Source of the DNA: Maricaulis sp.
GTDB taxonomy: Bacteria > Pseudomonadota > Alphaproteobacteria > Caulobacterales > Maricaulaceae
Assembly: GCF_030149515.1 (NCBI RefSeq)
Contig: NZ_JASBRI010000017.1
Coordinates: 1 to 64,000, forward strand
Direction: 5' to 3'
Length of the DNA: 64,000 nucleotides
Below the pieces are notes generated by a model. The model had not been told where the DNA came from, made no database searches, and worked only from the letters and a program-made list of their open reading frames with translations. Position 1 is the first letter of the stretch, and the number at the start of each line of letters is the position of its first letter. A program made the position numbers and the translations under genes. Of this stretch, positions 1 to 64,000 are shown piece by piece.

Positions 1-45
1 AAACGGCGCGCGCTCTTGTATATAAGTAGGTCTGGAGGGCTGGAT

Positions 46-885
46 TTGACGACTGCGTACGACATTGTAACCGACGAGACCGCTGCCGGCGCACCGCGCG
101 ACGGCCGCATCAAGCTGCACGGGCCCGAAGGCTTTGCCGGTATGCGCAAGGCCGGTCGGCTGGCTGCGGAAATCCTCGACATGCTGGCGGGCGAAGTCGC
201 GCCGGGCGTTACGACTGAGTATCTCGACAAGCTGGCCCGCGAATACGCGTTCGATCACGGCTCCACCCCCGCGACCCTGTTCTATCGCGGCTATCGCCAC
301 TCGCTGTGCACCTCGATCAATCACGTCGTCTGCCACGGCATTCCGGGACCCAAACCCCTGAAGGACGGCGATATTCTCAATATCGACGTCACCGTCATCG
401 TCGATGGCTGGCATGGCGACACATCGCGCATGTATGTCGCAGGCACGCCCAAACGGAAGGCGGAAATCCTGATCGACACGACCCATGAGGCGATGATGGC
501 CGGGATCAATGCGATCAGGCCGGGCGTCACGCTGGGCACGATCGGCGCCGTCATCCAGGAATATGCCGAGACGCGGCGCTGTTCGATCGTGCGGGATTTC
601 TGCGGCCACGGCCTGGGTCAGAATTTCCACGACAGCCCGAATGTGCTGCATTTCGGTGAACATGGCGAAGGGCCTGAACTCAAACCCGGCATGTTCTTCA
701 CCGTCGAACCCATGCTCAATCTCGGCCGGGCGGATGTGAAAGTCCTCTCCGATGGCTGGACCGCGGTCACGCGCGACAAGTCTCTCTCGGCCCAGTTCGA
801 GCATTCCTGCGGCGTCACCGAGGACGGGGTGGAGATCTTCACCACCTCGCCCAAGGGTCTCGACAAGCCTCCCTACACGATCTGA
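46..885 (+). CDS. map: Type I methionine aminopeptidase
   Basis: Removes the initiator methionine from nascent proteins in the cytosol. The five metal ligands of the M24A family are present at D114, D125, H188, E221 and E252 (numbered from the start chosen here), with the same 11/63/33/31 spacing as E. coli MAP. I chose the TTG at 46 because GGAGGG lies 6 nt upstream (34-39). An in-frame TTG at 16 is possible, and the frame is open to the window edge, so a start further upstream cannot be excluded. radC follows after 3 nt, suggesting co-transcription. Confidence 0.93.
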   Translation: MTTAYDIVTDETAAGAPRDGRIKLHGPEGFAGMRKAGRLAAEILDMLAGEVAPGVTTEYLDKLAREYAFDHGSTPATLFYRGYRHSLCTSINHVVCHGIPGPKPLKDGDILNIDVTVIVDGWHGDTSRMYVAGTPKRKAEILIDTTHEAMMAGINAIRPGVTLGTIGAVIQEYAETRRCSIVRDFCGHGLGQNFHDSPNVLHFGEHGEGPELKPGMFFTVEPMLNLGRADVKVLSDGWTAVTRDKSLSAQFEHSCGVTEDGVEIFTTSPKGLDKPPYTI

Positions 886-888
886 ACC

Positions 889-1569
889 ATGCCCGGGACC
901 GCGCACCATACCGGCCATCGCGACCGACTGCGCGAAAAACTAACTACAGCGGGCGGTCTGGCGCTTCACGATTATGAATTGCTGGAGCTTTACCTGTTCC
1001 GTTGCATTCCGCGCCGCGACGTCAAACCCATTGCGAAAGACCTGATCGCCCGTTTCGGCGATCTGGGTGGGGTCGCGACGGCGCCGCTGGAACAGCTGAC
1101 GACCGTGAAGGGCGTCAGCGAGAAGACCGCCGCCGAGCTGAAACTGATCAAGGCGCTGGCCGAGCGTCTGGCCCGCGAACAGGTGATCGGCCGGCCGGCG
1201 ATCGCGTCCTGGTCGGCGCTCATCACCTATTGCCGCACGGCCATGCAGCACGCCACGACGGAACAGTTCCGCGTGCTTTTCCTGGACCGCAAGAACAAGC
1301 TGATCGCCGACGAGATTCTGGGTGAAGGCACGATCGACCATGCCCCCGTCTATCCGCGCGAGGTAGTCAAACGGGCGCTCGCGCACGAGGCCTCGGCCAT
1401 CATCCTGGTGCACAATCACCCGTCCGGCGATGCCACACCCAGCCAGGCCGATATCGAGATGACCCGCTCGCTGATGGAGATCTGCCAGCCCTTCGAGATC
1501 GTGGTGCACGACCACCTGGTGATCGGCCGCGAGAACACGGCCAGTTTCAAGACGCTGGGTCTGATATAG
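889..1569 (+). CDS. radC: RadC family protein (JAB/MPN domain)
   Basis: 226 aa. An N-terminal helix-hairpin-helix-like part (about residues 30-80) is followed by a JAB/MPN metalloprotease-like domain carrying the family motif HNHPSGDATPS near residue 175. RadC is widely annotated as a DNA repair protein, but that role is poorly supported in the literature and its biochemical function is unsettled. Its start lies 3 nt after the map stop, so the two are probably co-transcribed. The 3' end overlaps the convergent VOC gene by 23 nt. Confidence 0.92.
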   Translation: MPGTAHHTGHRDRLREKLTTAGGLALHDYELLELYLFRCIPRRDVKPIAKDLIARFGDLGGVATAPLEQLTTVKGVSEKTAAELKLIKALAERLAREQVIGRPAIASWSALITYCRTAMQHATTEQFRVLFLDRKNKLIADEILGEGTIDHAPVYPREVVKRALAHEASAIILVHNHPSGDATPSQADIEMTRSLMEICQPFEIVVHDHLVIGRENTASFKTLGLI

Positions 1570-1960
1570 GCGGACTTCCCGGCTGCCAGAGTTCCAGTTT
1601 CACGCCGTCGGGATCGACAATCCAGGCGAAACGGCCCTGATCGTACTCGACCGGTTCCTCGGTCACCGGTTCGACCCCGTGTGCGCGGGCGCGCTCCAGC
1701 ACCCCGTCGAGATCGTCAACGACGAGATTGATCATGAAGGGCGCCGTGCCCGGCTCCATGTATTCGTGCATGTCCGGACCGAACGGGCTCCACACCGTCA
1801 TGGCGCTCTCGCCATAGGCGGCGACAAAGTCCTGCGGCCTGAAATGCGCGCCGCCGAAATCGGCCAGATCGATCCCCAGCACGTCCGCATACCAGCGCCC
1901 GGTCGCCTGCGCGTCGCTGCAGCGCGCGAACACGCCGCCCAATCCGATCACCCTGGCCAT
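1547..1960 (-). CDS. VOC (glyoxalase/bleomycin resistance) family protein
   Basis: 137 aa, a single vicinal-oxygen-chelate domain. It begins with a typical beta strand (ARVIGLGGVFARCSD), then the GRWYADVLGI stretch usual for glyoxalase-like proteins, and ends with a WIVDPDGVKLELWQP strand that carries the C-terminal metal-ligand Glu. The substrate cannot be inferred. It is convergent with radC (23-nt overlap) and divergent from the threonine-synthase-like gene. Confidence 0.85.
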   Translation of the reverse strand: MARVIGLGGVFARCSDAQATGRWYADVLGIDLADFGGAHFRPQDFVAAYGESAMTVWSPFGPDMHEYMEPGTAPFMINLVVDDLDGVLERARAHGVEPVTEEPVEYDQGRFAWIVDPDGVKLELWQPGSPPISDPAS

Positions 1961-2024
1961 ATTGTCTCTCCCTGCGATGGCAGCTGAAGCGCGGCGGTGC
2001 CGCCATAAACATTATTGCCTGTCC

Positions 2025-2088
2025 GGGAGACGGACCCAAGGTCCGTCTCCCCTGGTCCAAACGGCCGCTTCACACGGCCTCTGGACCT
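2025..2088 (+). other. Two consecutive hairpins in the leader of the threonine-synthase-like gene
   Basis: A perfect 12-bp stem (2025-2036 with 2040-2051) closes on a 3-nt loop. It is followed by a second hairpin in which GGTCCA pairs with TGGACC and an inner GGCCG pairs with CGGCC (2055-2088). Both lie in the 178-bp gap between divergent genes. No T-run follows, so a simple terminator is unlikely. They could be mRNA leader structures or a dispersed palindromic repeat. Confidence 0.45.
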
Positions 2089-2138
2089 GTCCGGCCAATG
2101 GCCTAGCTTGGGCATCGAACCAGAAAGAGCTCCCGCCC

Positions 2139-3362
2139 ATGCACAATCGCGCCAACTACTTCACCCATCTGGAATGTTCGGAAACCGGCAAGCACCACGA
2201 CAAGGACAAGCCGCACAATCTCTCCGAGGCCGGAAAACCGCTGCTGGCCCGCTACGACCTCGATGCGATGAAGGTGGCAGTGGACCGCGGTGCGATCTGG
2301 TCCCGGCCGGGCGGATTCTGGAAATGGCGCGAATTGCTGCCGGTCCGGGACAATGCCGATATCTGCCGTCTCGGCGAAATCGACACGCCGTTGATCGACG
2401 TGCCCGCCACGGGCAAGGCCTCCGGCGCGACCGGCAAGGTCTGGGTGAAGGATGAGGGCCGCCTGCCGACGGGCTCCTTCAAGGCGCGCGGCCTCGCGCT
2501 CGCTGTCGCCATGGCCCACAGGTTCGGCATCAGGCGCCTCGCCATGCCCACGAACGGCAATGCCGGCGCGGCCCTGTCCGCCTATGCCAGCCGGATGGGG
2601 ATGGAGAGCTGGTGCTTCGCCCCGGAGGACACGCCGCAGATCAATCTCGACGAGATGGCGCTGCAGGGCGCGAACGTCTTCAAGGTGAACGGCTATATCC
2701 ATCATTGCGGCGCCCTGGTCGGCGCCGGCAAGGACAAGATGGGCTGGTTCGACGTCTCCACCCTGAAAGAGCCCTACCGGATCGAGGGCAAGAAGACGAT
2801 GGGCCTGGAACTCGCCGCCCAGATGGGCTGGAAACTGCCCGATGCGATCTTCTACCCCACCGGCGGCGGCACCGGCCTGATCGGCATGTGGAAGGCCTTC
2901 GACGAGATGGAAAAACTCGGCTGGATCGGTCCGGAACGCCCGAAAATGTTCGCCGTCCAGGCCGAGGGCTGCGCCCCCATCGTGAAAGCCTTCGAGGCCG
3001 GCGAACGCCATGCCGAGGAATGGGAAGACGCCCGGACCGCCGCCATGGGCATCCGCGTGCCCAAGGCCATCGGCGATTTCCTGATCCTGGATGCCGTGCG
3101 CGAGAGCGACGGCGCCGCGCTGGCCGTGTCGGAGGACGCCATCGAAACGGCCCGCACCCGCTGTGCCCGCGAGGACGGCCTCCTGCTCTGCCCCGAAGGC
3201 GCCGCGACACTGGCGGCCATGGAAAAGGCCATGGGCGACGGGCTTGTGGCACGGGACGCGGAATGCGTGCTGTTCAATTGCGGCTCGGGGCTGAAATACA
3301 AGATGCCGGACGGAGCCGTGGCGCTGGACCGGCACAGCGAGGTGGATTGGGGGGCGCTTTAA
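2139..3362 (+). CDS. PLP-dependent threonine synthase-like enzyme
   Basis: 407 aa, a fold-type II pyridoxal-phosphate enzyme. K115 in GSFKARGL is the expected Schiff-base lysine and the glycine-rich phosphate loop TGGGTGLIGMW is present, both typical of threonine synthase (O-phosphohomoserine to threonine). An N-terminal HLECSETGKHH segment matches threonine-synthase-type proteins that begin with a small Cys/His-containing strand. The frame stays open upstream to 1962, but the translated upstream part looks non-coding, and the ATG at 2139 precedes the conserved N-terminus. Other members of this family use related phospho-substrates, so the exact substrate is inferred. Confidence 0.85.
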   Translation: MHNRANYFTHLECSETGKHHDKDKPHNLSEAGKPLLARYDLDAMKVAVDRGAIWSRPGGFWKWRELLPVRDNADICRLGEIDTPLIDVPATGKASGATGKVWVKDEGRLPTGSFKARGLALAVAMAHRFGIRRLAMPTNGNAGAALSAYASRMGMESWCFAPEDTPQINLDEMALQGANVFKVNGYIHHCGALVGAGKDKMGWFDVSTLKEPYRIEGKKTMGLELAAQMGWKLPDAIFYPTGGGTGLIGMWKAFDEMEKLGWIGPERPKMFAVQAEGCAPIVKAFEAGERHAEEWEDARTAAMGIRVPKAIGDFLILDAVRESDGAALAVSEDAIETARTRCAREDGLLLCPEGAATLAAMEKAMGDGLVARDAECVLFNCGSGLKYKMPDGAVALDRHSEVDWGAL

Positions 3363-3426
3363 CCCCTTCTCCCCCACCGGGGAGAAGGTGCCCGGAGGGC
3401 GGATGAGGGGCGGCCGCGCAGCGGCC
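3363..3426. repeat. Left inverted repeat flanking the DUF559 gene
   Basis: A palindromic hairpin of the CCTTCTCC...GGAGAAGG type (3363-3388) is followed by GATGAGGGGC and a second small hairpin CGGCCGCGCAGCGGCC (3411-3426). The same modules in mirror order lie right of the DUF559 gene. A related copy is present near 35674. It resembles dispersed intergenic palindromes common in alphaproteobacterial genomes. Confidence 0.6.
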
Positions 3427-3484
3427 ACCAAGACCATGACCGTCATCACGGATAAAACCGCCAGACACCCCGCACTGTCCCGGC

Positions 3485-3847
3485 ATGCGCCATCCACACC
3501 GAAACCGCGCCCGCAAACTCCGCAAACAGCAAACCCCGGCGGAGGCCCGGCTCTGGTCTCGGCTGCGCAACCGCGCCCTGGCCGGCGCCAAGTTCCGGCG
3601 GCAGGTCCCGGTCGGTCCCTACATCGCCGACTTCCTGTGCAAGGATCTCTCGATCATCGTCGAGGCCGACGGTGGCCAGCACGCCAACCAGGAGACCTAT
3701 GACGCCCGCCGCACGGCCCGGTTGGAAGCCGGGGGCTATCAGGTTCTTCGCTTCTGGAACCACGCCATCCTGACGGACACGGACGCGGTCATGGAAGCCA
3801 TCGGCGACGCCGTCCATCACGCGCGAATGGCGCGGTCGGATTCTTAA
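3485..3847 (+). CDS. DUF559 endonuclease-like protein
   Basis: 120 aa. It shows the DUF559 pattern: an N-terminal RKLRKQQTPAEARLWSRLRNR helix, then FRRQVPVGPYIADF, then the nuclease-like core with Asp in YIADF, EADGGQH and a C-terminal VLRFWN strand. The fold is related to restriction-endonuclease-like and very-short-patch-repair nucleases. The biological role is not known. The gene stands alone and is flanked on both sides by inverted palindromic repeats, a setting that suggests a small transposable or repeat-associated unit. Confidence 0.87.
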   Translation: MRHPHRNRARKLRKQQTPAEARLWSRLRNRALAGAKFRRQVPVGPYIADFLCKDLSIIVEADGGQHANQETYDARRTARLEAGGYQVLRFWNHAILTDTDAVMEAIGDAVHHARMARSDS

Positions 3848-3906
3848 GCGGCGCGGCTTTGCCGCGCGCCCCTCACCTTTGATTCCTCTCCCCGGTCGGG
3901 GAGAGG
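3848..3906. repeat. Right inverted repeat flanking the DUF559 gene
   Basis: Mirror image of the left element: a GCGGCGCGGC..GCCGCGC hairpin directly after the DUF559 stop, then GCCCCTCACC, then the 22-bp palindrome CCTCTCCCCGG..GGAGAGG at 3885-3906. Confidence 0.55.
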
Positions 3907-3994
3907 CGGAGCGTGACGGCGCGGCCGCCACTTGACCTTTCGCGCCCCTTGGCGCATCCCCCGCGCTTCTCCACCGAGCACACGGAGCCCGCAC

Positions 3995-5296
3995 ATGATC
4001 CCCCGCTATACCCGTCCGGAAATGGCCGCCATCTGGTCGGACCGGAACAAGTACCAGATCTGGTACCTGATCGAGGCGCATGCGACGGAGAAGCTGGCGG
4101 AGCTGGGCGTGGTGCCGCAATCGGCGGTCGAGGCGGTCTGGAAAGCGAAAGACGTCGAATTCGATGTCGACCGGATCAATGAGATCGAGGCCGAGGTGAA
4201 GCATGACGTCATCGCCTTCCTCACCCATCTGGCCGAGCATGTCGGCGAGGAGAGCCGGTTCGTCCACCAGGGGCTGACCTCCTCGGACGTGCTGGACACC
4301 TGCCTGGCGGTGCAGCTGAAACAATCGGCCGACCTGCTGCTTGAAGGCCTCGACCGCGTGCTGGCAGCGCTGAAAAAGCGCGCCGAGGAGCACAAATACA
4401 CCGCCTGTATCGGCCGTTCGCACGGCATTCATGCCGAGCCGACGACGATGGGCCTGAAATTCGCGCGTTTCTATGCCGAGTTCGCCCGCAATCGCGAACG
4501 CCTCGTGCGGGCGCGCGACGAGGTCGCCACCTGCGCCATTTCCGGTGCCATCGGCACGTTCGCAAATGTCGATCCGGCGGTTGAGGAACATGTCGCCGAA
4601 CGGATGGGCCTGACGGTGGAGCCGATCTCCACCCAGGTCATCCCGCGCGACCGCCACGCCAATTATTTCGCCGTGCTCGGCCTGATCGCCTCGGCGATCG
4701 AGAATATCGCCATCGAGGTGCGCCATCTCCAGCGCTCCGAAGTGCGCGAGGCGCAGGAATATTTCTCGCCGGGCCAGAAGGGCTCGTCGGCCATGCCGCA
4801 CAAGCGCAATCCGATCCTGACCGAGAACCTGACCGGCCAGGCGCGCCTGGTGCGCTCGGCCGTGACGCCGGCGATGGAGAATATCGCCTTGTGGCACGAG
4901 CGGGACATCTCCCACTCCTCCGTCGAACGCGGCATCGGCCCGGACGCCAATGTGCATCTCGACTTCGCCCTGCACCGCACCGCCGGCATGATCGAGAAGC
5001 TGATCGTGCATGCCGACCGCTGCCAGGAAAACCTCAACGCCTATGGCGGCATCCACAATTCCCAGCGCGTCCTGCTGGCCCTGACCCAGGCCGGCGCCTC
5101 GCGCGAGGACAGCTATCGCCTGGTCCAGCGCAACGGCATGAAGACCTGGGACGAGGGCGGCATGCTGGTCGATCATCTCAAGGCCGATGCCGAAGTCACC
5201 GCCCTGCTTTCCAATGAGCAGATCGAGGCCTGTTTCGACGAGGCCTATCACATGAAGCATGTGGACACGATTTTTAAGCGGGTGTTCGGGGAATAG
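3995..5296 (+). CDS. purB: Adenylosuccinate lyase
   Basis: 433 aa. Catalyses two steps of purine synthesis: SAICAR to AICAR plus fumarate, and adenylosuccinate to AMP plus fumarate. The fumarase/aspartase superfamily signature GQKGSSAMPHKRNP (near residue 265) contains the flexible catalytic-serine loop. LTSSDVLDT and GRSHGIHAEPTTMG are further conserved active-site segments. The ATG at 3995 begins the conserved MIPRYTRPEMAAIW; the open frame back to 3932 lacks conservation. It fits with the pur genes some 2.3-6.5 kb downstream. Confidence 0.96.
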   Translation: MIPRYTRPEMAAIWSDRNKYQIWYLIEAHATEKLAELGVVPQSAVEAVWKAKDVEFDVDRINEIEAEVKHDVIAFLTHLAEHVGEESRFVHQGLTSSDVLDTCLAVQLKQSADLLLEGLDRVLAALKKRAEEHKYTACIGRSHGIHAEPTTMGLKFARFYAEFARNRERLVRARDEVATCAISGAIGTFANVDPAVEEHVAERMGLTVEPISTQVIPRDRHANYFAVLGLIASAIENIAIEVRHLQRSEVREAQEYFSPGQKGSSAMPHKRNPILTENLTGQARLVRSAVTPAMENIALWHERDISHSSVERGIGPDANVHLDFALHRTAGMIEKLIVHADRCQENLNAYGGIHNSQRVLLALTQAGASREDSYRLVQRNGMKTWDEGGMLVDHLKADAEVTALLSNEQIEACFDEAYHMKHVDTIFKRVFGE

Positions 5297-5314
5297 CGTT
5301 CCAACTATCGACGC

Positions 5315-5483
5315 TTGTCATCCCGGACGCATGCCCGGCCTTGAGCCGGGCGGAGATCCGGGACCCATAATCCCGGTGTTCATCCCGCTGTCGCCGTTAT
5401 CGAGCCTGCTTACGGCCTAGATCGGCACGTATGGGTCCCGGCTCTACGCCCCGCCTGCGCGGGGCATTCGGCCGGGATGACAA
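5315..5483. repeat. Large palindromic (REP/MITE-like) intergenic element
   Basis: The 231-bp gap after purB is filled by nested inverted repeats: TTGTCATCCCGG at 5315-5326 against CCGGGATGACAA at 5472-5483, and inside them GGGACCCATA against TATGGGTCCC. GTCATCCCGG ends are typical of dispersed alphaproteobacterial palindromes. I see no coding sequence in it. A degenerate relative lies at 28655-28680. Confidence 0.6.
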
Positions 5484-5527
5484 ATGCGTTTGTTGGCTTG
5501 CCGGGAAGAGCCCCCTAAATTCCCCCC

Positions 5528-6088
5528 ATGTCCAAGCTCTACGATTCCATCGACGACCGCCTCACCGCCTTCATCGAAAGGCAGAAGATGTTCTTTGTCG
5601 CCACGGCTCCGTCCGGCGATGAGGGGCATGTGAATGTCTCGCCGAAGGGCCATGACAGTTTCCGTATCCTGGGACCCAACGAGGTGGCCTATCTCGATCT
5701 GGGCGGTTCGGGCGTGGAAACCATCGCGCACCTGCGCCAGAACGGGCGCATCACCTTCATGTTCTGCGCCTTCGAGGGCATGGCCAATATCCTGCGCCTT
5801 TACGGCACCGGTACGGCCACCTGTTTCGACGATGACGGTTTTGCGGAGAAGCTGGCCCTCTTTCCGGAATATCCCAAGGCGCGCTCGGTCGTCACGGCGA
5901 AGATCCACCGCATCGCCGACAGTTGCGGCTGGGGCGTGCCGGTCTACGACTTCAAGGGCGAGCGCGACCAGCTGCTGCGCTATAATGAGCACCGCTCCGA
6001 GGAGGAATGGCGCGAGCGGCGCTATGCCGGCAATGCCCGGTCGATCGACGGGCTGCCGGGCCTGGTCAAACCGGAGCCGGCAGAATGA
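5528..6088 (+). CDS. Pyridoxamine 5'-phosphate oxidase-family (split-barrel flavin/F420) protein
   Basis: 186 aa. The N-terminal split-barrel fold shows FFVATAPSGDEGHVNVSPKGHDSFRIL followed by YLDLGGSGVETIAHL and GRITFMFCAFEG, the pattern of PNPOx-related FMN-binding proteins often called general stress or pyridoxamine oxidase family. The true substrate is unknown. Its stop overlaps the next start (ATGA at 6085-6088), so the two products are translationally coupled. Confidence 0.85.
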   Translation: MSKLYDSIDDRLTAFIERQKMFFVATAPSGDEGHVNVSPKGHDSFRILGPNEVAYLDLGGSGVETIAHLRQNGRITFMFCAFEGMANILRLYGTGTATCFDDDGFAEKLALFPEYPKARSVVTAKIHRIADSCGWGVPVYDFKGERDQLLRYNEHRSEEEWRERRYAGNARSIDGLPGLVKPEPAE

Positions 6089-6537
6089 GTGCGCAGGACG
6101 AGGCCGAGATCGAGCAGTTGATCCAGGACTGCTACGCGATGGTCTCCGGACCGGCCGGACCGCGCGACTGGTCGCGCCAGGACGAGATCTTTCATCCCGA
6201 ATGCCGCCAGATGCGCACCGGGGTGGACGAGGCGGGACAGCCCTGGATGATGATTTTCTCGCTCGACGAATACAGCGCCAATGCCGATGCGCTGCTCTCC
6301 ACGACCGATTTCTACGAGGTCGCGCTGGTCAACAGGATCAGCGTTTTCGGCAATATGGCCCAGGCCTGGTCGAGCTATGAGGCCAAACACCATCCCGACG
6401 ATGCCGATCCCGAACGCCGCGGCATCAATGCCTTCCAGTTCTACAAGGGTCCGAGCGGGCGATGGCAGATCGTCTCCATGATCTGGGACAATGAGCGCGA
6501 CGGGCTGAGCCTGCCCGACGACATGACACAGGCGTGA
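6085..6537 (+). CDS. NTF2-like (SnoaL/DUF4440-type) protein
   Basis: 150 aa, a single alpha+beta cone domain: N-terminal helix IEQLIQDCYAMVSGP, then FHPECRQMRTG, and closing beta strands including WSSYEAKH, NAFQFYKGPSGRWQIVSMIWDNER. No catalytic residues can be assigned. The start ATG overlaps the stop of the upstream PNPOx-like gene. The pair probably acts together, but no pathway is evident. Confidence 0.75.
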   Translation: MSAQDEAEIEQLIQDCYAMVSGPAGPRDWSRQDEIFHPECRQMRTGVDEAGQPWMMIFSLDEYSANADALLSTTDFYEVALVNRISVFGNMAQAWSSYEAKHHPDDADPERRGINAFQFYKGPSGRWQIVSMIWDNERDGLSLPDDMTQA

Positions 6538-6602
6538 TCGCGGGGCCGGCTGACAGAGCGTCGTGGCCGTCCTAGATCGGGGGCGAAGAGGAAATCCCGT
6601 CC

Positions 6603-7055
6603 ATGCGCCTTGTTCTTGTTGTTCTGGTCGCCCTTGCCGCCTTTCTCGGTCCGAATTTTGTCCGCGCATCGTGGGACGAACCGGTATCTGCCGGGCAGCC
6701 GCGCCTGGTGGCAGCCATGTTTCGCTCGTCCTGGTGCAGCGCCTGCCGCATCCTGGAGCCGCGGGTGGAGGATGTGCGCGAGGCGTTCGGCGAGGCGCCC
6801 ATCGGCTGGGTGCGTTTCAACTTCACCTGGGGCGAACGCGGCGGCCTGCGCGATCTCGCCGTGGAGGAGGGCATCGCGCCCCTCTACGACCGGATGGACG
6901 GCCGCACGGGCTTCCTCGTCCTGATGGACCGGGAGACCGGCCAGGTCTTCGAGATTGTCACGATGGACTATGGACGGGAACAGATCCGCGAGGCGCTGGA
7001 GCGCTGGCTGATCGTGGTGGAACGGCTGGAGAGTGTGGAACATCCTGCCCCCTGA
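6603..7055 (+). CDS. Secreted thioredoxin-like protein
   Basis: 150 aa. A signal peptide (about residues 1-22, MRLVLVVLVALAAFLGPNFV) leads to a thioredoxin-fold domain with a C45-S-A-C48 redox pair in SSWCSACRILEP. Predicted periplasmic dithiol/disulfide activity. The -SAC- pair differs from CGPC thioredoxins and resembles thiol:disulfide proteins of uncertain partners. It converges with the zeta-subunit gene; a GC-rich stem CTGCCCC/GGGGCAG sits between the two stops. Confidence 0.78.
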   Translation: MRLVLVVLVALAAFLGPNFVRASWDEPVSAGQPRLVAAMFRSSWCSACRILEPRVEDVREAFGEAPIGWVRFNFTWGERGGLRDLAVEEGIAPLYDRMDGRTGFLVLMDRETGQVFEIVTMDYGREQIREALERWLIVVERLESVEHPAP

Positions 7056-7078
7056 CGGGGCAGGACGGCCTGGCTCGC

Positions 7079-7402
7079 CTAGCCTTCCGAGCGGATTTCC
7101 TTGCGGGCCTTGGCCAGCAACTCGTCCATCTGCTTGCGCAGCAGGTGGTCGGACAGGTCCACGCCCTTTTCGTCGAAGTCCTTGCGGATCTTGCGGAAGA
7201 CGTCCTCGTCGCCCGCTTCCTCGAAATCGGCGACGATCACCGATTTGGCGTATTCGGCCGCAGCCTCGCCCTCGATCCCCATCTGCGCTGCGGCCCACAG
7301 GCCGAGCAGCTTGTTGCGCCGGGCGGTCGCCTTGAACTCGATCTCCTGATCGTGCGCGTACTTGTTCTCAAAGCCTTTTTCGCGATCGTCCAAGCCCGAC
7401 AT
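7079..7402 (-). CDS. DUF1476 protein, F1-ATPase inhibitor zeta-like
   Basis: 107 aa, starting MSGLDDREKGFENKYAHDQE, the conserved N-terminus of DUF1476. In Paracoccus denitrificans this family is the zeta subunit that blocks reverse rotation (ATP hydrolysis) of F1Fo-ATP synthase. Its N-terminal helix is the inhibitory part. The start at 7402 is chosen because AAGGAGGC lies just upstream (7407-7414 on the minus strand); the longer frame to 7522 has no such site. No ATP synthase genes are nearby, as is usual for this gene. Confidence 0.87.
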   Translation of the reverse strand: MSGLDDREKGFENKYAHDQEIEFKATARRNKLLGLWAAAQMGIEGEAAAEYAKSVIVADFEEAGDEDVFRKIRKDFDEKGVDLSDHLLRKQMDELLAKARKEIRSEG

Positions 7403-7635
7403 GGGTGCCTCCTTGAGGATGGGGTGTTTGCCGGTGTGACTAGCTCGCCCGCCGGGGTAAATCAATCTCTTCGGCTCATAGTGATAGCGTACCGTTGCAG
7501 GGCGTTGCAGAGGGACGCGCACACGGATATTTTCCCCCGCCGATGCGCGGTCCGGTTTCGAATCGGGCCGCGCCGCGCTTTTTCAGGCCAGAAAGGCTCC
7601 TGTCGGGAGCCGGGCCGCCACCGGAGCGTTCGCCG

Positions 7636-8397
7636 ATGTCCCGCCGCAAGAAACTCTACGAAGGCAAGGCCAAGATTCTCTACGAAGGTCCCGAGCCGGG
7701 CACGCTCGTCCAGTATTTCAAGGACGACGCCACCGCCTTCAACAATCAGAAGCACGCCACGCTGGAAGGTAAGGGCGTCCTGAACAACCGGATTTCCGAG
7801 TATATCATGCTCGGCCTCGGCCGGATCGGCATTCCGACGCATTTCATCAAGCGGCTGAACATGCGCGAACAGCTGGTGCGCCAGGTGGAGATCATTCCCC
7901 TGGAAGTGGTCTGCCGCAATGTCGCCGCCGGATCGATCAGCCAGCGCCTCGGCGTGCCCGAGGGCGAGGCCCTGCCCCGGTCCATCGTCGAATACTATTA
8001 CAAGAAGGACGAGCTGGGCGATCCGATGGTGTCGGAAGAGCACATCACCGCGTTCAACTGGGCGACGCCCCAGGAGATCGACGACATGATGGCGATGACG
8101 CTGCGGGTGAATGATTTCCTGTGCGGCCTGTTCTCCGCCGCCGGCATCCGCCTGGTGGACTTCAAGCTGGAATTCGGCCGCTACTACGAGGGCGACATGG
8201 TGCGCACCGTGCTGGCCGACGAGATCAGCCCGGACAGCTGCCGCCTCTGGGACATGGACACCAACGAGAAGATGGACAAGGACCGGTTCCGGCGCGATCT
8301 GGGCAATGTCACCGAGGCCTATGCCGAAGTGGCCAAACGCCTGGGCATCATGAAGGAAAGCGGCCAGGTGCCGGCGAATGACGGCGCCGTGAAATAG
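7636..8397 (+). CDS. purC: Phosphoribosylaminoimidazole-succinocarboxamide (SAICAR) synthase
   Basis: 253 aa. Joins CAIR and aspartate using ATP to give SAICAR, the substrate of PurB. The N-terminus [14 protein letters not shown] is the conserved ATP-grasp-like opening. [11 protein letters not shown] and [10 protein letters not shown] are the family signatures. The ATG at 7636 starts the conserved region, and the open frame back to 7495 is non-conserved. It leads the purC-purS-purQ-purL cluster, with a 226-bp gap before purS. Confidence 0.96.
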
Positions 8398-8623
8398 CGT
8401 CGGCCTTACCCCACTGGCGTGGGGGGCCGCCGCGCAGACGGGGGAATTGCGGCGACAGGCTCAAGGGCCTCACGGCGCTGCGCATCGCACGTCTTCCCGC
8501 AAGCGGGGAAGAAAGGACGGAACAACCCTGCCCTGCTGAATTGCTTCGTCCGGTCAATTGCGCCGAAGTCGATACCGCTTTATGCAGGGCGCAATTTCGT
8601 GACCCAAGAAGCGAGTCGAGCCC

Positions 8624-8863
8624 GTGAAAGCGAAAATCCACGTCTATCTGAAACCCGGCGTTCTCGATCCCCAGGGTGCGGCCGTGGCCGGCGCGCTGCA
8701 CAATATGGGTTATGACGAGGTCACGGACGCCCGCCAGGGCAAGCTGATCGAGCTCGATCTCGCCGGCGAGGACGTCGATCAGGCCCGGGCCCGTGTCGAC
8801 GAGATGTGCCGCAAACTCCTCTCCAACCCGGTGATCGAGAGCTACTCGATCGAGCTGGAATAA
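8624..8863 (+). CDS. purS: Phosphoribosylformylglycinamidine synthase subunit PurS
   Basis: 79 aa with a GTG start. Small dimeric subunit that bridges PurQ and PurL and passes ammonia between them. The sequence [18 protein letters not shown]...ALHNMGY is the typical PurS opening. purQ starts 16 nt downstream. Its presence agrees with the short PurL, which needs PurS. The preceding 226 bp hold no gene that I can support. Confidence 0.95.
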
Positions 8864-8879
8864 GCGGGGTCCGGCCGAT

Positions 8880-9542
8880 ATGAAATCCGCCGTCATCGTC
8901 TTTCCCGGTTCCAATTGCGACCGCGACGCACACGACGCCATCGAAAAGGTCACGGGCCATGCGCCCGCCATGGTCTGGCATCAGCAAAGCGAACTGCCCG
9001 AGGGCACCGAATTCGTGATGATCCCGGGCGGCTTTTCCTATGGCGACTATCTGCGCTGCGGCGCCATGGCCTCGCGCTCGGCGATCATGCCGGCCATTGT
9101 CGCCCATGCCGCCACCGGGGCGCCGGTGCTGGGCGTGTGTAACGGCTTCCAGATCCTCACCGAAAGCGGTCTCCTGCCCGGCGCGCTGATGCGCAATGCC
9201 GGCCTGAAATTCGTCTGCGAGAAGGCGAAGCTGAAGGTGGAGAATGCCAATACCCGTTTCACCTCACGCTATGAGGGCGGCGCCGAACTGGTCGTGCCGA
9301 TCGCCCATCACGACGGGAACTACTTCGCCGACGAGACCACGCTGGACCGCATCGAGGGCGAGGGCCAGGTCGTCTTCCGCTATGGCAACAACCCCAACGG
9401 CTCGGCCCGCGACATCGCCGGCATTACCAACGAGCAGGGCAATGTCCTGGGGCTGATGCCCCATCCCGAACGTGCCGTGGACGAGAAGCACGGCGGCACG
9501 GACGGACTGAAACTCTTTGAATCGCTGCTGGGAAGCGCGTAA
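8880..9542 (+). CDS. purQ: Phosphoribosylformylglycinamidine synthase subunit PurQ (glutaminase)
   Basis: 220 aa class I glutamine amidotransferase that releases ammonia for PurL. The nucleophile is C87 in [11 protein letters not shown], and the His/Glu pair of the triad is in MPHPERAVD near the C-terminus. It lies between purS (16 nt) and purL (5 nt), one transcription unit. Confidence 0.96.
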
Positions 9543-9547
9543 CCGAC

Positions 9548-11776
<2,229 letters not shown>

Positions 11777-11806
11777 CGCCGCGTGTCATCCCTTCCCCCG
11801 ACGGGA

Positions 11807-12019
11807 TCAGCCGTCCTCCGCGAGGGTGAAAATCTCCTCGACGGGCACGCCGAAATATCGGGCCAGCTTCAGGGCAATCACGGTGGACGGGACAAAGCGT
11901 CCGACCTCGACCGTCGAGATCGTCTTGCGGGACACATCGATCGCCGCCGCCAGTTCGCTCTGGCTGATATTCCGCTCGGCGCGCAAGACGCGGATCCGGT
12001 TTGCAAGCGGGGCACTCAT
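11807..12019 (-). CDS. Small XRE-family HTH transcriptional regulator
   Basis: 70 aa, nearly all helix-turn-helix: NRIRVLRAERNISQSELAAAIDVSRKTISTVEVGRFVPST, ending YFGVPVEEIFTLAED. It is the downstream partner of the membrane protein gene (the frames overlap by 4 nt, 12016-12019). By analogy with similar XRE/membrane-protein pairs it is probably an autoregulator acting at the two palindromes ahead of the operon, and its activity may be modulated by the membrane partner. That is inference. Confidence 0.9.
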   Translation of the reverse strand: MSAPLANRIRVLRAERNISQSELAAAIDVSRKTISTVEVGRFVPSTVIALKLARYFGVPVEEIFTLAEDG

Positions 12020-12486
12020 TCCACGGCGCCCCCATCGCCCGGGCTCCGACCGAGCACGAAAAAGCTCACAGAGAACACGAACAGGGCGAATGCGATCAGT
12101 CCGTCGACGAGGGTTTCCGCCGATACCCGCGAGAGCAGGAGCGTGTCCAGTGTCGTCAACACGATCATGCCCAGCATGACAGCGCAGAAGGCGGTCATCG
12201 CGGCCCGCCTCAGGACAGCTCCGAAGAAATCATCCCCTTTCCAGGGATTCACGGCCGTGCCGCCGAAACGGGTCTTGAGATAATAGAAGAGCGGCAGGAA
12301 CACGGCGAGCACGGCGATACCGCCGGCCAGCTGGGCATTGTCCAGCCATGTGGCCATCGCGCCGCCCGCATAGACTTCGACAACCTTGGCCGCATAGATC
12401 AGTCCGGCCAGAGCGGTTCCAGCACCGGTCAGGATGGCCAGGCTGTCGCTCGCCTCGGCCCTAGAGGACGGATTGAGAAAGGACAT
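12016..12486 (-). CDS. Small multi-pass membrane protein of unknown function, paired with XRE regulator
   Basis: 156 aa with about four hydrophobic segments: SLAILTGAGTALAGLIYAA, AGGIAVLAVFLPLFYYL, MTAFCAVMLGMIVLTTLDTLLL and LIAFALFVFSVSFFVLG. I do not recognise a named family with certainty. The start at 12486 has GGAGGT a few nt upstream; the longer frame to 12528 would run through the operator palindromes. It is the first gene of a two-gene operon with the XRE regulator. Confidence 0.75.
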   Translation of the reverse strand: MSFLNPSSRAEASDSLAILTGAGTALAGLIYAAKVVEVYAGGAMATWLDNAQLAGGIAVLAVFLPLFYYLKTRFGGTAVNPWKGDDFFGAVLRRAAMTAFCAVMLGMIVLTTLDTLLLSRVSAETLVDGLIAFALFVFSVSFFVLGRSPGDGGAVE

Positions 12487-12509
12487 GGGTATACCTCCAG
12501 GCACCATTT

Positions 12510-12547
12510 TGATACCTGAAGGTTTCACATGATACCCGTAGGTGTCA
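12510..12547 (-). promoter_or_regulatory. Two tandem palindromic operators before the membrane-protein/XRE operon
   Basis: Two 18-bp imperfect palindromes of form TGATACC-N4-GGTNTCA occupy 12510-12527 and 12530-12547. Their starts are exactly 20 bp apart, about two helical turns, on the same DNA face. The upstream site overlaps a TTGACA-like -35 (12543-12548, minus strand), so a bound repressor would block the promoter. They lie 23-61 bp from the start codon. The XRE protein of the same operon is the obvious candidate ligand. Confidence 0.6.
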
Positions 12548-12572
12548 ACAAGGGCGGTAAAGGTTTCAAACC

Positions 12573-13517
12573 CTACCGTCCCGCCGCCTCGCCGATTGCG
12601 TCCAGCCTTTCATCCGCTTCCCGCGCGAAATCAACAACCGCGGCGGACGCATCCTGGAAGAAGTCCAGCGTCATGTTCTCATAGGTGTCGCTGGGCTGGT
12701 GATAGTGGGGATGATAGTCGACGCCGAGATAGATGAAGGGAATGCCGGCACGGTGAAAAGCGCCGCTGTCGGTGGCGTACGTCCAGTCGGCGCTGGGATC
12801 CTCGCTCGGCTCGTCGAAGCCCATGGGCATGGACACTCCGGCGCGGGCGGCGACCTCCTCCACAAGCGGCACCAGGAAGGGGTAGTGATAGGTCCCGACG
12901 GCCCAGAGTATCCCCTCCTCGGACATGGCGATCATGTCGAGATTGAGGTTGAAGGCGATCGTCTCCTGCGGCACGGGCGGCTCGGCGACAAAGGTGCGGG
13001 CGCCCTGCAGCCCTTTCTCCTCGGCATCGAGAAGCGCAAGGATCACATCGTGCTCCGGCGGATTCGCAATGAAATCGGCGGCAATGGCCAATACGCCCGC
13101 CACGCCGGACGCATTGTCGTCGGCACCGTTCCAGATCTCGTCGCCGCGCATGCCTTCATGATCGTAATGTGCGGTGACCACCATCGCCCGGTCACTGTCG
13201 GACACGCCCTCGATCCGGCCGACGATATTGAAGCCGGTAACGGTCTTCTCCGGATCCTCGCGGGTCGTGAAAGTGAAGCTGTGCTCATAGCTTTCACCGA
13301 TGGGCGGAACACCGATCTCCTCCAGCCGCTCGATGATATAGGCCCGGGCAAGCGCACCGCCCGGCGATCCCGCCTCCCGGCCCTGCATCTCGTCGGCGGC
13401 GAGCATACGCAGATCCTCGAGCAGTTGCGCCCGATCGAGTGCCGGCTCGCCCTGGGCCAAACCGGCCTGGGCGAAGATGGAAATGGACATCGCTGCAGAA
13501 AACAGAACGGAACGCAT
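12573..13517 (-). CDS. Secreted M28-family metallopeptidase
   Basis: 314 aa. A signal peptide (MRSVLFSAAMSISIFAQAGLAQG) precedes an M28 zinc exopeptidase domain. Candidate co-catalytic zinc ligands are His/Asp in TAHYDHEG, Asp in NGADDNASG, the catalytic Glu pair in LDAEEKG and a late His in YHPHYHQPSDTYEN. Predicted to clip amino acids from peptides in the periplasm or outside. The start at 13517 begins the signal peptide; the open frame back to 13580 precedes it. Confidence 0.88.
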   Translation of the reverse strand: MRSVLFSAAMSISIFAQAGLAQGEPALDRAQLLEDLRMLAADEMQGREAGSPGGALARAYIIERLEEIGVPPIGESYEHSFTFTTREDPEKTVTGFNIVGRIEGVSDSDRAMVVTAHYDHEGMRGDEIWNGADDNASGVAGVLAIAADFIANPPEHDVILALLDAEEKGLQGARTFVAEPPVPQETIAFNLNLDMIAMSEEGILWAVGTYHYPFLVPLVEEVAARAGVSMPMGFDEPSEDPSADWTYATDSGAFHRAGIPFIYLGVDYHPHYHQPSDTYENMTLDFFQDASAAVVDFAREADERLDAIGEAAGR

Positions 13518-13605
13518 GTGCTCCCCCGGACAAGTCGTGAATTCCGGGGGAGCTTGCCATGGCGGTCGCGACAACCCCACTGAAATTTCCGTAGCTTTCA
13601 GCAGG

Positions 13606-14112
13606 CTAGAAGAACCAGCCCCGGGGGCTTGCGGCCGGTTCGTCTTCCAGGTCCGGCCAGTTGGCTTCGGACCGTTCCAGATACCCCGGGATGTCGCGGT
13701 CCCAGCGTTCCTGGATATTCCGGTTGAAATTCATGTAGAGCACGCCATTGACGGCCCGGTAGGCCAGCTGATCGGACCGCACCTTGTTCCCGTTCGCCAT
13801 GGCATAGGCGCAGTGACCGTCATAGGCCGGCACATAGCGCCGGGGATCGGCCAGGAAGAGGTCGCGATTGTCCTCGCTGACAAAGTGCCAGGTGAGGCCA
13901 TTATAGTCCGCGGTTATATCCGCGTGCGCCATCCGCGGGCTGTCCTCGGTGTGATAGGTGATCACGTCATGCCCGCCGACCGGACGGCCTTCGCGGTCGA
14001 CATACTGCTCGCCGGCCCGGGCGGCGGCCGCAAGGAAAACGAAGAGCACACCGAGATTGACCAGCCCCAGGGCAAGGCGAAGTGTGGTTTTGACAGCCAG
14101 GAGGAGGCTCAT
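13606..14112 (-). CDS. YHS domain-containing membrane-anchored protein
   Basis: 168 aa. One N-terminal transmembrane or signal segment (LALGLVNLGVLFVFLAAAARAG) is followed by a YHS-type domain: VGGHDVITYHTEDS...TWHFVSEDNRDLFLADPRRYVPAYDGHCAYAMANG. YHS domains bind metals or occur in metal-handling proteins. The conserved pattern (GHDVxxY, GxxW.F.S..n...F..dP..Y.P.YgG.CA) is clear, but the substrate is not. It is divergent from bolA. Confidence 0.8.
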   Translation of the reverse strand: MSLLLAVKTTLRLALGLVNLGVLFVFLAAAARAGEQYVDREGRPVGGHDVITYHTEDSPRMAHADITADYNGLTWHFVSEDNRDLFLADPRRYVPAYDGHCAYAMANGNKVRSDQLAYRAVNGVLYMNFNRNIQERWDRDIPGYLERSEANWPDLEDEPAASPRGWFF

Positions 14113-14232
14113 GGTCTTTTCCCGGGCGGCGGTGACGATTAGCCTGACCCCTATATGTGTCAGCCCCATGCCGGGTGAAAGCCACGTTTCAACACGCCCG
14201 CTCACGGGCACGTCAGCGACCGGAGAGCCGTC

Positions 14233-14469
14233 ATGCCCATGCCTGCCGAGGACATTATCGCCCTGATCAAGGCCGGCATTCCCGATGCCGAGGTCGAGAT
14301 GGAGGATCTCGCCGGCGACAATGACCACTGGAAGGCCGTCGTCACGGCCGAGAGCTTTCGCGGCAAGCTGCGCGTGAAACAGCACCAGATGGTCTATGCG
14401 GCACTGGGCGAGAAGATGGGTGGCGAACTGCACGCACTCGCCCTGGAAACACGCGTACCGGACGCCTGA
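14233..14469 (+). CDS. BolA-family protein
   Basis: 78 aa, a stand-alone BolA fold with the FRGKLRVKQHQMVYAALGEKM helix-turn region typical of the family. BolA proteins work with CGFS monothiol glutaredoxins in iron-sulphur or iron handling, and a CGFS glutaredoxin lies 0.9 kb downstream on the same strand. GGAGAG precedes the ATG. An aldo/keto-reductase gene follows almost immediately. Confidence 0.88.
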   Translation: MPMPAEDIIALIKAGIPDAEVEMEDLAGDNDHWKAVVTAESFRGKLRVKQHQMVYAALGEKMGGELHALALETRVPDA

Positions 14470-14470
14470 G

Positions 14471-15295
14471 GTGATCGGCGACAAGGCCCTTTCCCGTCTC
14501 GGCTTCGGGGTCACCGGCCCGCATGCGGGCTGGGGCCTGCCCCGACGCGAAACGCACACCCTCATCCGTCGCGCGGTCGGTCTGGGCATGACCTTTTTCG
14601 ACACCGGCCCGGCCTATGGCAATGGCGAGGCGGAACGCCGGCTTGGCGAAGCGTTGCGCGGGTTTCCGCGCGACAGGGTCTTCGTGGCGACCAAGGCAGG
14701 CATTCATGCCGGCCGCCGGCGCGACTTCTCGCCCGGCGCGATCGAGATGTCCTTCAAGGCATCCCTGGACCGGCTGAAATGCAACCGGATCGACCTGCTG
14801 CTGTTGCACGGCCCCGCCCGGGAAGAGATGGACGACCGGCTGATCCGCCGGCTCGAAGCCTTCAAGGCACGCGGATTGCTGCGCCATATCGGTGTGTGCG
14901 GACGCGGGCCGGAGCTGGATCACGCGATCTCGCTCGGCGTGTTCGATGCCATCATGGCGCCCGTGAATTCCGGGCTGGACAACACGGCCCTCGCCCGGCT
15001 CCGGCGCGCCCGCGAAAGCGGCCATACGGTGATCGGGATCGAGGTCATGGCCGGCGCCCCGCGCCGCCTGGACTGGCCGCGTTCGCGCAGCGATCTGTGG
15101 TATGCGGTCCGCAGCGTGAAACAGCGCCTGACCCGTACCGTTCCGGGCGACGGCGCTCGCGCGGCACCGGAGGCCCTGAAATGGGCGCTCGAAAATGCCC
15201 CCGCCGATGCGCTAGTCTGTCTGACGACACGCCACACCAACCTGGCCGCCAATGCCCGCCTTGCCGCGCTTGAACGTGCCGGTACGGCTTCCTAG
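14471..15295 (+). CDS. Aldo/keto reductase family protein
   Basis: 274 aa with a GTG start 1 nt after the bolA stop; there is no better start. The AKR opening [22 protein letters not shown] contains the catalytic Asp and Tyr, and VFVATKAG supplies the Lys strand. LLLHGP has the His. The C-terminal third diverges from classic AKRs, and the substrate is unknown. It is enclosed between bolA and the monothiol glutaredoxin gene, suggesting a shared transcript. Confidence 0.83.
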
Positions 15296-15327
15296 CTCTA
15301 AGGCCGGACCCAAGCAGGAGTTACCCC

Positions 15328-15657
15328 ATGGCCACCGCCCAGGACGTCATCAAGTCCACGATCGAGAATAATGACGTCGTCCTCTTCATGAAGGGCACGC
15401 CCGTCTTCCCGCAATGCGGCTTTTCCTCCGTGGTCGCCCGCGTGCTGGACCACCTCCAGGTCGATTTCGAGAGCGTCAATGTGCTCGAAGACGACGGGAT
15501 TCGTCAGGGAATCAAGGAGTACTCGAACTGGCCGACCATTCCCCAGCTCTACATAAAGGGCGAATTCGTGGGCGGCTGCGATATTGTCAAGGAAATGTTC
15601 GAGACCGGCGAGATGCAGACCTATCTGCGCGACCAGGGCCTGATCGAGGCAGCATAG
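15328..15657 (+). CDS. grxD: Monothiol glutaredoxin (Grx4/GrxD type)
   Basis: 109 aa. The CGFS active site is at residues 30-33 in [11 protein letters not shown], followed by [23 protein letters not shown], the glutathione-binding loop. This class binds a [2Fe-2S] cluster with glutathione, usually with a BolA partner, and a BolA gene is close upstream. The ATG at 15328 follows AGGAG with a normal spacing. Confidence 0.95.
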
Positions 15658-15720
15658 ATCAAGCAATACGGGCTTCGGCCCGTATGCCCGCCCCGGCCTT
15701 CGGACCTCGGCGCGCCCGCA

Positions 15721-16242
15721 CTATCGCCGCGAGGCGATCTGGGTGCGTTGTTCGTACCAGTCCCAGGGGCGTTGATCGAGCGGATTGAGGACCACGACCT
15801 GGCCGCCCACGGGCACGCCCAGTTCCTCGAAACCGAAGCCCAGCTGCACACCCCAGGGCATATCCCCGCTGCACCGGTCCGGAAAATGACGCTCCAGGCG
15901 GACCGTGTAGATGTCCTCGTGATACTGCTCGACATTCACGATGAAGTCGGAGCGTGCGGTACACCCGTTCGAGTCGGCATGAACGATCAGGATGTCGTCC
16001 GGGATCACGCGCCAGTAGATCACCGGCTCCAGCGACGGATCGACTTCGGGCGCCTGACGGCCCGTGCCCGGCACGCGCATGTCGGAAATCCGGATCGTCG
16101 GCAGTGACGGAACGGACGGCATCGGCGGCAGCGCCGCCATCAGTCCGGATCGCGCGCCGTCCTGCGTCTGCGCGGTTTGTGTGGTCGAACAGGCGGACAT
16201 CATGATGGCCACCCCGGCGAAAGCACCCCAAACAGCTTTCAC
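15721..16242 (-). CDS. Putative lipoprotein of unknown function
   Basis: 173 aa. A lipoprotein signal is followed by a possible lipobox (IMMSAC, Cys18). The rest, including DDILIVHADSNGCTARSDFIVNVEQYHEDIYTVRLERHFPDRCSG, has two more Cys that could form a disulfide. I do not recognise the family; it resembles short periplasmic proteins seen in related marine alphaproteobacteria. It is convergent with grxD and separated from the antiporter gene by a 233-bp gap. Confidence 0.65.
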   Translation of the reverse strand: MKAVWGAFAGVAIMMSACSTTQTAQTQDGARSGLMAALPPMPSVPSLPTIRISDMRVPGTGRQAPEVDPSLEPVIYWRVIPDDILIVHADSNGCTARSDFIVNVEQYHEDIYTVRLERHFPDRCSGDMPWGVQLGFGFEELGVPVGGQVVVLNPLDQRPWDWYEQRTQIASRR

Positions 16243-16475
16243 GCCTACCCCCGTTTACAGCCCCAATACACTCCGCGACCGGCCGAGGTCTTGCCCCGGG
16301 GCCGGAGCGGACCACGCATCGAAGCCGATATTCACATTCGATCAACCACGGACTCGTGACAGGCGAGTGGACATCGCACGAACGCTCCATGACCGGGCGC
16401 CTCTGCCACGTCACCGGGCACCACACACAGAGCTTTCGAAACCATCGCGACGATGGCTAGAATGATGGGTATTCC

Positions 16476-17684
16476 ATGACTCAATACCTTTTCTTCGTCT
16501 CGCTCATCATTGCCTCGAGCATCCTGCTCATTCCGCTTTCGACACGGTTTCGGGCGCCCATTCTGTTTGTGTTTCTCGTGATCGGCATGCTGCTGGGCGA
16601 AGACGGGCCCGGCGGGATCCTGTTCGAGGGCTTTTCGCTGACCCATTCCATCGGCTCGGTCTGTCTGGCCCTGATCCTTTTGTCGGGCGGGCTCGACACC
16701 CGGTTCCGGGACGTACGCGCCGCGGCCCTGCCCGCCGCGCTGCTGGCCGGCCCCGGCGTGATCGTTACGGCTCTGGTCGTGGGCGTCGGCTACAGCCTTG
16801 TTCTCGGTGCCCCGCTCGCCGAAGGCCTGCTTTTCGGCGCGGTCGTCAGTTCCACCGACGCAGCCGCGACCTTCATGTCCCTGCGAAGCGGCGGCATCGT
16901 GCTGGACCGGCGACCTCGCCAGACATTGCTGGTCGAGTCGGGGATCAACGACCCGATGGCCATCTTCCTGACGATCACCATGGTCGAAATCGTCGATACG
17001 GGCGCCGCGCTCACCTGGGTCAGCCTGGCCGACACACTGCCGCTTCTCCTGCAGCAACTGGGCCTGGGCGCACTGATCGGCCTGGCAGCGGGCTGGGCCG
17101 CATCGACCCTGAAAAACCGGGTCCGGCTGCCGTCGGGCCTGGCCTCGCCCTTTATCCTGTCCATCGGACTGATGGCGTTTTCGGGCACCGGCGTCATTGG
17201 CGGATCGGGCTTCCTTGCCGTCTACCTCTTCGGGCTCGTTGTCGCCAATCATGCCCCGGTCCCGCCGACCCGGACGATCCAGTTCCATGACGGCCTGTCC
17301 TGGATTGCCCAGATTTGCCTGTTCGTTCTGCTGGGGCTGCTGGTGACGCCGAGTGCGCTGCCCGAACTCGCCCTGGCCGGTTTGACCCTTGCCGCGATCC
17401 TGTTCCTGGTCGCCCGGCCGGCCGCGGTCGCTGCCTGTCTGATGCCCTGCCGCCTGCCCCTGCGTGAACAGGGTTATATCGCCTGGATGGGGATGCGCGG
17501 ATCGGTGCCCATCTTCCTGTCGATCTTTCCGGTCATCAGCCCCGGCCCGATCACCCCATCCTTCTTCAATCTGGTGTTCGTGATCGTGGTGATTTCCCTG
17601 CTGTTTCACGGGCTGACCGCCTCGGCGCTGGCGCGCTGGCTGGGCCTGGACCGGGAAACCGGCGAGCCCCCGACAGACCGCTGA
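16476..17684 (+). CDS. Cation/proton antiporter (CPA1/NhaP-type)
   Basis: 402 aa, about twelve hydrophobic segments. ILLSGGLDTRF and SSTDAAATFMSL (the SSTDAA motif of CPA1) plus VESGINDPMAIFL are characteristic of the K+/Na+:H+ antiporter family. There is no C-terminal RCK/TrkA_C domain, so gating by nucleotides is not indicated. The ion used is not determined by the sequence. It ends in front of a strong bidirectional terminator shared with rpsD. Confidence 0.88.
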   Translation: MTQYLFFVSLIIASSILLIPLSTRFRAPILFVFLVIGMLLGEDGPGGILFEGFSLTHSIGSVCLALILLSGGLDTRFRDVRAAALPAALLAGPGVIVTALVVGVGYSLVLGAPLAEGLLFGAVVSSTDAAATFMSLRSGGIVLDRRPRQTLLVESGINDPMAIFLTITMVEIVDTGAALTWVSLADTLPLLLQQLGLGALIGLAAGWAASTLKNRVRLPSGLASPFILSIGLMAFSGTGVIGGSGFLAVYLFGLVVANHAPVPPTRTIQFHDGLSWIAQICLFVLLGLLVTPSALPELALAGLTLAAILFLVARPAAVAACLMPCRLPLREQGYIAWMGMRGSVPIFLSIFPVISPGPITPSFFNLVFVIVVISLLFHGLTASALARWLGLDRETGEPPTDR

Positions 17685-17704
17685 CACCCCCGGCCGCCGC
17701 CACG

Positions 17705-17740
17705 AAAAAGGCCGCCCCGGATATCCGGAGCGGCCCTTTT
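17705..17740. terminator. Bidirectional rho-independent terminator between the antiporter gene and rpsD
   Basis: An AAAAAGGCCGC..stem with its centre at GATATC and complement ...GCGGCCCTTTT is flanked by an A-run on the left and a T-run on the right. It can end transcripts of both convergent genes. Confidence 0.85.
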
Positions 17741-17759
17741 CAGATCGATTTCCGTCCTC

Positions 17760-18377
17760 TTACGAGGAGTAGAATTCGATGACGAGGTTCGGTTCCATCT
17801 GAACCGGGTACGGCACTTCGGAGAATTCCGGCATGCGCACGAAGGTCGCCTTCATGGCCTTCGGATCCAGGTCGATATAATCCGGAATATCGCGTTCCGG
17901 GCTTTCCAGGGCTTCCAGCACCAGCGCCATGGACCGCGAGCGGTCGCGCACTTCGATCACATCGCCCGGCTTGCAGCGGTAGGACGGGATGTTGACCTTG
18001 GAGCCGTTGACCTTGACGTGGCCGTGATTGACGAACTGGCGTGCGGCAAACACGGTCGGCACGAACTTGGCGCGATAGACGATCGCGTCCAGTCGCGATT
18101 CCAGCAGGCCGACAAGGTTTTCCGTGGTCGCGCCCTTGCGGCGGGCCGCTTCGTCATAGGTGCGGCGGAACTGCTTCTCGGTAATATTGCCGTAATAGCC
18201 CTTCAGCTTCTGCTTGGCGCGCAGCTGCAGGCCGAAATCCGACAGCTTGCCCTTGCGGCGCTGGCCGTGCTGGCCGGGGCCGTAGGAGCGGGCATTGACC
18301 GGAGACTTCGGACGGCCCCACAGGTTTTCACCCATGCGGCGGTCAATCTTGTATTTCTGCGAATGACGCTTCGACAT
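17760..18377 (-). CDS. rpsD: 30S ribosomal protein S4
   Basis: 205 aa, the usual length. [26 protein letters not shown] at the start and the S4 RNA-binding domain ([31 protein letters not shown]) are typical. S4 nucleates 30S assembly. It is monocistronic here rather than in the alpha operon, as is common in alphaproteobacteria. A TTGACA-N16-TAGAAA promoter lies about 120 bp upstream. Confidence 0.98.
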
Positions 18378-18497
18378 CTTCTCTCTATTCGATGCGGCCC
18401 GGCGCGCCCTCCCTCACGGCACGCGATCAAAACGGCGGTTCACGCATCGTCCCGTCAGGTGAAACGATCCGGGGCTGGCCCGGCGAGGGAAGCGGGG

Positions 18498-18525
18498 TTT
18501 CTACCTGTGTGGACGGGATTGTCAA
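18498..18525 (-). promoter_or_regulatory. Predicted housekeeping promoter of rpsD
   Basis: On the minus strand TTGACA (18520-18525) is 16 bp from TAGAAA (18498-18503). It is the best sigma-70-type match in the gap and implies a leader of about 110 nt before rpsD. A divergent promoter lies just beside it. Confidence 0.45.
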
Positions 18526-18548
18526 TGCCCGCTTGCGCATACCGGGAA

Positions 18549-18576
18549 TTGACACCGCCGTTCCAGCCCTTATCGA
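18549..18576 (+). promoter_or_regulatory. Predicted promoter of the methyltransferase gene (possibly leaderless)
   Basis: TTGACA (18549-18554), a 16-bp spacer and TATCGA (18571-18576) end only 6 nt before the ATG at 18583. A start site 7 nt after the -10 would coincide with the A of the start codon. No Shine-Dalgarno sequence is visible, in keeping with a leaderless mRNA. Confidence 0.4.
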
Positions 18577-18582
18577 CACCCC

Positions 18583-19530
18583 ATGTCAACGCAATCCCTC
18601 TCCGCTGCATCCGGTCTGTGGGGCCGGCATTGGCAGGACGGGGTCGGCGAGTCCGTCGCCATAGGCGGCGAAACCGTCGACTTCGCAGACCTCTGGTCGC
18701 CCTGGTTCAACAGCCTGCCGCCCGGGGCGCAGCTGCTGGATCTGGCCTGCGGGGCTGGTTCGGTGAGCCGGCTGGCCCGGCAGCACCCGGCGGACCTTGC
18801 CGTGACCGGGGTCGATATCGCCGACCGGCTTCCCGAAATCGACGGTGTGAGCCTGTATCCCGGGGTCGACCTCGCCGCCCTGCCCTTCCAGGACACCGGC
18901 TTTGACGGGGTGATGTCGCAATTCGGTTTCGAATACGCAGACACCGGCCCGGCCGCACGGGAGGCGGTGCGGGTCCTGCGCCCCGGCGGCGGTCTCGGCC
19001 TGCTCGTACACGCCCGCGAAGGCGCCATTCTGGCCGATACGGCCCGGCGGGCCGTGCGCGCCCGCGCCTTCGTCGCGCCCGACGGGATCGTCGAGACCAT
19101 CAGGGCCCTGTTGGGTATCGAAGCGCAAACCGGGCGCGAAGGCCTGGCGGGGCGTGCCGACTATCTGCAGCTCGCCCAGCAGGCAACCGACCGTCACCGC
19201 GCCGCTCGCGACAGTATCGCGGCCCTGCCGGCCACGGACACGGCCGTCGACGGGTTGGCCCGGCTCGACGCGCTGTGGCGGGAGCGCAAGACCCTGACAC
19301 CGGACGAGGCTCTCGCCCGGGCGAACGGCATTCGAGACCGTATTGCCGACTATGCCGCCCGCCTCGACGCGCTGGCCGCGGCCGCCCGCAGCGAGAGCGA
19401 CATGGCGGCGATGGCGCGCCTGTTCACCGGGCTGGGCGTTGTCCTGTCCCCGGTCGAGCCCGTTATGCGTCGCAACCGGCAGTTCGGCTGGTGGCTGAGC
19501 GGACGGAAGCAGGGCGCGCCAGAGCCGTGA
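18583..19530 (+). CDS. Class I SAM-dependent methyltransferase
   Basis: 315 aa. The SAM-binding motif I is LLDLACGAGSVSRLA (near residues 47-61), followed by VTGVDIADR and GVMSQFGFEY. The substrate is unknown. The C-terminal half is helical and not clearly of a known family. There is no ribosome binding site, and the predicted promoter abuts the start codon, so the mRNA may be leaderless. Confidence 0.8.
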   Translation: MSTQSLSAASGLWGRHWQDGVGESVAIGGETVDFADLWSPWFNSLPPGAQLLDLACGAGSVSRLARQHPADLAVTGVDIADRLPEIDGVSLYPGVDLAALPFQDTGFDGVMSQFGFEYADTGPAAREAVRVLRPGGGLGLLVHAREGAILADTARRAVRARAFVAPDGIVETIRALLGIEAQTGREGLAGRADYLQLAQQATDRHRAARDSIAALPATDTAVDGLARLDALWRERKTLTPDEALARANGIRDRIADYAARLDALAAAARSESDMAAMARLFTGLGVVLSPVEPVMRRNRQFGWWLSGRKQGAPEP

Positions 19531-19570
19531 CCGGATGACGCCGCCTCCATGTCACGGGGTCGGCGCGCGA

Positions 19571-20320
19571 TCAGTCCTCCCGCACCACCCGTGCCTTGCC
19601 CCGGCCCAGGGCCAGCGCCTTGACCGCTCCGCGGAAGGTGCGCACCTCCTGCTCGGTCCATCGGCCGCGAATGAAGGCGTTGCGCAGGTTCTGCACCATC
19701 AGCGGCGTTTTCGACGGCGGATAGAAATAGCCCGCACGCTCGAGCTCATACTCGAAATGCTCGAACATGCCTTCCAGGTCCTCGCGCCGCGCGACGCCGG
19801 CGACGGGTTCGAATTCCGGTGGCAGGGCCTCGTCCGCCTTCCATTCGTAGGCGATGACGGCGACGGCCTGGGCAAGGTTCAGCGAGGAGAAACTGCGGTC
19901 GACCGGCAGGGTGATGATGGCGTCTGCCATGGTGACGGCCTCGTTGGGCAGGCCCGACTTCTCGCCCCCGAACATCACGCCCACCCGTTCGCCCGCCGCG
20001 ATCGCTGCGCGCATCTCGGCAACGGCCTCCCGCGCCGTAAGCACCGGTTTTTCCATGCCGCGCGGCCGGGCCGTGGTGGCATAGATGCGATTGAGGTCGT
20101 GCGTGGCATCGCCCAGGCGGTATTCCACACGGGCCCGGTCCAGCACCGGCGAACCGGCCGCCATCGTGACAGCCTTGTCGTTCGGCCAGCCGTCGCGCGG
20201 ATCGAGCACGATCAGCTCCGGCAAGCCGAAATTTCCCATCACCCGCGCCGCCGCACCGATATTCTCGCCCAGCTGGGGGGTGTGGAGTATGAATGCCGGC
20301 GTACCGGGGTTTGGGGTCAT
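19571..20320 (-). CDS. SPOUT RNA methyltransferase, TrmJ-like
   Basis: 249 aa. The SPOUT fold signatures are PAFILHTPQLGENIGAAARVMGNFG at the N-terminus and GVMFGGEKSGLPNEAVTMADAIITLPVD, then the knotted SSLNLAQAVAVIAYEW. This is the TrmJ/TrmH-type tRNA 2'-O-methyltransferase pattern. I infer tRNA position 32 as target from the family. It is divergent from icd. Confidence 0.85.
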   Translation of the reverse strand: MTPNPGTPAFILHTPQLGENIGAAARVMGNFGLPELIVLDPRDGWPNDKAVTMAAGSPVLDRARVEYRLGDATHDLNRIYATTARPRGMEKPVLTAREAVAEMRAAIAAGERVGVMFGGEKSGLPNEAVTMADAIITLPVDRSFSSLNLAQAVAVIAYEWKADEALPPEFEPVAGVARREDLEGMFEHFEYELERAGYFYPPSKTPLMVQNLRNAFIRGRWTEQEVRTFRGAVKALALGRGKARVVRED

Positions 20321-20429
20321 GGGACCGGGCCTTCACCTTGCGGCGCGCCGATGCTAGAGAGCGCGCGAATTTCCTGAATGCGCTGTCCTAGCGCGACTTC
20401 CGTACGTCCGAAAAGAAAGCAGAACACCC

Positions 20430-21650
20430 ATGGCGAAGATCAAAGTCGATACACCGGTCGTCGAGCTCGACGGCGACGAGATGACCCGCATCATCTGGCA
20501 GATGATCAAGGACAAGCTGATCCTGCCCTATCTCGACATTGATCTGGAATATTACGACCTCTCGATCCAGAAGCGGGACGAGACCGATGACCAGATCACG
20601 GTCGACGCCGCCAATGCGATCAAGAAATACGGTGTGGGCGTGAAATGCGCCACGATCACGCCGGACGAAGCCCGTGTGGAAGAATTCGGCCTGAAGAAGA
20701 TGTGGCGCTCGCCCAACGGCACGATCCGCAACATCCTCGGCGGCGTGGTCTTCCGCGAGCCCATCGTGATCTCCAACATTCCGCGCCTGGTCCCGGGCTG
20801 GCAGCAGCCGATGGTGATCGGCCGTCATGCCTTCGGCGACCAGTATCGCGCCACCGATTTCCTCGTCCCCGGCAAGGGCCGGCTGACCATGACCTTCACG
20901 CCGGAAGACGGTGGCGAACCGGTCGAATACGAGATCTTCAACTTCCCCTCCGCCGGCGTGGCGATGGGCATGTACAATCTCGACGAGTCGATCCGCGACT
21001 TCGCCCGCGCCTCGTTCAATTACGGCCTGCAGCGCGGCTGGCCGGTCTATCTCTCCACCAAGAACACGATCCTCAAGGCCTATGATGGCCGCTTCAAGGA
21101 CCTGTTCCAGGAGATCTATGACAGCGAATTCAAGGACGCCTTCCAGGCCAAGGGCATTTCCTACGAACACCGCCTGATCGACGACATGGTCGCGGCGGCG
21201 ATGAAATGGTCCGGCGGCTTCGTCTGGGCCTGCAAGAATTACGACGGCGACGTGCAGTCCGACACCGTGGCCCAGGGCTTCGGCTCGCTGGGCCTGATGA
21301 CCTCGGTGCTGATGAGCCCCGACGGCAAGACGGTGGAAGCGGAAGCGGCCCATGGCACCGTCACCCGCCACTACCGCCAGCATCAGCGCGGTGAGCAGAC
21401 CTCGACCAATTCCATCGCCTCGATCTTCGCCTGGACCCAGGGCCTGACGCATCGCGGCCGCATGGATGGCAATGACGAGCTGATGAAGTTCGCCAAGACG
21501 CTGGAAGAAACCATCATCAAGACGGTCGAAGCCGGCTACATGACCAAGGACCTGGCGCTCCTGGTCGGCGACCAGCAGGGCTGGCTGTCCACGGAAGGCT
21601 TCCTCGACAAGGTCGACGAGAATTTCCAGAAGGCGATGGCGTCAGCCTGA
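20430..21650 (+). CDS. icd: NADP-dependent isocitrate dehydrogenase
   Basis: 406 aa. Oxidative decarboxylation of isocitrate to 2-oxoglutarate in the TCA cycle. The dimeric eukaryote-like NADP-IDH type is seen from [34 protein letters not shown], the substrate- and metal-site segment [11 protein letters not shown] and [12 protein letters not shown]. The ATG at 20430 starts the conserved MAKIKV. A strong terminator follows. Confidence 0.97.
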
Positions 21651-21675
21651 ACCTGCACAAATTCTCTGTGAACAA

Positions 21676-21708
21676 GGGGCGCGAACCGCAGGGCTCGCGC
21701 CCTTTTTC
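21676..21708 (+). terminator. Rho-independent terminator of icd
   Basis: GGGCGCGA (21677-21684) pairs with TCGCGCCC (21695-21702), followed by TTTTT. It is well placed after the icd stop. Confidence 0.9.
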
Positions 21709-21791
21709 ATGGGCTTCCGGTCCGTGCCGGGAATTTACTTGAGCCTTCACGCGCCGGCGATCTATTGTCGGGCCCTTGGAGGTAGAAGAGC

Positions 21792-22214
21792 GTGAACTTC
21801 AGGTTTGAGTTCGAGCCGCAGAACAGCCTGTGCGTCTACCGCCTGTCGGGTCAGATATCCGTAGAGGGCGTGCTCGACGGCTATTCCGCTGCACGGCAGC
21901 ATCCCGGCTGGTCCGAAAGCTATGACTATCTGTCCGTACTGGAGCATGTCAGGCTTGGTGACATGTCGCCGGAAATGACGGGCGAACTGGCGCAGCGCAT
22001 GCTCGAACGCGACGTGCCCCCACCATCGCACAATCGCCGCAGCGCCATCGTGTGCAACGATCCGCTGTCTCACGGCATCATCGCCTTCTGGCAGCGCACG
22101 GCTCCACAACGGCAATTGACCGAAGAGCGGCTCTTTGAGTTCGAAGATCTGGCAAGGGACTGGCTGAGCGCCGCGCGCAACTCCGTTTCCGGACAGAGCC
22201 GGAACGCGGTATAG
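21792..22214 (+). CDS. STAS/SpoIIAA-like protein of unknown function (paralogue 1)
   Basis: 140 aa with a GTG start; GGAGG sits 9 nt upstream. FRFEFEPQNSLCVYRLSGQISVEGVLDGY resembles the first strands of SpoIIAA/STAS-like domains. It shares the G-Q/H-I/V-S, P-W/Y-S, YD-L-V and LGD pattern with the gene at 22386, so the two are tandem paralogues. A function cannot be assigned. Confidence 0.6.
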   Translation: MNFRFEFEPQNSLCVYRLSGQISVEGVLDGYSAARQHPGWSESYDYLSVLEHVRLGDMSPEMTGELAQRMLERDVPPPSHNRRSAIVCNDPLSHGIIAFWQRTAPQRQLTEERLFEFEDLARDWLSAARNSVSGQSRNAV

Positions 22215-22385
22215 CCCCGGCCGAAAACGCCCTCGACCAGGTCGCGTGAAAACCGTCCGGCGATGGCCGGCCGGCCCTCTCCCCCCTTCGCGAGCGTGTG
22301 AAAATGGGCGGCTCCGGCACGTTTCGCCCTTTTTCCTGGCCCCGAAGCGACATATCTTTTGTCCAGCGTTGTCAGGGGTGCGGCT

Positions 22386-22775
22386 TTGGGCAGTGACTTC
22401 AAGATCGACACCGGCGGTCGGCTGATCGACTGGCGCATTGGCGGTCACGTCTCGGCGGAGACGCTGAGCCAGAATTTCAACGCGCTTCTCTCCCGTCCCG
22501 ACTACTCGCCTGAATACGACATGCTGGTCATCATCCGGCATGACGCCAGGCTGGGAGATCTGGACTTCGACGCCTTGCGGCAGTTCCAGGCCTACATGCA
22601 AACCCGCCGGGCCGAGGTCGACGGCGATGCCGAGATCAAGGTCGCCATGGTGTTCGAACGCCCTGAACACATGGCCATTATCCAGCTTCACGCCATGAGC
22701 TACACACCGCATTCCCGCGCCGAGCTTCGCGCCTTTCCGGGCGAAACCGAGGCACGCGCCTGGCTGGAGGGTTGA
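22386..22775 (+). CDS. STAS/SpoIIAA-like protein of unknown function (paralogue 2)
   Basis: 129 aa. The TTG at 22386 is chosen because AGGGG precedes it by 7 nt; a TTG at 22359 would also be in frame. The sequence FKIDTGGRLIDWRIGGHVSAETLSQNF...PDYSPEYDMLVIIRHDARLGDLD aligns with the upstream paralogue. C-terminal AMVFERPEHMAIIQLHAMSY is a further conserved strand. No function known. Confidence 0.58.
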   Translation: MGSDFKIDTGGRLIDWRIGGHVSAETLSQNFNALLSRPDYSPEYDMLVIIRHDARLGDLDFDALRQFQAYMQTRRAEVDGDAEIKVAMVFERPEHMAIIQLHAMSYTPHSRAELRAFPGETEARAWLEG

Positions 22776-22821
22776 CGCACGCGCTGTCACACGAGAGGAC
22801 TCCCCTTGCGAGGGGCGAAGC

Positions 22822-23214
22822 ATGCATGACGATCTGACAGGCGTCTGGTTCGGCGAATACGCATATCCGGTCGATCAGCCACCGGTATCGTTCATCGCCA
22901 ATATCGACGAGCGCGACGGAAGCATTTCCGGCCGGGTGGATGAGCCCAACACGAACGGCATGCCCTTCACCGACAGGCTCTTCGCCCATCTCAGCGGAAC
23001 CCGCCAGGATGATTATGTCCTGCTGACCAAGACCTATGACGGGACAGGCGGCGTCACCCATTCGGTCACCTACACCGGACAGGTCAACGCCACCGGTGAC
23101 CTGATCGAAGGTATCTGGCGGACCGGCGGCTGGTCGGGCCGGTTTGCGATGTCCCGGCCCCAAGTGGGCAATGAGGAGAAGGCGGTCTCCGAACGCGAAA
23201 AGGCTGGCGCCTAG
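22822..23214 (+). CDS. Conserved hypothetical protein
   Basis: 130 aa. It appears to be a small beta-rich protein with repeated Gly/Trp strands: LTGVWFGEYAYP, SISGRVDEPNTNGMPF, YVLLTKTYDGTGGVTHSVTYTG, LIEGIWRTGGWSGRFAMSRP. I recognise no named domain. The last 4 nt overlap the convergent sigma-factor gene. A TGTCACA heptamer lies 30 bp upstream, but a matching -10 is missing. Confidence 0.6.
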   Translation: MHDDLTGVWFGEYAYPVDQPPVSFIANIDERDGSISGRVDEPNTNGMPFTDRLFAHLSGTRQDDYVLLTKTYDGTGGVTHSVTYTGQVNATGDLIEGIWRTGGWSGRFAMSRPQVGNEEKAVSEREKAGA

Positions 23215-24092
23215 GCGCGCCTGGGCAGTTTTTCGGGATTGCGCATCACGTAGATCCAGCCGATCCGGCCAGAATCGCTGCGGGCCGGCGTCACCGTCAT
23301 GATGAAATCCTCGGCCCCGCCCTCCAGAATCCCGATTGCAGGACACCCGTTGATCCACAAGACATCCGGCGGGCGGCTCGGCGGCTTGCGTGTGGCCAGC
23401 GCGTGCATCACCTGCGCCGTTTCCGCCGTGCCCATCAGCGGGCGCAGCGCCGCGCGAACCTTGCCGCCGCCATCGCTGATCGCCAGCACATCCTCGGCCA
23501 GGAGCGCCGCGATTGCTGCCAGGTCGCCCTTGGCGTAGGCCGTCATGATCCGTGCCAGCAGGGTCATGATGCTGTCCGGCGCCGAGCCTGGCCGGGCCGC
23601 ACTGTCGCGCGTCTTGCGCCGGGCACGCGTGACCAGCTGCCGGCAGGCCGGCTCGCTCTTGTCCAGTATCGCGGCAATCCCGGCGTATCCCGTGTCGAAG
23701 GCGTCGTGCAGGATGAATGCGGCCCGTTCGTCGGGCGTCAGGGCCTCCATGGCCCACAGGAGGGCGAGCTCCGCCTGCTGGGCGGTCTCCACCCGTTCGG
23801 CGAAATTTGCGGAGGGGTCCTCCAGCCAGGGCTCGGGCAGCCAGGGACCGGAATAGGTCTCCCGGCGCACCCTTGCCTTGCGCAGCGCGTCGATCGCCAG
23901 GCGGGTCGTGGCAGATGTCAGCCAGGCCTGGGGATTGTCGATCTGTGTCCTGTCCGCGCCGTCCCAGCGCAACCAGACCTCCTGCACCACATCCTCTGCC
24001 ACCATGCGCTCACCGAGCATACGATAGGCGATGGCCAGAAGACGCGGGCGTTCGGCCTGAAAGACCGGCAGATCGGAGGCAGCGGACGTCAT
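23211..24092 (-). CDS. ECF sigma factor, ECF41 group, with NTF2-like C-terminal domain
   Basis: 293 aa. Sigma region 2 (LLAIAYRMLGERMVAEDVVQEVWLRW) and region 4 (LTPDERAAFILHDAFDTGYAGIAAILDKSEPACRQLVTRARRK) are joined by the ECF41 linker WLPEP (84-88). The C-terminal SnoaL/NTF2-like extension has the group's DGGGK (207-211), NGCPA (248-252) and NPEKL (285-289). In ECF41 proteins this extension tunes sigma activity in place of an anti-sigma factor. It overlaps the upstream partner gene by 4 nt. Confidence 0.93.
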   Translation of the reverse strand: MTSAASDLPVFQAERPRLLAIAYRMLGERMVAEDVVQEVWLRWDGADRTQIDNPQAWLTSATTRLAIDALRKARVRRETYSGPWLPEPWLEDPSANFAERVETAQQAELALLWAMEALTPDERAAFILHDAFDTGYAGIAAILDKSEPACRQLVTRARRKTRDSAARPGSAPDSIMTLLARIMTAYAKGDLAAIAALLAEDVLAISDGGGKVRAALRPLMGTAETAQVMHALATRKPPSRPPDVLWINGCPAIGILEGGAEDFIMTVTPARSDSGRIGWIYVMRNPEKLPRRA

Positions 24093-25015
24093 GTGGCCAC
24101 GACTGTTTCGCTTTGACCGGCTACGTCAAGCGTCTGGCAGGCCGCGCCATAGCCCATCAGCTTCTTGAGCGTCGGATAGGTTCGCGAGACGACAACGGCC
24201 AGCGACAGCGCTGCCAGCCCGCTTTCCCCGAACCGGTCCAGCAATACCTCGCACTGCTCGACCGCAGCCGGATCGCCGGCGAGCACGGCCTCCACGTAAC
24301 GAAAACCCTGCACGGAGACCGCATCGGCCGCATCGAAATCCCGCCGGACAAGGGCTCGAAGCCGGTCCGGATCGGCCCCGTCGGCGAGAATCCTGTCGAT
24401 GGTGATCTGCGCACAGGGACCGCAGTCCTCGTGGAGTGCGGCGGCCAGGGACGCCCCGTGCAAGAGCGGCCGCGGCGTGCCGGTCTGCAATCCGCCCAGC
24501 CTTTGCAGTGCCGCCAGGAACGGCACGGCGTCCGGCGCGAGATCGACAAGGCGGTGCTGATAGGTGGCGTCGTAGGTCCACTGGCGTTCGAACTTTCGCA
24601 GGGCGTTATGGACCAGGCCGCCCATGCCCGCACCCAGCCCGTCTAGCGGGGCGCGTACGGCCAGGCCGGTCAGGATTGCGGCAGGGGCGATCACGCCGCC
24701 CAGCTCCGTCGCCCAGATCGCCGGCGACGCTGCACCGTGAATTGCCAGGGCGATCAGGTGAAACAGCGCATGCAGCACCGGCCAGGCCAAACCGGCGGCG
24801 ACCAGCGCACGCTGGCGTGCCCACACGCCGAAGCCGACCAGACCGCCGGAGACCAGAAAGGCAAAGCCGATATCGACGATGAAGTGGAAATTATAGCCGC
24901 CGGTGGCGCTGACACCCGGTGTCGTGCCGAACCAGGATTGCGGCCCCGCCAGCATGGCCAGGCCATTGGCCAGATAGAAGATGGCGCCGAGATAAAGAAG
25001 ACTGCGTTGGAACAT
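24089..25015 (-). CDS. Membrane-anchored AhpD/carboxymuconolactone-decarboxylase-like protein (ECF41 partner)
   Basis: 308 aa. Four transmembrane segments (about 5-23, 44-66, 69-93, 106-121) are fused to a soluble domain with an EDCGPC-type redox motif (196-201), as in AhpD/CMD proteins. ECF41 genes usually sit beside a CMD, oxidoreductase or epimerase gene. Here the CMD domain has become membrane-anchored. It is first in a two-gene operon whose promoter fits the ECF41 consensus. The substrate is unknown; peroxide or alkyl-hydroperoxide defence is a plausible role. Confidence 0.75.
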   Translation of the reverse strand: MFQRSLLYLGAIFYLANGLAMLAGPQSWFGTTPGVSATGGYNFHFIVDIGFAFLVSGGLVGFGVWARQRALVAAGLAWPVLHALFHLIALAIHGAASPAIWATELGGVIAPAAILTGLAVRAPLDGLGAGMGGLVHNALRKFERQWTYDATYQHRLVDLAPDAVPFLAALQRLGGLQTGTPRPLLHGASLAAALHEDCGPCAQITIDRILADGADPDRLRALVRRDFDAADAVSVQGFRYVEAVLAGDPAAVEQCEVLLDRFGESGLAALSLAVVVSRTYPTLKKLMGYGAACQTLDVAGQSETVVAT

Positions 25016-25041
25016 CTGGAACTCCCTTGCTTCAGGGACCA

Positions 25042-25068
25042 GACGTGCCGGCCTACCGGATTGTGACA
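25042..25068 (-). promoter_or_regulatory. Predicted ECF41-dependent promoter
   Basis: Reading the minus strand, TGTCACA (25062-25068) is followed by a 16-bp spacer and CGTC (25042-25045), exactly the known ECF41 promoter pattern. It lies 27 bp ahead of the membrane-anchored CMD gene, giving an autoregulated operon. Confidence 0.8.
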
Positions 25069-25081
25069 GGGTCGACGCAGT

Positions 25082-25531
25082 TTATTCAGCCGAGCGCTTC
25101 AGTGTGACAAATGTCTCGGCCTCGATCCGCCAGTCGAGGCCATCGAAACGCCATTTCGCGAAATAGCGGCCGGAATAGCGGATCGACATCCCGTCCGTCG
25201 ACCAGGCGCCGTGCCAGCGTCCGGTCTCGGCGGCCAGCTGGCCGTCCTCGCCGATTTCGATGCGAGCCGGTGCGCGCACATAGGCCACATCCGGCATCTG
25301 GGTGAAAATCGACTGCCAGGCTTCCAGCTGGGCCGCCCGGCCCCGGATCAGCTGGGCCTCGTCGCCCGGCACGAGTAGCGCATCCTCGGTCAGGACGGCC
25401 TCGACCGCGCCCAGCGTGCGTGTTTCCAGTGCCGCGTTGAACGCCTGGCGCGCTGCCGCGACAGCGCGTCCGGCATTCTTGTCACCGACAATCTGGACGC
25501 CGGATCCCGCTGGCTTCGCCTTGCGCGGCAT
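25082..25531 (-). CDS. NTF2-like (SgcJ/DUF4440-type) protein
   Basis: 149 aa, the cone-shaped NTF2 fold: AGRAVAAARQAFNAALETRTLGAVEAVLTEDALLVPGDEAQLIRGR, ending WRFDGLDWRIEAETFVTLKR. The ligand is not known. Its ATG overlaps the alaS stop (TGATG arrangement), so its translation is coupled to alanyl-tRNA synthetase, an unusual partner for such a protein. Confidence 0.75.
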   Translation of the reverse strand: MPRKAKPAGSGVQIVGDKNAGRAVAAARQAFNAALETRTLGAVEAVLTEDALLVPGDEAQLIRGRAAQLEAWQSIFTQMPDVAYVRAPARIEIGEDGQLAAETGRWHGAWSTDGMSIRYSGRYFAKWRFDGLDWRIEAETFVTLKRSAE

Positions 25532-28185
25532 CAACCGGCGAGGGCGGCGCGGATGGCGTCGAGGCCGGCTCCCGCCTTCGAGCCGTCCGGACCGCCGGCC
25601 TGGGCAAAATCGGGACGCCCGCCACCGCCCTTGCCGCCCACGGCAGCCGAACCGGCCTGAACGAGCGACACAGCGCTGAGCTGGTCCTTGAGATCGTCGG
25701 TCACGCCAACCGCCAGGGCGGCCTTGCCGTCATTGACACCGATGAAGGCGGCAACGCCGGAGCCCATCTGGGCCTTGGCCTCATCGATCAGGCCGCGCAA
25801 ATCCTTGCCGCCCACGCCTTCGACGACGCGGCCGATGAATTTGATGCCGTTCACCTCTTCCGGTCCGGCCGGGGCCGCGCCATTGCCGCCGCCCATGGCG
25901 AGCTGTTTCTTGGCTTCGGCCAGCTGGCGTTCGAGCTTCTTGCGCTCGTCCAGCAGGGCAGTCACGCGAGCGGGAAGATCGGCCGTGGTTACTTTCAGGG
26001 CATCCGCCGCCGCGCGGGCATAGCCGATCTGTTCCTCGACATGGCGGCGCGCCGTCTCGCCGGTGAGTGCCTCGATCCGGCGCACGCCGGAGGAGACCGA
26101 CGTTTCCGATACGATCTTGAACAGGCCGATATCGCCCGTGCGCGCGACATGGGTGCCCCCGCACAGTTCGACCGAATAGGGCTTGTCAGCCTCGTCCAGC
26201 GCCCGGCCCATCGTGAGCACGCGGACCTTGTCTCCATATTTTTCGCCGAACAGGGCCAGCGCGCCGGCCTCGATCGCCGCGTCGGGGCTCATCTCGCGCG
26301 TCGAGACGGCGGCATTCTGGCGGATCACCGCATTGACCTGCGTCTCGATGGCGGCGATTTCGGCGGCCGTGACGGCCTTGTTGTGACTGAAGTCGAAGCG
26401 CAGCCGGTCCGGACCGACATAAGACCCCTTCTGGGTCACATGCGGCCCCAGCACGTCGCGCAGGGCCGCGTGAACCAGGTGCGTCGCCGAGTGATTGGAC
26501 TTGGTAGCCGTGCGGCGCGGCGCATCGACCACGAGCCTGGCCTGGTCGCCCAGCGTCACCTCGCCCTTTTCCATCACACCGATATGGGCATGCAGGTCGC
26601 CGGCGCGCTTCTGGGTGTCCTCGACGCGGAAGACCGCGCCGTCGGCAAACGCGATCAGGCCGTTATCGCCGCACTGGCCGCCGCTTTCGCCATAGAAGGG
26701 TGTCCGGTCGAAGACGAGTTCGCCGCTCTGGCCCTCGCCCAGCGCCTTGGCCTCGGCACCGCCGGCGACAATGGCGAGGAGCTTGCCCTCGCCGTGCGTA
26801 CCGTCATAGCCGAGAAACTCCGATGCGCCGGCCTTGCCGCGAACGCCGAACCAGACGGCTTCGGGCGCCACATCGCCGGAGGAGAACTTGCTGGCGCGGG
26901 CATCGGCGCGCTGCTTGTTCATGGCCTTGTCGAAACCGGCTTCATCGACCGTCATGCCCTTGGCGCGCAGCGCATCCTGGGTGAGGTCGAGCGGAAATCC
27001 GTAGGTGTCGTAGAGTTTGAACGCGGTCGCGCCGGGCAGTACACCGCCCTCGCCCAGGCCTTCCGTGGCGTCTTCCAGCAGTGCCAGCCCGCGGCCGAGC
27101 GTGCGCTGGAAACGCTCCTCCTCGACCTTGAGCGTATCTTCCAGCAGGGCCTGGGCCCGGCCCAGTTCAGGATAGGCATCGCCCATCTCGGCCTTGAGGG
27201 CGGGAACGAGTTTCCACATCACCGGTTCGTCGGCGCCCAGAAGGTGCGCATGGCGCATGGCGCGGCGCATGATCCGGCGCAGGACATAGCCCCGGCCCTC
27301 ATTCGAGGGCGAAACGCCGTCGGCCATCATGAAACAGGTCGAACGCAGATGGTCGGCGATCACGCGGTGGCTGGCCAGGGCATCGCCTTCCGCCTTGACC
27401 CCCAGCACGTCCTCACCGGCCCGGATCAGGTTGGCGAACAGGTCGACATCGTAATTATTGTGCTTGCCCTGAAGTATGGCAGCGATGCGCTCCAGCCCCA
27501 TGCCGGTATCGATGGAGGGTTTGGGCAGATCGATGCGCGTGTCCGCGTCGATCTGTTCGAACTGCATGAAGACGAGATTCCAGATCTCGATGAAACGGTC
27601 GCCGTCCTCGTCCGGCGAACCGGGCGGGCCGCCGGGTATCTCCGGGCCGTGATCGAAGAATATTTCCGAACACGGGCCGCACGGACCGGTATCGCCCATG
27701 GACCAGAAATTATCGGAGGTCGCGATGCCGATGATCTTCTCGTCCGGCAGGCCGGCGATCTTGCGCCAGAGCGCCCGCGCCTCCTCGTCCTCCGAGAAGA
27801 CCGTGACCAGGAGCTTGTCCTTGGGCAGGGCGAATTCCCGGGTGACCAGCTCCCAGGCATGGTGGATCGCCTTTTCCTTGAAATAGTCGCCGAAGGAGAA
27901 ATTCCCCAGCATTTCGAAGAAGGTGTGGTGGCGGGCCGTATAGCCCACATTGTCGAGATCGTTGTGTTTGCCGCCGGCGCGCACGCATTTCTGCGATGTC
28001 GTCGCGCGCGGAATGGCGCGCGTTTCCTTGCCGGTGAAGACATTCTTGAACGGCACCATGCCCGCATTCACGAACAGCAGGGTCGGATCGTCCTGCGGCA
28101 CCAGCGGGGCCGACTGCACCACTTCGTGCTCGTGACCGGCGAAGTAGTCGAGAAAGGTGGCACGGATGTCGCGCAGGCTGGCCAT
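25531..28185 (-). CDS. alaS: Alanyl-tRNA synthetase
   Basis: 884 aa, the usual length. Class II catalytic core ([20 protein letters not shown]...RVSPFVKNVFTG-like stretches), editing domain with HxxxH and CGGTHVxxTGDI near residue 660 ([17 protein letters not shown]), and C-terminal C-Ala with [14 protein letters not shown]. The start is placed at MASLRD rather than at the upstream frame start at 28245. A possible promoter is at 28263-28291. Confidence 0.97.
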
Positions 28186-28262
28186 GGAATTTGCGTCCGT
28201 CGAGTTGCTGGTCGTGCGGGACGGGACTTGTCGCCCATGCCACACATGTTGTCATCAGGAGA

Positions 28263-28291
28263 CATATAAAAACCTGCACCGCGCTGGCCAA
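28263..28291 (-). promoter_or_regulatory. Possible promoter of alaS
   Basis: On the minus strand TTGGCC (28286-28291) and TATATG (28263-28268) are separated by 17 bp. The -10 is the only strongly AT-rich hexamer in this stretch. It lies about 80 bp upstream of the alaS start. Confidence 0.35.
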
Positions 28292-28833
28292 GCGCGGCGT
28301 CAGGGGAGAGCTGTGATTGGGTGACAGGACGGCGAACCCGGCGTGGTCCTCCCCCGCCTTTCCACGCCCCGTTTTCCCCGGCCTTGCGCCGGGCCCGGCC
28401 GAGGGGGGAACGGGCTCACCGGGAGCGACGGTTCCGCAGCGATGACGCCATGCCGCCTTCGCATGGCCCGCAACGGGGTCCGGGGGAGCGTGTTCTTCTG
28501 CTTACCCTTCTCCGCGCATCGCCCGGCCGCGGAACCGGGATCTCCTGCATGTCCGCTTCGCCCGGGTCCTCGGCCGGAGCGTCCTGGACAGGGCGTGCCG
28601 CGCTTCCGGTAGAAGGGCGTTGGTGGAGAACAGGCCCGGCCGTCCCGCGGGCTCGTCCCGGCGAAGGCCGGAATGACCGGGATGGCACGGTCGCAGAGCG
28701 CCGGAACCGTATGGGTGGCCAACCGCCTGCCATGGCCTGAAACCGCAGCCTGAAGCCGCGAAGGAAACACCCCTCCCGGTGTGCAGAAAGGGCGTTTCGT
28801 TTTCGGATTTGTCCGGCTTCACATCCCGCAGAA
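28292..28833. other. Gene-poor gap between alaS and recA
   Basis: About 540 bp without a supportable gene; open frames here are GC-rich shadows. It contains a degenerate repeat (28655-28680, GTCCCGGCGAAGGCCGG..) related to the large palindrome at 5315. A weak stem GAAAC..GTTTC (about 28762-28799) after recA could act as its terminator, but no clear T-run accompanies it. Confidence 0.4.
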
Positions 28834-29919
28834 TCAGCCCGCGCTAGCGGCGGCCTCGTCTTCTCCGGAATCCGGGCCGGTGAGCATTTCCTCGGCAATC
28901 AGGCCGGCATTGGCGCGGACCTTCCTTTCGATCTCCGCGGAGATATCCGGATTGTCGAGCAGGAACTGGCGGGCATTTTCCCGGCCCTGTCCGATGCGCT
29001 CGGAATTGTAGGAGTACCAGGATCCCGATTTCTCGATCACATCGCCCTTGACGCCGAGATCGATCAGCTCGCCCATCTTGGAAATGCCCTCGCCGTAGAG
29101 AATGTCGAACTCGACCTCTCGGAAGGGCGGGGCGACCTTGTTCTTCACGACCTTGACCCGCGTCTGGTTGCCGATCACCTCGTCGCGATTCTTGATCGCG
29201 CCGATACGACGGATATCCAGGCGGACGGAGGAATAGAATTTCAGCGCATTGCCGCCGGTCGTGGTTTCCGGAGACCCGAACATCACACCGATCTTCATGC
29301 GGATCTGGTTGATGAAGATCACCAGGCAGTTCGATTTGGAGATCGAGCCGGTCAGCTTGCGCAACGCCTGGCTCATCAGGCGGGCCTGCAGGCCGGGCAG
29401 CGAATCGCCCATCTCGCCCTCGAGTTCGGCGCGCGGGGTGAGCGCGGCCACCGAGTCGATCACCAGCACATCGATCGCGCCGGAGCGCACCAGCGTGTCG
29501 GCAATCTCGAGTGCCTGCTCGCCGGCATCGGGCTGGGAGACCAGAAGTTCACCCACATCCACGCCCAGCTTGCCGGCATAGACCGGGTCGAGTGCGTGCT
29601 CGGCATCGACGAAGGCAGCGACCCCGCCGGCCTTCTGCGCTTCGGCCACGGTGTGCAGGGCCAGCGTCGTCTTGCCCGAGCTCTCCGGACCGTAGATCTC
29701 GACAATCCGCCCCTTCGGCAGGCCGCCGATACCCAGGGCAATGTCCAGCCCCAGAGAGCCCGTGGATATTGATTCGATATCCACATTCGGACGCTGGCCG
29801 AGCTTCATCACCGAGCCCTTGCCGAACGCCTTGTCGATCTGGCTCAACGCGGCCTCGATGGCCTTCTGCTTGTCGGTGTTCTTGTCGTCCTTCACGAGTC
29901 GAATCGCGCCCTTGCTCAT
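28834..29919 (-). CDS. recA: Recombinase RecA
   Basis: 361 aa. Walker [10 protein letters not shown], Walker [10 protein letters not shown] and the DNA-binding loops are present, with the acidic C-terminus usual for RecA. It mediates homologous recombination and LexA cleavage in the SOS response. AGAAGG precedes the ATG. An alphaproteobacterial LexA box lies 70 bp upstream. Confidence 0.98.
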
Positions 29920-29989
29920 AGCCTTCTTCCCTTATTTCACGCCCCCGGGATGCGGGCAACCGAGGTCAGGCGTACCAGTTTTGTTCCGG

Positions 29990-30004
29990 GAACACAAGCG
30001 GAAC
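29990..30004 (-). promoter_or_regulatory. LexA (SOS) box upstream of recA
   Basis: On the minus strand GTTC-CGCTTGT-GTTC exactly fits the alphaproteobacterial LexA box GTTC-N7-GTTC. A further GTTCCGGGAAC palindrome (29983-29993) overlaps its end. The position fits repression of recA. Confidence 0.85.
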
Positions 30005-30094
30005 ATCTTATGGTTAACAAAACGGAACAAAGCCCGATTCCGGCACCCCGGCGAGTGATTGATCCAGCCCGAAAACCAACTAGACTTCGGTCCC

Positions 30095-31465
30095 ATGGGA
30101 CATTTCAGCCGCCGCCTGATACAGGGGCTTGCCCTTGCTGCAACGGCCGCAGCGCTTGCGGGCTGCGGGCCGCCGCAAACCGGTCTGGACGACGCCTCGA
30201 TGGCAGATATCCGGACACGCGGGGCGCTGGTAGTGCTGACCCTGGAGGGGCCGACAACCTACACGGTCGAGAATGGCGAGCCGGCCGGATACGAGGTCGA
30301 CCTTGCCCGCGCCTTTGCCGGTTACCTGGGCCTGGATGTACGCTTCGAGACACGCCGGGACATCGACGGTCTGCTAGACAGTCTGGAGCGCGGTGAGGGT
30401 CACCTGGCCGCGGCCAATCTGACGGTGACGCCTGCACGGCGAGACCGGGTGACTTTCGGTCCGGCCTACAAGGCGGTCACGGAAGAGCTGATCTGCCGCC
30501 GCGGGGGGCGTGCCCCGACACGGTTCGAGGACCTGCCGGGGACATCGATCCGGATCCTGGCCGGGTCCAGTTACGAGGAGACGCTGGAAAGCCTGGCCGC
30601 CGACCATCCCGAATTGCGCTGGAGTGCGCGCACGGCGGGTTCGGCCATGCCGCTGCTGGCCGGTGTCGATCGCGGCACCTTCGACTGCACGGTGTCCGAT
30701 TCCCATCTCGCCGACTTCGCCCGGCGGCGGTATCCCGAACTGGACGTGGCGATGGAACTGACCGAAGAACGCCCGCTTGCCTGGGCGCTCAATGCCGGGA
30801 TCGAAGGCCTGGACGCGGCTTTGGCGGACTGGTTTGCACAGGCGCACGGCGACGGGCTGCTGGCGGAGCTGGACGAACGCTGGTTCGGACGTTTCGGCGA
30901 ATTCGACTATGTCGATGTTGCGTACTTCGTCCGGCGGGTCCAGGAGCGCTTGCCCGACTACCGTCCGGCCTTCGAACGGGCCGCCGAGACCGTCCCGTTC
31001 GACTGGGAATTGCTGGCCGCGCAGGCCTACCAGGAATCCCACTGGGACCCCGACGCCGTCAGTGCGACGGGCGTGCGCGGCCTGATGATGCTCACCCTTT
31101 CGACGGCCGAACGCGTGGGGATCGAAGACCGCACAGACCCCTATCAGAGCATCGAGGGCGGCACGGCCTATCTCGCCGAACTCTATGAACGCGTACCGGA
31201 AGAGGTGACCGGCGAGGACCGGATCTGGTTCGCCCTGGCGGCCTATAATGTCGGCATGGGCCACATGTACGATGCCCGCGCACTGGCGGAGCGGCTGGGC
31301 CGCGACAAGAATGCCTGGAACGATCTTGCCGCCACCCTGCCCCTGCTCTCGGACCCGGCCTATTACCAAACCCTGCGCTATGGCTATGCCCGCGGACACG
31401 AACCGGTGCGCTATGTCGAAAAGATCCGCGAATACCGCACCCTGCTGGACGCACAGGGGCTTTAG
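30095..31465 (+). CDS. mltF: Membrane-bound lytic murein transglycosylase F (MltF-like)
   Basis: 456 aa. A lipoprotein signal ending at LAGC is followed by a periplasmic solute-binding (SBP_3-like) domain (VLTLEGPTTYTVENGEPAGYEVDLARAF) and a C-terminal SLT lysozyme-like domain. The catalytic Glu is in QAYQESHWDPDAVSATGVRGLMMLT. It cleaves peptidoglycan to 1,6-anhydromuropeptides. I chose the ATG at 30095 over the frame start 30059 because the lipoprotein signal begins there. It is divergent from recA. Confidence 0.9.
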   Translation: MGHFSRRLIQGLALAATAAALAGCGPPQTGLDDASMADIRTRGALVVLTLEGPTTYTVENGEPAGYEVDLARAFAGYLGLDVRFETRRDIDGLLDSLERGEGHLAAANLTVTPARRDRVTFGPAYKAVTEELICRRGGRAPTRFEDLPGTSIRILAGSSYEETLESLAADHPELRWSARTAGSAMPLLAGVDRGTFDCTVSDSHLADFARRRYPELDVAMELTEERPLAWALNAGIEGLDAALADWFAQAHGDGLLAELDERWFGRFGEFDYVDVAYFVRRVQERLPDYRPAFERAAETVPFDWELLAAQAYQESHWDPDAVSATGVRGLMMLTLSTAERVGIEDRTDPYQSIEGGTAYLAELYERVPEEVTGEDRIWFALAAYNVGMGHMYDARALAERLGRDKNAWNDLAATLPLLSDPAYYQTLRYGYARGHEPVRYVEKIREYRTLLDAQGL

Positions 31466-31470
31466 AAGAA

Positions 31471-32439
31471 CTATTTGAGGGCCGTCGAGGGATACTCGTT
31501 GAAGACACGGCGATATATCTGAGAGAAGCGCCCGTGGTGCCTGAATCCGAAGTACGGCGCGATATCCGCTACCTTTGTCGAATATGGATTGGCACGTTTG
31601 AGTGCCGATCTCACATAGCCGAGCCGCTGCATGAGATGCCATTGCTTCGGGCTCATACCGAGATGCCGTCCGACGGCGAACTCGATCCGTTTTGCCGATG
31701 TTCCGACGAGCGAGACGAGCTCCTCCTTGGATAAGGACCTGTGCCGGACGGTCGAAAAGACAGTTGCCGCGCGCGACAGCACAAGCTGGTCGGGTTCGGC
31801 CGAACAGGTGGATTCACCGCGAATGAATTTCTGGATGTCCTGCTTGACTGCGTCCTCGATCCGCACCAGCCGGTGAGAAAGTTCATTCAGATCCGATATT
31901 TTGCCGTGGTCCCATGAGCCCCCCTCGGACCCTTCCATGCTGTCCCACAATGCATAGACGGCGTCGGTGAGATGATCCTTGCGGGCCCAGTTGTAGACAC
32001 GGATAAGCTGCTCATACGGCTCACGCGTCACGTTGACCGAGGACAGCACCTGTCCGACGGATTGCCCCATGAGGGCAAACACGAGGTAGTCCGCCCCGTC
32101 CGGCACGTGGGCAATACACTCGTCCTCCACGGCACCCACCGCTCCCCCGCAGGGAGTCACATGGCTGATCGCCTTAACCGGCCGGCCGCGAACCGGAATC
32201 GACAGCAACAATGCGGGGTCCCGGGAATAGGCTGAAATGAGGCAGGCGGATTGCTTAACACGCGCACAGGCGAGACGCGGCGCCCCCCTCTCGTCCAGCA
32301 CCTGGAAGCCCTTCCGCTCGCAATTGTACGCTCCCGTAACGGGCACAATCGTAACGCGGTCCAGCCCCAGGATCTCATTCATGTACTGGATCGTATCATC
32401 AACGTTAGTTGTTGTTTTATTGTAGTAAGCAATCCTCAC
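31471..32439 (-). CDS. AraC-family transcriptional regulator
   Basis: 322 aa. The last ~100 residues are an AraC double helix-turn-helix: LSKEELVSLVGTSAKRIEFAVGRHLGMSPKQWHLMQRLGYVRSALKRAN..VADIAPYFGFRHHGRFSQIYRRVFNEYPS. The N-terminal ~200 residues are a sensor part with no recognisable ligand motif. The GTG at 32439 is chosen because GAAGG lies 7 nt upstream. It is third on the strand after the BLUF and EAL-like genes with an 83-nt gap, so it may be part of one signalling unit. Confidence 0.85.
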   Translation of the reverse strand: MRIAYYNKTTTNVDDTIQYMNEILGLDRVTIVPVTGAYNCERKGFQVLDERGAPRLACARVKQSACLISAYSRDPALLLSIPVRGRPVKAISHVTPCGGAVGAVEDECIAHVPDGADYLVFALMGQSVGQVLSSVNVTREPYEQLIRVYNWARKDHLTDAVYALWDSMEGSEGGSWDHGKISDLNELSHRLVRIEDAVKQDIQKFIRGESTCSAEPDQLVLSRAATVFSTVRHRSLSKEELVSLVGTSAKRIEFAVGRHLGMSPKQWHLMQRLGYVRSALKRANPYSTKVADIAPYFGFRHHGRFSQIYRRVFNEYPSTALK

Positions 32440-32522
32440 ACTCACACCTTCCCGGACTTTTCGCCCCTGTGTCGGTGATGAAGAAAATCGTTTCAAGGCA
32501 AGAGGAAGTTTCCCGGCGCCTT

Positions 32523-33821
32523 TTATCCATGAGGCATGTCTTCTGTCGAAAAACCGGACAGCAGCGGCTTTCGGCACAGAGCGCCTCTGCAATCGGAACG
32601 CACCGGCTGGGGTCCTGGTTCCCTCAGCGCTCCCGAAAACGGATCGTGCAGGCGCATCCGGGGAATCGTCCCCGTGGGCTGCCCGAACACATCTCCGGCG
32701 GCGAAGGACACCTGTGAATCGACCATGTGCCGCAGCAGACGGGTTGTATGACAATCCAGCATGCCCAGCTTGATGCCCCGCATCCGGAGATACCCCTTCA
32801 CCAGACCGTAGCGGCGCAACCAGTCGCTTCCGGGCATCGGACCGGGGGACGGAAAGAGAAAGCCGTCCAGCCGTGCATCCGCGAAACGCTCCAAACGCAA
32901 GCTCTGCAGATCAACATCGAACAGCACGCGTGGGCAACATGCCCGGGCCAGCCGCGTCACCTCTGTAAAACTTCGGGACGGCGCGTCGGCCGGCGCTCCG
33001 ACAATCCTCAGATACACATTCGAGAGCGTCCCGGCCGGCAACTGCATGAGATCGGCGAGATAGGGCTGGCGATGCCTGGGCGTCACCAATGTAGAGAAGT
33101 GGACGGGTACGATAACGGGACAGGCTGTTGGCGAAAGATCGGCCTCGATGGAGCAAAGTACTCGTGCGAGGACCGCGCTGTCGAACTCATGAACGGTGGA
33201 AGTCGACACATCGCCTTGCAGCACACGATGATAGGTCCGCACGCCATGGCGTCTTGCCGTGGATACCGGCTCGGCCAAACATGCTGCTATGCAGCTCGAC
33301 GCGGCCGCCCAGAAAGGCCTGTAGACCAGCGAAAAGTACGGCAAGCCGGGCACGCTGGCCGCCTGCTGTGTCTGGATCGGAGTCTCGCGCGGCGCAGCGT
33401 CTTCAACCAGCCCGCTCCCGTCTCTCCCAAGCAGATCGGTTGCCGCCAGCTGGACGTTCCGGCTGGAAATCTGGACGGTGTCGAATTCGGACGAACCGAG
33501 AAAGAACTCCGACAGCTCGGTCTGTATACGTTGACGCTGCAGCTCGATATCGCCGCCCATGTCCGGGTCGAGGAAAACAAGAAATCCGTCGGCAAGCGAA
33601 ACTACCAGTCCGTTCGTCCCGACGCGCTTGGACAGGAACATCTCGCAAGTATCGAATATCCGGCGCTTCCTGCGCGGCCACTCGTCGCCGTAGAGCCTGG
33701 CCAGCGCGTCCAGATTGAGCAGATGGTAATGGGTCGCATCGACTTGCTCACGCGACGAGACAAGCCGGCGCAGCCTCACCGGATCGCAGGGAAGTTGACC
33801 TGGATACATCACATTTCCCAT
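32523..33821 (-). CDS. Protein with degenerate EAL-like C-terminal domain
   Basis: 432 aa of unusual composition. The last third (FDVDLQSLRLERFADARLDGFLF..., then RGIKLGMLDCHTTRLL... SFAAGDVFGQP) aligns by pattern with the end of EAL phosphodiesterase domains (VAEGVET...QGYLFGRP), but the catalytic Glu and the EAL signature are missing. A middle strand resembling GGDEF remnants (LVVSLADGFLVFLDP) lies near residue 72. I infer a non-catalytic c-di-GMP-related or protein-binding role. It sits between BLUF and AraC genes; BLUF domains often couple to EAL domains. Confidence 0.6.
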   Translation of the reverse strand: MGNVMYPGQLPCDPVRLRRLVSSREQVDATHYHLLNLDALARLYGDEWPRRKRRIFDTCEMFLSKRVGTNGLVVSLADGFLVFLDPDMGGDIELQRQRIQTELSEFFLGSSEFDTVQISSRNVQLAATDLLGRDGSGLVEDAAPRETPIQTQQAASVPGLPYFSLVYRPFWAAASSCIAACLAEPVSTARRHGVRTYHRVLQGDVSTSTVHEFDSAVLARVLCSIEADLSPTACPVIVPVHFSTLVTPRHRQPYLADLMQLPAGTLSNVYLRIVGAPADAPSRSFTEVTRLARACCPRVLFDVDLQSLRLERFADARLDGFLFPSPGPMPGSDWLRRYGLVKGYLRMRGIKLGMLDCHTTRLLRHMVDSQVSFAAGDVFGQPTGTIPRMRLHDPFSGALREPGPQPVRSDCRGALCRKPLLSGFSTEDMPHG

Positions 33822-33895
33822 CTATCTGCCTGCTTGGGGCACTTGCTGGCTGATCGACTACCCGCTCGCCCACCGAATACGCCCCAATTGGTGAC

Positions 33896-34366
33896 TTAGG
33901 CGCGAGCCTTTTGAATGAGACGCTCGGGACCCGACGAGTTCGGACACGGCCTGCCGATCTGTTCGCGGAGCCGATGCAGTATCCGGCGCCTCACCGCATC
34001 GGCTACGGCATTATTGCTTTCGTCGAGTTTGTTGACCCCGAGCACCTCACCCCACGGATTGAGGATCGTCAGGGGATGTCCAGAAAACCCTCTGCACCAA
34101 TTCCACCCCTCGGAAACCACTCGAATATCCTGGTGGTGCTCGTTGCAGTAGAGCCTCTCCATGAGATTATCCACCTCAATCTCGGGCCCCTCGATTACTT
34201 GGACGAAGCGCCGGGCCTCGCACAACAAGACACTGGTGATTCTATCTCTGAAATTATTACGACGCCCGACTTCATGTATGGAGGCAAGAATATTCGGGAT
34301 ATTACGCAAAGAAAGTCTTGAACACAACTCACTTGTATAAATTATTTCCTTTATATTAACGCTCAT
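33896..34366 (-). CDS. BLUF-domain blue-light sensor protein
   Basis: 156 aa. The flavin-binding residues of BLUF proteins are present: Tyr10 (IIYTS), Asn38 (RRNN) and Gln56 (FVQVIEG). The N-Q spacing of 18 is canonical. The Y-N spacing is 28 rather than 24, from a 4-residue insertion in the first helix, and the usual ITG is ITS. There is no output domain, only a ~55-residue helical tail. GAGGTAAGC precedes the ATG. Function is inferred as a photoreceptor that signals through its neighbours. Confidence 0.85.
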   Translation of the reverse strand: MSVNIKEIIYTSELCSRLSLRNIPNILASIHEVGRRNNFRDRITSVLLCEARRFVQVIEGPEIEVDNLMERLYCNEHHQDIRVVSEGWNWCRGFSGHPLTILNPWGEVLGVNKLDESNNAVADAVRRRILHRLREQIGRPCPNSSGPERLIQKARA

Positions 34367-34671
34367 TGCTTACCTCAGTTTCAAAACTTTACTTGCACCA
34401 AATTTTGATCATTGAGGCGATGTATCGTGCTCTATATTCGTAAATATATTACATAATTGCACTATCCAGAATTCTTTATACCGACGTCATTTATGTACAT
34501 TGATAGAGCTTGCTTTTGTAATATCTAAAGACCTTGCCTGCAGGTGCCGATGGCACGCGCACCGATGCGCCAAAACAGGGCCCAGTCTCACAGGGAGGCT
34601 TCATAACAATCGTGTTCGCTCGCGGCATGCCGGTCCCTGCCGCGCGCGCTCAACCTGCTCGGCTTTGACCG
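34367..34671. other. AT-rich non-coding block upstream of the BLUF gene
   Basis: A 300-bp stretch that is strikingly AT-rich (especially about 34370-34520) in an otherwise GC-rich sequence. I see no supportable open frame. Runs such as ATATTCGTAAATATATTACA suggest a promoter or a scar from acquired DNA. It may drive the BLUF-EAL-like-AraC group. Confidence 0.55.
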
Positions 34672-35547
34672 CTATTCCGGCGCGTCCGGCACCTCGGGCA
34701 GGTAGTCCAGCGGATTGACAAGCGTGACCCAGGGGGACTGGTCGGCCAGGTGACGCAGGATGGCCGCATGGCCCTGCCCGACGACGACCAGAACGCGGTC
34801 GCCCTGGCGGTCTTCGACCTGTTTGAGGATATTCTGGAAGATGAGGATATTGCGCGTGTACCAGTTGCCGACGGTATGGGCGCCGCCGGCATTCCCGTCG
34901 GCTCCCCAGCGGCGGATGGAATAGGCCAGGTAGAAGTCGTGATTGGCGTCCAGCGCCGCATCCGTATTCATCCAGGCCAGCACTTCGCCGACGGTATGAG
35001 CCGCCTGCCGGGCCTCGGTCTCGGCCGTGAAACCGCGTCCGAGCGCATCCGACGCCGCCTCGACCTCGGCGAGATGCGGGTCGGGCCCGCCGCCGGCCAG
35101 TTCCCGGTAGGCCAGGAGTAGGTCTTCATAGGCCATGAAACGATGGCTCGCATCGACAGGGGCGACGCTGTCGAGATCCATCATGCCGGCCAGGCGGAAA
35201 CCGATCTGCTGGCGTTCATTGACCGTCAGCTCCGCCTCGCCCGCCCTCCAGTCTGCATAGCGCTCGTTGATATCCGAGCCCGGATCGGCTTCGACGGCCA
35301 CGATGGTCGGCCGGAATTCGGCCAGACGGTCGGCCAGGGCCTCGATCTCGGCCTGGCGCCGCGGCGAGAGCATGTCGTCGGCCTGAGCGTTGTACCGGTC
35401 GCGGCCCGGATTGGCGAAATGATACGTCCCCAGGATGAGGATTTCGGCGACCGGTTCGGGCCGCGGCGGGGTCTGGGCCGGCGCCGCCGGCGACAGGGCG
35501 AGCGGGCCGATAGCAGCCAGGGCTGCGACGAGAGCTGTGCGGATCAT
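34672..35547 (-). CDS. DUF5694 (TraB/PrgY-like) secreted protein
   Basis: 291 aa. A signal peptide (MIRTALVAALAAIGPLALSPAAPA) is followed by the TraB-like/DUF5694 opening ILILGTYHFANPGRDRYN and a C-terminal VLVVVGQGHAAILRHL, both strongly conserved GxYH/GxGH patterns. Proteins of this type may be metal-dependent hydrolases. The start at 35547 follows GGGGACAAGG; an in-frame ATG at 35559 is also possible. Confidence 0.78.
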   Translation of the reverse strand: MIRTALVAALAAIGPLALSPAAPAQTPPRPEPVAEILILGTYHFANPGRDRYNAQADDMLSPRRQAEIEALADRLAEFRPTIVAVEADPGSDINERYADWRAGEAELTVNERQQIGFRLAGMMDLDSVAPVDASHRFMAYEDLLLAYRELAGGGPDPHLAEVEAASDALGRGFTAETEARQAAHTVGEVLAWMNTDAALDANHDFYLAYSIRRWGADGNAGGAHTVGNWYTRNILIFQNILKQVEDRQGDRVLVVVGQGHAAILRHLADQSPWVTLVNPLDYLPEVPDAPE

Positions 35548-35673
35548 CCTTGTCCCCATTTGCGTCTTCGCGGATGAGATGCGCGACGGCAGGGTTATGG
35601 ATGCAGGCCCCGGCGAGGCCGTGGAACCCGGAAACGATTTTGCGCACGGGATCGGGGGCGTTTTCCGTTTTTT

Positions 35674-35704
35674 CTCCCCTTCTCCCGGCCGGGGAGAAGG
35701 GGAG
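35674..35704. repeat. Palindromic intergenic repeat
   Basis: A 13-bp arm CTCCCCTTCTCCC and its complement around a 5-bp centre. It is the same type as the modules that flank the DUF559 gene near 3363 and 3885, so it is a dispersed element. Confidence 0.6.
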
Positions 35705-35765
35705 GATGGCGGCTCGGCTCGTTAGGCAATTGTCCGGCAATGGGTTTGTGTCCCCATCTTTCTGG

Positions 35766-35879
35766 TCAGCCAATCCCCTTGGACGTGCCGTCCTTGTTCT
35801 TGCAATTCAGGTGGCCGAACCAGAGAACAAAAGGCACCGCAGAGGCCAGGAGAACCGTCGCGACTCCCTCCGCGATCAA
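35766..35879 (-). CDS. Candidate short membrane peptide after cckA
   Basis: In the frame of cckA beyond its stop there is a 37-codon open frame with a TTG start at 35879. It begins LIAEGVATVLLASAVPFVLWFG, a credible transmembrane helix, and ends with charged residues (HLNCKNKDG). The Shine-Dalgarno is weak and the evidence for coding is only composition and context. It could be the relic of a 3' extension. Confidence 0.25.
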   Translation of the reverse strand: MIAEGVATVLLASAVPFVLWFGHLNCKNKDGTSKGIG

Positions 35880-35900
35880 CTCGGCATCGAGTTCCGGAAC

Positions 35901-38438
35901 CTACTCCCCTCGCTCCCCCAGCTCCTCCTTCACCCTCTCCGCCAGCTGCGTCAGCGTGAAGGGCTTGGGCAGGAAGCTCACGCCCTGCTCGCGCGAGAGG
36001 GTGTCGGAGAACTGTTCGGCGGCATAGCCGGAGATGAAGACCACACGGGTGCCCTCCAGCATGTCGCGCGCCTTCTCCAGGAGCCCCGGCCCGTCCAGTC
36101 CCGGCATCACCACATCGGAGATCAGCAGGTCGAACCCCTCCTCGTCATCTTCCAGGATTTCATAGGCCTCCTCGCCGTCGCAGGCCTCGACAACGTCGTA
36201 GCCGCGCTTGGCGAGGGTCTTGGCGGCAATGGCGCGCACGGCGTCCTCGTCCTCGACCAGGAGAATGCGGCCGCGGCCGGAAAGGTCTTCGGGGGCCTTT
36301 TCGACGGTTCTGGCGACTTCGGCCTGTTCCAGCTCCACCGACTCTTCGGCGGTGGGGGTGTGGCCCGGCAGATAGATGGTGAAAGTCGTACCCTTGCCGA
36401 CCTCGCTCTCGGCGAAGAGGAAGCCGCCGGACTGTTTGACGATGCCGTAGACGGTGGCCAGGCCCAGCCCGGTACCCTTGCCGGCCTCCTTGGTGGTGAA
36501 AAAGGGTTCGAATATCTTTTCCAGCGTGGCCGCGTCCATGCCGTGGCCCTCGTCGGTGACAGCAATGGCCAGCCAGTCGCCTTCGCGCGGATTGGGAGCG
36601 CCGGCATTGCGGACGGTTTCGGAAGAGACCTTCGATGTCTTCACGGTCAGTGAACCGCCGCCCTGGTCGCGCATGGCATCGCGCGCATTGGCGGCGAGAT
36701 TGATGATGGCGGTTTCCAGCTGGCCCTTGTCGGCCTTGATCATGGGCAGGTCCCGGCCGTGCACGATGTCCAGGCGCACGGTCTCCTCGACAATCTGGCG
36801 CAGGAGGACCGAAACGTCGGACAGCAGATCGCCGATATCCAGCGTCTCCATGCGGAAGGTCTGCTTTCGCGAGAAGGCCAGCAGTTTGCGCACGAGACCG
36901 GCGGCGCGGGCCACGGTCTGGTTGATGGACTGGAGCTCGGAATAGTCCGGATCGCCCACCGGATGACGGTTGAGCAGTTCGTCGCAATTGAGCCGGACGG
37001 CGGTGAGCAGATTGTTGAAATCGTGAGCGACCCCGCCGGCGAGCTGGCCAACGGCCTGCATCTTGTTGGACTGGGAGAATTGCCGCTCCATCTCCTTCCA
37101 GGCCGTCACATCGATCACATAGGCGACACGCTTGCCGCCGCGCGCCGGCGCGAAGGCGAGGTGGACATAGGTCGGCTTGTCGTCGGAAGCGAGCTGGGCC
37201 TCGGCCGGATCGCCGCTGCCGGCCATGGCCGCAGCAAACGCGTCGTCGGGCGAGCGGCCGTCGTCCCAGTTGAACAGGTCGCAGAACTTGATGCCCGGGA
37301 TCGCCTGGCCGCCGGATAACTGGACCAGGGCCGGGTTCACGTCCTCGATGATCGCGGTTTCCGGATCTGCCCCGTCGAGGCGCACCACGCCGAAGGGCGC
37401 GTTGGCGAACATGTCTTCCATGGTCCGCCCGGCCGGCCGGTCCTGGGCACCGGCCATGGCCTGGGTCACGCCCGGCGGCGCGCCGGTGGCCGACAGGCCG
37501 TACATCACGACACGGGCCATGCCGCTATCGCCCGGTGTCCACTCGACGACCAGGGCCACCGGGCTCTCGATCCCGTCGCGCGCCCTCATGCGCGCATCGA
37601 TGCGAGCCACGCCTTCACCGCCGCGGCTCAGAATGACGGCCTTGGCTCCGTCCCCGGTCAACACGTCCTTCAGGGGCGGGAAAGACGCGCCCTCGGCCAG
37701 GCCCAGCCAGTCGCGCAGCGTGGCATTGCCGTTGGCAATCTCGCCATTGGCGCGCAGCGAGAACAGGGCGACCGGCGCGTGCAGGCACCAGTCGGCCAGG
37801 GTCAGGGCGGAGCCGGCATCGCGCTCGCCTGCCGCCACCAGCCGCCAGAGAATCAGTTCGCCGGGCTGGGAACTGGCCTCGAGATGGAAGCGCTGGATCT
37901 CTCCCTCGCCGAGATCGAGCGGGGGCAGCAATTCGCACGCCCCGTCGCCGCGCGCAGCTGCGCGGGCCAGCCGGTAGACGACTCCGTCGCCGCCACCGGA
38001 CCCGGCCCAGATGCGGTCGATCGTGGGCAGGCCGAAGCTCTGGCCGAAGCCGCCCGCACGCTTGGCCAGGGCGTGATAGGCCTTGTTGCCCCAGCGCGGC
38101 GCACCGCGCCGGTCGGTGATCAGGACCGGTTCGGGAAACCCCTCCATGGCCTGGAAGCCCAGCTGCGCAGGCGTCGGCGCGCGGTTGCGGTCTATCTTGC
38201 GGCGCAGGTTCCGGCCGGCCGTCTCCCCGGCCGCGATGGCGTAGAGGACCAGAAATCCGATGGCCGCCAGGCCGGACAGGTAGACGAAACCCTGCCAGCC
38301 ATCCTCGCCGGCAGCCACGACCGCAGCCCCGAAGGCGACAATGGCAATCGCGCCGCAGACCCAGAAGGCCACTTTGCTGATCGGCCGGGACCAGAGACTT
38401 TTCCGGGATTTGGGATCGGGGGCGGCGGTTTCGGCCAT
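35901..38438 (-). CDS. cckA: Cell-cycle hybrid histidine kinase CckA
   Basis: 845 aa. Two N-terminal transmembrane helices (about residues 23-70), PAS-like sensor region, HisKA domain with phosphoacceptor H472 in AGGVAHDFNNLLTAV, HATPase with GTGLGLATVYGIVKQSGG, and a C-terminal receiver with D775 in LLISDVVMPG. In Caulobacter CckA phosphorylates CtrA and CpdR through ChpT. The fliQ-fliR-flhB-cckA order is the Caulobacter arrangement. It lies 41 nt after flhB. Confidence 0.94.
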   Translation of the reverse strand: MAETAAPDPKSRKSLWSRPISKVAFWVCGAIAIVAFGAAVVAAGEDGWQGFVYLSGLAAIGFLVLYAIAAGETAGRNLRRKIDRNRAPTPAQLGFQAMEGFPEPVLITDRRGAPRWGNKAYHALAKRAGGFGQSFGLPTIDRIWAGSGGGDGVVYRLARAAARGDGACELLPPLDLGEGEIQRFHLEASSQPGELILWRLVAAGERDAGSALTLADWCLHAPVALFSLRANGEIANGNATLRDWLGLAEGASFPPLKDVLTGDGAKAVILSRGGEGVARIDARMRARDGIESPVALVVEWTPGDSGMARVVMYGLSATGAPPGVTQAMAGAQDRPAGRTMEDMFANAPFGVVRLDGADPETAIIEDVNPALVQLSGGQAIPGIKFCDLFNWDDGRSPDDAFAAAMAGSGDPAEAQLASDDKPTYVHLAFAPARGGKRVAYVIDVTAWKEMERQFSQSNKMQAVGQLAGGVAHDFNNLLTAVRLNCDELLNRHPVGDPDYSELQSINQTVARAAGLVRKLLAFSRKQTFRMETLDIGDLLSDVSVLLRQIVEETVRLDIVHGRDLPMIKADKGQLETAIINLAANARDAMRDQGGGSLTVKTSKVSSETVRNAGAPNPREGDWLAIAVTDEGHGMDAATLEKIFEPFFTTKEAGKGTGLGLATVYGIVKQSGGFLFAESEVGKGTTFTIYLPGHTPTAEESVELEQAEVARTVEKAPEDLSGRGRILLVEDEDAVRAIAAKTLAKRGYDVVEACDGEEAYEILEDDEEGFDLLISDVVMPGLDGPGLLEKARDMLEGTRVVFISGYAAEQFSDTLSREQGVSFLPKPFTLTQLAERVKEELGERGE

Positions 38439-38479
38439 GTCTTTGCTCCGGCGCGAATCAGAAAGGCGTAGGCAACAGC

Positions 38480-39571
38480 TTACTCGCTCGGACGGTAGCG
38501 CGCGCGCCGCCCCTGAGCGAGAGAGAGAACGTAGCCGATCACCTTGGCCACGGCCTGGAAATGTTCGGCCGGGATTTCCTCGTCAAGATCGGCTGTCGCG
38601 TGCAGGGCCCGGGCGAGCGGCGGGTCCTCGACAATCGGGACGGAATGCTCCTCGGCCAGTTCGCGTATGCGCAGGGCCACGGCATCCACACCCTTGGCCA
38701 CGCAGACGGGCGCCGGCGTTTCACCCTGCTCGTAATGGAGGGCAATGGCATAGTGGGTCGGGTTCGTCACCACGACCGTGGCATCGGGGACCTTTGTCAT
38801 CATGCGGCGCTGGGAACGTTCCTGGCGGATCTGGCGCAGCTTCGCGCGCACCATGGGGTCGCCCTCGGACTGTTTCAGCTCGTCCTTGACCTCGCGCCGT
38901 GACATTCGGTTGCGCTTCATGAAGCTCTGGCGCTGGAACAGGTAATCCAGTCCCGCAATCATCGCGTAGACGACAAGGGCGGCGAGCAAGAGCTCGATCG
39001 CGGACTGGCGCACAATGCTCAGGACCGATGCGATATCCAGCGCCGGCAGGCCGGCAAGGATCTCGCGTTTCGGATAAAGCACCACGAAGGCGGCACCGGC
39101 CACCAGGGCCATCTTGCCGATCCCCTTGAGGAAGTTGGCGATCCCCTGGGGACCGAAATTGCGCTTGAACCCCTCGACCGGATTGAGTTTGGACAGTTTG
39201 GGCTGGATCTTCTCGGTGGTGAACAGCAGGCCCTGCTGCACGTAGTGTCCGGCAAACCCGGCAACGGCCAGAAACAGGATCGGCAGGCCGACCACCAGCG
39301 CCACTTCCCAGGCCGTGCGCTGCATCATGTTCATCACGGCGTTGGGATCGACGGCGAAATTGTGCGCCTCGGCGAAGAAGACCTGCATGTCCGAAGCCAG
39401 ATTCCGCGCCATCGCCGGGAAGATGAAGGACAGCAGCGCCAGGCCGGTGGCCAGGATGAACCAGCCCGGTATTTCCTGGGATTTGGCGACATCGCCCTTT
39501 TCGCGCGCGTCGTCCAGCCGCCGCTGTGTCGGTTCTTCTGTTTTCTGGCTGTCGTCTTCGCCTTCGGCCAT
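38480..39571 (-). CDS. flhB: Flagellar biosynthesis protein FlhB
   Basis: 363 aa. Inner-membrane component of the flagellar type III export gate that switches substrate class. Four transmembrane segments, then the cytoplasmic domain with the autocleavage site NPTH (N270) in VVVTNPTHYAIALHY. The order fliQ-fliR-flhB matches Caulobacter. 10 nt separate it from fliR. Confidence 0.96.
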   Translation of the reverse strand: MAEGEDDSQKTEEPTQRRLDDAREKGDVAKSQEIPGWFILATGLALLSFIFPAMARNLASDMQVFFAEAHNFAVDPNAVMNMMQRTAWEVALVVGLPILFLAVAGFAGHYVQQGLLFTTEKIQPKLSKLNPVEGFKRNFGPQGIANFLKGIGKMALVAGAAFVVLYPKREILAGLPALDIASVLSIVRQSAIELLLAALVVYAMIAGLDYLFQRQSFMKRNRMSRREVKDELKQSEGDPMVRAKLRQIRQERSQRRMMTKVPDATVVVTNPTHYAIALHYEQGETPAPVCVAKGVDAVALRIRELAEEHSVPIVEDPPLARALHATADLDEEIPAEHFQAVAKVIGYVLSLAQGRRARYRPSE

Positions 39572-39581
39572 GAACGGCTCC

Positions 39582-40334
39582 CTAGTTCATGTCGACGGCA
39601 AAACGCTGCATGCGTTCCAGCCAGACGGCGGCCATCGCGCCCAGCGCGATGGTCAGGATGAACAGGCCGACCATGATGTTGGACGGCATGGCGATGAAGA
39701 AGATCTGCGCCTGCGGCATCAGGCGGGACAGCACGCCCAGGGCAAGATAGAAGGTCAGCCCGAACACGATCAGCGGTGCGGCCAGCTGCACGCCAATGCG
39801 GAATGCGTCGATGAAGGCCTCGAGCGCCCATTGCGCGCCGTCGGCGAGAGAGGGCATCCGGCCGGCATCGAACACCGAATAGGAGTTCACCATCATCTGC
39901 AAAAGCAGATGATGGATGTTGGTCGCGAACAGCAGCACGAGGAAGGTGAGGTTGAGGAAGGTCGCGATCAGCGCACCCTGCTGGCCCTGCGACGGGTCGA
40001 AACTCTGCGCCATGGCGAGGCTGGTCTGCATGCCGATCACCTGTCCGGCCACGGCCGCGGCCGACATGAAGATACGGGCGACCGCGCCGATCATCAGGCC
40101 AACCACCACCTCCCCCATCACCAGGGCCGTCATCGCCAGCGGCTGGGCCGGCATCGGCGGCAGTACGGGTGCGATCGCGGGACCGACAATGAGGCAGACC
40201 AGAAGTGCAAAGGCCAGCCGTATGCGGACCGGGATAGACGGTTCGCCAAAGCCCGGCATGAGCATCAGGATCGAGCCGATCCGCGCGAACACCAGTCCTG
40301 CGGCAAAGACAATTTCGGGCGCCTGGGGAATCAT
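39582..40334 (-). CDS. fliR: Flagellar biosynthetic protein FliR
   Basis: 250 aa, a six-helix inner-membrane protein of the export gate. FARIGSILMLMPGFGEPSIPVRIRLAFALLVCLIVGPA is typical. It overlaps fliQ by 4 nt, so their translation is coupled. Confidence 0.95.
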   Translation of the reverse strand: MIPQAPEIVFAAGLVFARIGSILMLMPGFGEPSIPVRIRLAFALLVCLIVGPAIAPVLPPMPAQPLAMTALVMGEVVVGLMIGAVARIFMSAAAVAGQVIGMQTSLAMAQSFDPSQGQQGALIATFLNLTFLVLLFATNIHHLLLQMMVNSYSVFDAGRMPSLADGAQWALEAFIDAFRIGVQLAAPLIVFGLTFYLALGVLSRLMPQAQIFFIAMPSNIMVGLFILTIALGAMAAVWLERMQRFAVDMN

Positions 40335-40594
40335 GGCTGGGCGATCCGGTCGAAAATGACGGTCATGAAGCCCGACATCAGCGCGCCCATCAGTGGCAGG
40401 AAGATCAGGAGCGCGACAAAAATAGCGATGATCTTGGGCACGAAGACCAGCGTCATTTCCTGCACCTGGGTCAGGGCCTGAAACAGGGCAATGGTCACAC
40501 CGACCGCCAGTCCGACCAGCATGATCGGCGCCGACATGGCCAGCATCAGCCAGATGGCTTCCCGGGCAAAATCGAGGACTTCCGGTCCTGTCAC
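40331..40594 (-). CDS. fliQ: Flagellar biosynthetic protein FliQ
   Basis: 87 aa with two transmembrane helices around a conserved loop: FAREAIWLMLAMSAPIMLVGLAVGVTIALFQALTQVQEMTLVFVPKIIAIF. Component of the export gate. It is the first gene of the fliQ-fliR-flhB(-cckA) unit. A CtrA-like site is upstream at 40666. Confidence 0.95.
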   Translation of the reverse strand: MTGPEVLDFAREAIWLMLAMSAPIMLVGLAVGVTIALFQALTQVQEMTLVFVPKIIAIFVALLIFLPLMGALMSGFMTVIFDRIAQP

Positions 40595-40665
40595 GTCTGC
40601 GGCCTCACCTTCTGCGAGGGGAATCGGGCTTACGGTTAATTATGTTTACGAATGGGCTTTCGACG

Positions 40666-40681
40666 TTAAGAAAGAGTCAAT
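40666..40681. promoter_or_regulatory. Possible CtrA-like site upstream of fliQ
   Basis: TTAA-GAAAGAG-TCAAT has the 7-bp spacing of CtrA boxes with one half mismatched (TCAAT for TTAAC). It is 72 bp upstream of the fliQ start, in the expected place for a class II flagellar promoter. Weak support. Confidence 0.35.
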
Positions 40682-40708
40682 TCTGGTAAACGCGGGGAGT
40701 TATCCATT

Positions 40709-42592
40709 ATGCGCTTTCGCACCCTTCTGATCGGCACGAGCTGCCTTGCTCTTGCGGCCGCCTGCACACCGTCCGACGAGGCCACAGCGCCGGTCGAACA
40801 GGTCGAGAATGCGGCCCAGCCCGCACCCGAAACCGCCACCGAACAGACCGAGACCGAGCGTCTTTATGCCTGGTTCGACGAACAGTTCCAGATCGAGCTG
40901 AGCCACTCGCCCACAGGCAAGACCTATCTGGGCATGATCGACGATCTGGAGGCCTACGGGCAATGGGACGATCCGTCCGAACAGGCCTTCCGCGACGGTC
41001 TGGAGCGCGGCGCAGCCCGGCTGCGCTACATGCGCGAGAATTTCGACTACGACGCGCTCACCCCGGAGGCGCAGGTGTCCTACCGGTTCGCCGAATTCAT
41101 CGAGACCAACAACGCCCAGCAGGCGGAATTCCGGGATCACGGATTTGTCTTCACACAGTTCTTCGGCCCGCACACCGGGCTGGCAACCACGCTGATCGGC
41201 TATCACCGGATAGACAATGCGGATCACGCCGAAGCGTATCTGAGCCGCCTCAACGGTATGGGCGACGTGCTGGAAACCTTCACCGCGCGAGCCGAAGACC
41301 GGGCGCAGGGCGGCGTACTGGCGCCCGCCTTCGCCTATCCCATCGTGATCGAGGCCGCGCGCCGTTTCATCACCGGCGCGCCGTTCGACGACAGCGGCGA
41401 GGACAGCCCGCTGATGGGCGATTTCCGTGGCAAGGTCGGCGCCCTCGATATCGATCAGGCGGCCAGGGACGAGCTGATCGAACGGGCCCGCCAGGCCCTG
41501 CTGAACGAAGTCGGGCCCGCCTATACCGCGCTGATCGAAACCATGCAGCGTCATGCCGGGATGGCAGATGGGCGCAACCGGGGTGCCTGGAGCCTGCCGG
41601 AGGGCGAGGGCTATTATCGCAGCCAGCTCGACAACTACACCACACGTACAGACCTCACCGCCGCCGACATTCACCAGACCGGCCTGGACGAAGTTGCCCG
41701 TATCCATGACGAGATGCGGGCCATCATGGCCGAGGTCGGCTTCGAGGGCACCCTGGCCGAGTTCTTCGAATTCACGCGCACTGACGACCGGTTCTACCTG
41801 CCCGACACCGAAGAGGGCCGGCAGCAGTATCTCGACCAGGCAACAGCCTATGTCGATCACATCATGGAGATCGCACCGCAGTATTTCGACACATTGCCGC
41901 GAGGCGATCTCGAAGTACGCGCGGTCGAGGAGTATCGTATCGAAACGGCGACCGGCGCCTTCTACGAACGCGGATCGCTCGATGGCACAAGACCGGGCGC
42001 CTACTACGTCAATCTCGCGAATATGCGGGACAATCCGACCTATCTCATGGAGACCCTCTCCTATCACGAGGGTGCGCCGGGCCATCACTTCCAGATCGCC
42101 CTGGCTCAGGAACTGGACAATGTGCCGATGTTCCAGCGGCTGCAGGGCTATTCCGCATTCTCGGAAGGCTGGGGCCTGTATGCGGAAAATCTGGGCAAGA
42201 CGATGGGCGGTTTCACCGATCCCTACCAGGATTTCGGCCGCCTCTCCTACGAGGTCTTCCGCGCTGCACGCCTGGTCGTGGACACCGGGATTCACGCCAT
42301 GCAGTGGAGCGAACAGGACGCCATCGACTACATGGTCGCCAACACGCCCATGCCCGAAGGCGACATTGTCAACGAGGTACGCCGATATATGGTCTGGCCG
42401 GGCCAGGCCGTGTCCTACAAGGTGGGCATGCTGACCATTCTTGAGCTGCGTCAGCGGGCGATGGACGCGCTGGGCGAGGATTTTGACTGGGGCGAATTCC
42501 ACGATGTCGTGCTGACCAATGGCTCGATCCCGCTGACCCTGCTGGAGGAATTGGTGGACGACTGGATCGCCGAAAAACAGGCGGCCGAATAG
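40709..42592 (+). CDS. DUF885 family secreted lipoprotein, peptidase-like (paralogue 1)
   Basis: 627 aa. A lipoprotein signal (LALAAAC, Cys22) leads to a DUF885 domain. The motif YHEGAPGHH (H453, E454, H459) is the conserved HEGxPGH of the family and probably binds zinc, as in related M1/gluzincin-like peptidases. GWGLYAENLG and MQWSEQDAIDYM are further family segments. It lies in the middle of the flagellar region in opposite orientation to fliQ and fliE. GGGGAG precedes the ATG. Confidence 0.9.
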   Translation: MRFRTLLIGTSCLALAAACTPSDEATAPVEQVENAAQPAPETATEQTETERLYAWFDEQFQIELSHSPTGKTYLGMIDDLEAYGQWDDPSEQAFRDGLERGAARLRYMRENFDYDALTPEAQVSYRFAEFIETNNAQQAEFRDHGFVFTQFFGPHTGLATTLIGYHRIDNADHAEAYLSRLNGMGDVLETFTARAEDRAQGGVLAPAFAYPIVIEAARRFITGAPFDDSGEDSPLMGDFRGKVGALDIDQAARDELIERARQALLNEVGPAYTALIETMQRHAGMADGRNRGAWSLPEGEGYYRSQLDNYTTRTDLTAADIHQTGLDEVARIHDEMRAIMAEVGFEGTLAEFFEFTRTDDRFYLPDTEEGRQQYLDQATAYVDHIMEIAPQYFDTLPRGDLEVRAVEEYRIETATGAFYERGSLDGTRPGAYYVNLANMRDNPTYLMETLSYHEGAPGHHFQIALAQELDNVPMFQRLQGYSAFSEGWGLYAENLGKTMGGFTDPYQDFGRLSYEVFRAARLVVDTGIHAMQWSEQDAIDYMVANTPMPEGDIVNEVRRYMVWPGQAVSYKVGMLTILELRQRAMDALGEDFDWGEFHDVVLTNGSIPLTLLEELVDDWIAEKQAAE

Positions 42593-42634
42593 CCGCATAG
42601 AATTTGACAGCCAGGCCCGACAAGGGGCTATGCT

Positions 42635-42695
42635 GAAACGACCAGGCGACAGCCGCTGCCCCCGGGGGCAGCGGCTGCTGTCGATTTGGCGTTTC
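42635..42695. other. Long perfect hairpin between the two DUF885 genes
   Basis: A 28-bp perfect palindrome with no loop (42650-42677, centre CCCCC/GGGGG) is extended by GACAG/CTGTC and GAAAC/GTTTC arms to 61 bp. It has no T-run, so it may stabilise or attenuate mRNA or be a repeat-derived cruciform. Confidence 0.7.
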
Positions 42696-42763
42696 GGCGC
42701 CTTGCGAACCGCAGGACACCGGAACCCGGCAATCCCGGCTCAACCCGGCAATCGATGGGGACA

Positions 42764-44659
42764 ATGACAATGATCAAGACACCGACACAAACCTGGCTCG
42801 CCGGCGCGTCTGCCCTCGCCCTGCTGGCCGCGTGCTCGCAGCCTTCCGAGGACGAGACCCGGGCACCGGCGCAGACCGAACAGCCGGCAAGCGAGACATC
42901 CGTGACCAGCAACGGCGAGGCCATTGAGACCGAATCCGATCGCCTCAATGCCTGGTTCGAACAGGTGTTCGAGGAAAATCTCGCACGCTACCCGATGATC
43001 CAGACCTATCTGGGCCGCAAGACGAATTACGGCCAGTGGAACAATGCCAGCGAGGCCTATGCCCGCGAGAGCTACGAGATCGGCCAGGCCAATCTGGCCT
43101 ATATGCGCGAGAATTTCGATTTCGACGCGCTGGACGAAAATGCGCAATTGTCGTGGCGCCTGTTCGAATACGACGCCGAACGCGAGGCCGAAAGCTGGCG
43201 CTGGCGCGATCACGGCTACACCTTCACCCCGCTGTCCGGCCCGCACATGAATGCACCGACCTTCCTGATCAACAACCACCGGGTCGACACGCTGGAAGAC
43301 GCCGAAGCCTATGTCGAACGCCTTGAAGGCATGGGCGAGTATCTCGACCAGAACATCGCCGGTTCGCGGCGCTCTGCCGAGGCCGGCATCCTGTCGCCGC
43401 GCTGGACCTACCAGCCGATGATCGAGACGGCCCGGAATGTCATTTCCGGTGCGCCCTTCGACGACAGCGAAACACCGAGCCCGCTTCTGGCCGACTTCCG
43501 CGGCAAGGTCGAGGCGCTGGATCTGGAACCGGCCGAGGCCGAACGCCTGATCGCCGAGGCCGAAGCCGCCCTGACCGGGATCGTCCGGCCGGCCTATGAG
43601 CGCATCATCGCCCTGTTCGAGGAGCAGGAAGCCGCCGCCTCGACCGATGACGGGGCCTGGCAGCATCCTGACGGCGGCGAATACTACAATCACCAGCTCA
43701 ACGGCTATACGACGATGGACCTCTCCGCCGAGGAGATCCACCAGCTCGGCCTTTCCGAAGTGGACCGCATCCACGGCGAGATGCGCGCCATCATGGAAGA
43801 AGTCGATTTCGACGGCACGCTGCAGGACTTCTTCGAGTTCATGCGCACCGACGAGCAATTCTACTATGCCAATACGCCCGAAGGCCGGCAGCGCTATCTC
43901 GACGAGGCAACAGCCCTGATCGACACGATGCGCGAAACCCTGCCGCAGATGTTCAACACCTTCCCGGAAGCCGAGCTTGTCGTGCGCCGGGTCGAGGAGT
44001 TTCGCGAACAACAGGCGGGCAAGGCCTTCTACCAGCGCCCGGCCCCGAACGGGACGCGCCCGGGCGTCTATTACGCCAATCTGCGCGACATGGCCGACAT
44101 GCCGATCTACCAGATGGAGGCGCTGGCCTATCATGAAGGCAGTCCGGGCCACCACATGCAGCTGGCCATCATGCAGGAGCTCGACGACGTGCCGGCATTC
44201 CGGCGCTTTGGCGGATATACGGCCTATACCGAGGGCTGGGGTCTTTATTCGGAGTACCTGCCCAAGGAGTTCGGCTTCTATTCCGACCCCTATTCCGATT
44301 TCGGCCGGCTGGCGATGGAGCTTTGGCGCGCCTGCCGCCTCGTCGTCGACACCGGCATCCACTATCACCAGTGGACGCGGGAAGAGGCCGTGCAGTACCT
44401 GCTGGAAAACACGCCCAATCCCGAGGGCGATGTGCGGGCGGCCATCGACCGCTACATCGTCTGGCCGGGCCAGGCGACGGCCTACAAGGTCGGCATGCTG
44501 GAAATCCTGCGCCTGCGCGATATGGCCGAAGAGGCGCTGGGCGAGGCCTACGACATCCGCGATTTCCACGACGTCGTGCTGACCCAGGGTGCCATGCCGC
44601 TGGCGGTGCTGGAGGAGCGCGTGAACGCCTGGATCGAGGAAACGCAGGCGGCGCAATAG
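42764..44659 (+). CDS. DUF885 family secreted lipoprotein, peptidase-like (paralogue 2)
   Basis: 631 aa. A lipoprotein signal (LALLAACS) precedes a DUF885 domain homologous throughout to the upstream gene; the metal-type motif is YHEGSPGHH (H457, H463). The ATG at 42764 follows GGGG; ATG 42770 is an alternative, and the open frame back to 42686 is non-conserved and runs into the hairpin. Tandem duplication is evident. A strong terminator follows. Confidence 0.9.
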   Translation: MTMIKTPTQTWLAGASALALLAACSQPSEDETRAPAQTEQPASETSVTSNGEAIETESDRLNAWFEQVFEENLARYPMIQTYLGRKTNYGQWNNASEAYARESYEIGQANLAYMRENFDFDALDENAQLSWRLFEYDAEREAESWRWRDHGYTFTPLSGPHMNAPTFLINNHRVDTLEDAEAYVERLEGMGEYLDQNIAGSRRSAEAGILSPRWTYQPMIETARNVISGAPFDDSETPSPLLADFRGKVEALDLEPAEAERLIAEAEAALTGIVRPAYERIIALFEEQEAAASTDDGAWQHPDGGEYYNHQLNGYTTMDLSAEEIHQLGLSEVDRIHGEMRAIMEEVDFDGTLQDFFEFMRTDEQFYYANTPEGRQRYLDEATALIDTMRETLPQMFNTFPEAELVVRRVEEFREQQAGKAFYQRPAPNGTRPGVYYANLRDMADMPIYQMEALAYHEGSPGHHMQLAIMQELDDVPAFRRFGGYTAYTEGWGLYSEYLPKEFGFYSDPYSDFGRLAMELWRACRLVVDTGIHYHQWTREEAVQYLLENTPNPEGDVRAAIDRYIVWPGQATAYKVGMLEILRLRDMAEEALGEAYDIRDFHDVVLTQGAMPLAVLEERVNAWIEETQAAQ

Positions 44660-44682
44660 GCGCGGCCGAACGGCCCAACGAC

Positions 44683-44710
44683 AAAAGGCCTCCCGAAGGG
44701 GAGGCCTTTT
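44683..44710. terminator. Bidirectional terminator between DUF885 and fliE
   Basis: AAAAGGCCTCCC (44683-44694) pairs with GGGAGGCCTTTT around a 4-nt loop, with the A- and T-runs on both sides. It serves both convergent genes. Confidence 0.92.
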
Positions 44711-44733
44711 CATCTGGCGGCTGCGGACACGCC

Positions 44734-45048
44734 CTAGATCGGCATGCGCAGGATTTCCTGATAGGCGCGGACCACCTCGTCGCGCACGGCGACGACGGTT
44801 TCCAGCGTGATCTCGGCTGCGGAAACCGCAGTTACGACATCCAGCAGTTCGGCCTCGCCGGCCGCGGCAGCGGCCGTCATCTGTTCGGCCTGGCCGATCG
44901 CGTTCGACGTGTCGGCGATGGCGCTGGAGACCATATTGCCGAAATTGAGTGCGGTTGCCTCGTCTTCCCCCGGCGTCTTGCCGGATGCGGAGTCCTGGGC
45001 CGCACGGACGGCGGCCTGGTAGGCCTGGACGGCAGCGAGATCGGCCAT
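44734..45048 (-). CDS. fliE: Flagellar hook-basal body complex protein FliE
   Basis: 104 aa, a rod adaptor between MS ring and rod. Helical, with the conserved C-terminus LDVVTAVSAAEITLETVVAVRDEVVRAYQEILRMPI. It follows flgC after 41 nt, the order flgB-flgC-fliE. Confidence 0.92.
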   Translation of the reverse strand: MADLAAVQAYQAAVRAAQDSASGKTPGEDEATALNFGNMVSSAIADTSNAIGQAEQMTAAAAAGEAELLDVVTAVSAAEITLETVVAVRDEVVRAYQEILRMPI

Positions 45049-45089
45049 GGTTATCCCTTATCCTTGTTTCTCAAGGCGGCGCGCGTGTT

Positions 45090-45503
45090 CTAGCGGCGCA
45101 GCAGGTCCAGCGTGCGCTGTTCCATGCGCCGGCTGTTCTCGATCATGTTGAGATTGGCTTCGTAGGACCGCATCGCCTCGCGCATATCCATCATTTCAAC
45201 CAGGGTCTGGACGTTGGACGTCTTCACATACCCGTCATCGTTTGCGGCGGGATGGCCCGGATCGAATTCCAGGGTGAAATCGGACTGGTCGTAGTCCACA
45301 TCGCTCATGCGGACCGTATTGAGGCCGGTCACGCGATCCAGCTCGGCCTGGAAAACCGGGATCTGCCGGCGATAGGGATCGCCGCCCGGTTCGCGCGCAG
45401 TCGATTCGGCATTGGCGATGTTTTCCGAAATGATACGCATCCGGGCCGCCTGGGCCCGCATGCCCGCGGCGGAAATCGACATCGCGTCAGACGCATTGCT
45501 CAT
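45090..45503 (-). CDS. flgC: Flagellar basal-body rod protein FlgC
   Basis: 137 aa. The rod/hook N-terminal motif SAAGMRAQAARMRIISENIANAEST and C-terminal DMREAMRSYEANLNMIENSRRMEQRTLDLLRR are typical. 13 nt after flgB. Confidence 0.94.
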   Translation of the reverse strand: MSNASDAMSISAAGMRAQAARMRIISENIANAESTAREPGGDPYRRQIPVFQAELDRVTGLNTVRMSDVDYDQSDFTLEFDPGHPAANDDGYVKTSNVQTLVEMMDMREAMRSYEANLNMIENSRRMEQRTLDLLRR

Positions 45504-45516
45504 CTAGTCAACTCCG

Positions 45517-45954
45517 TTATCGCGCCGGCGGCTTGATCGCCATGCGAAGCAGGCCGAGGCTTTTCTGATACAGGGTCAACGCGCTTTCGTACTGCATGCG
45601 CGTGTCCTGGGCGCGGACCATCTGTTCTTCCAGAACGACCGAATTGCCGTTGATGGTGGTTTCCGAATCCGGCGCGTCCATGCTGTCCCAGGTGCGCGCC
45701 ACGGCGTCCGAGGAGCCGCGCATGTGCCCGGCCTCGGTGGCCGCCATGCGCACGCCCCCCGACGACGGGCCGGACGCCTCGTTGCGCATCTGCCGCTGCA
45801 GCGCACGCTGGAAGTCGGCCACGTCGAGATCCTTCGCGGTGTAGCCGGGCGTATTCGCGTTCGCCACATTCTCCGAGAGCACGCGCTGGCGCTCGGCGTG
45901 GAAACTCATCGATTGTCGAAGAAGTCCCAGGACCGGGACGTCATCGGGCCGCAT
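45517..45954 (-). CDS. flgB: Flagellar basal-body rod protein FlgB
   Basis: 145 aa. N-terminal MSFHAERQRVLSENVANANTPGYTAKDLDVADF is the rod-protein signature. It is the first gene of flgB-flgC-fliE, and a CtrA box lies just upstream. Confidence 0.94.
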   Translation of the reverse strand: MRPDDVPVLGLLRQSMSFHAERQRVLSENVANANTPGYTAKDLDVADFQRALQRQMRNEASGPSSGGVRMAATEAGHMRGSSDAVARTWDSMDAPDSETTINGNSVVLEEQMVRAQDTRMQYESALTLYQKSLGLLRMAIKPPAR

Positions 45955-45999
45955 GCGCGAATCCCCTTTTCTACCGGTATCGAAGGTGCGCCGGCACGG

Positions 46000-46015
46000 T
46001 TAACGCGCACTTAAC
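46000..46015. promoter_or_regulatory. CtrA-type box between flgB and fliO
   Basis: TTAACGCGCACTTAAC is a full TTAA-N7-TTAAC CtrA box and reads as one in both directions. It lies between divergent flgBC-fliE and fliO-fliP operons, 46 bp from each start, and could activate both. Confidence 0.75.
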
Positions 46016-46061
46016 CGCATCAGCCCAGACACGATTCATCTCTTATGAGGCGGAAACAGCG

Positions 46062-46385
46062 ATGACCGACATCGTCGATTGGACGCACTATTTCTTCGCC
46101 GTTGCGGTGCTTGCGATCCTGGTCGGCGCGCTGGGTCTGTTCGGCCACGCCGTGCGCAAGGGCTGGATTCTGCAGAACGTGACCGGGCTGCGCGGTTTCG
46201 CCATGGGCAATCACCGGCGGCTGCGGCTGAAGGAGACGCTGGTCATCGATCCGCGGCGGCGCCTGGTGATCGTACAGGCCGATGCCACCGAACATGTGGT
46301 CTTGCTGGGCGCCGAGGCCGAAACCGTCCTGGCCAGCCAACCGGCCCCGCCGGAACCCGAAATGCCGTTGGAGGCCGCGTCATGA
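46062..46385 (+). CDS. fliO: Flagellar biosynthetic protein FliO
   Basis: 107 aa. One transmembrane helix (YFFAVAVLAILVGALGLFGHAV), then RLRLKETLVIDPRRRLVIVQADATEHVVLLG, the short FliO cytoplasmic domain. It assists FliP assembly. Its stop overlaps the fliP start (ATGA). Confidence 0.88.
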   Translation: MTDIVDWTHYFFAVAVLAILVGALGLFGHAVRKGWILQNVTGLRGFAMGNHRRLRLKETLVIDPRRRLVIVQADATEHVVLLGAEAETVLASQPAPPEPEMPLEAAS

Positions 46386-47134
46386 GACGGAAGGGTTTGT
46401 GGGCCTGTATCGTCCTGTTCGTCCTGGGCGTTCTGACCCTGGCAGGCGCCAGCGCGGATGCCCAGAGCATCACTATCGATACCGGCACGGAAGGCCAGCT
46501 CACCGAGCGCGTCCTGCAGCTGATCGCGCTTCTGACCGTCCTGTCGCTGGCCCCGTCCATCGTCATCATGACGACGAGTTTCGTGCGCATCGTCGTGGTG
46601 CTGTCGCTGTTGCGGACCGGGCTGGGCCTGCAGCAGAGCCCGCCCAACGCGGTCCTCGTCTCGCTGGCGATCTTCCTGACCGGTTTCATCATGGCGCCGG
46701 TTTTCACCCAGTCCTACGAAGAGGGCATCCAGCCCCTGCTGGAAGACGAGATCGAGCTGACCGAAGCCTTCGACCTGTCGACCGGTCCGCTGAAGACCTT
46801 CATGCTGACCCATACGCGCGAGGACGATCTCGCCCTCTTCATCGACATGTCGCAACAGCCGCCGCCGGAAACACCCGAAGCCACATCCTTCTGGATCGTC
46901 GCACCGGCCTTCATGATTTCCGAGCTGCGCCGTGCCTTCGAGATCGGCTTTCTTCTGTTCATTCCCTTCCTGATCATTGACCTGGTGGTGGCCTCCATCC
47001 TCATGTCGATGGGCATGATGATGCTGCCGCCGATCGTTATCTCCCTGCCCTTCAAGCTGATCTTCTTCGTGCTGATCGACGGCTGGCGCCTGGTGACCGG
47101 ATCGCTGATGCAGAGTTTCGGGACGGTGGGTTAG
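46382..47134 (+). CDS. fliP: Flagellar biosynthetic protein FliP
   Basis: 250 aa. A signal segment, then LLTVLSLAPSIVIMTTSFVRIVVVLSLLRTGLGLQQSPPNAVLVSLAIFLTGFIMAPV, the FliP signature, and C-terminal FLLFIPFLIIDLVVASILMSMGMMMLPP. Core of the export gate with FliQ and FliR. Translational overlap with fliO. Confidence 0.96.
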   Translation: MRRKGLWACIVLFVLGVLTLAGASADAQSITIDTGTEGQLTERVLQLIALLTVLSLAPSIVIMTTSFVRIVVVLSLLRTGLGLQQSPPNAVLVSLAIFLTGFIMAPVFTQSYEEGIQPLLEDEIELTEAFDLSTGPLKTFMLTHTREDDLALFIDMSQQPPPETPEATSFWIVAPAFMISELRRAFEIGFLLFIPFLIIDLVVASILMSMGMMMLPPIVISLPFKLIFFVLIDGWRLVTGSLMQSFGTVG

Positions 47135-47166
47135 CGGCCGGGCCGGCGGTCGCCAACGATGAACGC

Positions 47167-50100
47167 CTAGCTCGGCCCGCCACCATTGTTGAAGCGGTCG
47201 CGGAAGGGCTCCATGAAGGCGTCCAGCGTATCGATGCTGGCGATGCGGGTCGCGAGGTCCGAGAATCGGGCATTGCCCGGCGGGGCATCGGCATCGGTCA
47301 GGAGTTCGAAGGCCGCAGTCTGGTCGGTCTGTGCCATCAACGCGCCGTACCGGCTGCCCAGCCGGGCCGATCCCGCAGTGTCACGGGCCAGGGAATAGGC
47401 AATCGCAGCGCGCATCACATCGGCCTGTTCGGACAGATCGAGCGCGTCGTCATTCGTGTACCGGTTACCCAGCAGGGCTTCGAGCCGGCGGCCGGCCGAC
47501 GCCCAGTCGCGCTGGGTCCAGGCCACATCGGCACGCAGGCGGTTTGCCGGTTCCGACTGATCCGTTGCGATCAGTTCCAGCGCCTGGTCGTGGCGGCCCA
47601 GCTCGGACAGGGCGCGCGCCTCGAGCAGATAGCGCTCATTGACCAGAGGCCGGGGCAGGCCGGCCACGCGCGACGTGCGGACCGCATTCAGCGCATCCTC
47701 GTAGCGCCGGTCCATCAGATAGACGATCGCTAGATCGGTTGCCACGCGGGCCCGGGCCATGGGTTCACGCAGGCGGCTCTCGACCTGGTGCTGCAGCAAT
47801 TCGGCGGCCGGGTCGAGCAGGTCAAAGGCGATGAGCCGGTCCGCGAGGCGCCGGATCATGCGGTCCCCGTCAGTGCCGATGGGCGCGAGGTGCTGATACT
47901 GGTAGAAGATCGCGACGGCCTCGACGGGGTCCATCCGGTCCGCCTCGCCCTCCAGGAAGAGCCGCCGGAATATGGTGGACATGCCCTCCCCGATGCGGCG
48001 GCCGGCTTCGGTATTGGGGAAACGCGCCTGGGCCGTGTCCATGGTTTCCAGTCCGCGGGCATACTGTCCCGAGCCGACATAGAGTTCGCCCAGCATGCGC
48101 ACCGTTTCCAGCTCGATCGTGTCACCGCGCCAGCGAAAACGCAGATTTTCCAGATTGTCGATCGCTTCGGCGCGCGTGATCGCGCCGGTCGCCAGCTGCA
48201 GCCGGTAGAGATCGAACAGGGCCAGCGCCTCCATCGGCGCATCGCCCGACCGGGAGAGCGTTTCCAGCGCGGCGATCGCGCCTTCCATATCGCCCTCCGC
48301 CTCCGCCAGGCGCGCGGCGATATAGTCCGCCTGGAGACGGGTGCGCGCACCGGGTTCGCCGGTTTCCAGACGGTAGAGATAGTCCTGTGCGGCGGCGTAG
48401 TCGCCCAGCTCCAGCGCCGCACGCGCATGCGCCACATGGAAACGGGCCTGCCAGTCCGGCGGATAGTGGTAGATCGTGGCCTCGCCGTTGGAGAAACGCC
48501 GGCGGGCATCCTGCCAGCGCTCTTCCCCCACCGCCGTCATGGCCCGCCACAGGTCGGCAGCCGGATCCATCGCAAGCGATGCGTGGGCAAGATAGTCCTC
48601 GGCATCGTCCAGCCGGTTCATCATGTAGCTGGCCACGCCCTGCATGGCGCGAATATGGGCATCATTCGCCAGCGCGGGCTCTTCCCCGACCGCCAGTTCG
48701 ATCATGCCCAGCGCCTCGGGTGCCAGCTGGTTGGCCAGAAGGAAGCGCGCCAGTGCGACCTGCCCGTCGGTTCCGTCCTCAAGGGCGGCCCGGCGCAAGC
48801 GCGCGCGCCATTCTTCCGGGAAATGACCGTCGCCATCCCAGGCATCGAAATACATCAGCGCGGGCGAGGAAATGTTGGCGAGTACCGACTCGTCGGGGCG
48901 GCCGGATGCACCGCCGGCCGGCGTCAGGTCGAGCCCGCCCGGACGGCCGATGGCTGCCCCCGAGCCCGTGAGCTGGATCACGATATCCTCGGCAATCGCC
49001 TCGACGGCGGCGCCCTGCGCACTCGGCAGCAATGCGCCACCGACGAATTCGCTGCGGGCGGTCAGGCCCTGAACGGGCGCACCGGCCGTGACGACCGCAA
49101 TCCGGTCACCGACCACGGGATCGTCGACCCAGCGAATCTCGCGCGCCTCGGCCATGTCCAGCAGGATGCGGCCCGGCCGGGACCGGCGCGCATCGCGGCG
49201 CACCTGGATAGGCCGGGGCGGTGACTGGATGCTCTCGGAGAACACGATCGTCCAGCGGCTGCCGTCAATGCGCGCTTCGGCCTGCGAGGCCGCGGGCACG
49301 ACGATACGGGCAGCGCTCCAGTCCTCACCCCGCACGGCGCTGAAATCGCGCACATGCCGGCGATTGGTGGTGTCGAGTTCGCGCAGATCGAGGTCGGCCC
49401 CGGCATCGAAGACGATCCAGACCGCCTCACCACGGCGGAATACCGCGGCACCGAGCGGCGCGGCCCAGTCGAACTCCACACGCAGGTCGCCGTTGTATTC
49501 CGACATGTTGGCGCGCACCGTGCCGCTGTCGGGAACGGGGTCGGCGCCCGGTTCGACCGGGTCGGCTGCCGCGGTTCCGGCCGGCTGGGCGGCCGGCGGC
49601 TGGCTGGCAGCGGGCTGCAGATTGGCCGGCCCGGCCGGTTCCGGATCGGTCCCGGTTTCGGGCGCAGCGGCCGGCGGGGCCGCCTCGTCAATGCCGGACG
49701 CGGGCTCGTCTGCATCCTCGGCATCCACGCCGCCAAGCTGGGCTAGAAGGGTCGCCGCATCGACGGTATCGGGATCGGGCAGATCCACCACCACGCGGCC
49801 GCCCTCGCCCCATGCCCGCACCTGCACGCCGGGATCGACAGTCAGGCGCAGCACCCATTCATCACCCTCGCGCCGGGCCGAGACGGTTTCAAGATGACGC
49901 GGCGGAGAACCGGCAAGCCGGTTCAGCGAGATGTCTGCAGGCTGTGCGAAGCGCACTTCCGCCTCGCGGCCATCCTGGCTCAGCGTGAAATCAACCTCGC
50001 GCGGCCAGAGGAATTCGATGCGCGTGTATTCGGTGGCCTGACCGACGCGATACTGCACGGGCAGCGGATCGGCGGGCGGCGGAGGCGGTGCCGGCATGGC

Positions 50101-50565
50101 GGCCAGTTCAGCCGCGCGCCGGGCCTCCTCGCGTTCACGCGCCTCGCGCGGGGATACGACGCCATCCGGCGCCGGAGCGCCCAGTGGCACGAGATCGATC
50201 GCCACCTGGTCATAGCTCGACGAGACATGGGCATCGGCCGGACGATTGAGCGCCACTCGCAGTGTCGCCCCGTCCGGATCCAGCCGCGCCCGTGCGGCCA
50301 GATCGCCCAGCTGTTCGGCCAGGTCGGCGGTATCGGCCCTCAAAGGCTCGCTCAGCCGTGCGATCAACACGGTATGCTGGACCGTGGCCTCGGCCGTGGG
50401 CCGGCTGTCGGCGACGCGGTCGTCATAGTCGATCAGGATTCGCGCACCGGTCCCGTTCCGCTCGACGACAAAGGCCCCGGCCGTCTGGGCCAGGGCTGTC
50501 GAACCGAGCAGGGCCAGCGCCAGGCTGCCTGCAAGAGTGGCGATATGTCTAGCCGCCTTCGGCAA
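47167..50565 (-). CDS. Very large secreted TPR protein in the flagellar cluster
   Basis: 1132 aa. A signal peptide (GSLALALLGSTALA) is followed by two beta-rich segments resembling AMIN-type domains (for example TRIEFLWPREVDFTLSQDGREAEVRF), a low-complexity Pro/Ala linker (about residues 280-350), and a C-terminal half of tetratricopeptide-like helices (GDYAAAQDYLYRLETGEPG, YARGLETMDTAQARF). I do not know its function. It overlaps the MotE-like gene by 17 nt and belongs to the fliL-fliM operon, so a role at the flagellum or cell envelope is likely. Confidence 0.72.
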   Translation of the reverse strand: MPKAARHIATLAGSLALALLGSTALAQTAGAFVVERNGTGARILIDYDDRVADSRPTAEATVQHTVLIARLSEPLRADTADLAEQLGDLAARARLDPDGATLRVALNRPADAHVSSSYDQVAIDLVPLGAPAPDGVVSPREAREREEARRAAELAAMPAPPPPPADPLPVQYRVGQATEYTRIEFLWPREVDFTLSQDGREAEVRFAQPADISLNRLAGSPPRHLETVSARREGDEWVLRLTVDPGVQVRAWGEGGRVVVDLPDPDTVDAATLLAQLGGVDAEDADEPASGIDEAAPPAAAPETGTDPEPAGPANLQPAASQPPAAQPAGTAAADPVEPGADPVPDSGTVRANMSEYNGDLRVEFDWAAPLGAAVFRRGEAVWIVFDAGADLDLRELDTTNRRHVRDFSAVRGEDWSAARIVVPAASQAEARIDGSRWTIVFSESIQSPPRPIQVRRDARRSRPGRILLDMAEAREIRWVDDPVVGDRIAVVTAGAPVQGLTARSEFVGGALLPSAQGAAVEAIAEDIVIQLTGSGAAIGRPGGLDLTPAGGASGRPDESVLANISSPALMYFDAWDGDGHFPEEWRARLRRAALEDGTDGQVALARFLLANQLAPEALGMIELAVGEEPALANDAHIRAMQGVASYMMNRLDDAEDYLAHASLAMDPAADLWRAMTAVGEERWQDARRRFSNGEATIYHYPPDWQARFHVAHARAALELGDYAAAQDYLYRLETGEPGARTRLQADYIAARLAEAEGDMEGAIAALETLSRSGDAPMEALALFDLYRLQLATGAITRAEAIDNLENLRFRWRGDTIELETVRMLGELYVGSGQYARGLETMDTAQARFPNTEAGRRIGEGMSTIFRRLFLEGEADRMDPVEAVAIFYQYQHLAPIGTDGDRMIRRLADRLIAFDLLDPAAELLQHQVESRLREPMARARVATDLAIVYLMDRRYEDALNAVRTSRVAGLPRPLVNERYLLEARALSELGRHDQALELIATDQSEPANRLRADVAWTQRDWASAGRRLEALLGNRYTNDDALDLSEQADVMRAAIAYSLARDTAGSARLGSRYGALMAQTDQTAAFELLTDADAPPGNARFSDLATRIASIDTLDAFMEPFRDRFNNGGGPS

Positions 50566-51292
50566 GCCGGGCCTCCAGCTCAGCCACGGTGTCCGGCAAA
50601 TCGCTGCGGGCCGCCATGCGTTCGGTCAGCCGGGCCGCCGCATCGGGTGCCATTTCGGCCAGGATCGGTCCGAACTGCCGCTGCGACATGCGCGCGGCGA
50701 TCTGCAACTGGGTTGTCATGTCGAGGGTGGCGATCCGTTCAGCCGCATCGCGGGCATCCATCGCGCCGTACCAGGCCACGATGACCTGCATGTCCTCGCT
50801 CTCGCGCTCGGACAGGGAATTGGTCAATTCCTCGATCTGGTCGCGCAGCGCATTGAGCTCCTCGATCTTGCCGTCGACACGCTGTTCCATGGCCAGCATC
50901 AGTGCTTCGCGGGTTTCCAGCTGGGCCTCGCGGTCGTCCAGTTCGGCCGAACGTTCGCGCAGACGATAGATCACACGCTCTTCCTCGGCCGTACGCACAC
51001 CATTGGCAATGCGTTCGGCAAAGGCCGCCGACACTTCGCCGGCCGGCATCGCCGGAGCGGGCTCTGCGGCCGCCTCGGCGGCGTCTTCAGCGGCGTCGCC
51101 GGATTGTGCGGAGGCATCTTCGTCCGCATGATCGCCATCGCCGTCCTGCGCTTCGCCCTCGCCGGACACGAGCGTAGCGGCGTGGGCGTCCCACCAGTCG
51201 GCAGCACCATTGGCGACCGAGAGGGTCTTCAGGCCGAACAGGCCGCCCATGAGGACGGCGAGCACGGTGAGCAGGCGGATCGGTTCACGCAT
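50549..51292 (-). CDS. MotE-like flagellar protein (MgtE_N domain)
   Basis: 247 aa. One N-terminal transmembrane helix, an acidic disordered segment (about 50-85), a coiled coil, and a C-terminal MgtE-N-like domain AERIATLDMTTQLQIAARMSQRQFGPILAEMAPDAAARLTERMA. MotE of Sinorhizobium is a periplasmic chaperone for MotC. It is third in the fliL operon. Confidence 0.82.
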   Translation of the reverse strand: MREPIRLLTVLAVLMGGLFGLKTLSVANGAADWWDAHAATLVSGEGEAQDGDGDHADEDASAQSGDAAEDAAEAAAEPAPAMPAGEVSAAFAERIANGVRTAEEERVIYRLRERSAELDDREAQLETREALMLAMEQRVDGKIEELNALRDQIEELTNSLSERESEDMQVIVAWYGAMDARDAAERIATLDMTTQLQIAARMSQRQFGPILAEMAPDAAARLTERMAARSDLPDTVAELEARLAEGG

Positions 51293-51296
51293 GGAT

Positions 51297-51692
51297 CTAG
51301 CGGACGTCCTTCAGATCGTTGATGACGCGCGAGCCGGCGCCTTCGGGAAAGTACTCGCTGGCGCGGCGGCGCGTGGGGCGGCGGGAGGACGCCAGGCTTT
51401 CCGCCGTACGGTCGGCCTGGCCGGCCATCAAACGCAATTCGTCGGAGAGCTTGCGGGCCTCCGCAACCCGGGACTCGAGTTCCTTGCCCGACTGGGCCGT
51501 GGCGCGTTCCAAAGCAGCCAGGCTGGCGCGCGCCCGGTCGGTCGCCTCATTCAGGGCGATGACAGAGGACTGCACCCCGTCCTGTCCCTTTTTCAGGGCA
51601 TTCAGACGGCGGTCGACCCGCCAGCACATCACCACGGCGACCAGGAGCAGGGCGGCGACGAGGCCTTCGAAAACCAGAGCTGCGAGCGTCAT
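51297..51692 (-). CDS. DUF6468 flagellar-operon protein
   Basis: 131 aa. One N-terminal transmembrane helix and a coiled coil with Ala/Glu-rich repeats (ALNEATDRARASLAALERATAQSGKEL). DUF6468 is found downstream of fliM in related bacteria; its role is not known. It overlaps fliM by 4 nt. Confidence 0.8.
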   Translation of the reverse strand: MTLAALVFEGLVAALLLVAVVMCWRVDRRLNALKKGQDGVQSSVIALNEATDRARASLAALERATAQSGKELESRVAEARKLSDELRLMAGQADRTAESLASSRRPTRRRASEYFPEGAGSRVINDLKDVR

Positions 51693-52819
51693 GCGAACCT
51701 CATCATTGCTTTCTTGGCGCCCGGGGACAGCGGACCGTTCAGGCGCAGGGCTACATTGTGTCCGATACGGCCCATCCGGCCGCGCGTCAGCGGAACCTGC
51801 CCGCAGCGCAATTCGACTTCACTGTGCGGTGTGGCATCGAGGAAGAGCGTGTCGCCCACCTTCAGATCGGCGACCTTGCCCAGGGGCAGGCGCTGTTCGT
51901 CGAGTACCGCGTGAACTTCCATATTGGTCGACCACAGCTCGGTGGCGAGGTGGCCTTCCCAGATATTGTCGCGGCCGAACTTCTCGCCCATGAACTGCTG
52001 CAGCAGCATTTTCCGGATGGGTTCGAGCGTGGCATAGGGCAACATGAGCTCGATGCGGCCGCCGCGGTCTTCCATGTCGATGCGCAGCTTGACCAGGATG
52101 GCGGCATTGGCCGGACGCGCAATCGCCGCAAAACGGGGATTGGTTTCAACCCGTTCAAGATCGAAATCGACTTCGGTGAGCGGGGCGAAGGCCTGCTTGG
52201 CATCGTCCAGCACGACCTCGATCATGCGCTCGACCAGCATCCGTTCGATCGTCGTGTACGGACGTCCCTCGATACGCATGGCCGAGGTGCCCCGGCGGCC
52301 GCCGAGCAGCACGTCCACGATCGAGTAGATCAGGTTGGAGTCGACCGTCAGCAGGCCGTAATTGTCCAGCTGCTGGGCCCGGAACACGGCCAGGATGGCC
52401 GGCAGCGGGATCGAGTTGAGATAGTCGCCGAAACGGATCGAGGAAATATTGTCGAGCGAGACTTCCACGTTGTCGGACGTGAAATTGCGCAGCGAGGTCG
52501 TCATCAGGCGCACGAGGCGGTCGAAGACGATCTCCAGCATCGGCAGGCGTTCATAGGAGACCAGCGCCGAATTGATGATGGCGCGGATGCCGGACTTGTC
52601 GGCCGCATCGTCATCGCTGAGCGAGAAGCCGAGCAGGCTGTCGATCTCATCCTGGTTGAGGATGCGTTCCGGACCGCCGCCGACCGTGGGAAGTTCCTGG
52701 TCTTCGTCATCGCCGCCGACCATTGCCTCCCATTCGGACGCCAGGTCGAGGTCGTCACCGTCCTCGGCCATGGCCTCCCATTCGGCTGCCAGCGCGTCTT
52801 GATCCAAATCGTCAGACAT
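51689..52819 (-). CDS. fliM: Flagellar motor switch protein FliM
   Basis: 376 aa. The middle CheC-like domain and C-terminal SPOA-type domain (VADLKVGDTLFLDATPHSEVELRCGQVPLTRG) are seen, and ILNQDEIDSLLGF is the N-terminal CheY-binding-type motif. C-ring switch protein. The start at 52819 is chosen over the upstream frame to 52852. It lies 22 nt after fliL. Confidence 0.96.
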   Translation of the reverse strand: MSDDLDQDALAAEWEAMAEDGDDLDLASEWEAMVGGDDEDQELPTVGGGPERILNQDEIDSLLGFSLSDDDAADKSGIRAIINSALVSYERLPMLEIVFDRLVRLMTTSLRNFTSDNVEVSLDNISSIRFGDYLNSIPLPAILAVFRAQQLDNYGLLTVDSNLIYSIVDVLLGGRRGTSAMRIEGRPYTTIERMLVERMIEVVLDDAKQAFAPLTEVDFDLERVETNPRFAAIARPANAAILVKLRIDMEDRGGRIELMLPYATLEPIRKMLLQQFMGEKFGRDNIWEGHLATELWSTNMEVHAVLDEQRLPLGKVADLKVGDTLFLDATPHSEVELRCGQVPLTRGRMGRIGHNVALRLNGPLSPGAKKAMMRFA

Positions 52820-52841
52820 TGAGCGTTCGATCCTGTTGGGG

Positions 52842-53408
52842 TTAGTCGACAATCATGAATTGCTGGATGAGCACGGCATCCACCTGGGCCGGCTCGATGG
52901 CGAGATTCACGCGGCGCAGCAATTCCAGCCTCACGCGATGCATGCCGGCCGAACCATAGAGGTCGTCCTCGCGCAGCTCGCGCAGGAACATGATGAACTG
53001 GTCCATGATCGAGTCGACATTGGCTTCCAGCACGGCACCGAGCTGGGGATTGCTGGATTCGAAGGACACTTCCAGCTGCAGGATGACCGGGCGGCCGTCG
53101 GACGAGCGGATATTGGTCGTGATGGTTTCGACCGCGCCCTCGCCTTCGGACAGGTCATAATAAAAGACCTCGCCACCATGCGTATCGGCGGCCGATGCCT
53201 CGTGATGCTCGCCGTCCCCGGCCTGCGCGGCGTCGGCGTGCCCGGCTTCGTCATCGCCGCCACCGGAGAACAGGAGGAAGCCGCCGACACCTGCCAGAAG
53301 CAGGATCAGCACCGGCAAGCCAATGAAAAGAGCCAGTTTTATCGGGCTCTTCTTCGGCTTTTCCTCGCCTTCGGTTTCGTCTTCGATGTCGTCATTCTCG
53401 TCGGACAT
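52842..53408 (-). CDS. fliL: Flagellar basal body-associated protein FliL
   Basis: 188 aa. One transmembrane helix (LALFIGLPVLILLLAGVGGFLLF), a His/Glu/Asp-rich linker (HADAAQAGDGEHHEA), then the FliL domain ending IEPAQVDAVLIQQFMIVD. It stabilises stator-rotor contact. First gene of fliL-fliM-DUF6468-MotE-TPR. Divergent from flgF. Confidence 0.93.
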   Translation of the reverse strand: MSDENDDIEDETEGEEKPKKSPIKLALFIGLPVLILLLAGVGGFLLFSGGGDDEAGHADAAQAGDGEHHEASAADTHGGEVFYYDLSEGEGAVETITTNIRSSDGRPVILQLEVSFESSNPQLGAVLEANVDSIMDQFIMFLRELREDDLYGSAGMHRVRLELLRRVNLAIEPAQVDAVLIQQFMIVD

Positions 53409-53516
53409 GCCGCAGGCTCCACACGGAAGAATCGTCTGAAACCATTAACGGTCAGCGCGGTTAACGTTTCGTAGTGATGGCGCCGAGCCCGGCAACTTCT
53501 TCCCACCTGCCCGGAC

Positions 53517-53533
53517 GCCTTTGCCGCAAAGGC
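53517..53533. promoter_or_regulatory. Palindromic enhancer-like site upstream of flgF
   Basis: GCCTTTGC-C-GCAAAGGC is a perfect 8+8 bp palindrome about 92 bp upstream of the predicted flgF start site. That spacing fits an enhancer for a sigma-54 activator such as FlbD, which acts at such distances in Caulobacter. The protein is inferred. Confidence 0.5.
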
Positions 53534-53590
53534 AAGGCCTGCCCCGCACCTCCATCCACCCAACCCCCTGATAACCAAGAAAATTAACCT

Positions 53591-53606
53591 TGGCACGGAG
53601 CGTGCA
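53591..53606 (+). promoter_or_regulatory. Sigma-54 promoter of flgF operon
   Basis: TGGCACGGAGCGTGCA fits the sigma-54 consensus TGGCACR-N4-TTGCW with one mismatch. GG and GC are exactly 10 bp apart. It is about 70 bp before the flgF start. Confidence 0.85.
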
Positions 53607-53670
53607 CCAGGCAGGGCAACCGCTGCGACACGACGGCGGAAATTGAGGTATCCAGAAAGGAAACCGCCCG

Positions 53671-54423
53671 ATGGACAACGCAATCATGATCGGCCTCACG
53701 CGCCAGATGACCCTTCGCCGGGGCATGGACGTGATCGCCAACAACATCGCCAACGCCAACACCGCCGGCTTCAAGGTCGAATCGCTCCTCCTTGAGAACC
53801 AGCCCGCCCGCACGGCCGAGCATGCCGACGGCCCCGCCGACCTCCAGTATGTGAATACCTGGGGCATGGGCCGCGACTTCAGCCAGGGCGAAATGGAGCT
53901 GACGGGCCGCCCCTTCGATGTCGCCATCGAGGGCGAGGGTTTCTTCGCGGTCGAGGTGGACGGCGAGGAACAGTATACCCGCGACGGCCGCTTCCGTACG
54001 GACGCCCAGGGTCTGCTGGTCGCCGCCGACGGCGCCCCGGTGCTCGATGCCGACACGCGCGCGCCCATCCTGCTCGATCCCAACGCCTCCGAGACCGTCA
54101 TCATCAATGGCGGTACGGTGATGCAGGACGGTGTGCAGGTCGGCCGGATCGGCGTGTTCGAGATGCCGGACCGCTCGGTGATGTCGAAAGAGGGTAATGG
54201 CCGCTACACCATCCCCGCGTCCGACAATCCCGACGATCAGCCCCAGGCCATGTTCGATCCCGTCGTGCGGCAGGGCTATGTCGAACGCTCCAATGTCCAG
54301 TCCATTCTCGAACTCACCGACATGATGGCCATCATGCGGTCCTACCAGTCCGTCTCGAAATTCCTGAACGACGCCGAAGACCTGAACAAGCGCGCCATCG
54401 AGCGCCTCGGCCGCGTCAGCTAA
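53671..54423 (+). CDS. flgF: Flagellar basal-body rod protein FlgF
   Basis: 250 aa. The rod motif QMTLRRGMDVIANNIANANTAGFKVESLL and C-terminal ILELTDMMAIMRSYQSVSKFLNDAEDLNKRAIERLG are typical. Proximal/distal rod junction protein. First gene of flgF-flgG-flgA-flgH. Confidence 0.95.
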   Translation: MDNAIMIGLTRQMTLRRGMDVIANNIANANTAGFKVESLLLENQPARTAEHADGPADLQYVNTWGMGRDFSQGEMELTGRPFDVAIEGEGFFAVEVDGEEQYTRDGRFRTDAQGLLVAADGAPVLDADTRAPILLDPNASETVIINGGTVMQDGVQVGRIGVFEMPDRSVMSKEGNGRYTIPASDNPDDQPQAMFDPVVRQGYVERSNVQSILELTDMMAIMRSYQSVSKFLNDAEDLNKRAIERLGRVS

Positions 54424-54437
54424 GGAGGAGTTGAACC

Positions 54438-55223
54438 ATGCGCTCCCTCACCACCGCCGCTACGGGCATGCAGGCCCAACAGCTCAATGTCGAGGTCATC
54501 TCGAACAATCTGGCCAACATGAACACGACCGGGTTCAAGCGCCAGCGCGCCGAGTTTCAGGACCTCCTCTACCAGAACGTCCAGGCCATGGGCATGAACT
54601 CGTCCGATGCCGGCACGATCGTGCCGACCGGAGTTCAGGTGGGTCTCGGCGTCCAGGCGGCCTCGATCTACCGCATCACCGAACAGGGCTCGCTGTCGAA
54701 TACGGGCAATCCGTTCGACCTGGCCATCTCCGGCCGCGGCCATTTCCGCGTTCAGATGCCGGACGGTTCGGATGCCTATACCCGCGCCGGCAATTTCGCG
54801 ATCAGCCCGGAGGGCGAGATCGTCACGGCGGACGGCTATACCGTCTCTCCGGGCGTCGCCATTCCGCAGGATGCGCGCGAAGTCTCCGTGAATGCACAGG
54901 GGCAGGTCCAGGCCCTGATCGACGGCCAGACCGAACCGCAAACGCTGGGCCAGCTGGAACTGGTGACCTTCTTCAACGAGGCCGGCCTCGAGGCCATGGG
55001 CGACAATCTCTTCCTGGAGAGCGCCGCATCGGGCCCGGCCAATGTCGGAACGCCCGGCTCGCCGGGCTATGGCACGATCCGCCAGGGCTTCGTCGAAACC
55101 GCGAACGTCAATGCCGTCTCCGAAATCACCGCACTCATCCAGGCCCAGCGGGCTTACGAGATGAATGCCCGTGTCATCACTGCCTCCGACGAGATGCTCG
55201 CCGCCTCGTCCAACCTACGCTAA
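54438..55223 (+). CDS. flgG: Flagellar basal-body rod protein FlgG
   Basis: 261 aa, the distal rod. MRSLTTAATGMQAQQLNVEVISNNLANMNTTGFKRQ is a clear FlgG start, and ETANVNAVSEITALIQAQRAYEMNARVI is the C-terminus. 14 nt after flgF. Confidence 0.97.
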   Translation: MRSLTTAATGMQAQQLNVEVISNNLANMNTTGFKRQRAEFQDLLYQNVQAMGMNSSDAGTIVPTGVQVGLGVQAASIYRITEQGSLSNTGNPFDLAISGRGHFRVQMPDGSDAYTRAGNFAISPEGEIVTADGYTVSPGVAIPQDAREVSVNAQGQVQALIDGQTEPQTLGQLELVTFFNEAGLEAMGDNLFLESAASGPANVGTPGSPGYGTIRQGFVETANVNAVSEITALIQAQRAYEMNARVITASDEMLAASSNLR

Positions 55224-55236
55224 CGGGAGCTGATCG

Positions 55237-56181
55237 ATGATCCGCAAATCAATCCTCTCCCTGGCCTGCCTGGCCACCGCCGGACTGGCCTCCGGGCCGG
55301 CCCTGGCGGGCGAAGCGGTGGTGCTGCGCGAGACGCTCAATGTCGAAGGCCCGCATGTCACGCTGGGCGATCTCTTCGGCATCGACAGCGCGGCCGCCGA
55401 TGTCGTCGTCGCCCGCTCGCCGGAGCCGGGCAGCCGCACCTCGCTGGACGTCAACTATGTCCGCCGCATCGCCGCCGAGAACGACCTCGACTGGGCCAAT
55501 GCCGCCGGCGTGCGCCGCCTGACGGTCTCCCGTGCCAGCCGCAGCATCGGGGCGGACATGCTGACCGGCATCCTGGAAGGCGAGCTCTTCGCCCAGGAAG
55601 GCCGGGTGCACGAGGTTCAGCTGTCCAACACCGCAATGGCCCTGCATGCACCCCTCGAGTCCGCCGGGGGGCCGCAGATCGTATCGCTGAACTATGACGC
55701 GCGTTCCGGCATGCTGGCCGCGGAAATCACGCCCTATGACGGCGCCCGGCCGGTGCGGGTGACAGGCCGGGCCTATGCCACGGTCGACGTGCCGGTGCTC
55801 GCCCGTGCCATCCCGGCCGGGACCGAGATCACGGGCGGCGACATCGAATGGATTTCCCACCGTTCGGACCGTCTGCGTCCCGATGCCGTCCTCGATCCGG
55901 ACGCGCTGATCGGCTTCGAGGCCCGCCGCACACTGCGGGCCGGCGAGCCGCTGCGCTCCTACGACCTGCAGCGCCCGCTGATGGTCGAGCGGGGCGAGCT
56001 TGTCACCCTCGTCTTCGAAGCTCCGGGCATCCAGCTCTCCGTGCGCGCCCGCGCCATGGAGAATGCCGCCGACGGCGAGATCGCCCGGTTCGTCAATCTG
56101 CAATCCAACCGCACGGTCGAAGCCCTGGTCGACGGGCCGGGCCGGGCCCTGGTCGGCATGGCGCCGGCCTCGAACAGCTAA
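55237..56181 (+). CDS. flgA: Flagella basal body P-ring formation protein FlgA
   Basis: 314 aa. A signal peptide (CLATAGLASGPALA), then the SAF-like domain around LARAIPAGTEITGGDIEWISHRS. Periplasmic chaperone for P-ring assembly. 13 nt after flgG. Confidence 0.93.
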   Translation: MIRKSILSLACLATAGLASGPALAGEAVVLRETLNVEGPHVTLGDLFGIDSAAADVVVARSPEPGSRTSLDVNYVRRIAAENDLDWANAAGVRRLTVSRASRSIGADMLTGILEGELFAQEGRVHEVQLSNTAMALHAPLESAGGPQIVSLNYDARSGMLAAEITPYDGARPVRVTGRAYATVDVPVLARAIPAGTEITGGDIEWISHRSDRLRPDAVLDPDALIGFEARRTLRAGEPLRSYDLQRPLMVERGELVTLVFEAPGIQLSVRARAMENAADGEIARFVNLQSNRTVEALVDGPGRALVGMAPASNS

Positions 56182-56197
56182 GCCTCAGGAGCCTCCC

Positions 56198-56941
56198 ATG
56201 ATCCGCAAACTTGCCATCCTCATCATCGGCGCGGCGGCCCTGCAGGCCTGCGCCGCCACCGACCGCCTCTCCTATGTCGGCCAGACCCCGCCGATGACGC
56301 CGATCGAGAACCCGGCGGGTCTCGCCGGAACCGGGCCGTCGCAGATCCCGATGCCGGTCTATGCCGCGCCGCGCCGCCACACCTCGCAGACCAACTCGCT
56401 GTGGAACGCCAATTCGCCGACCTTCTTCGGCGATCCGCGGGCCGCGCGCGAAGGCGACATTCTCACCGTCAATATCGACATTTCCGACAGCGCCCAGCTG
56501 CAGAACACGACCAACCGGTCGCGCGCCTCGGCAGAAGACTCGAACCTGACGAACTTCTTCGGTGCCGATCTGACCGGCTTCTTCAACGACAATATCGATC
56601 CGTCCTCGCTGACCGATCTCGGGTCGAATTCCTCGCTGCAGGGATCGGGCTCGGTCAACCGTACGGAAAGCATCTCCCTGACCGTCGCCGCGATCGTGAC
56701 CCAGGTCCTGCCCAACGGCAATCTGGTGATCGCGGGGCGCCAGGAAGTGCGCGTGAACAATGAAGTGCGCGAGCTGCTGATCACCGGCATCGCCCGCCCG
56801 CAGGACATCGCCTCGGACAATACGATCGCCCATACACAGGTCGCCGAGGCCCGCATTTCCTATGGCGGCCGCGGACATCTCTCCGACGTCCAGCGCCCGC
56901 GCTACGGCCAGGAAATCTACGACCTGCTGATGCCCTTCTAG
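56198..56941 (+). CDS. flgH: Flagellar L-ring lipoprotein FlgH
   Basis: 247 aa. Lipobox ALQAC (Cys17), then LWNANSPTFFGDPRAAREGDILTVNIDISD and GNLVIAGRQEVRVNNEVRELLITGIARPQDI, the FlgH signatures. It forms the outer-membrane L ring. The start at 56198 begins the lipoprotein signal. It ends at a terminator shared with ligA. Confidence 0.95.
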   Translation: MIRKLAILIIGAAALQACAATDRLSYVGQTPPMTPIENPAGLAGTGPSQIPMPVYAAPRRHTSQTNSLWNANSPTFFGDPRAAREGDILTVNIDISDSAQLQNTTNRSRASAEDSNLTNFFGADLTGFFNDNIDPSSLTDLGSNSSLQGSGSVNRTESISLTVAAIVTQVLPNGNLVIAGRQEVRVNNEVRELLITGIARPQDIASDNTIAHTQVAEARISYGGRGHLSDVQRPRYGQEIYDLLMPF

Positions 56942-56976
56942 GCTTTACCAGACCCCGCCACCATCGGGTTCCACTC

Positions 56977-57009
56977 GGGCCGTCGCTTTCAAGGCGACGG
57001 CCCTTTTTT

Positions 57010-57010
<1 letters not shown>
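56977..57010. terminator. Terminator between flgH and ligA
   Basis: GGGCCGTCGC pairs with GCGACGGCCC, followed by TTTTTT. It ends the flgH transcript; it lies just before the convergent ligA stop. Confidence 0.88.
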
Positions 57011-59154
<2,144 letters not shown>

Positions 59155-60852
59155 CTAAGCCTCAACTGCCATCAGCGCATCCGCCTGGGCCCGTGCCGCA
59201 TCAGTGACCTCGGCTCCGGACAGCATGCGGGCGATCTCCTCGCGCCGTTCCTGGCCCTCAAGGCGAATCAGCGAGGTGCGCACTCCGCCCTTCCCGTCAT
59301 CATCCTTGACGATCTTCCAGTGATGGTCGGCCACGGCGGCAACCTGCGGCGAATGTGTGACCACAAGGGTCTGCCCCTTCTCCGCCAGGCGTTTGAGACG
59401 CCGGCCGACGGCGTCGGCCACGGCACCGCCGACACCCTGATCGACCTCGTCGAATACCAGAACCAGGCCTTCATCCTCACCGGCCAGGGACACTTTGAGG
59501 GCGAGACCGAAGCGCGAGAGCTCGCCCCCGGAGGCGATCTTGTCCAAGGGGCCGAAGGGCGAACCGGGATTGGTGGCGACCTCGAAGACGACGCTGTCGC
59601 GGCCCTCGGGCCCGGCCCTGTCATCGTCGGAGGTGACAGTCACCCGGAAGCGGGCCTTCTCCATCTTCAACGGCGGGAGTTCACCGGCCACGGCACTGGA
59701 CAGGGCCTCGCCCGCCTGTTCACGGCTGCGCGAGAGGGCATGGGCGGCATCGTCATAGCGGGCCCTGGCCGCGGTTACCGCCTTGTCCGCCTCGGCAATC
59801 CGGTCGGCAGCGTTCTCGATCGCATCGAGCTGTTCGGCCAGCCGGCCGTGCAGGGCCGGCAGGTCGGCGGCCTCGACCGAATGCTTGCGGGCCAGGCCGC
59901 GCAGGGCGAACAGGCGCTCTTCCACGGCATCGAGGCGGCCAGGCTCGACATCGAAGGCCTGGGCCGCATCGGCCAGGGCATCCTCGGCTTCGGCAAACTC
60001 GATCAGGGCGCGATCGATGGCACCGGAGGCGCGTTCCAGCGCTGCGCCGGCCGCACCCCCGCCCTCGCCGATATGGCCGCGCACCCGTTCCAGCCCCCGA
60101 AGGGCCGCATTGAGCCGACCCTCCAGCCCGCCGCCATCGCCGGCCAGCGCCTCCTGCGCTTCCTGAAGATCGCCCAGCGCCCGTTCGGCGCCCTGCAGGA
60201 ACTGGCGCTCGTCGGCCAGTTCCGCCTCTTCCCCGGTTTTCGGCGACAGATGCTCCAATTCCTCGAGCGCATGCGTGAGAAAGGCCTTTTCCTCGTCCGA
60301 GGCCTTGTTGGCCGCGACCAGTTCGTCGCGCCTGCGGCGGGCGTCGGACAGCGCCTTCCAGGCTTCACGGCAAGCCGTGCGCAGCTCGTCATGACCGGCA
60401 AAGCTGTCGAGATAGCTGCGATGGGTTTTCGGATCCATCAGCCCGCGCCCGTCATGCTGGCCATGCACTTCCACCAGGACATCGCCCAGCGAGCGCAACA
60501 GGCCGATACTGGCGGGCTGGTCGTTGACATGGGCCCGGGACCGGCCGTCCCCGGACAGGCGCCGGCGCAGGATCAGCGGCTCGCCCGGCTCCACCGCAAT
60601 GCCCGCCTCGTCCAGAAGCGCGCGGGCTGGATGATCGGCAGCCAGCTCGAATTCGGCTATGGCCTGGGCCTCTTCGGCGCCCGAACGCACCTGTGTACGG
60701 TCTGCCCGCTCGCCGGCGGCCAGGCCCAACGCCCCCAGAAGAATCGATTTACCCGCGCCTGTCTCGCCCGTCAGGGCACACAAGCCGCTCTCGAAGACCG
60801 CATCCAGCGTGTCGATCAGGACAACATTGCGAATGGAGAGGGAGAGCAGCAT
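59155..60852 (-). CDS. recN: DNA repair protein RecN
   Basis: 565 aa SMC-like ATPase. Walker A GETGAGKS (near residue 34), central coiled coils (Ala/Glu/Arg-rich), C-terminal signature KIASGGELSRFGLALK and Walker B VFDEVD. Acts in double-strand break repair. No LexA box is visible ahead of it. Confidence 0.96.
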   Translation of the reverse strand: MLLSLSIRNVVLIDTLDAVFESGLCALTGETGAGKSILLGALGLAAGERADRTQVRSGAEEAQAIAEFELAADHPARALLDEAGIAVEPGEPLILRRRLSGDGRSRAHVNDQPASIGLLRSLGDVLVEVHGQHDGRGLMDPKTHRSYLDSFAGHDELRTACREAWKALSDARRRRDELVAANKASDEEKAFLTHALEELEHLSPKTGEEAELADERQFLQGAERALGDLQEAQEALAGDGGGLEGRLNAALRGLERVRGHIGEGGGAAGAALERASGAIDRALIEFAEAEDALADAAQAFDVEPGRLDAVEERLFALRGLARKHSVEAADLPALHGRLAEQLDAIENAADRIAEADKAVTAARARYDDAAHALSRSREQAGEALSSAVAGELPPLKMEKARFRVTVTSDDDRAGPEGRDSVVFEVATNPGSPFGPLDKIASGGELSRFGLALKVSLAGEDEGLVLVFDEVDQGVGGAVADAVGRRLKRLAEKGQTLVVTHSPQVAAVADHHWKIVKDDDGKGGVRTSLIRLEGQERREEIARMLSGAEVTDAARAQADALMAVEA

Positions 60853-60875
60853 TCAGGCGTTCGCGCCCCCGGTCC

Positions 60876-61712
60876 CTAGCCGAACAGGCGCCGCCAGGCG
60901 CGTTCGAAATACGAGGGATCGTCGCGACCCACAGCCTCGTCCAGCGTAATGCCCTCGCGGGTCAAAAGATCATAGCTGTCCTGATACCAGTCGCTGCCCG
61001 GGAAATTGTGACCGAGCACGGCGGCGACCTGCCGCGCCTCGTCGTCGACGCCCAGCGCGACATAGGATTCCACAAGACGGTGCAATGCCTCCGGCACATG
61101 CGTGGTCGTGCCATAATCGCGGACCACGTTCTGGAAGCGGTTGATGGCGGCGAGATGATAATTGCGGCGCAGATACCAGCGGCCGACGCTCATCTCCTTG
61201 CCGGCGAGATGGTCACGCGTCATGTCGATCTTCAGCCGTGCATCCGTGGCGTAGCGGCTGTCCGGAAAGCGGCGCACCACCTGTTCCAGTGCGTTCAGCG
61301 CCTGCTGGGTAGCGGCCTGGTCACGGCCGACATCCATGATCTGCTCGAAGTAACAGATCGCCACGAGATAATAGGCGTAGGCCGCGTTGCGATTGCCCGG
61401 GTGCAGCGAGATAAAGCGCTCGGCATCGGAGATCGCTTCCTCGTAATTGCGCGACTGGTAATTCGCGAAGGCCGCCATCAGCATAGAGCGGCGGGCCCAT
61501 TCCGAATACGGGTGCTGACGCTCGACTTCGTCGAACTGGGCCGCGGCCTGCCGGTACTGGTTGCGATCCATGCTCTGGAAGGCTTCGCCGTAAATCGTTT
61601 CGGCGGGACGTTCGACATAGGCCAGATCTTCGCGGGGGCGGTTGGACTGGCAACCGGCCACGACAAGCGCGGACAGGACAAGCGGCAACAGGGTACGCAA
61701 TGAAGGGGTCAT
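60876..61712 (-). CDS. bamD: Outer membrane assembly lipoprotein BamD
   Basis: 278 aa. Lipobox VVAGC (start chosen at 61712, where the signal begins) and TPR-like helices (YGEAFQSMDRNQYRQAAAQFDEVERQHPYSEWARRSMLM). Essential part of the BAM complex that inserts outer-membrane proteins. 23 nt before recN on the same strand. Confidence 0.95.
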   Translation of the reverse strand: MTPSLRTLLPLVLSALVVAGCQSNRPREDLAYVERPAETIYGEAFQSMDRNQYRQAAAQFDEVERQHPYSEWARRSMLMAAFANYQSRNYEEAISDAERFISLHPGNRNAAYAYYLVAICYFEQIMDVGRDQAATQQALNALEQVVRRFPDSRYATDARLKIDMTRDHLAGKEMSVGRWYLRRNYHLAAINRFQNVVRDYGTTTHVPEALHRLVESYVALGVDDEARQVAAVLGHNFPGSDWYQDSYDLLTREGITLDEAVGRDDPSYFERAWRRLFG

Positions 61713-61824
61713 CAGGACACGGCTCAACAGCTGTGGCGGCCGGCCGGCCACCCGTTCGATAGCGTTTGTAGCGGATGATTGGCCGGGGCAAAAGTGCCCC
61801 GTCAGTGACCGGGCAAAAGACAGC

Positions 61825-62724
61825 TCAGGAATGCGCCAGGGCGACGTCCTGACGGGCCTCGTCGCGCATGTTCACCCATTTCCAGGCGGTCGCGTCGTCC
61901 AGCAGTGTGCGCAAGGCGAGATTGTTGATGGCATGGCCGGGCCGTTCAGCGGCGTAACGGCCGATGATCGGGGCGCCGGCCAGGTAGAGATCACCCAGCG
62001 CGTCGAGCGCCTTGTGCCGCACGAATTCGTCCTCGAACCGCAGGCCTTCCGGATTGGCGATGCCGGTTTCGTCCAGCACCACGGCATTGTCCATCGACCC
62101 GCCCCGGGCCAGGCCGGCGGCCAGGAGGGCGTCATAATCTTTCCTGAAACCGAAGGTGCGCGCCCCGGCGATGTCGGCCGAGAAAATTTCCGGGGTCACG
62201 TCGAAGATGCAGGACTGACGGCCGACTGCAGCGTGTTCGAAGGCGATTTCCACCTCGATCATCGGCTTCAATGCCGGCAGGAAGCTGGCACGGCGCTCGT
62301 CCATCTCGACCGTCACCGGCTTGAGCACCTGGATCGCGCGGCGCGGCGCGGCGCGGGATTGCAGACCCACCTGCCTGATCAGCTTGACGAAGGGCGCCGA
62401 GGATCCGTCCATGACCGGGATTTCCGAACCGTCGACTTCGATCAGCGCATCGTCGACACCCAGGCCGGCCAATGCCGCCATGAGGTGTTCCACCGTGGCG
62501 ACCGAGACACCCGCCCGATTGCAGATGGTCGTGCCCAGCCGAAGCTCGCTGACGGCGTGGGCACGCGCGGCGATGCGGTTGTCACGATCGGTGACATCCG
62601 TGCGCACGAAGGTGATGCCCGCGCCGGCGGAGGCCGGCTGCAGGACGATACGAACCCGTTCGCCCGAATGAAGGCCGATGCCTGCGCAGACCACTGGGGC
62701 CGCCAATGTGTGCCGGTTAATCAC
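61825..62724 (-). CDS. lpxC: UDP-3-O-acyl-N-acetylglucosamine deacetylase LpxC
   Basis: 299 aa. Commits UDP-acyl-GlcNAc to lipid A synthesis. Zinc-site His residues are in VEHLMAALAG and the later HKALDALGDLYL. GIGLHSGERVRI is the typical start. Situated between ftsZ and bamD, as in many alphaproteobacteria. Confidence 0.97.
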   Translation of the reverse strand: MINRHTLAAPVVCAGIGLHSGERVRIVLQPASAGAGITFVRTDVTDRDNRIAARAHAVSELRLGTTICNRAGVSVATVEHLMAALAGLGVDDALIEVDGSEIPVMDGSSAPFVKLIRQVGLQSRAAPRRAIQVLKPVTVEMDERRASFLPALKPMIEVEIAFEHAAVGRQSCIFDVTPEIFSADIAGARTFGFRKDYDALLAAGLARGGSMDNAVVLDETGIANPEGLRFEDEFVRHKALDALGDLYLAGAPIIGRYAAERPGHAINNLALRTLLDDATAWKWVNMRDEARQDVALAHS

Positions 62725-62882
62725 TGTTACGCGCCGTCTGCTCTATGGTGTCCCAACATGGCGAAGCAAGTCTGTCCGGCGGTAAGCGCCGTCCCTCGCC
62801 TGCACCCAACACCACGGCCTGTCAGCGATCAATTAAACCATTGTTGCGTTTTGTTACGCGATTGCAGCAAATCCGGAATCGA

Positions 62883-62916
62883 AACGGCCCGCTCCTGTGT
62901 CGGGAGGCGGGCCGTT
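62883..62916 (-). terminator. Stem-loop downstream of ftsZ
   Basis: AACGGCCCGC pairs with GCGGGCCGTT in the 214-bp ftsZ-lpxC gap. It lacks a strong T-run, so it is a possible weak terminator or attenuator. No other gene is seen in this gap. Confidence 0.5.
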
Positions 62917-62938
62917 GTCATGACATCGGCAGCTGGAG

Positions 62939-64000
62939 CTAGTTGGCCTGGCGGCGCAGGAAGGCCGGGATTTCCAGATCGCCTTCGTCCAGGCTGTCGC
63001 CGAAAAGATCGCCCGACTGCGGGCGCGGCTGGGTGGTCGGGGTCTGGACCGGAGCGCTCTTGGTCACCGGTGCGGCCTTGGGCGCCGGTTCCGCGGGTTT
63101 GCGGCGGCGTCCGAACAGGGAGAAGCCGCCCCGCTTGCCATCATCCTGGGTTTCCGCCTGCGGCTGGGCCTCGCCCCGGCGCTGCTCGTAACGCGCGTTC
63201 AGGCTGGCCGCTTCCTGGGCCAGGCGCGCCTGGTCCTGCACGACCTGCGGGGTTTCCGCCCGGCGTTCCGGGTGTGTGCGTGCATCGGCCAGATAGGGAT
63301 CGGTGTCGCGATCGATATCGGCTTCGGCGACCGCATCGGAGAGGTCCTCCGCGCCGACGGCCCGCTTCATCGGCTCCGCTTCCGTCTCGGGCTCCCGAAA
63401 CTCCGGCTCTGCGCGGCGGACCAGGGGGTCAGGCCGGGCCTGGGCCCGCGTGTCCCCGGTCAGGCGGCCCGGACGGTCGGATCCGGTGCGTTTCCAGGGC
63501 AGGATGGCGTCGTTCGGGCTGGTGCGTTCAGCGCTGTGGCCGGTACGCTGGCGCGTACGGGTCTCGGCCTGGACGGCTTCCGCGTCGATCCCGGTCGCGA
63601 CGACCGAAACGCGCATCGAACCTTCCATGTTTTCGTCGAACGTGGAACCGACAATGATATTCGCCTCCGGATCGACCTCGGCGCGGATTTCGTTCGCGGC
63701 CTCGTCGACCTCGTAGAGGGTCATGTCGTAGCCGCCGGTGATATTGATCAGGACGCCGGTGGCCCCCTTCATCGACACATCGTCCAGCAGCGGGTTGGAA
63801 ATCGCCGCCTGGGCGGCTTCCACGGCGCGCTTCTCGCCGGAGGCCTCGCCGGTGCCCATCATCGCCTTGCCCATCTCGTTCATCACGGCGCGAACGTCCG
63901 CAAAGTCGAGATTGATGAGGCCCGGCATCACCATCAGGTCGGTGATACCGCGCACACCGGAATGCAGGACCTGGTCGGCCATCGAGAATGCCTCGGCGAA
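62939..64000 (-). CDS. ftsZ: Cell division protein FtsZ (3' part, start outside window)
   Basis: At least 353 aa are visible: the GTPase C-terminal half ([83 protein letters not shown]), then a long Arg/Pro/Glu-rich linker and a C-terminal conserved peptide ending [16 protein letters not shown]. The long linker is usual in alphaproteobacteria. The N-terminal GTP-binding half lies beyond the window edge. Confidence 0.97.

Follow-up and report, generated by a model that had tools for sequence, protein, structure and literature searches.

A BLUF protein and a degenerate GGDEF-EAL-like protein as a candidate split signalling pair in Maricaulis sp. and related genera

The genes of a short BLUF protein and of a 432-aa protein, here designated DEAL, form a two-gene unit of a bacterial family, normally in the order DEAL then BLUF. 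Both genes, together with the gene of an AraC-type regulator, were found in the stretch of 64,000 nucleotides of Maricaulis sp. that was analysed here (the window). DEAL is most likely a doubly degenerate GGDEF-EAL protein, and with slightly better than even confidence we regard BLUF and DEAL as photoreceptor and pseudoenzyme of a split pair whose signal passes by protein contact; the AraC-type regulator may be its local output. Degenerate GGDEF-EAL proteins occur commonly, and most of them lack an explanation. The conserved pair provides such a pseudoenzyme with a sensor partner whose stimulus is known, and its role therefore becomes testable with light. In harmless marine bacteria, this would be a naturally split BLUF sensor-adaptor pair.

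A ~3.2-kb insertion of three genes in the window

The sequence-only reading had described three minus-strand genes separated by gaps of 74 and 83 nt, and the gene coordinates as well as the gaps were reproduced (Table 1). The genes follow each other in the order BLUF, DEAL, AraC, and all three reading frames are intact.

Table 1. Features of the three-gene locus and its surroundings in the window
Feature	Position	Strand	Description	Profile match
BLUF gene	33896..34366	-	156 aa, short BLUF protein; BLUF domain at residues 7-95	PF04940, E 2.1e-16
DEAL gene	32523..33821	-	432 aa, most likely a doubly degenerate GGDEF-EAL protein
Degenerate GGDEF-like domain of DEAL	33444..33746	-	about residues 26-126; without GGDEF motif
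Degenerate EAL barrel of DEAL	32682..33344	-	about residues 160-380
AraC-type regulator gene	31471..32439	-	322 aa; putative GTG start at about 32439	HTH_18, E 4.8e-12
Stretch missing in the two closest relatives	31467..34676		~3.2 kb, flanked by two convergent genes
AT-rich region upstream of BLUF	34367..34671	-	GC 0.475; presumed promoter region, from composition
Lytic-transglycosylase gene flanking the trio	30059-31465	+
DUF5694 gene flanking the trio on the other side	34672-35559	-

In the two nearest relatives according to the DUF5694 neighbour (G009 and G018, 74% identity), the transglycosylase and DUF5694 genes are directly adjacent. Positions 29500-31466 and 34677-35478 of the window aligned by blastn to stretches of one relative locus (L156) that lie 16 nt apart, and in a second one (L157) the aligned flanks of 31467-34676 stand 37 nt apart. 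The trio genes have GC3 values of 0.60, 0.70 and 0.71, whereas the other ORFs of the window, 41 of them picked by a procedure that favours high GC3, average 0.81; two of these 41 ORFs had a GC3 below that of DEAL and AraC, and none had one below that of BLUF. The trio is a low-GC insertion of ~3.2 kb between genes that are directly adjacent in close relatives. Direct repeats at the ends of the insertion were not evident by eye.

Spread on plasmids was rejected, as 72,556 plasmid records contained no DEAL match at 1e-5. The AraC-type regulator matched 43 plasmid records, all with less than 60% identity and, among the 15 matches listed, at most 32.8%, with none covering 80% of the protein. A known RNA element at the trio was ruled out by the absence of Rfam matches between 31000 and 35000. 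The promoter scan (1 versus 1.1 in shuffled sequences) and the terminator scan (3 versus 3.3) showed no excess over shuffles and thus speak neither for nor against an operon; no consensus promoter was found on the minus strand in the AT-rich region upstream of BLUF. NCBIfam provided no name for the BLUF and DEAL proteins of the window at E ≤ 0.5.

Fold and active-site positions of DEAL

Profile searches had been named in the sequence-only reading as a check on both proteins; they were positive for BLUF with PF04940 and negative for the 432-aa protein with the Pfam EAL profile. The window DEAL gave no Pfam match at all, PF00563 (EAL) and PF00990 (GGDEF) included. Among 30 DEAL-family members, PF00563 matched four at E ≤ 1 (best 0.0013) and PF00990 matched one (E 0.012). 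Structure prediction yielded the EAL-like fold that had been expected for the 432-aa protein, an EAL barrel, and additionally a GGDEF-like cyclase fold in the N-terminal part, where the position of the GG(D/E)EF motif reads AD-GF in the alignment. It is this GGDEF-like fold which makes a doubly degenerate GGDEF-EAL protein most likely.

The residues were compared at what we take to be the canonical catalytic and metal-binding positions of EAL domains. The catalytic Glu is replaced by Leu182, Asn by Pro239, and two further Glu by Arg272 and Gly275; the second Asp falls into a gap, and Lys, the late Glu and Gln are changed as well. Asp302 is kept, and eight of nine catalytic positions are lost. 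Judged by these replacements, the EAL part of the window DEAL is probably catalytically dead, as had been proposed for an EAL-like end without the catalytic Glu, and the GGDEF-like N-terminal part extends this description. An active EAL phosphodiesterase was rejected for the window DEAL because of the missing catalytic residues and is nearly excluded.

In Rhodopseudomonas palustris, the short BLUF protein PapB is described to regulate the separate EAL protein PapA via complex formation (excerpt of PMC8846402). Likewise, separate genes of a short BLUF protein and of an EAL-fold protein stand side by side at 11 of 12 genes of the DEAL clade described below. This common split arrangement would fit a switch with an EAL protein that truly hydrolyses c-di-GMP under the control of BLUF, as would the Glu which one clade member (G093, in the setting HEV) has at the column of the catalytic Glu. 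However, the other 10 of 11 aligned clade DEALs are without this Glu, the window DEAL has lost it and, in all, eight of nine catalytic positions, and such a switch is very improbable here. Unlike DEAL, PapA is presented in the same excerpt as an active phosphodiesterase with a solo EAL domain, whereas DEAL possesses a GGDEF-like part and an EAL fold that seems to have no catalytic residues.

As the main alternative, DEAL would resemble LapD or FimX and be a c-di-GMP receptor, which would bind c-di-GMP but could not cut it, and whose binding would be tuned by BLUF in response to light. LapD was the closest structural match of DEAL and FimX the closest sequence match; according to the titles of the matched structures both are degenerate EAL proteins that bind c-di-GMP, and for LapD this is also stated in the excerpt of PMC5635695. 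The genome of the window contains 9 EAL and 10 GGDEF matches, and therefore c-di-GMP is probably present. However, the sequence identity of DEAL to the listed structures is only 7-15%, and the positions conserved in the active sites of the genome's own EAL domains are nearly all changed in the window DEAL. The binding of c-di-GMP by LapD and FimX would set them apart from DEAL, and the receptor is considered unlikely. To our knowledge, neither LapD nor FimX has a BLUF partner.

If the split photoreceptor-pseudoenzyme pair applies, the short BLUF protein would, like other members of its family, bind FAD and sense blue light, and would pass its state on to DEAL by direct contact in a light-dependent complex. 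The role of DEAL would be that of a contact adaptor rather than of a c-di-GMP enzyme, since the GGDEF motif and nearly all EAL catalytic residues are missing. BluF of E. coli, which has a BLUF domain with a degenerate EAL domain, neither cleaves nor binds c-di-GMP according to the excerpt of PMC3509220 and contacts the regulator BluR. The degenerate EAL domain associated with BLUF, the gene position near that of a transcription factor and the action by contact resemble what is proposed here. In contrast to the window trio, BluF combines BLUF and EAL in one chain, its regulator is MerR-like, and there is no GGDEF part, whereas the window has two proteins and an AraC-type neighbour. PixD-PixE (excerpt of PMC5899715) and BlsA (excerpt of PMC5955987) are likewise short BLUF proteins signalling through a separate partner, but these partners are described as a response-regulator-like protein and as Fur, respectively, and not as EAL-fold proteins.

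With PapB-PapA and BluF-BluR, precedents have been published, and the earlier statement of no description of such an arrangement did not hold; the split BLUF/EAL arrangement is already known and the present pair is a variant of it. A limited search of open-licence literature found neither a split pair of BLUF with a doubly degenerate GGDEF-EAL protein nor the DEAL family.

BLUF-DEAL neighbourhood in related genera

In a search of 137 genomes of the family, the closest relatives of the window DEAL occurred in three other genera and showed identities of 31-37%; 44% was reached by G031 on one short piece. In a tree of 30 family proteins, the window DEAL was placed on a long end branch and grouped with the ten DEALs of the BLUF-linked clade with a support of 100/100. 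The clade label in this tree takes in G027; G031 is absent from the tree and was added to the clade by similarity. Profile scores separated the clade (379-632 bits) from all others (≤ 224 bits), with 11 of the 12 clade members being rows of the query profile.

A BLUF gene is the neighbour of 11 of the 12 DEAL genes of the clade (the exception is G027) and of none of 74 other DEAL-family stretches (Fisher p 5e-13, uncorrected for relatedness). This count is based on the 87 DEAL stretches left after removal of duplicates, which were recognised by shared 200-nt DNA; 12 of the 87 have a BLUF neighbour, and subtraction of these and of G027 leaves the 74 others. The 12 stretches correspond to 11 genes because the frame of G031 is broken and gives two. 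At some loci the sequence extended only ~0.5 kb beyond DEAL on one flank. Reference loci of EAL and GGDEF do not enter the count, and neither do L100-L107, all of which except L107 had already been counted as G genomes; L107, outside the count, has a partial DEAL with BLUF. Beside DEAL relatives of more distant alphaproteobacteria, no BLUF gene was present at 29 loci (L260-L288) within the fetched flanks.

In ten relatives, DEAL is always followed by BLUF on one strand, and the order in the window differs from that in all ten. In G081 both genes overlap by ATGA. The pair is adjoined by sucA in seven of the ten relatives and has sucD on its other side in four; both genes stand likewise at G027. 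The suc-locus copies and the inserted copy represent a natural experiment on the rewiring of such pairs to new outputs.

The named contigs that carry both DEAL and BLUF belong to Marinicauda pacifica, Glycocaulis profundi, Alkalicaulis satelles and four MAGs (one with a partial DEAL), and a contig of Glycocaulis albus carries DEAL without an adjacent BLUF. Glycocaulis is assigned to the Maricaulaceae, Caulobacterales (excerpt of PMC11559359); the kinship of the relatives found with the window DEAL suggests this family for the window as well. As had been put forward for the window, sensor and EAL-like protein are separate, and their genes adjoin each other in ten relatives from three other genera; this conservation supports and strengthens the core reading, a separate sensor with a dead EAL-like partner. 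In a Glycocaulis MAG (L099, G031), the DEAL gene lies in two frames and the frame of the neighbouring BLUF is open, which reflects either true decay or an assembly error.

BLUF and AraC proteins of the inserted copy

The BLUF protein of the window reached 60.3 bits with PF04940, above the curated cut-off of 25, and the residues of the flavin network, Tyr10, Asn38 and Gln56, were present as previously noted. In the signal-relay strand it has His97 and Leu99, where all ten DEAL-linked BLUFs have Trp and Met. The criterion used was that Trp at this position is semiconserved in BLUF domains. A Met mutant of PixD is stuck in the signalling state, and Trp104 is crucial in AppA (excerpt of PMC5899715). 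With the loss of Trp and Met, which serve as relay of the light signal in other BLUF proteins, the inserted copy may be altered, locked or blind; the BLUFs of the relatives keep both residues.

In a first BLUF tree (72 rows), the ten linked BLUFs formed one clade with a support of 73/77; in a second tree (58 rows, after 14 long or odd rows had been dropped), this clade needed two changes. In both trees the window BLUF stood on a long branch away from the linked BLUFs. Forcing it together with them was not rejected in AU tests (p 0.058 with 72 rows, 0.33 with 58 rows). The trees and the AU tests did not show the window BLUF to be kin of the linked BLUFs of the relatives, nor a joint arrival with DEAL.

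As the main alternative for the copy in the window, the cluster would be decaying or accidental, with an inserted, fast-evolving BLUF-DEAL pair that is light-blind and stands beside an unrelated AraC gene. The long end branches of both BLUF and DEAL, the loss of Trp and Met, the low GC3 and an AraC gene found nowhere else argue for it. None of the 18 other genomes of the genus has a DEAL of the window kind (the best E there, 1.3e-23, belongs to paralogues), and the other BLUF of the genome has likewise lost Tyr, Asn and Gln. The three intact frames and the retained Tyr, Asn and Gln of the window BLUF speak against such a cluster, which we regard as rather unlikely.

Against the split photoreceptor-pseudoenzyme pair count the long branch and unsettled kinship of the window BLUF, its missing Trp and Met, the differing gene order, an AraC gene found in no relative, G027 without BLUF and the Glu of G093. 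The window holds a re-ordered copy of the pair inserted between two genes.

The identity of the third gene as AraC-type regulator was confirmed by its C-terminal HTH (PF12833, HTH_18; 46.4 bits, cut-off 33.6). The window AraC was found in one of 137 family genomes at 1e-20 and in one of 385 sampled genomes of the class at 1e-15, in both cases its own. A conserved three-gene module was rejected, since AraC had no match at these thresholds in the other 136 family and 384 class genomes; of the proposed module, the BLUF-DEAL neighbourhood persists in ten relatives and the AraC part does not. That AraC is the local output of the inserted copy is a guess, as is its control by light. A wider reading, a three-protein, c-di-GMP-independent light switch of BLUF sensor, pseudoenzyme contact adaptor and exchangeable output (here AraC), which would be one BLUF-paired, movable-cassette branch of a family of degenerate GGDEF-EAL-like proteins widespread among alphaproteobacteria, is tentative and somewhat doubtful.

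In the second BLUF protein of the genome (C8:8227-8403; L035 6617-7054), Tyr is changed to Leu, Asn to Ser and Gln to Glu. It grouped in the tree with three BLUFs of other members of the genus, and these four possibly constitute a pseudo-BLUF lineage, to judge from the residue losses read in L035.

DEAL-family members were detected in all 19 genomes of the genus at E ≤ 1e-3, with copies in the genome of the window at C4:291561-294096 and C25:23429-24238. The family recurs at two places (own copies; L033, L034, L036-L050, L052), one just upstream of sucCD, with paired copies in several genomes, and one between the trigger factor gene and a gene of a TPMT-like methyltransferase; none of the copies at these sites has an adjacent BLUF. 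This apparently dead GGDEF-EAL-like family stands beside genes of the central metabolism. At E ≤ 1e-8, relatives of DEAL were present in 42 of the 385 sampled alphaproteobacterial genomes, the genome of the window included.
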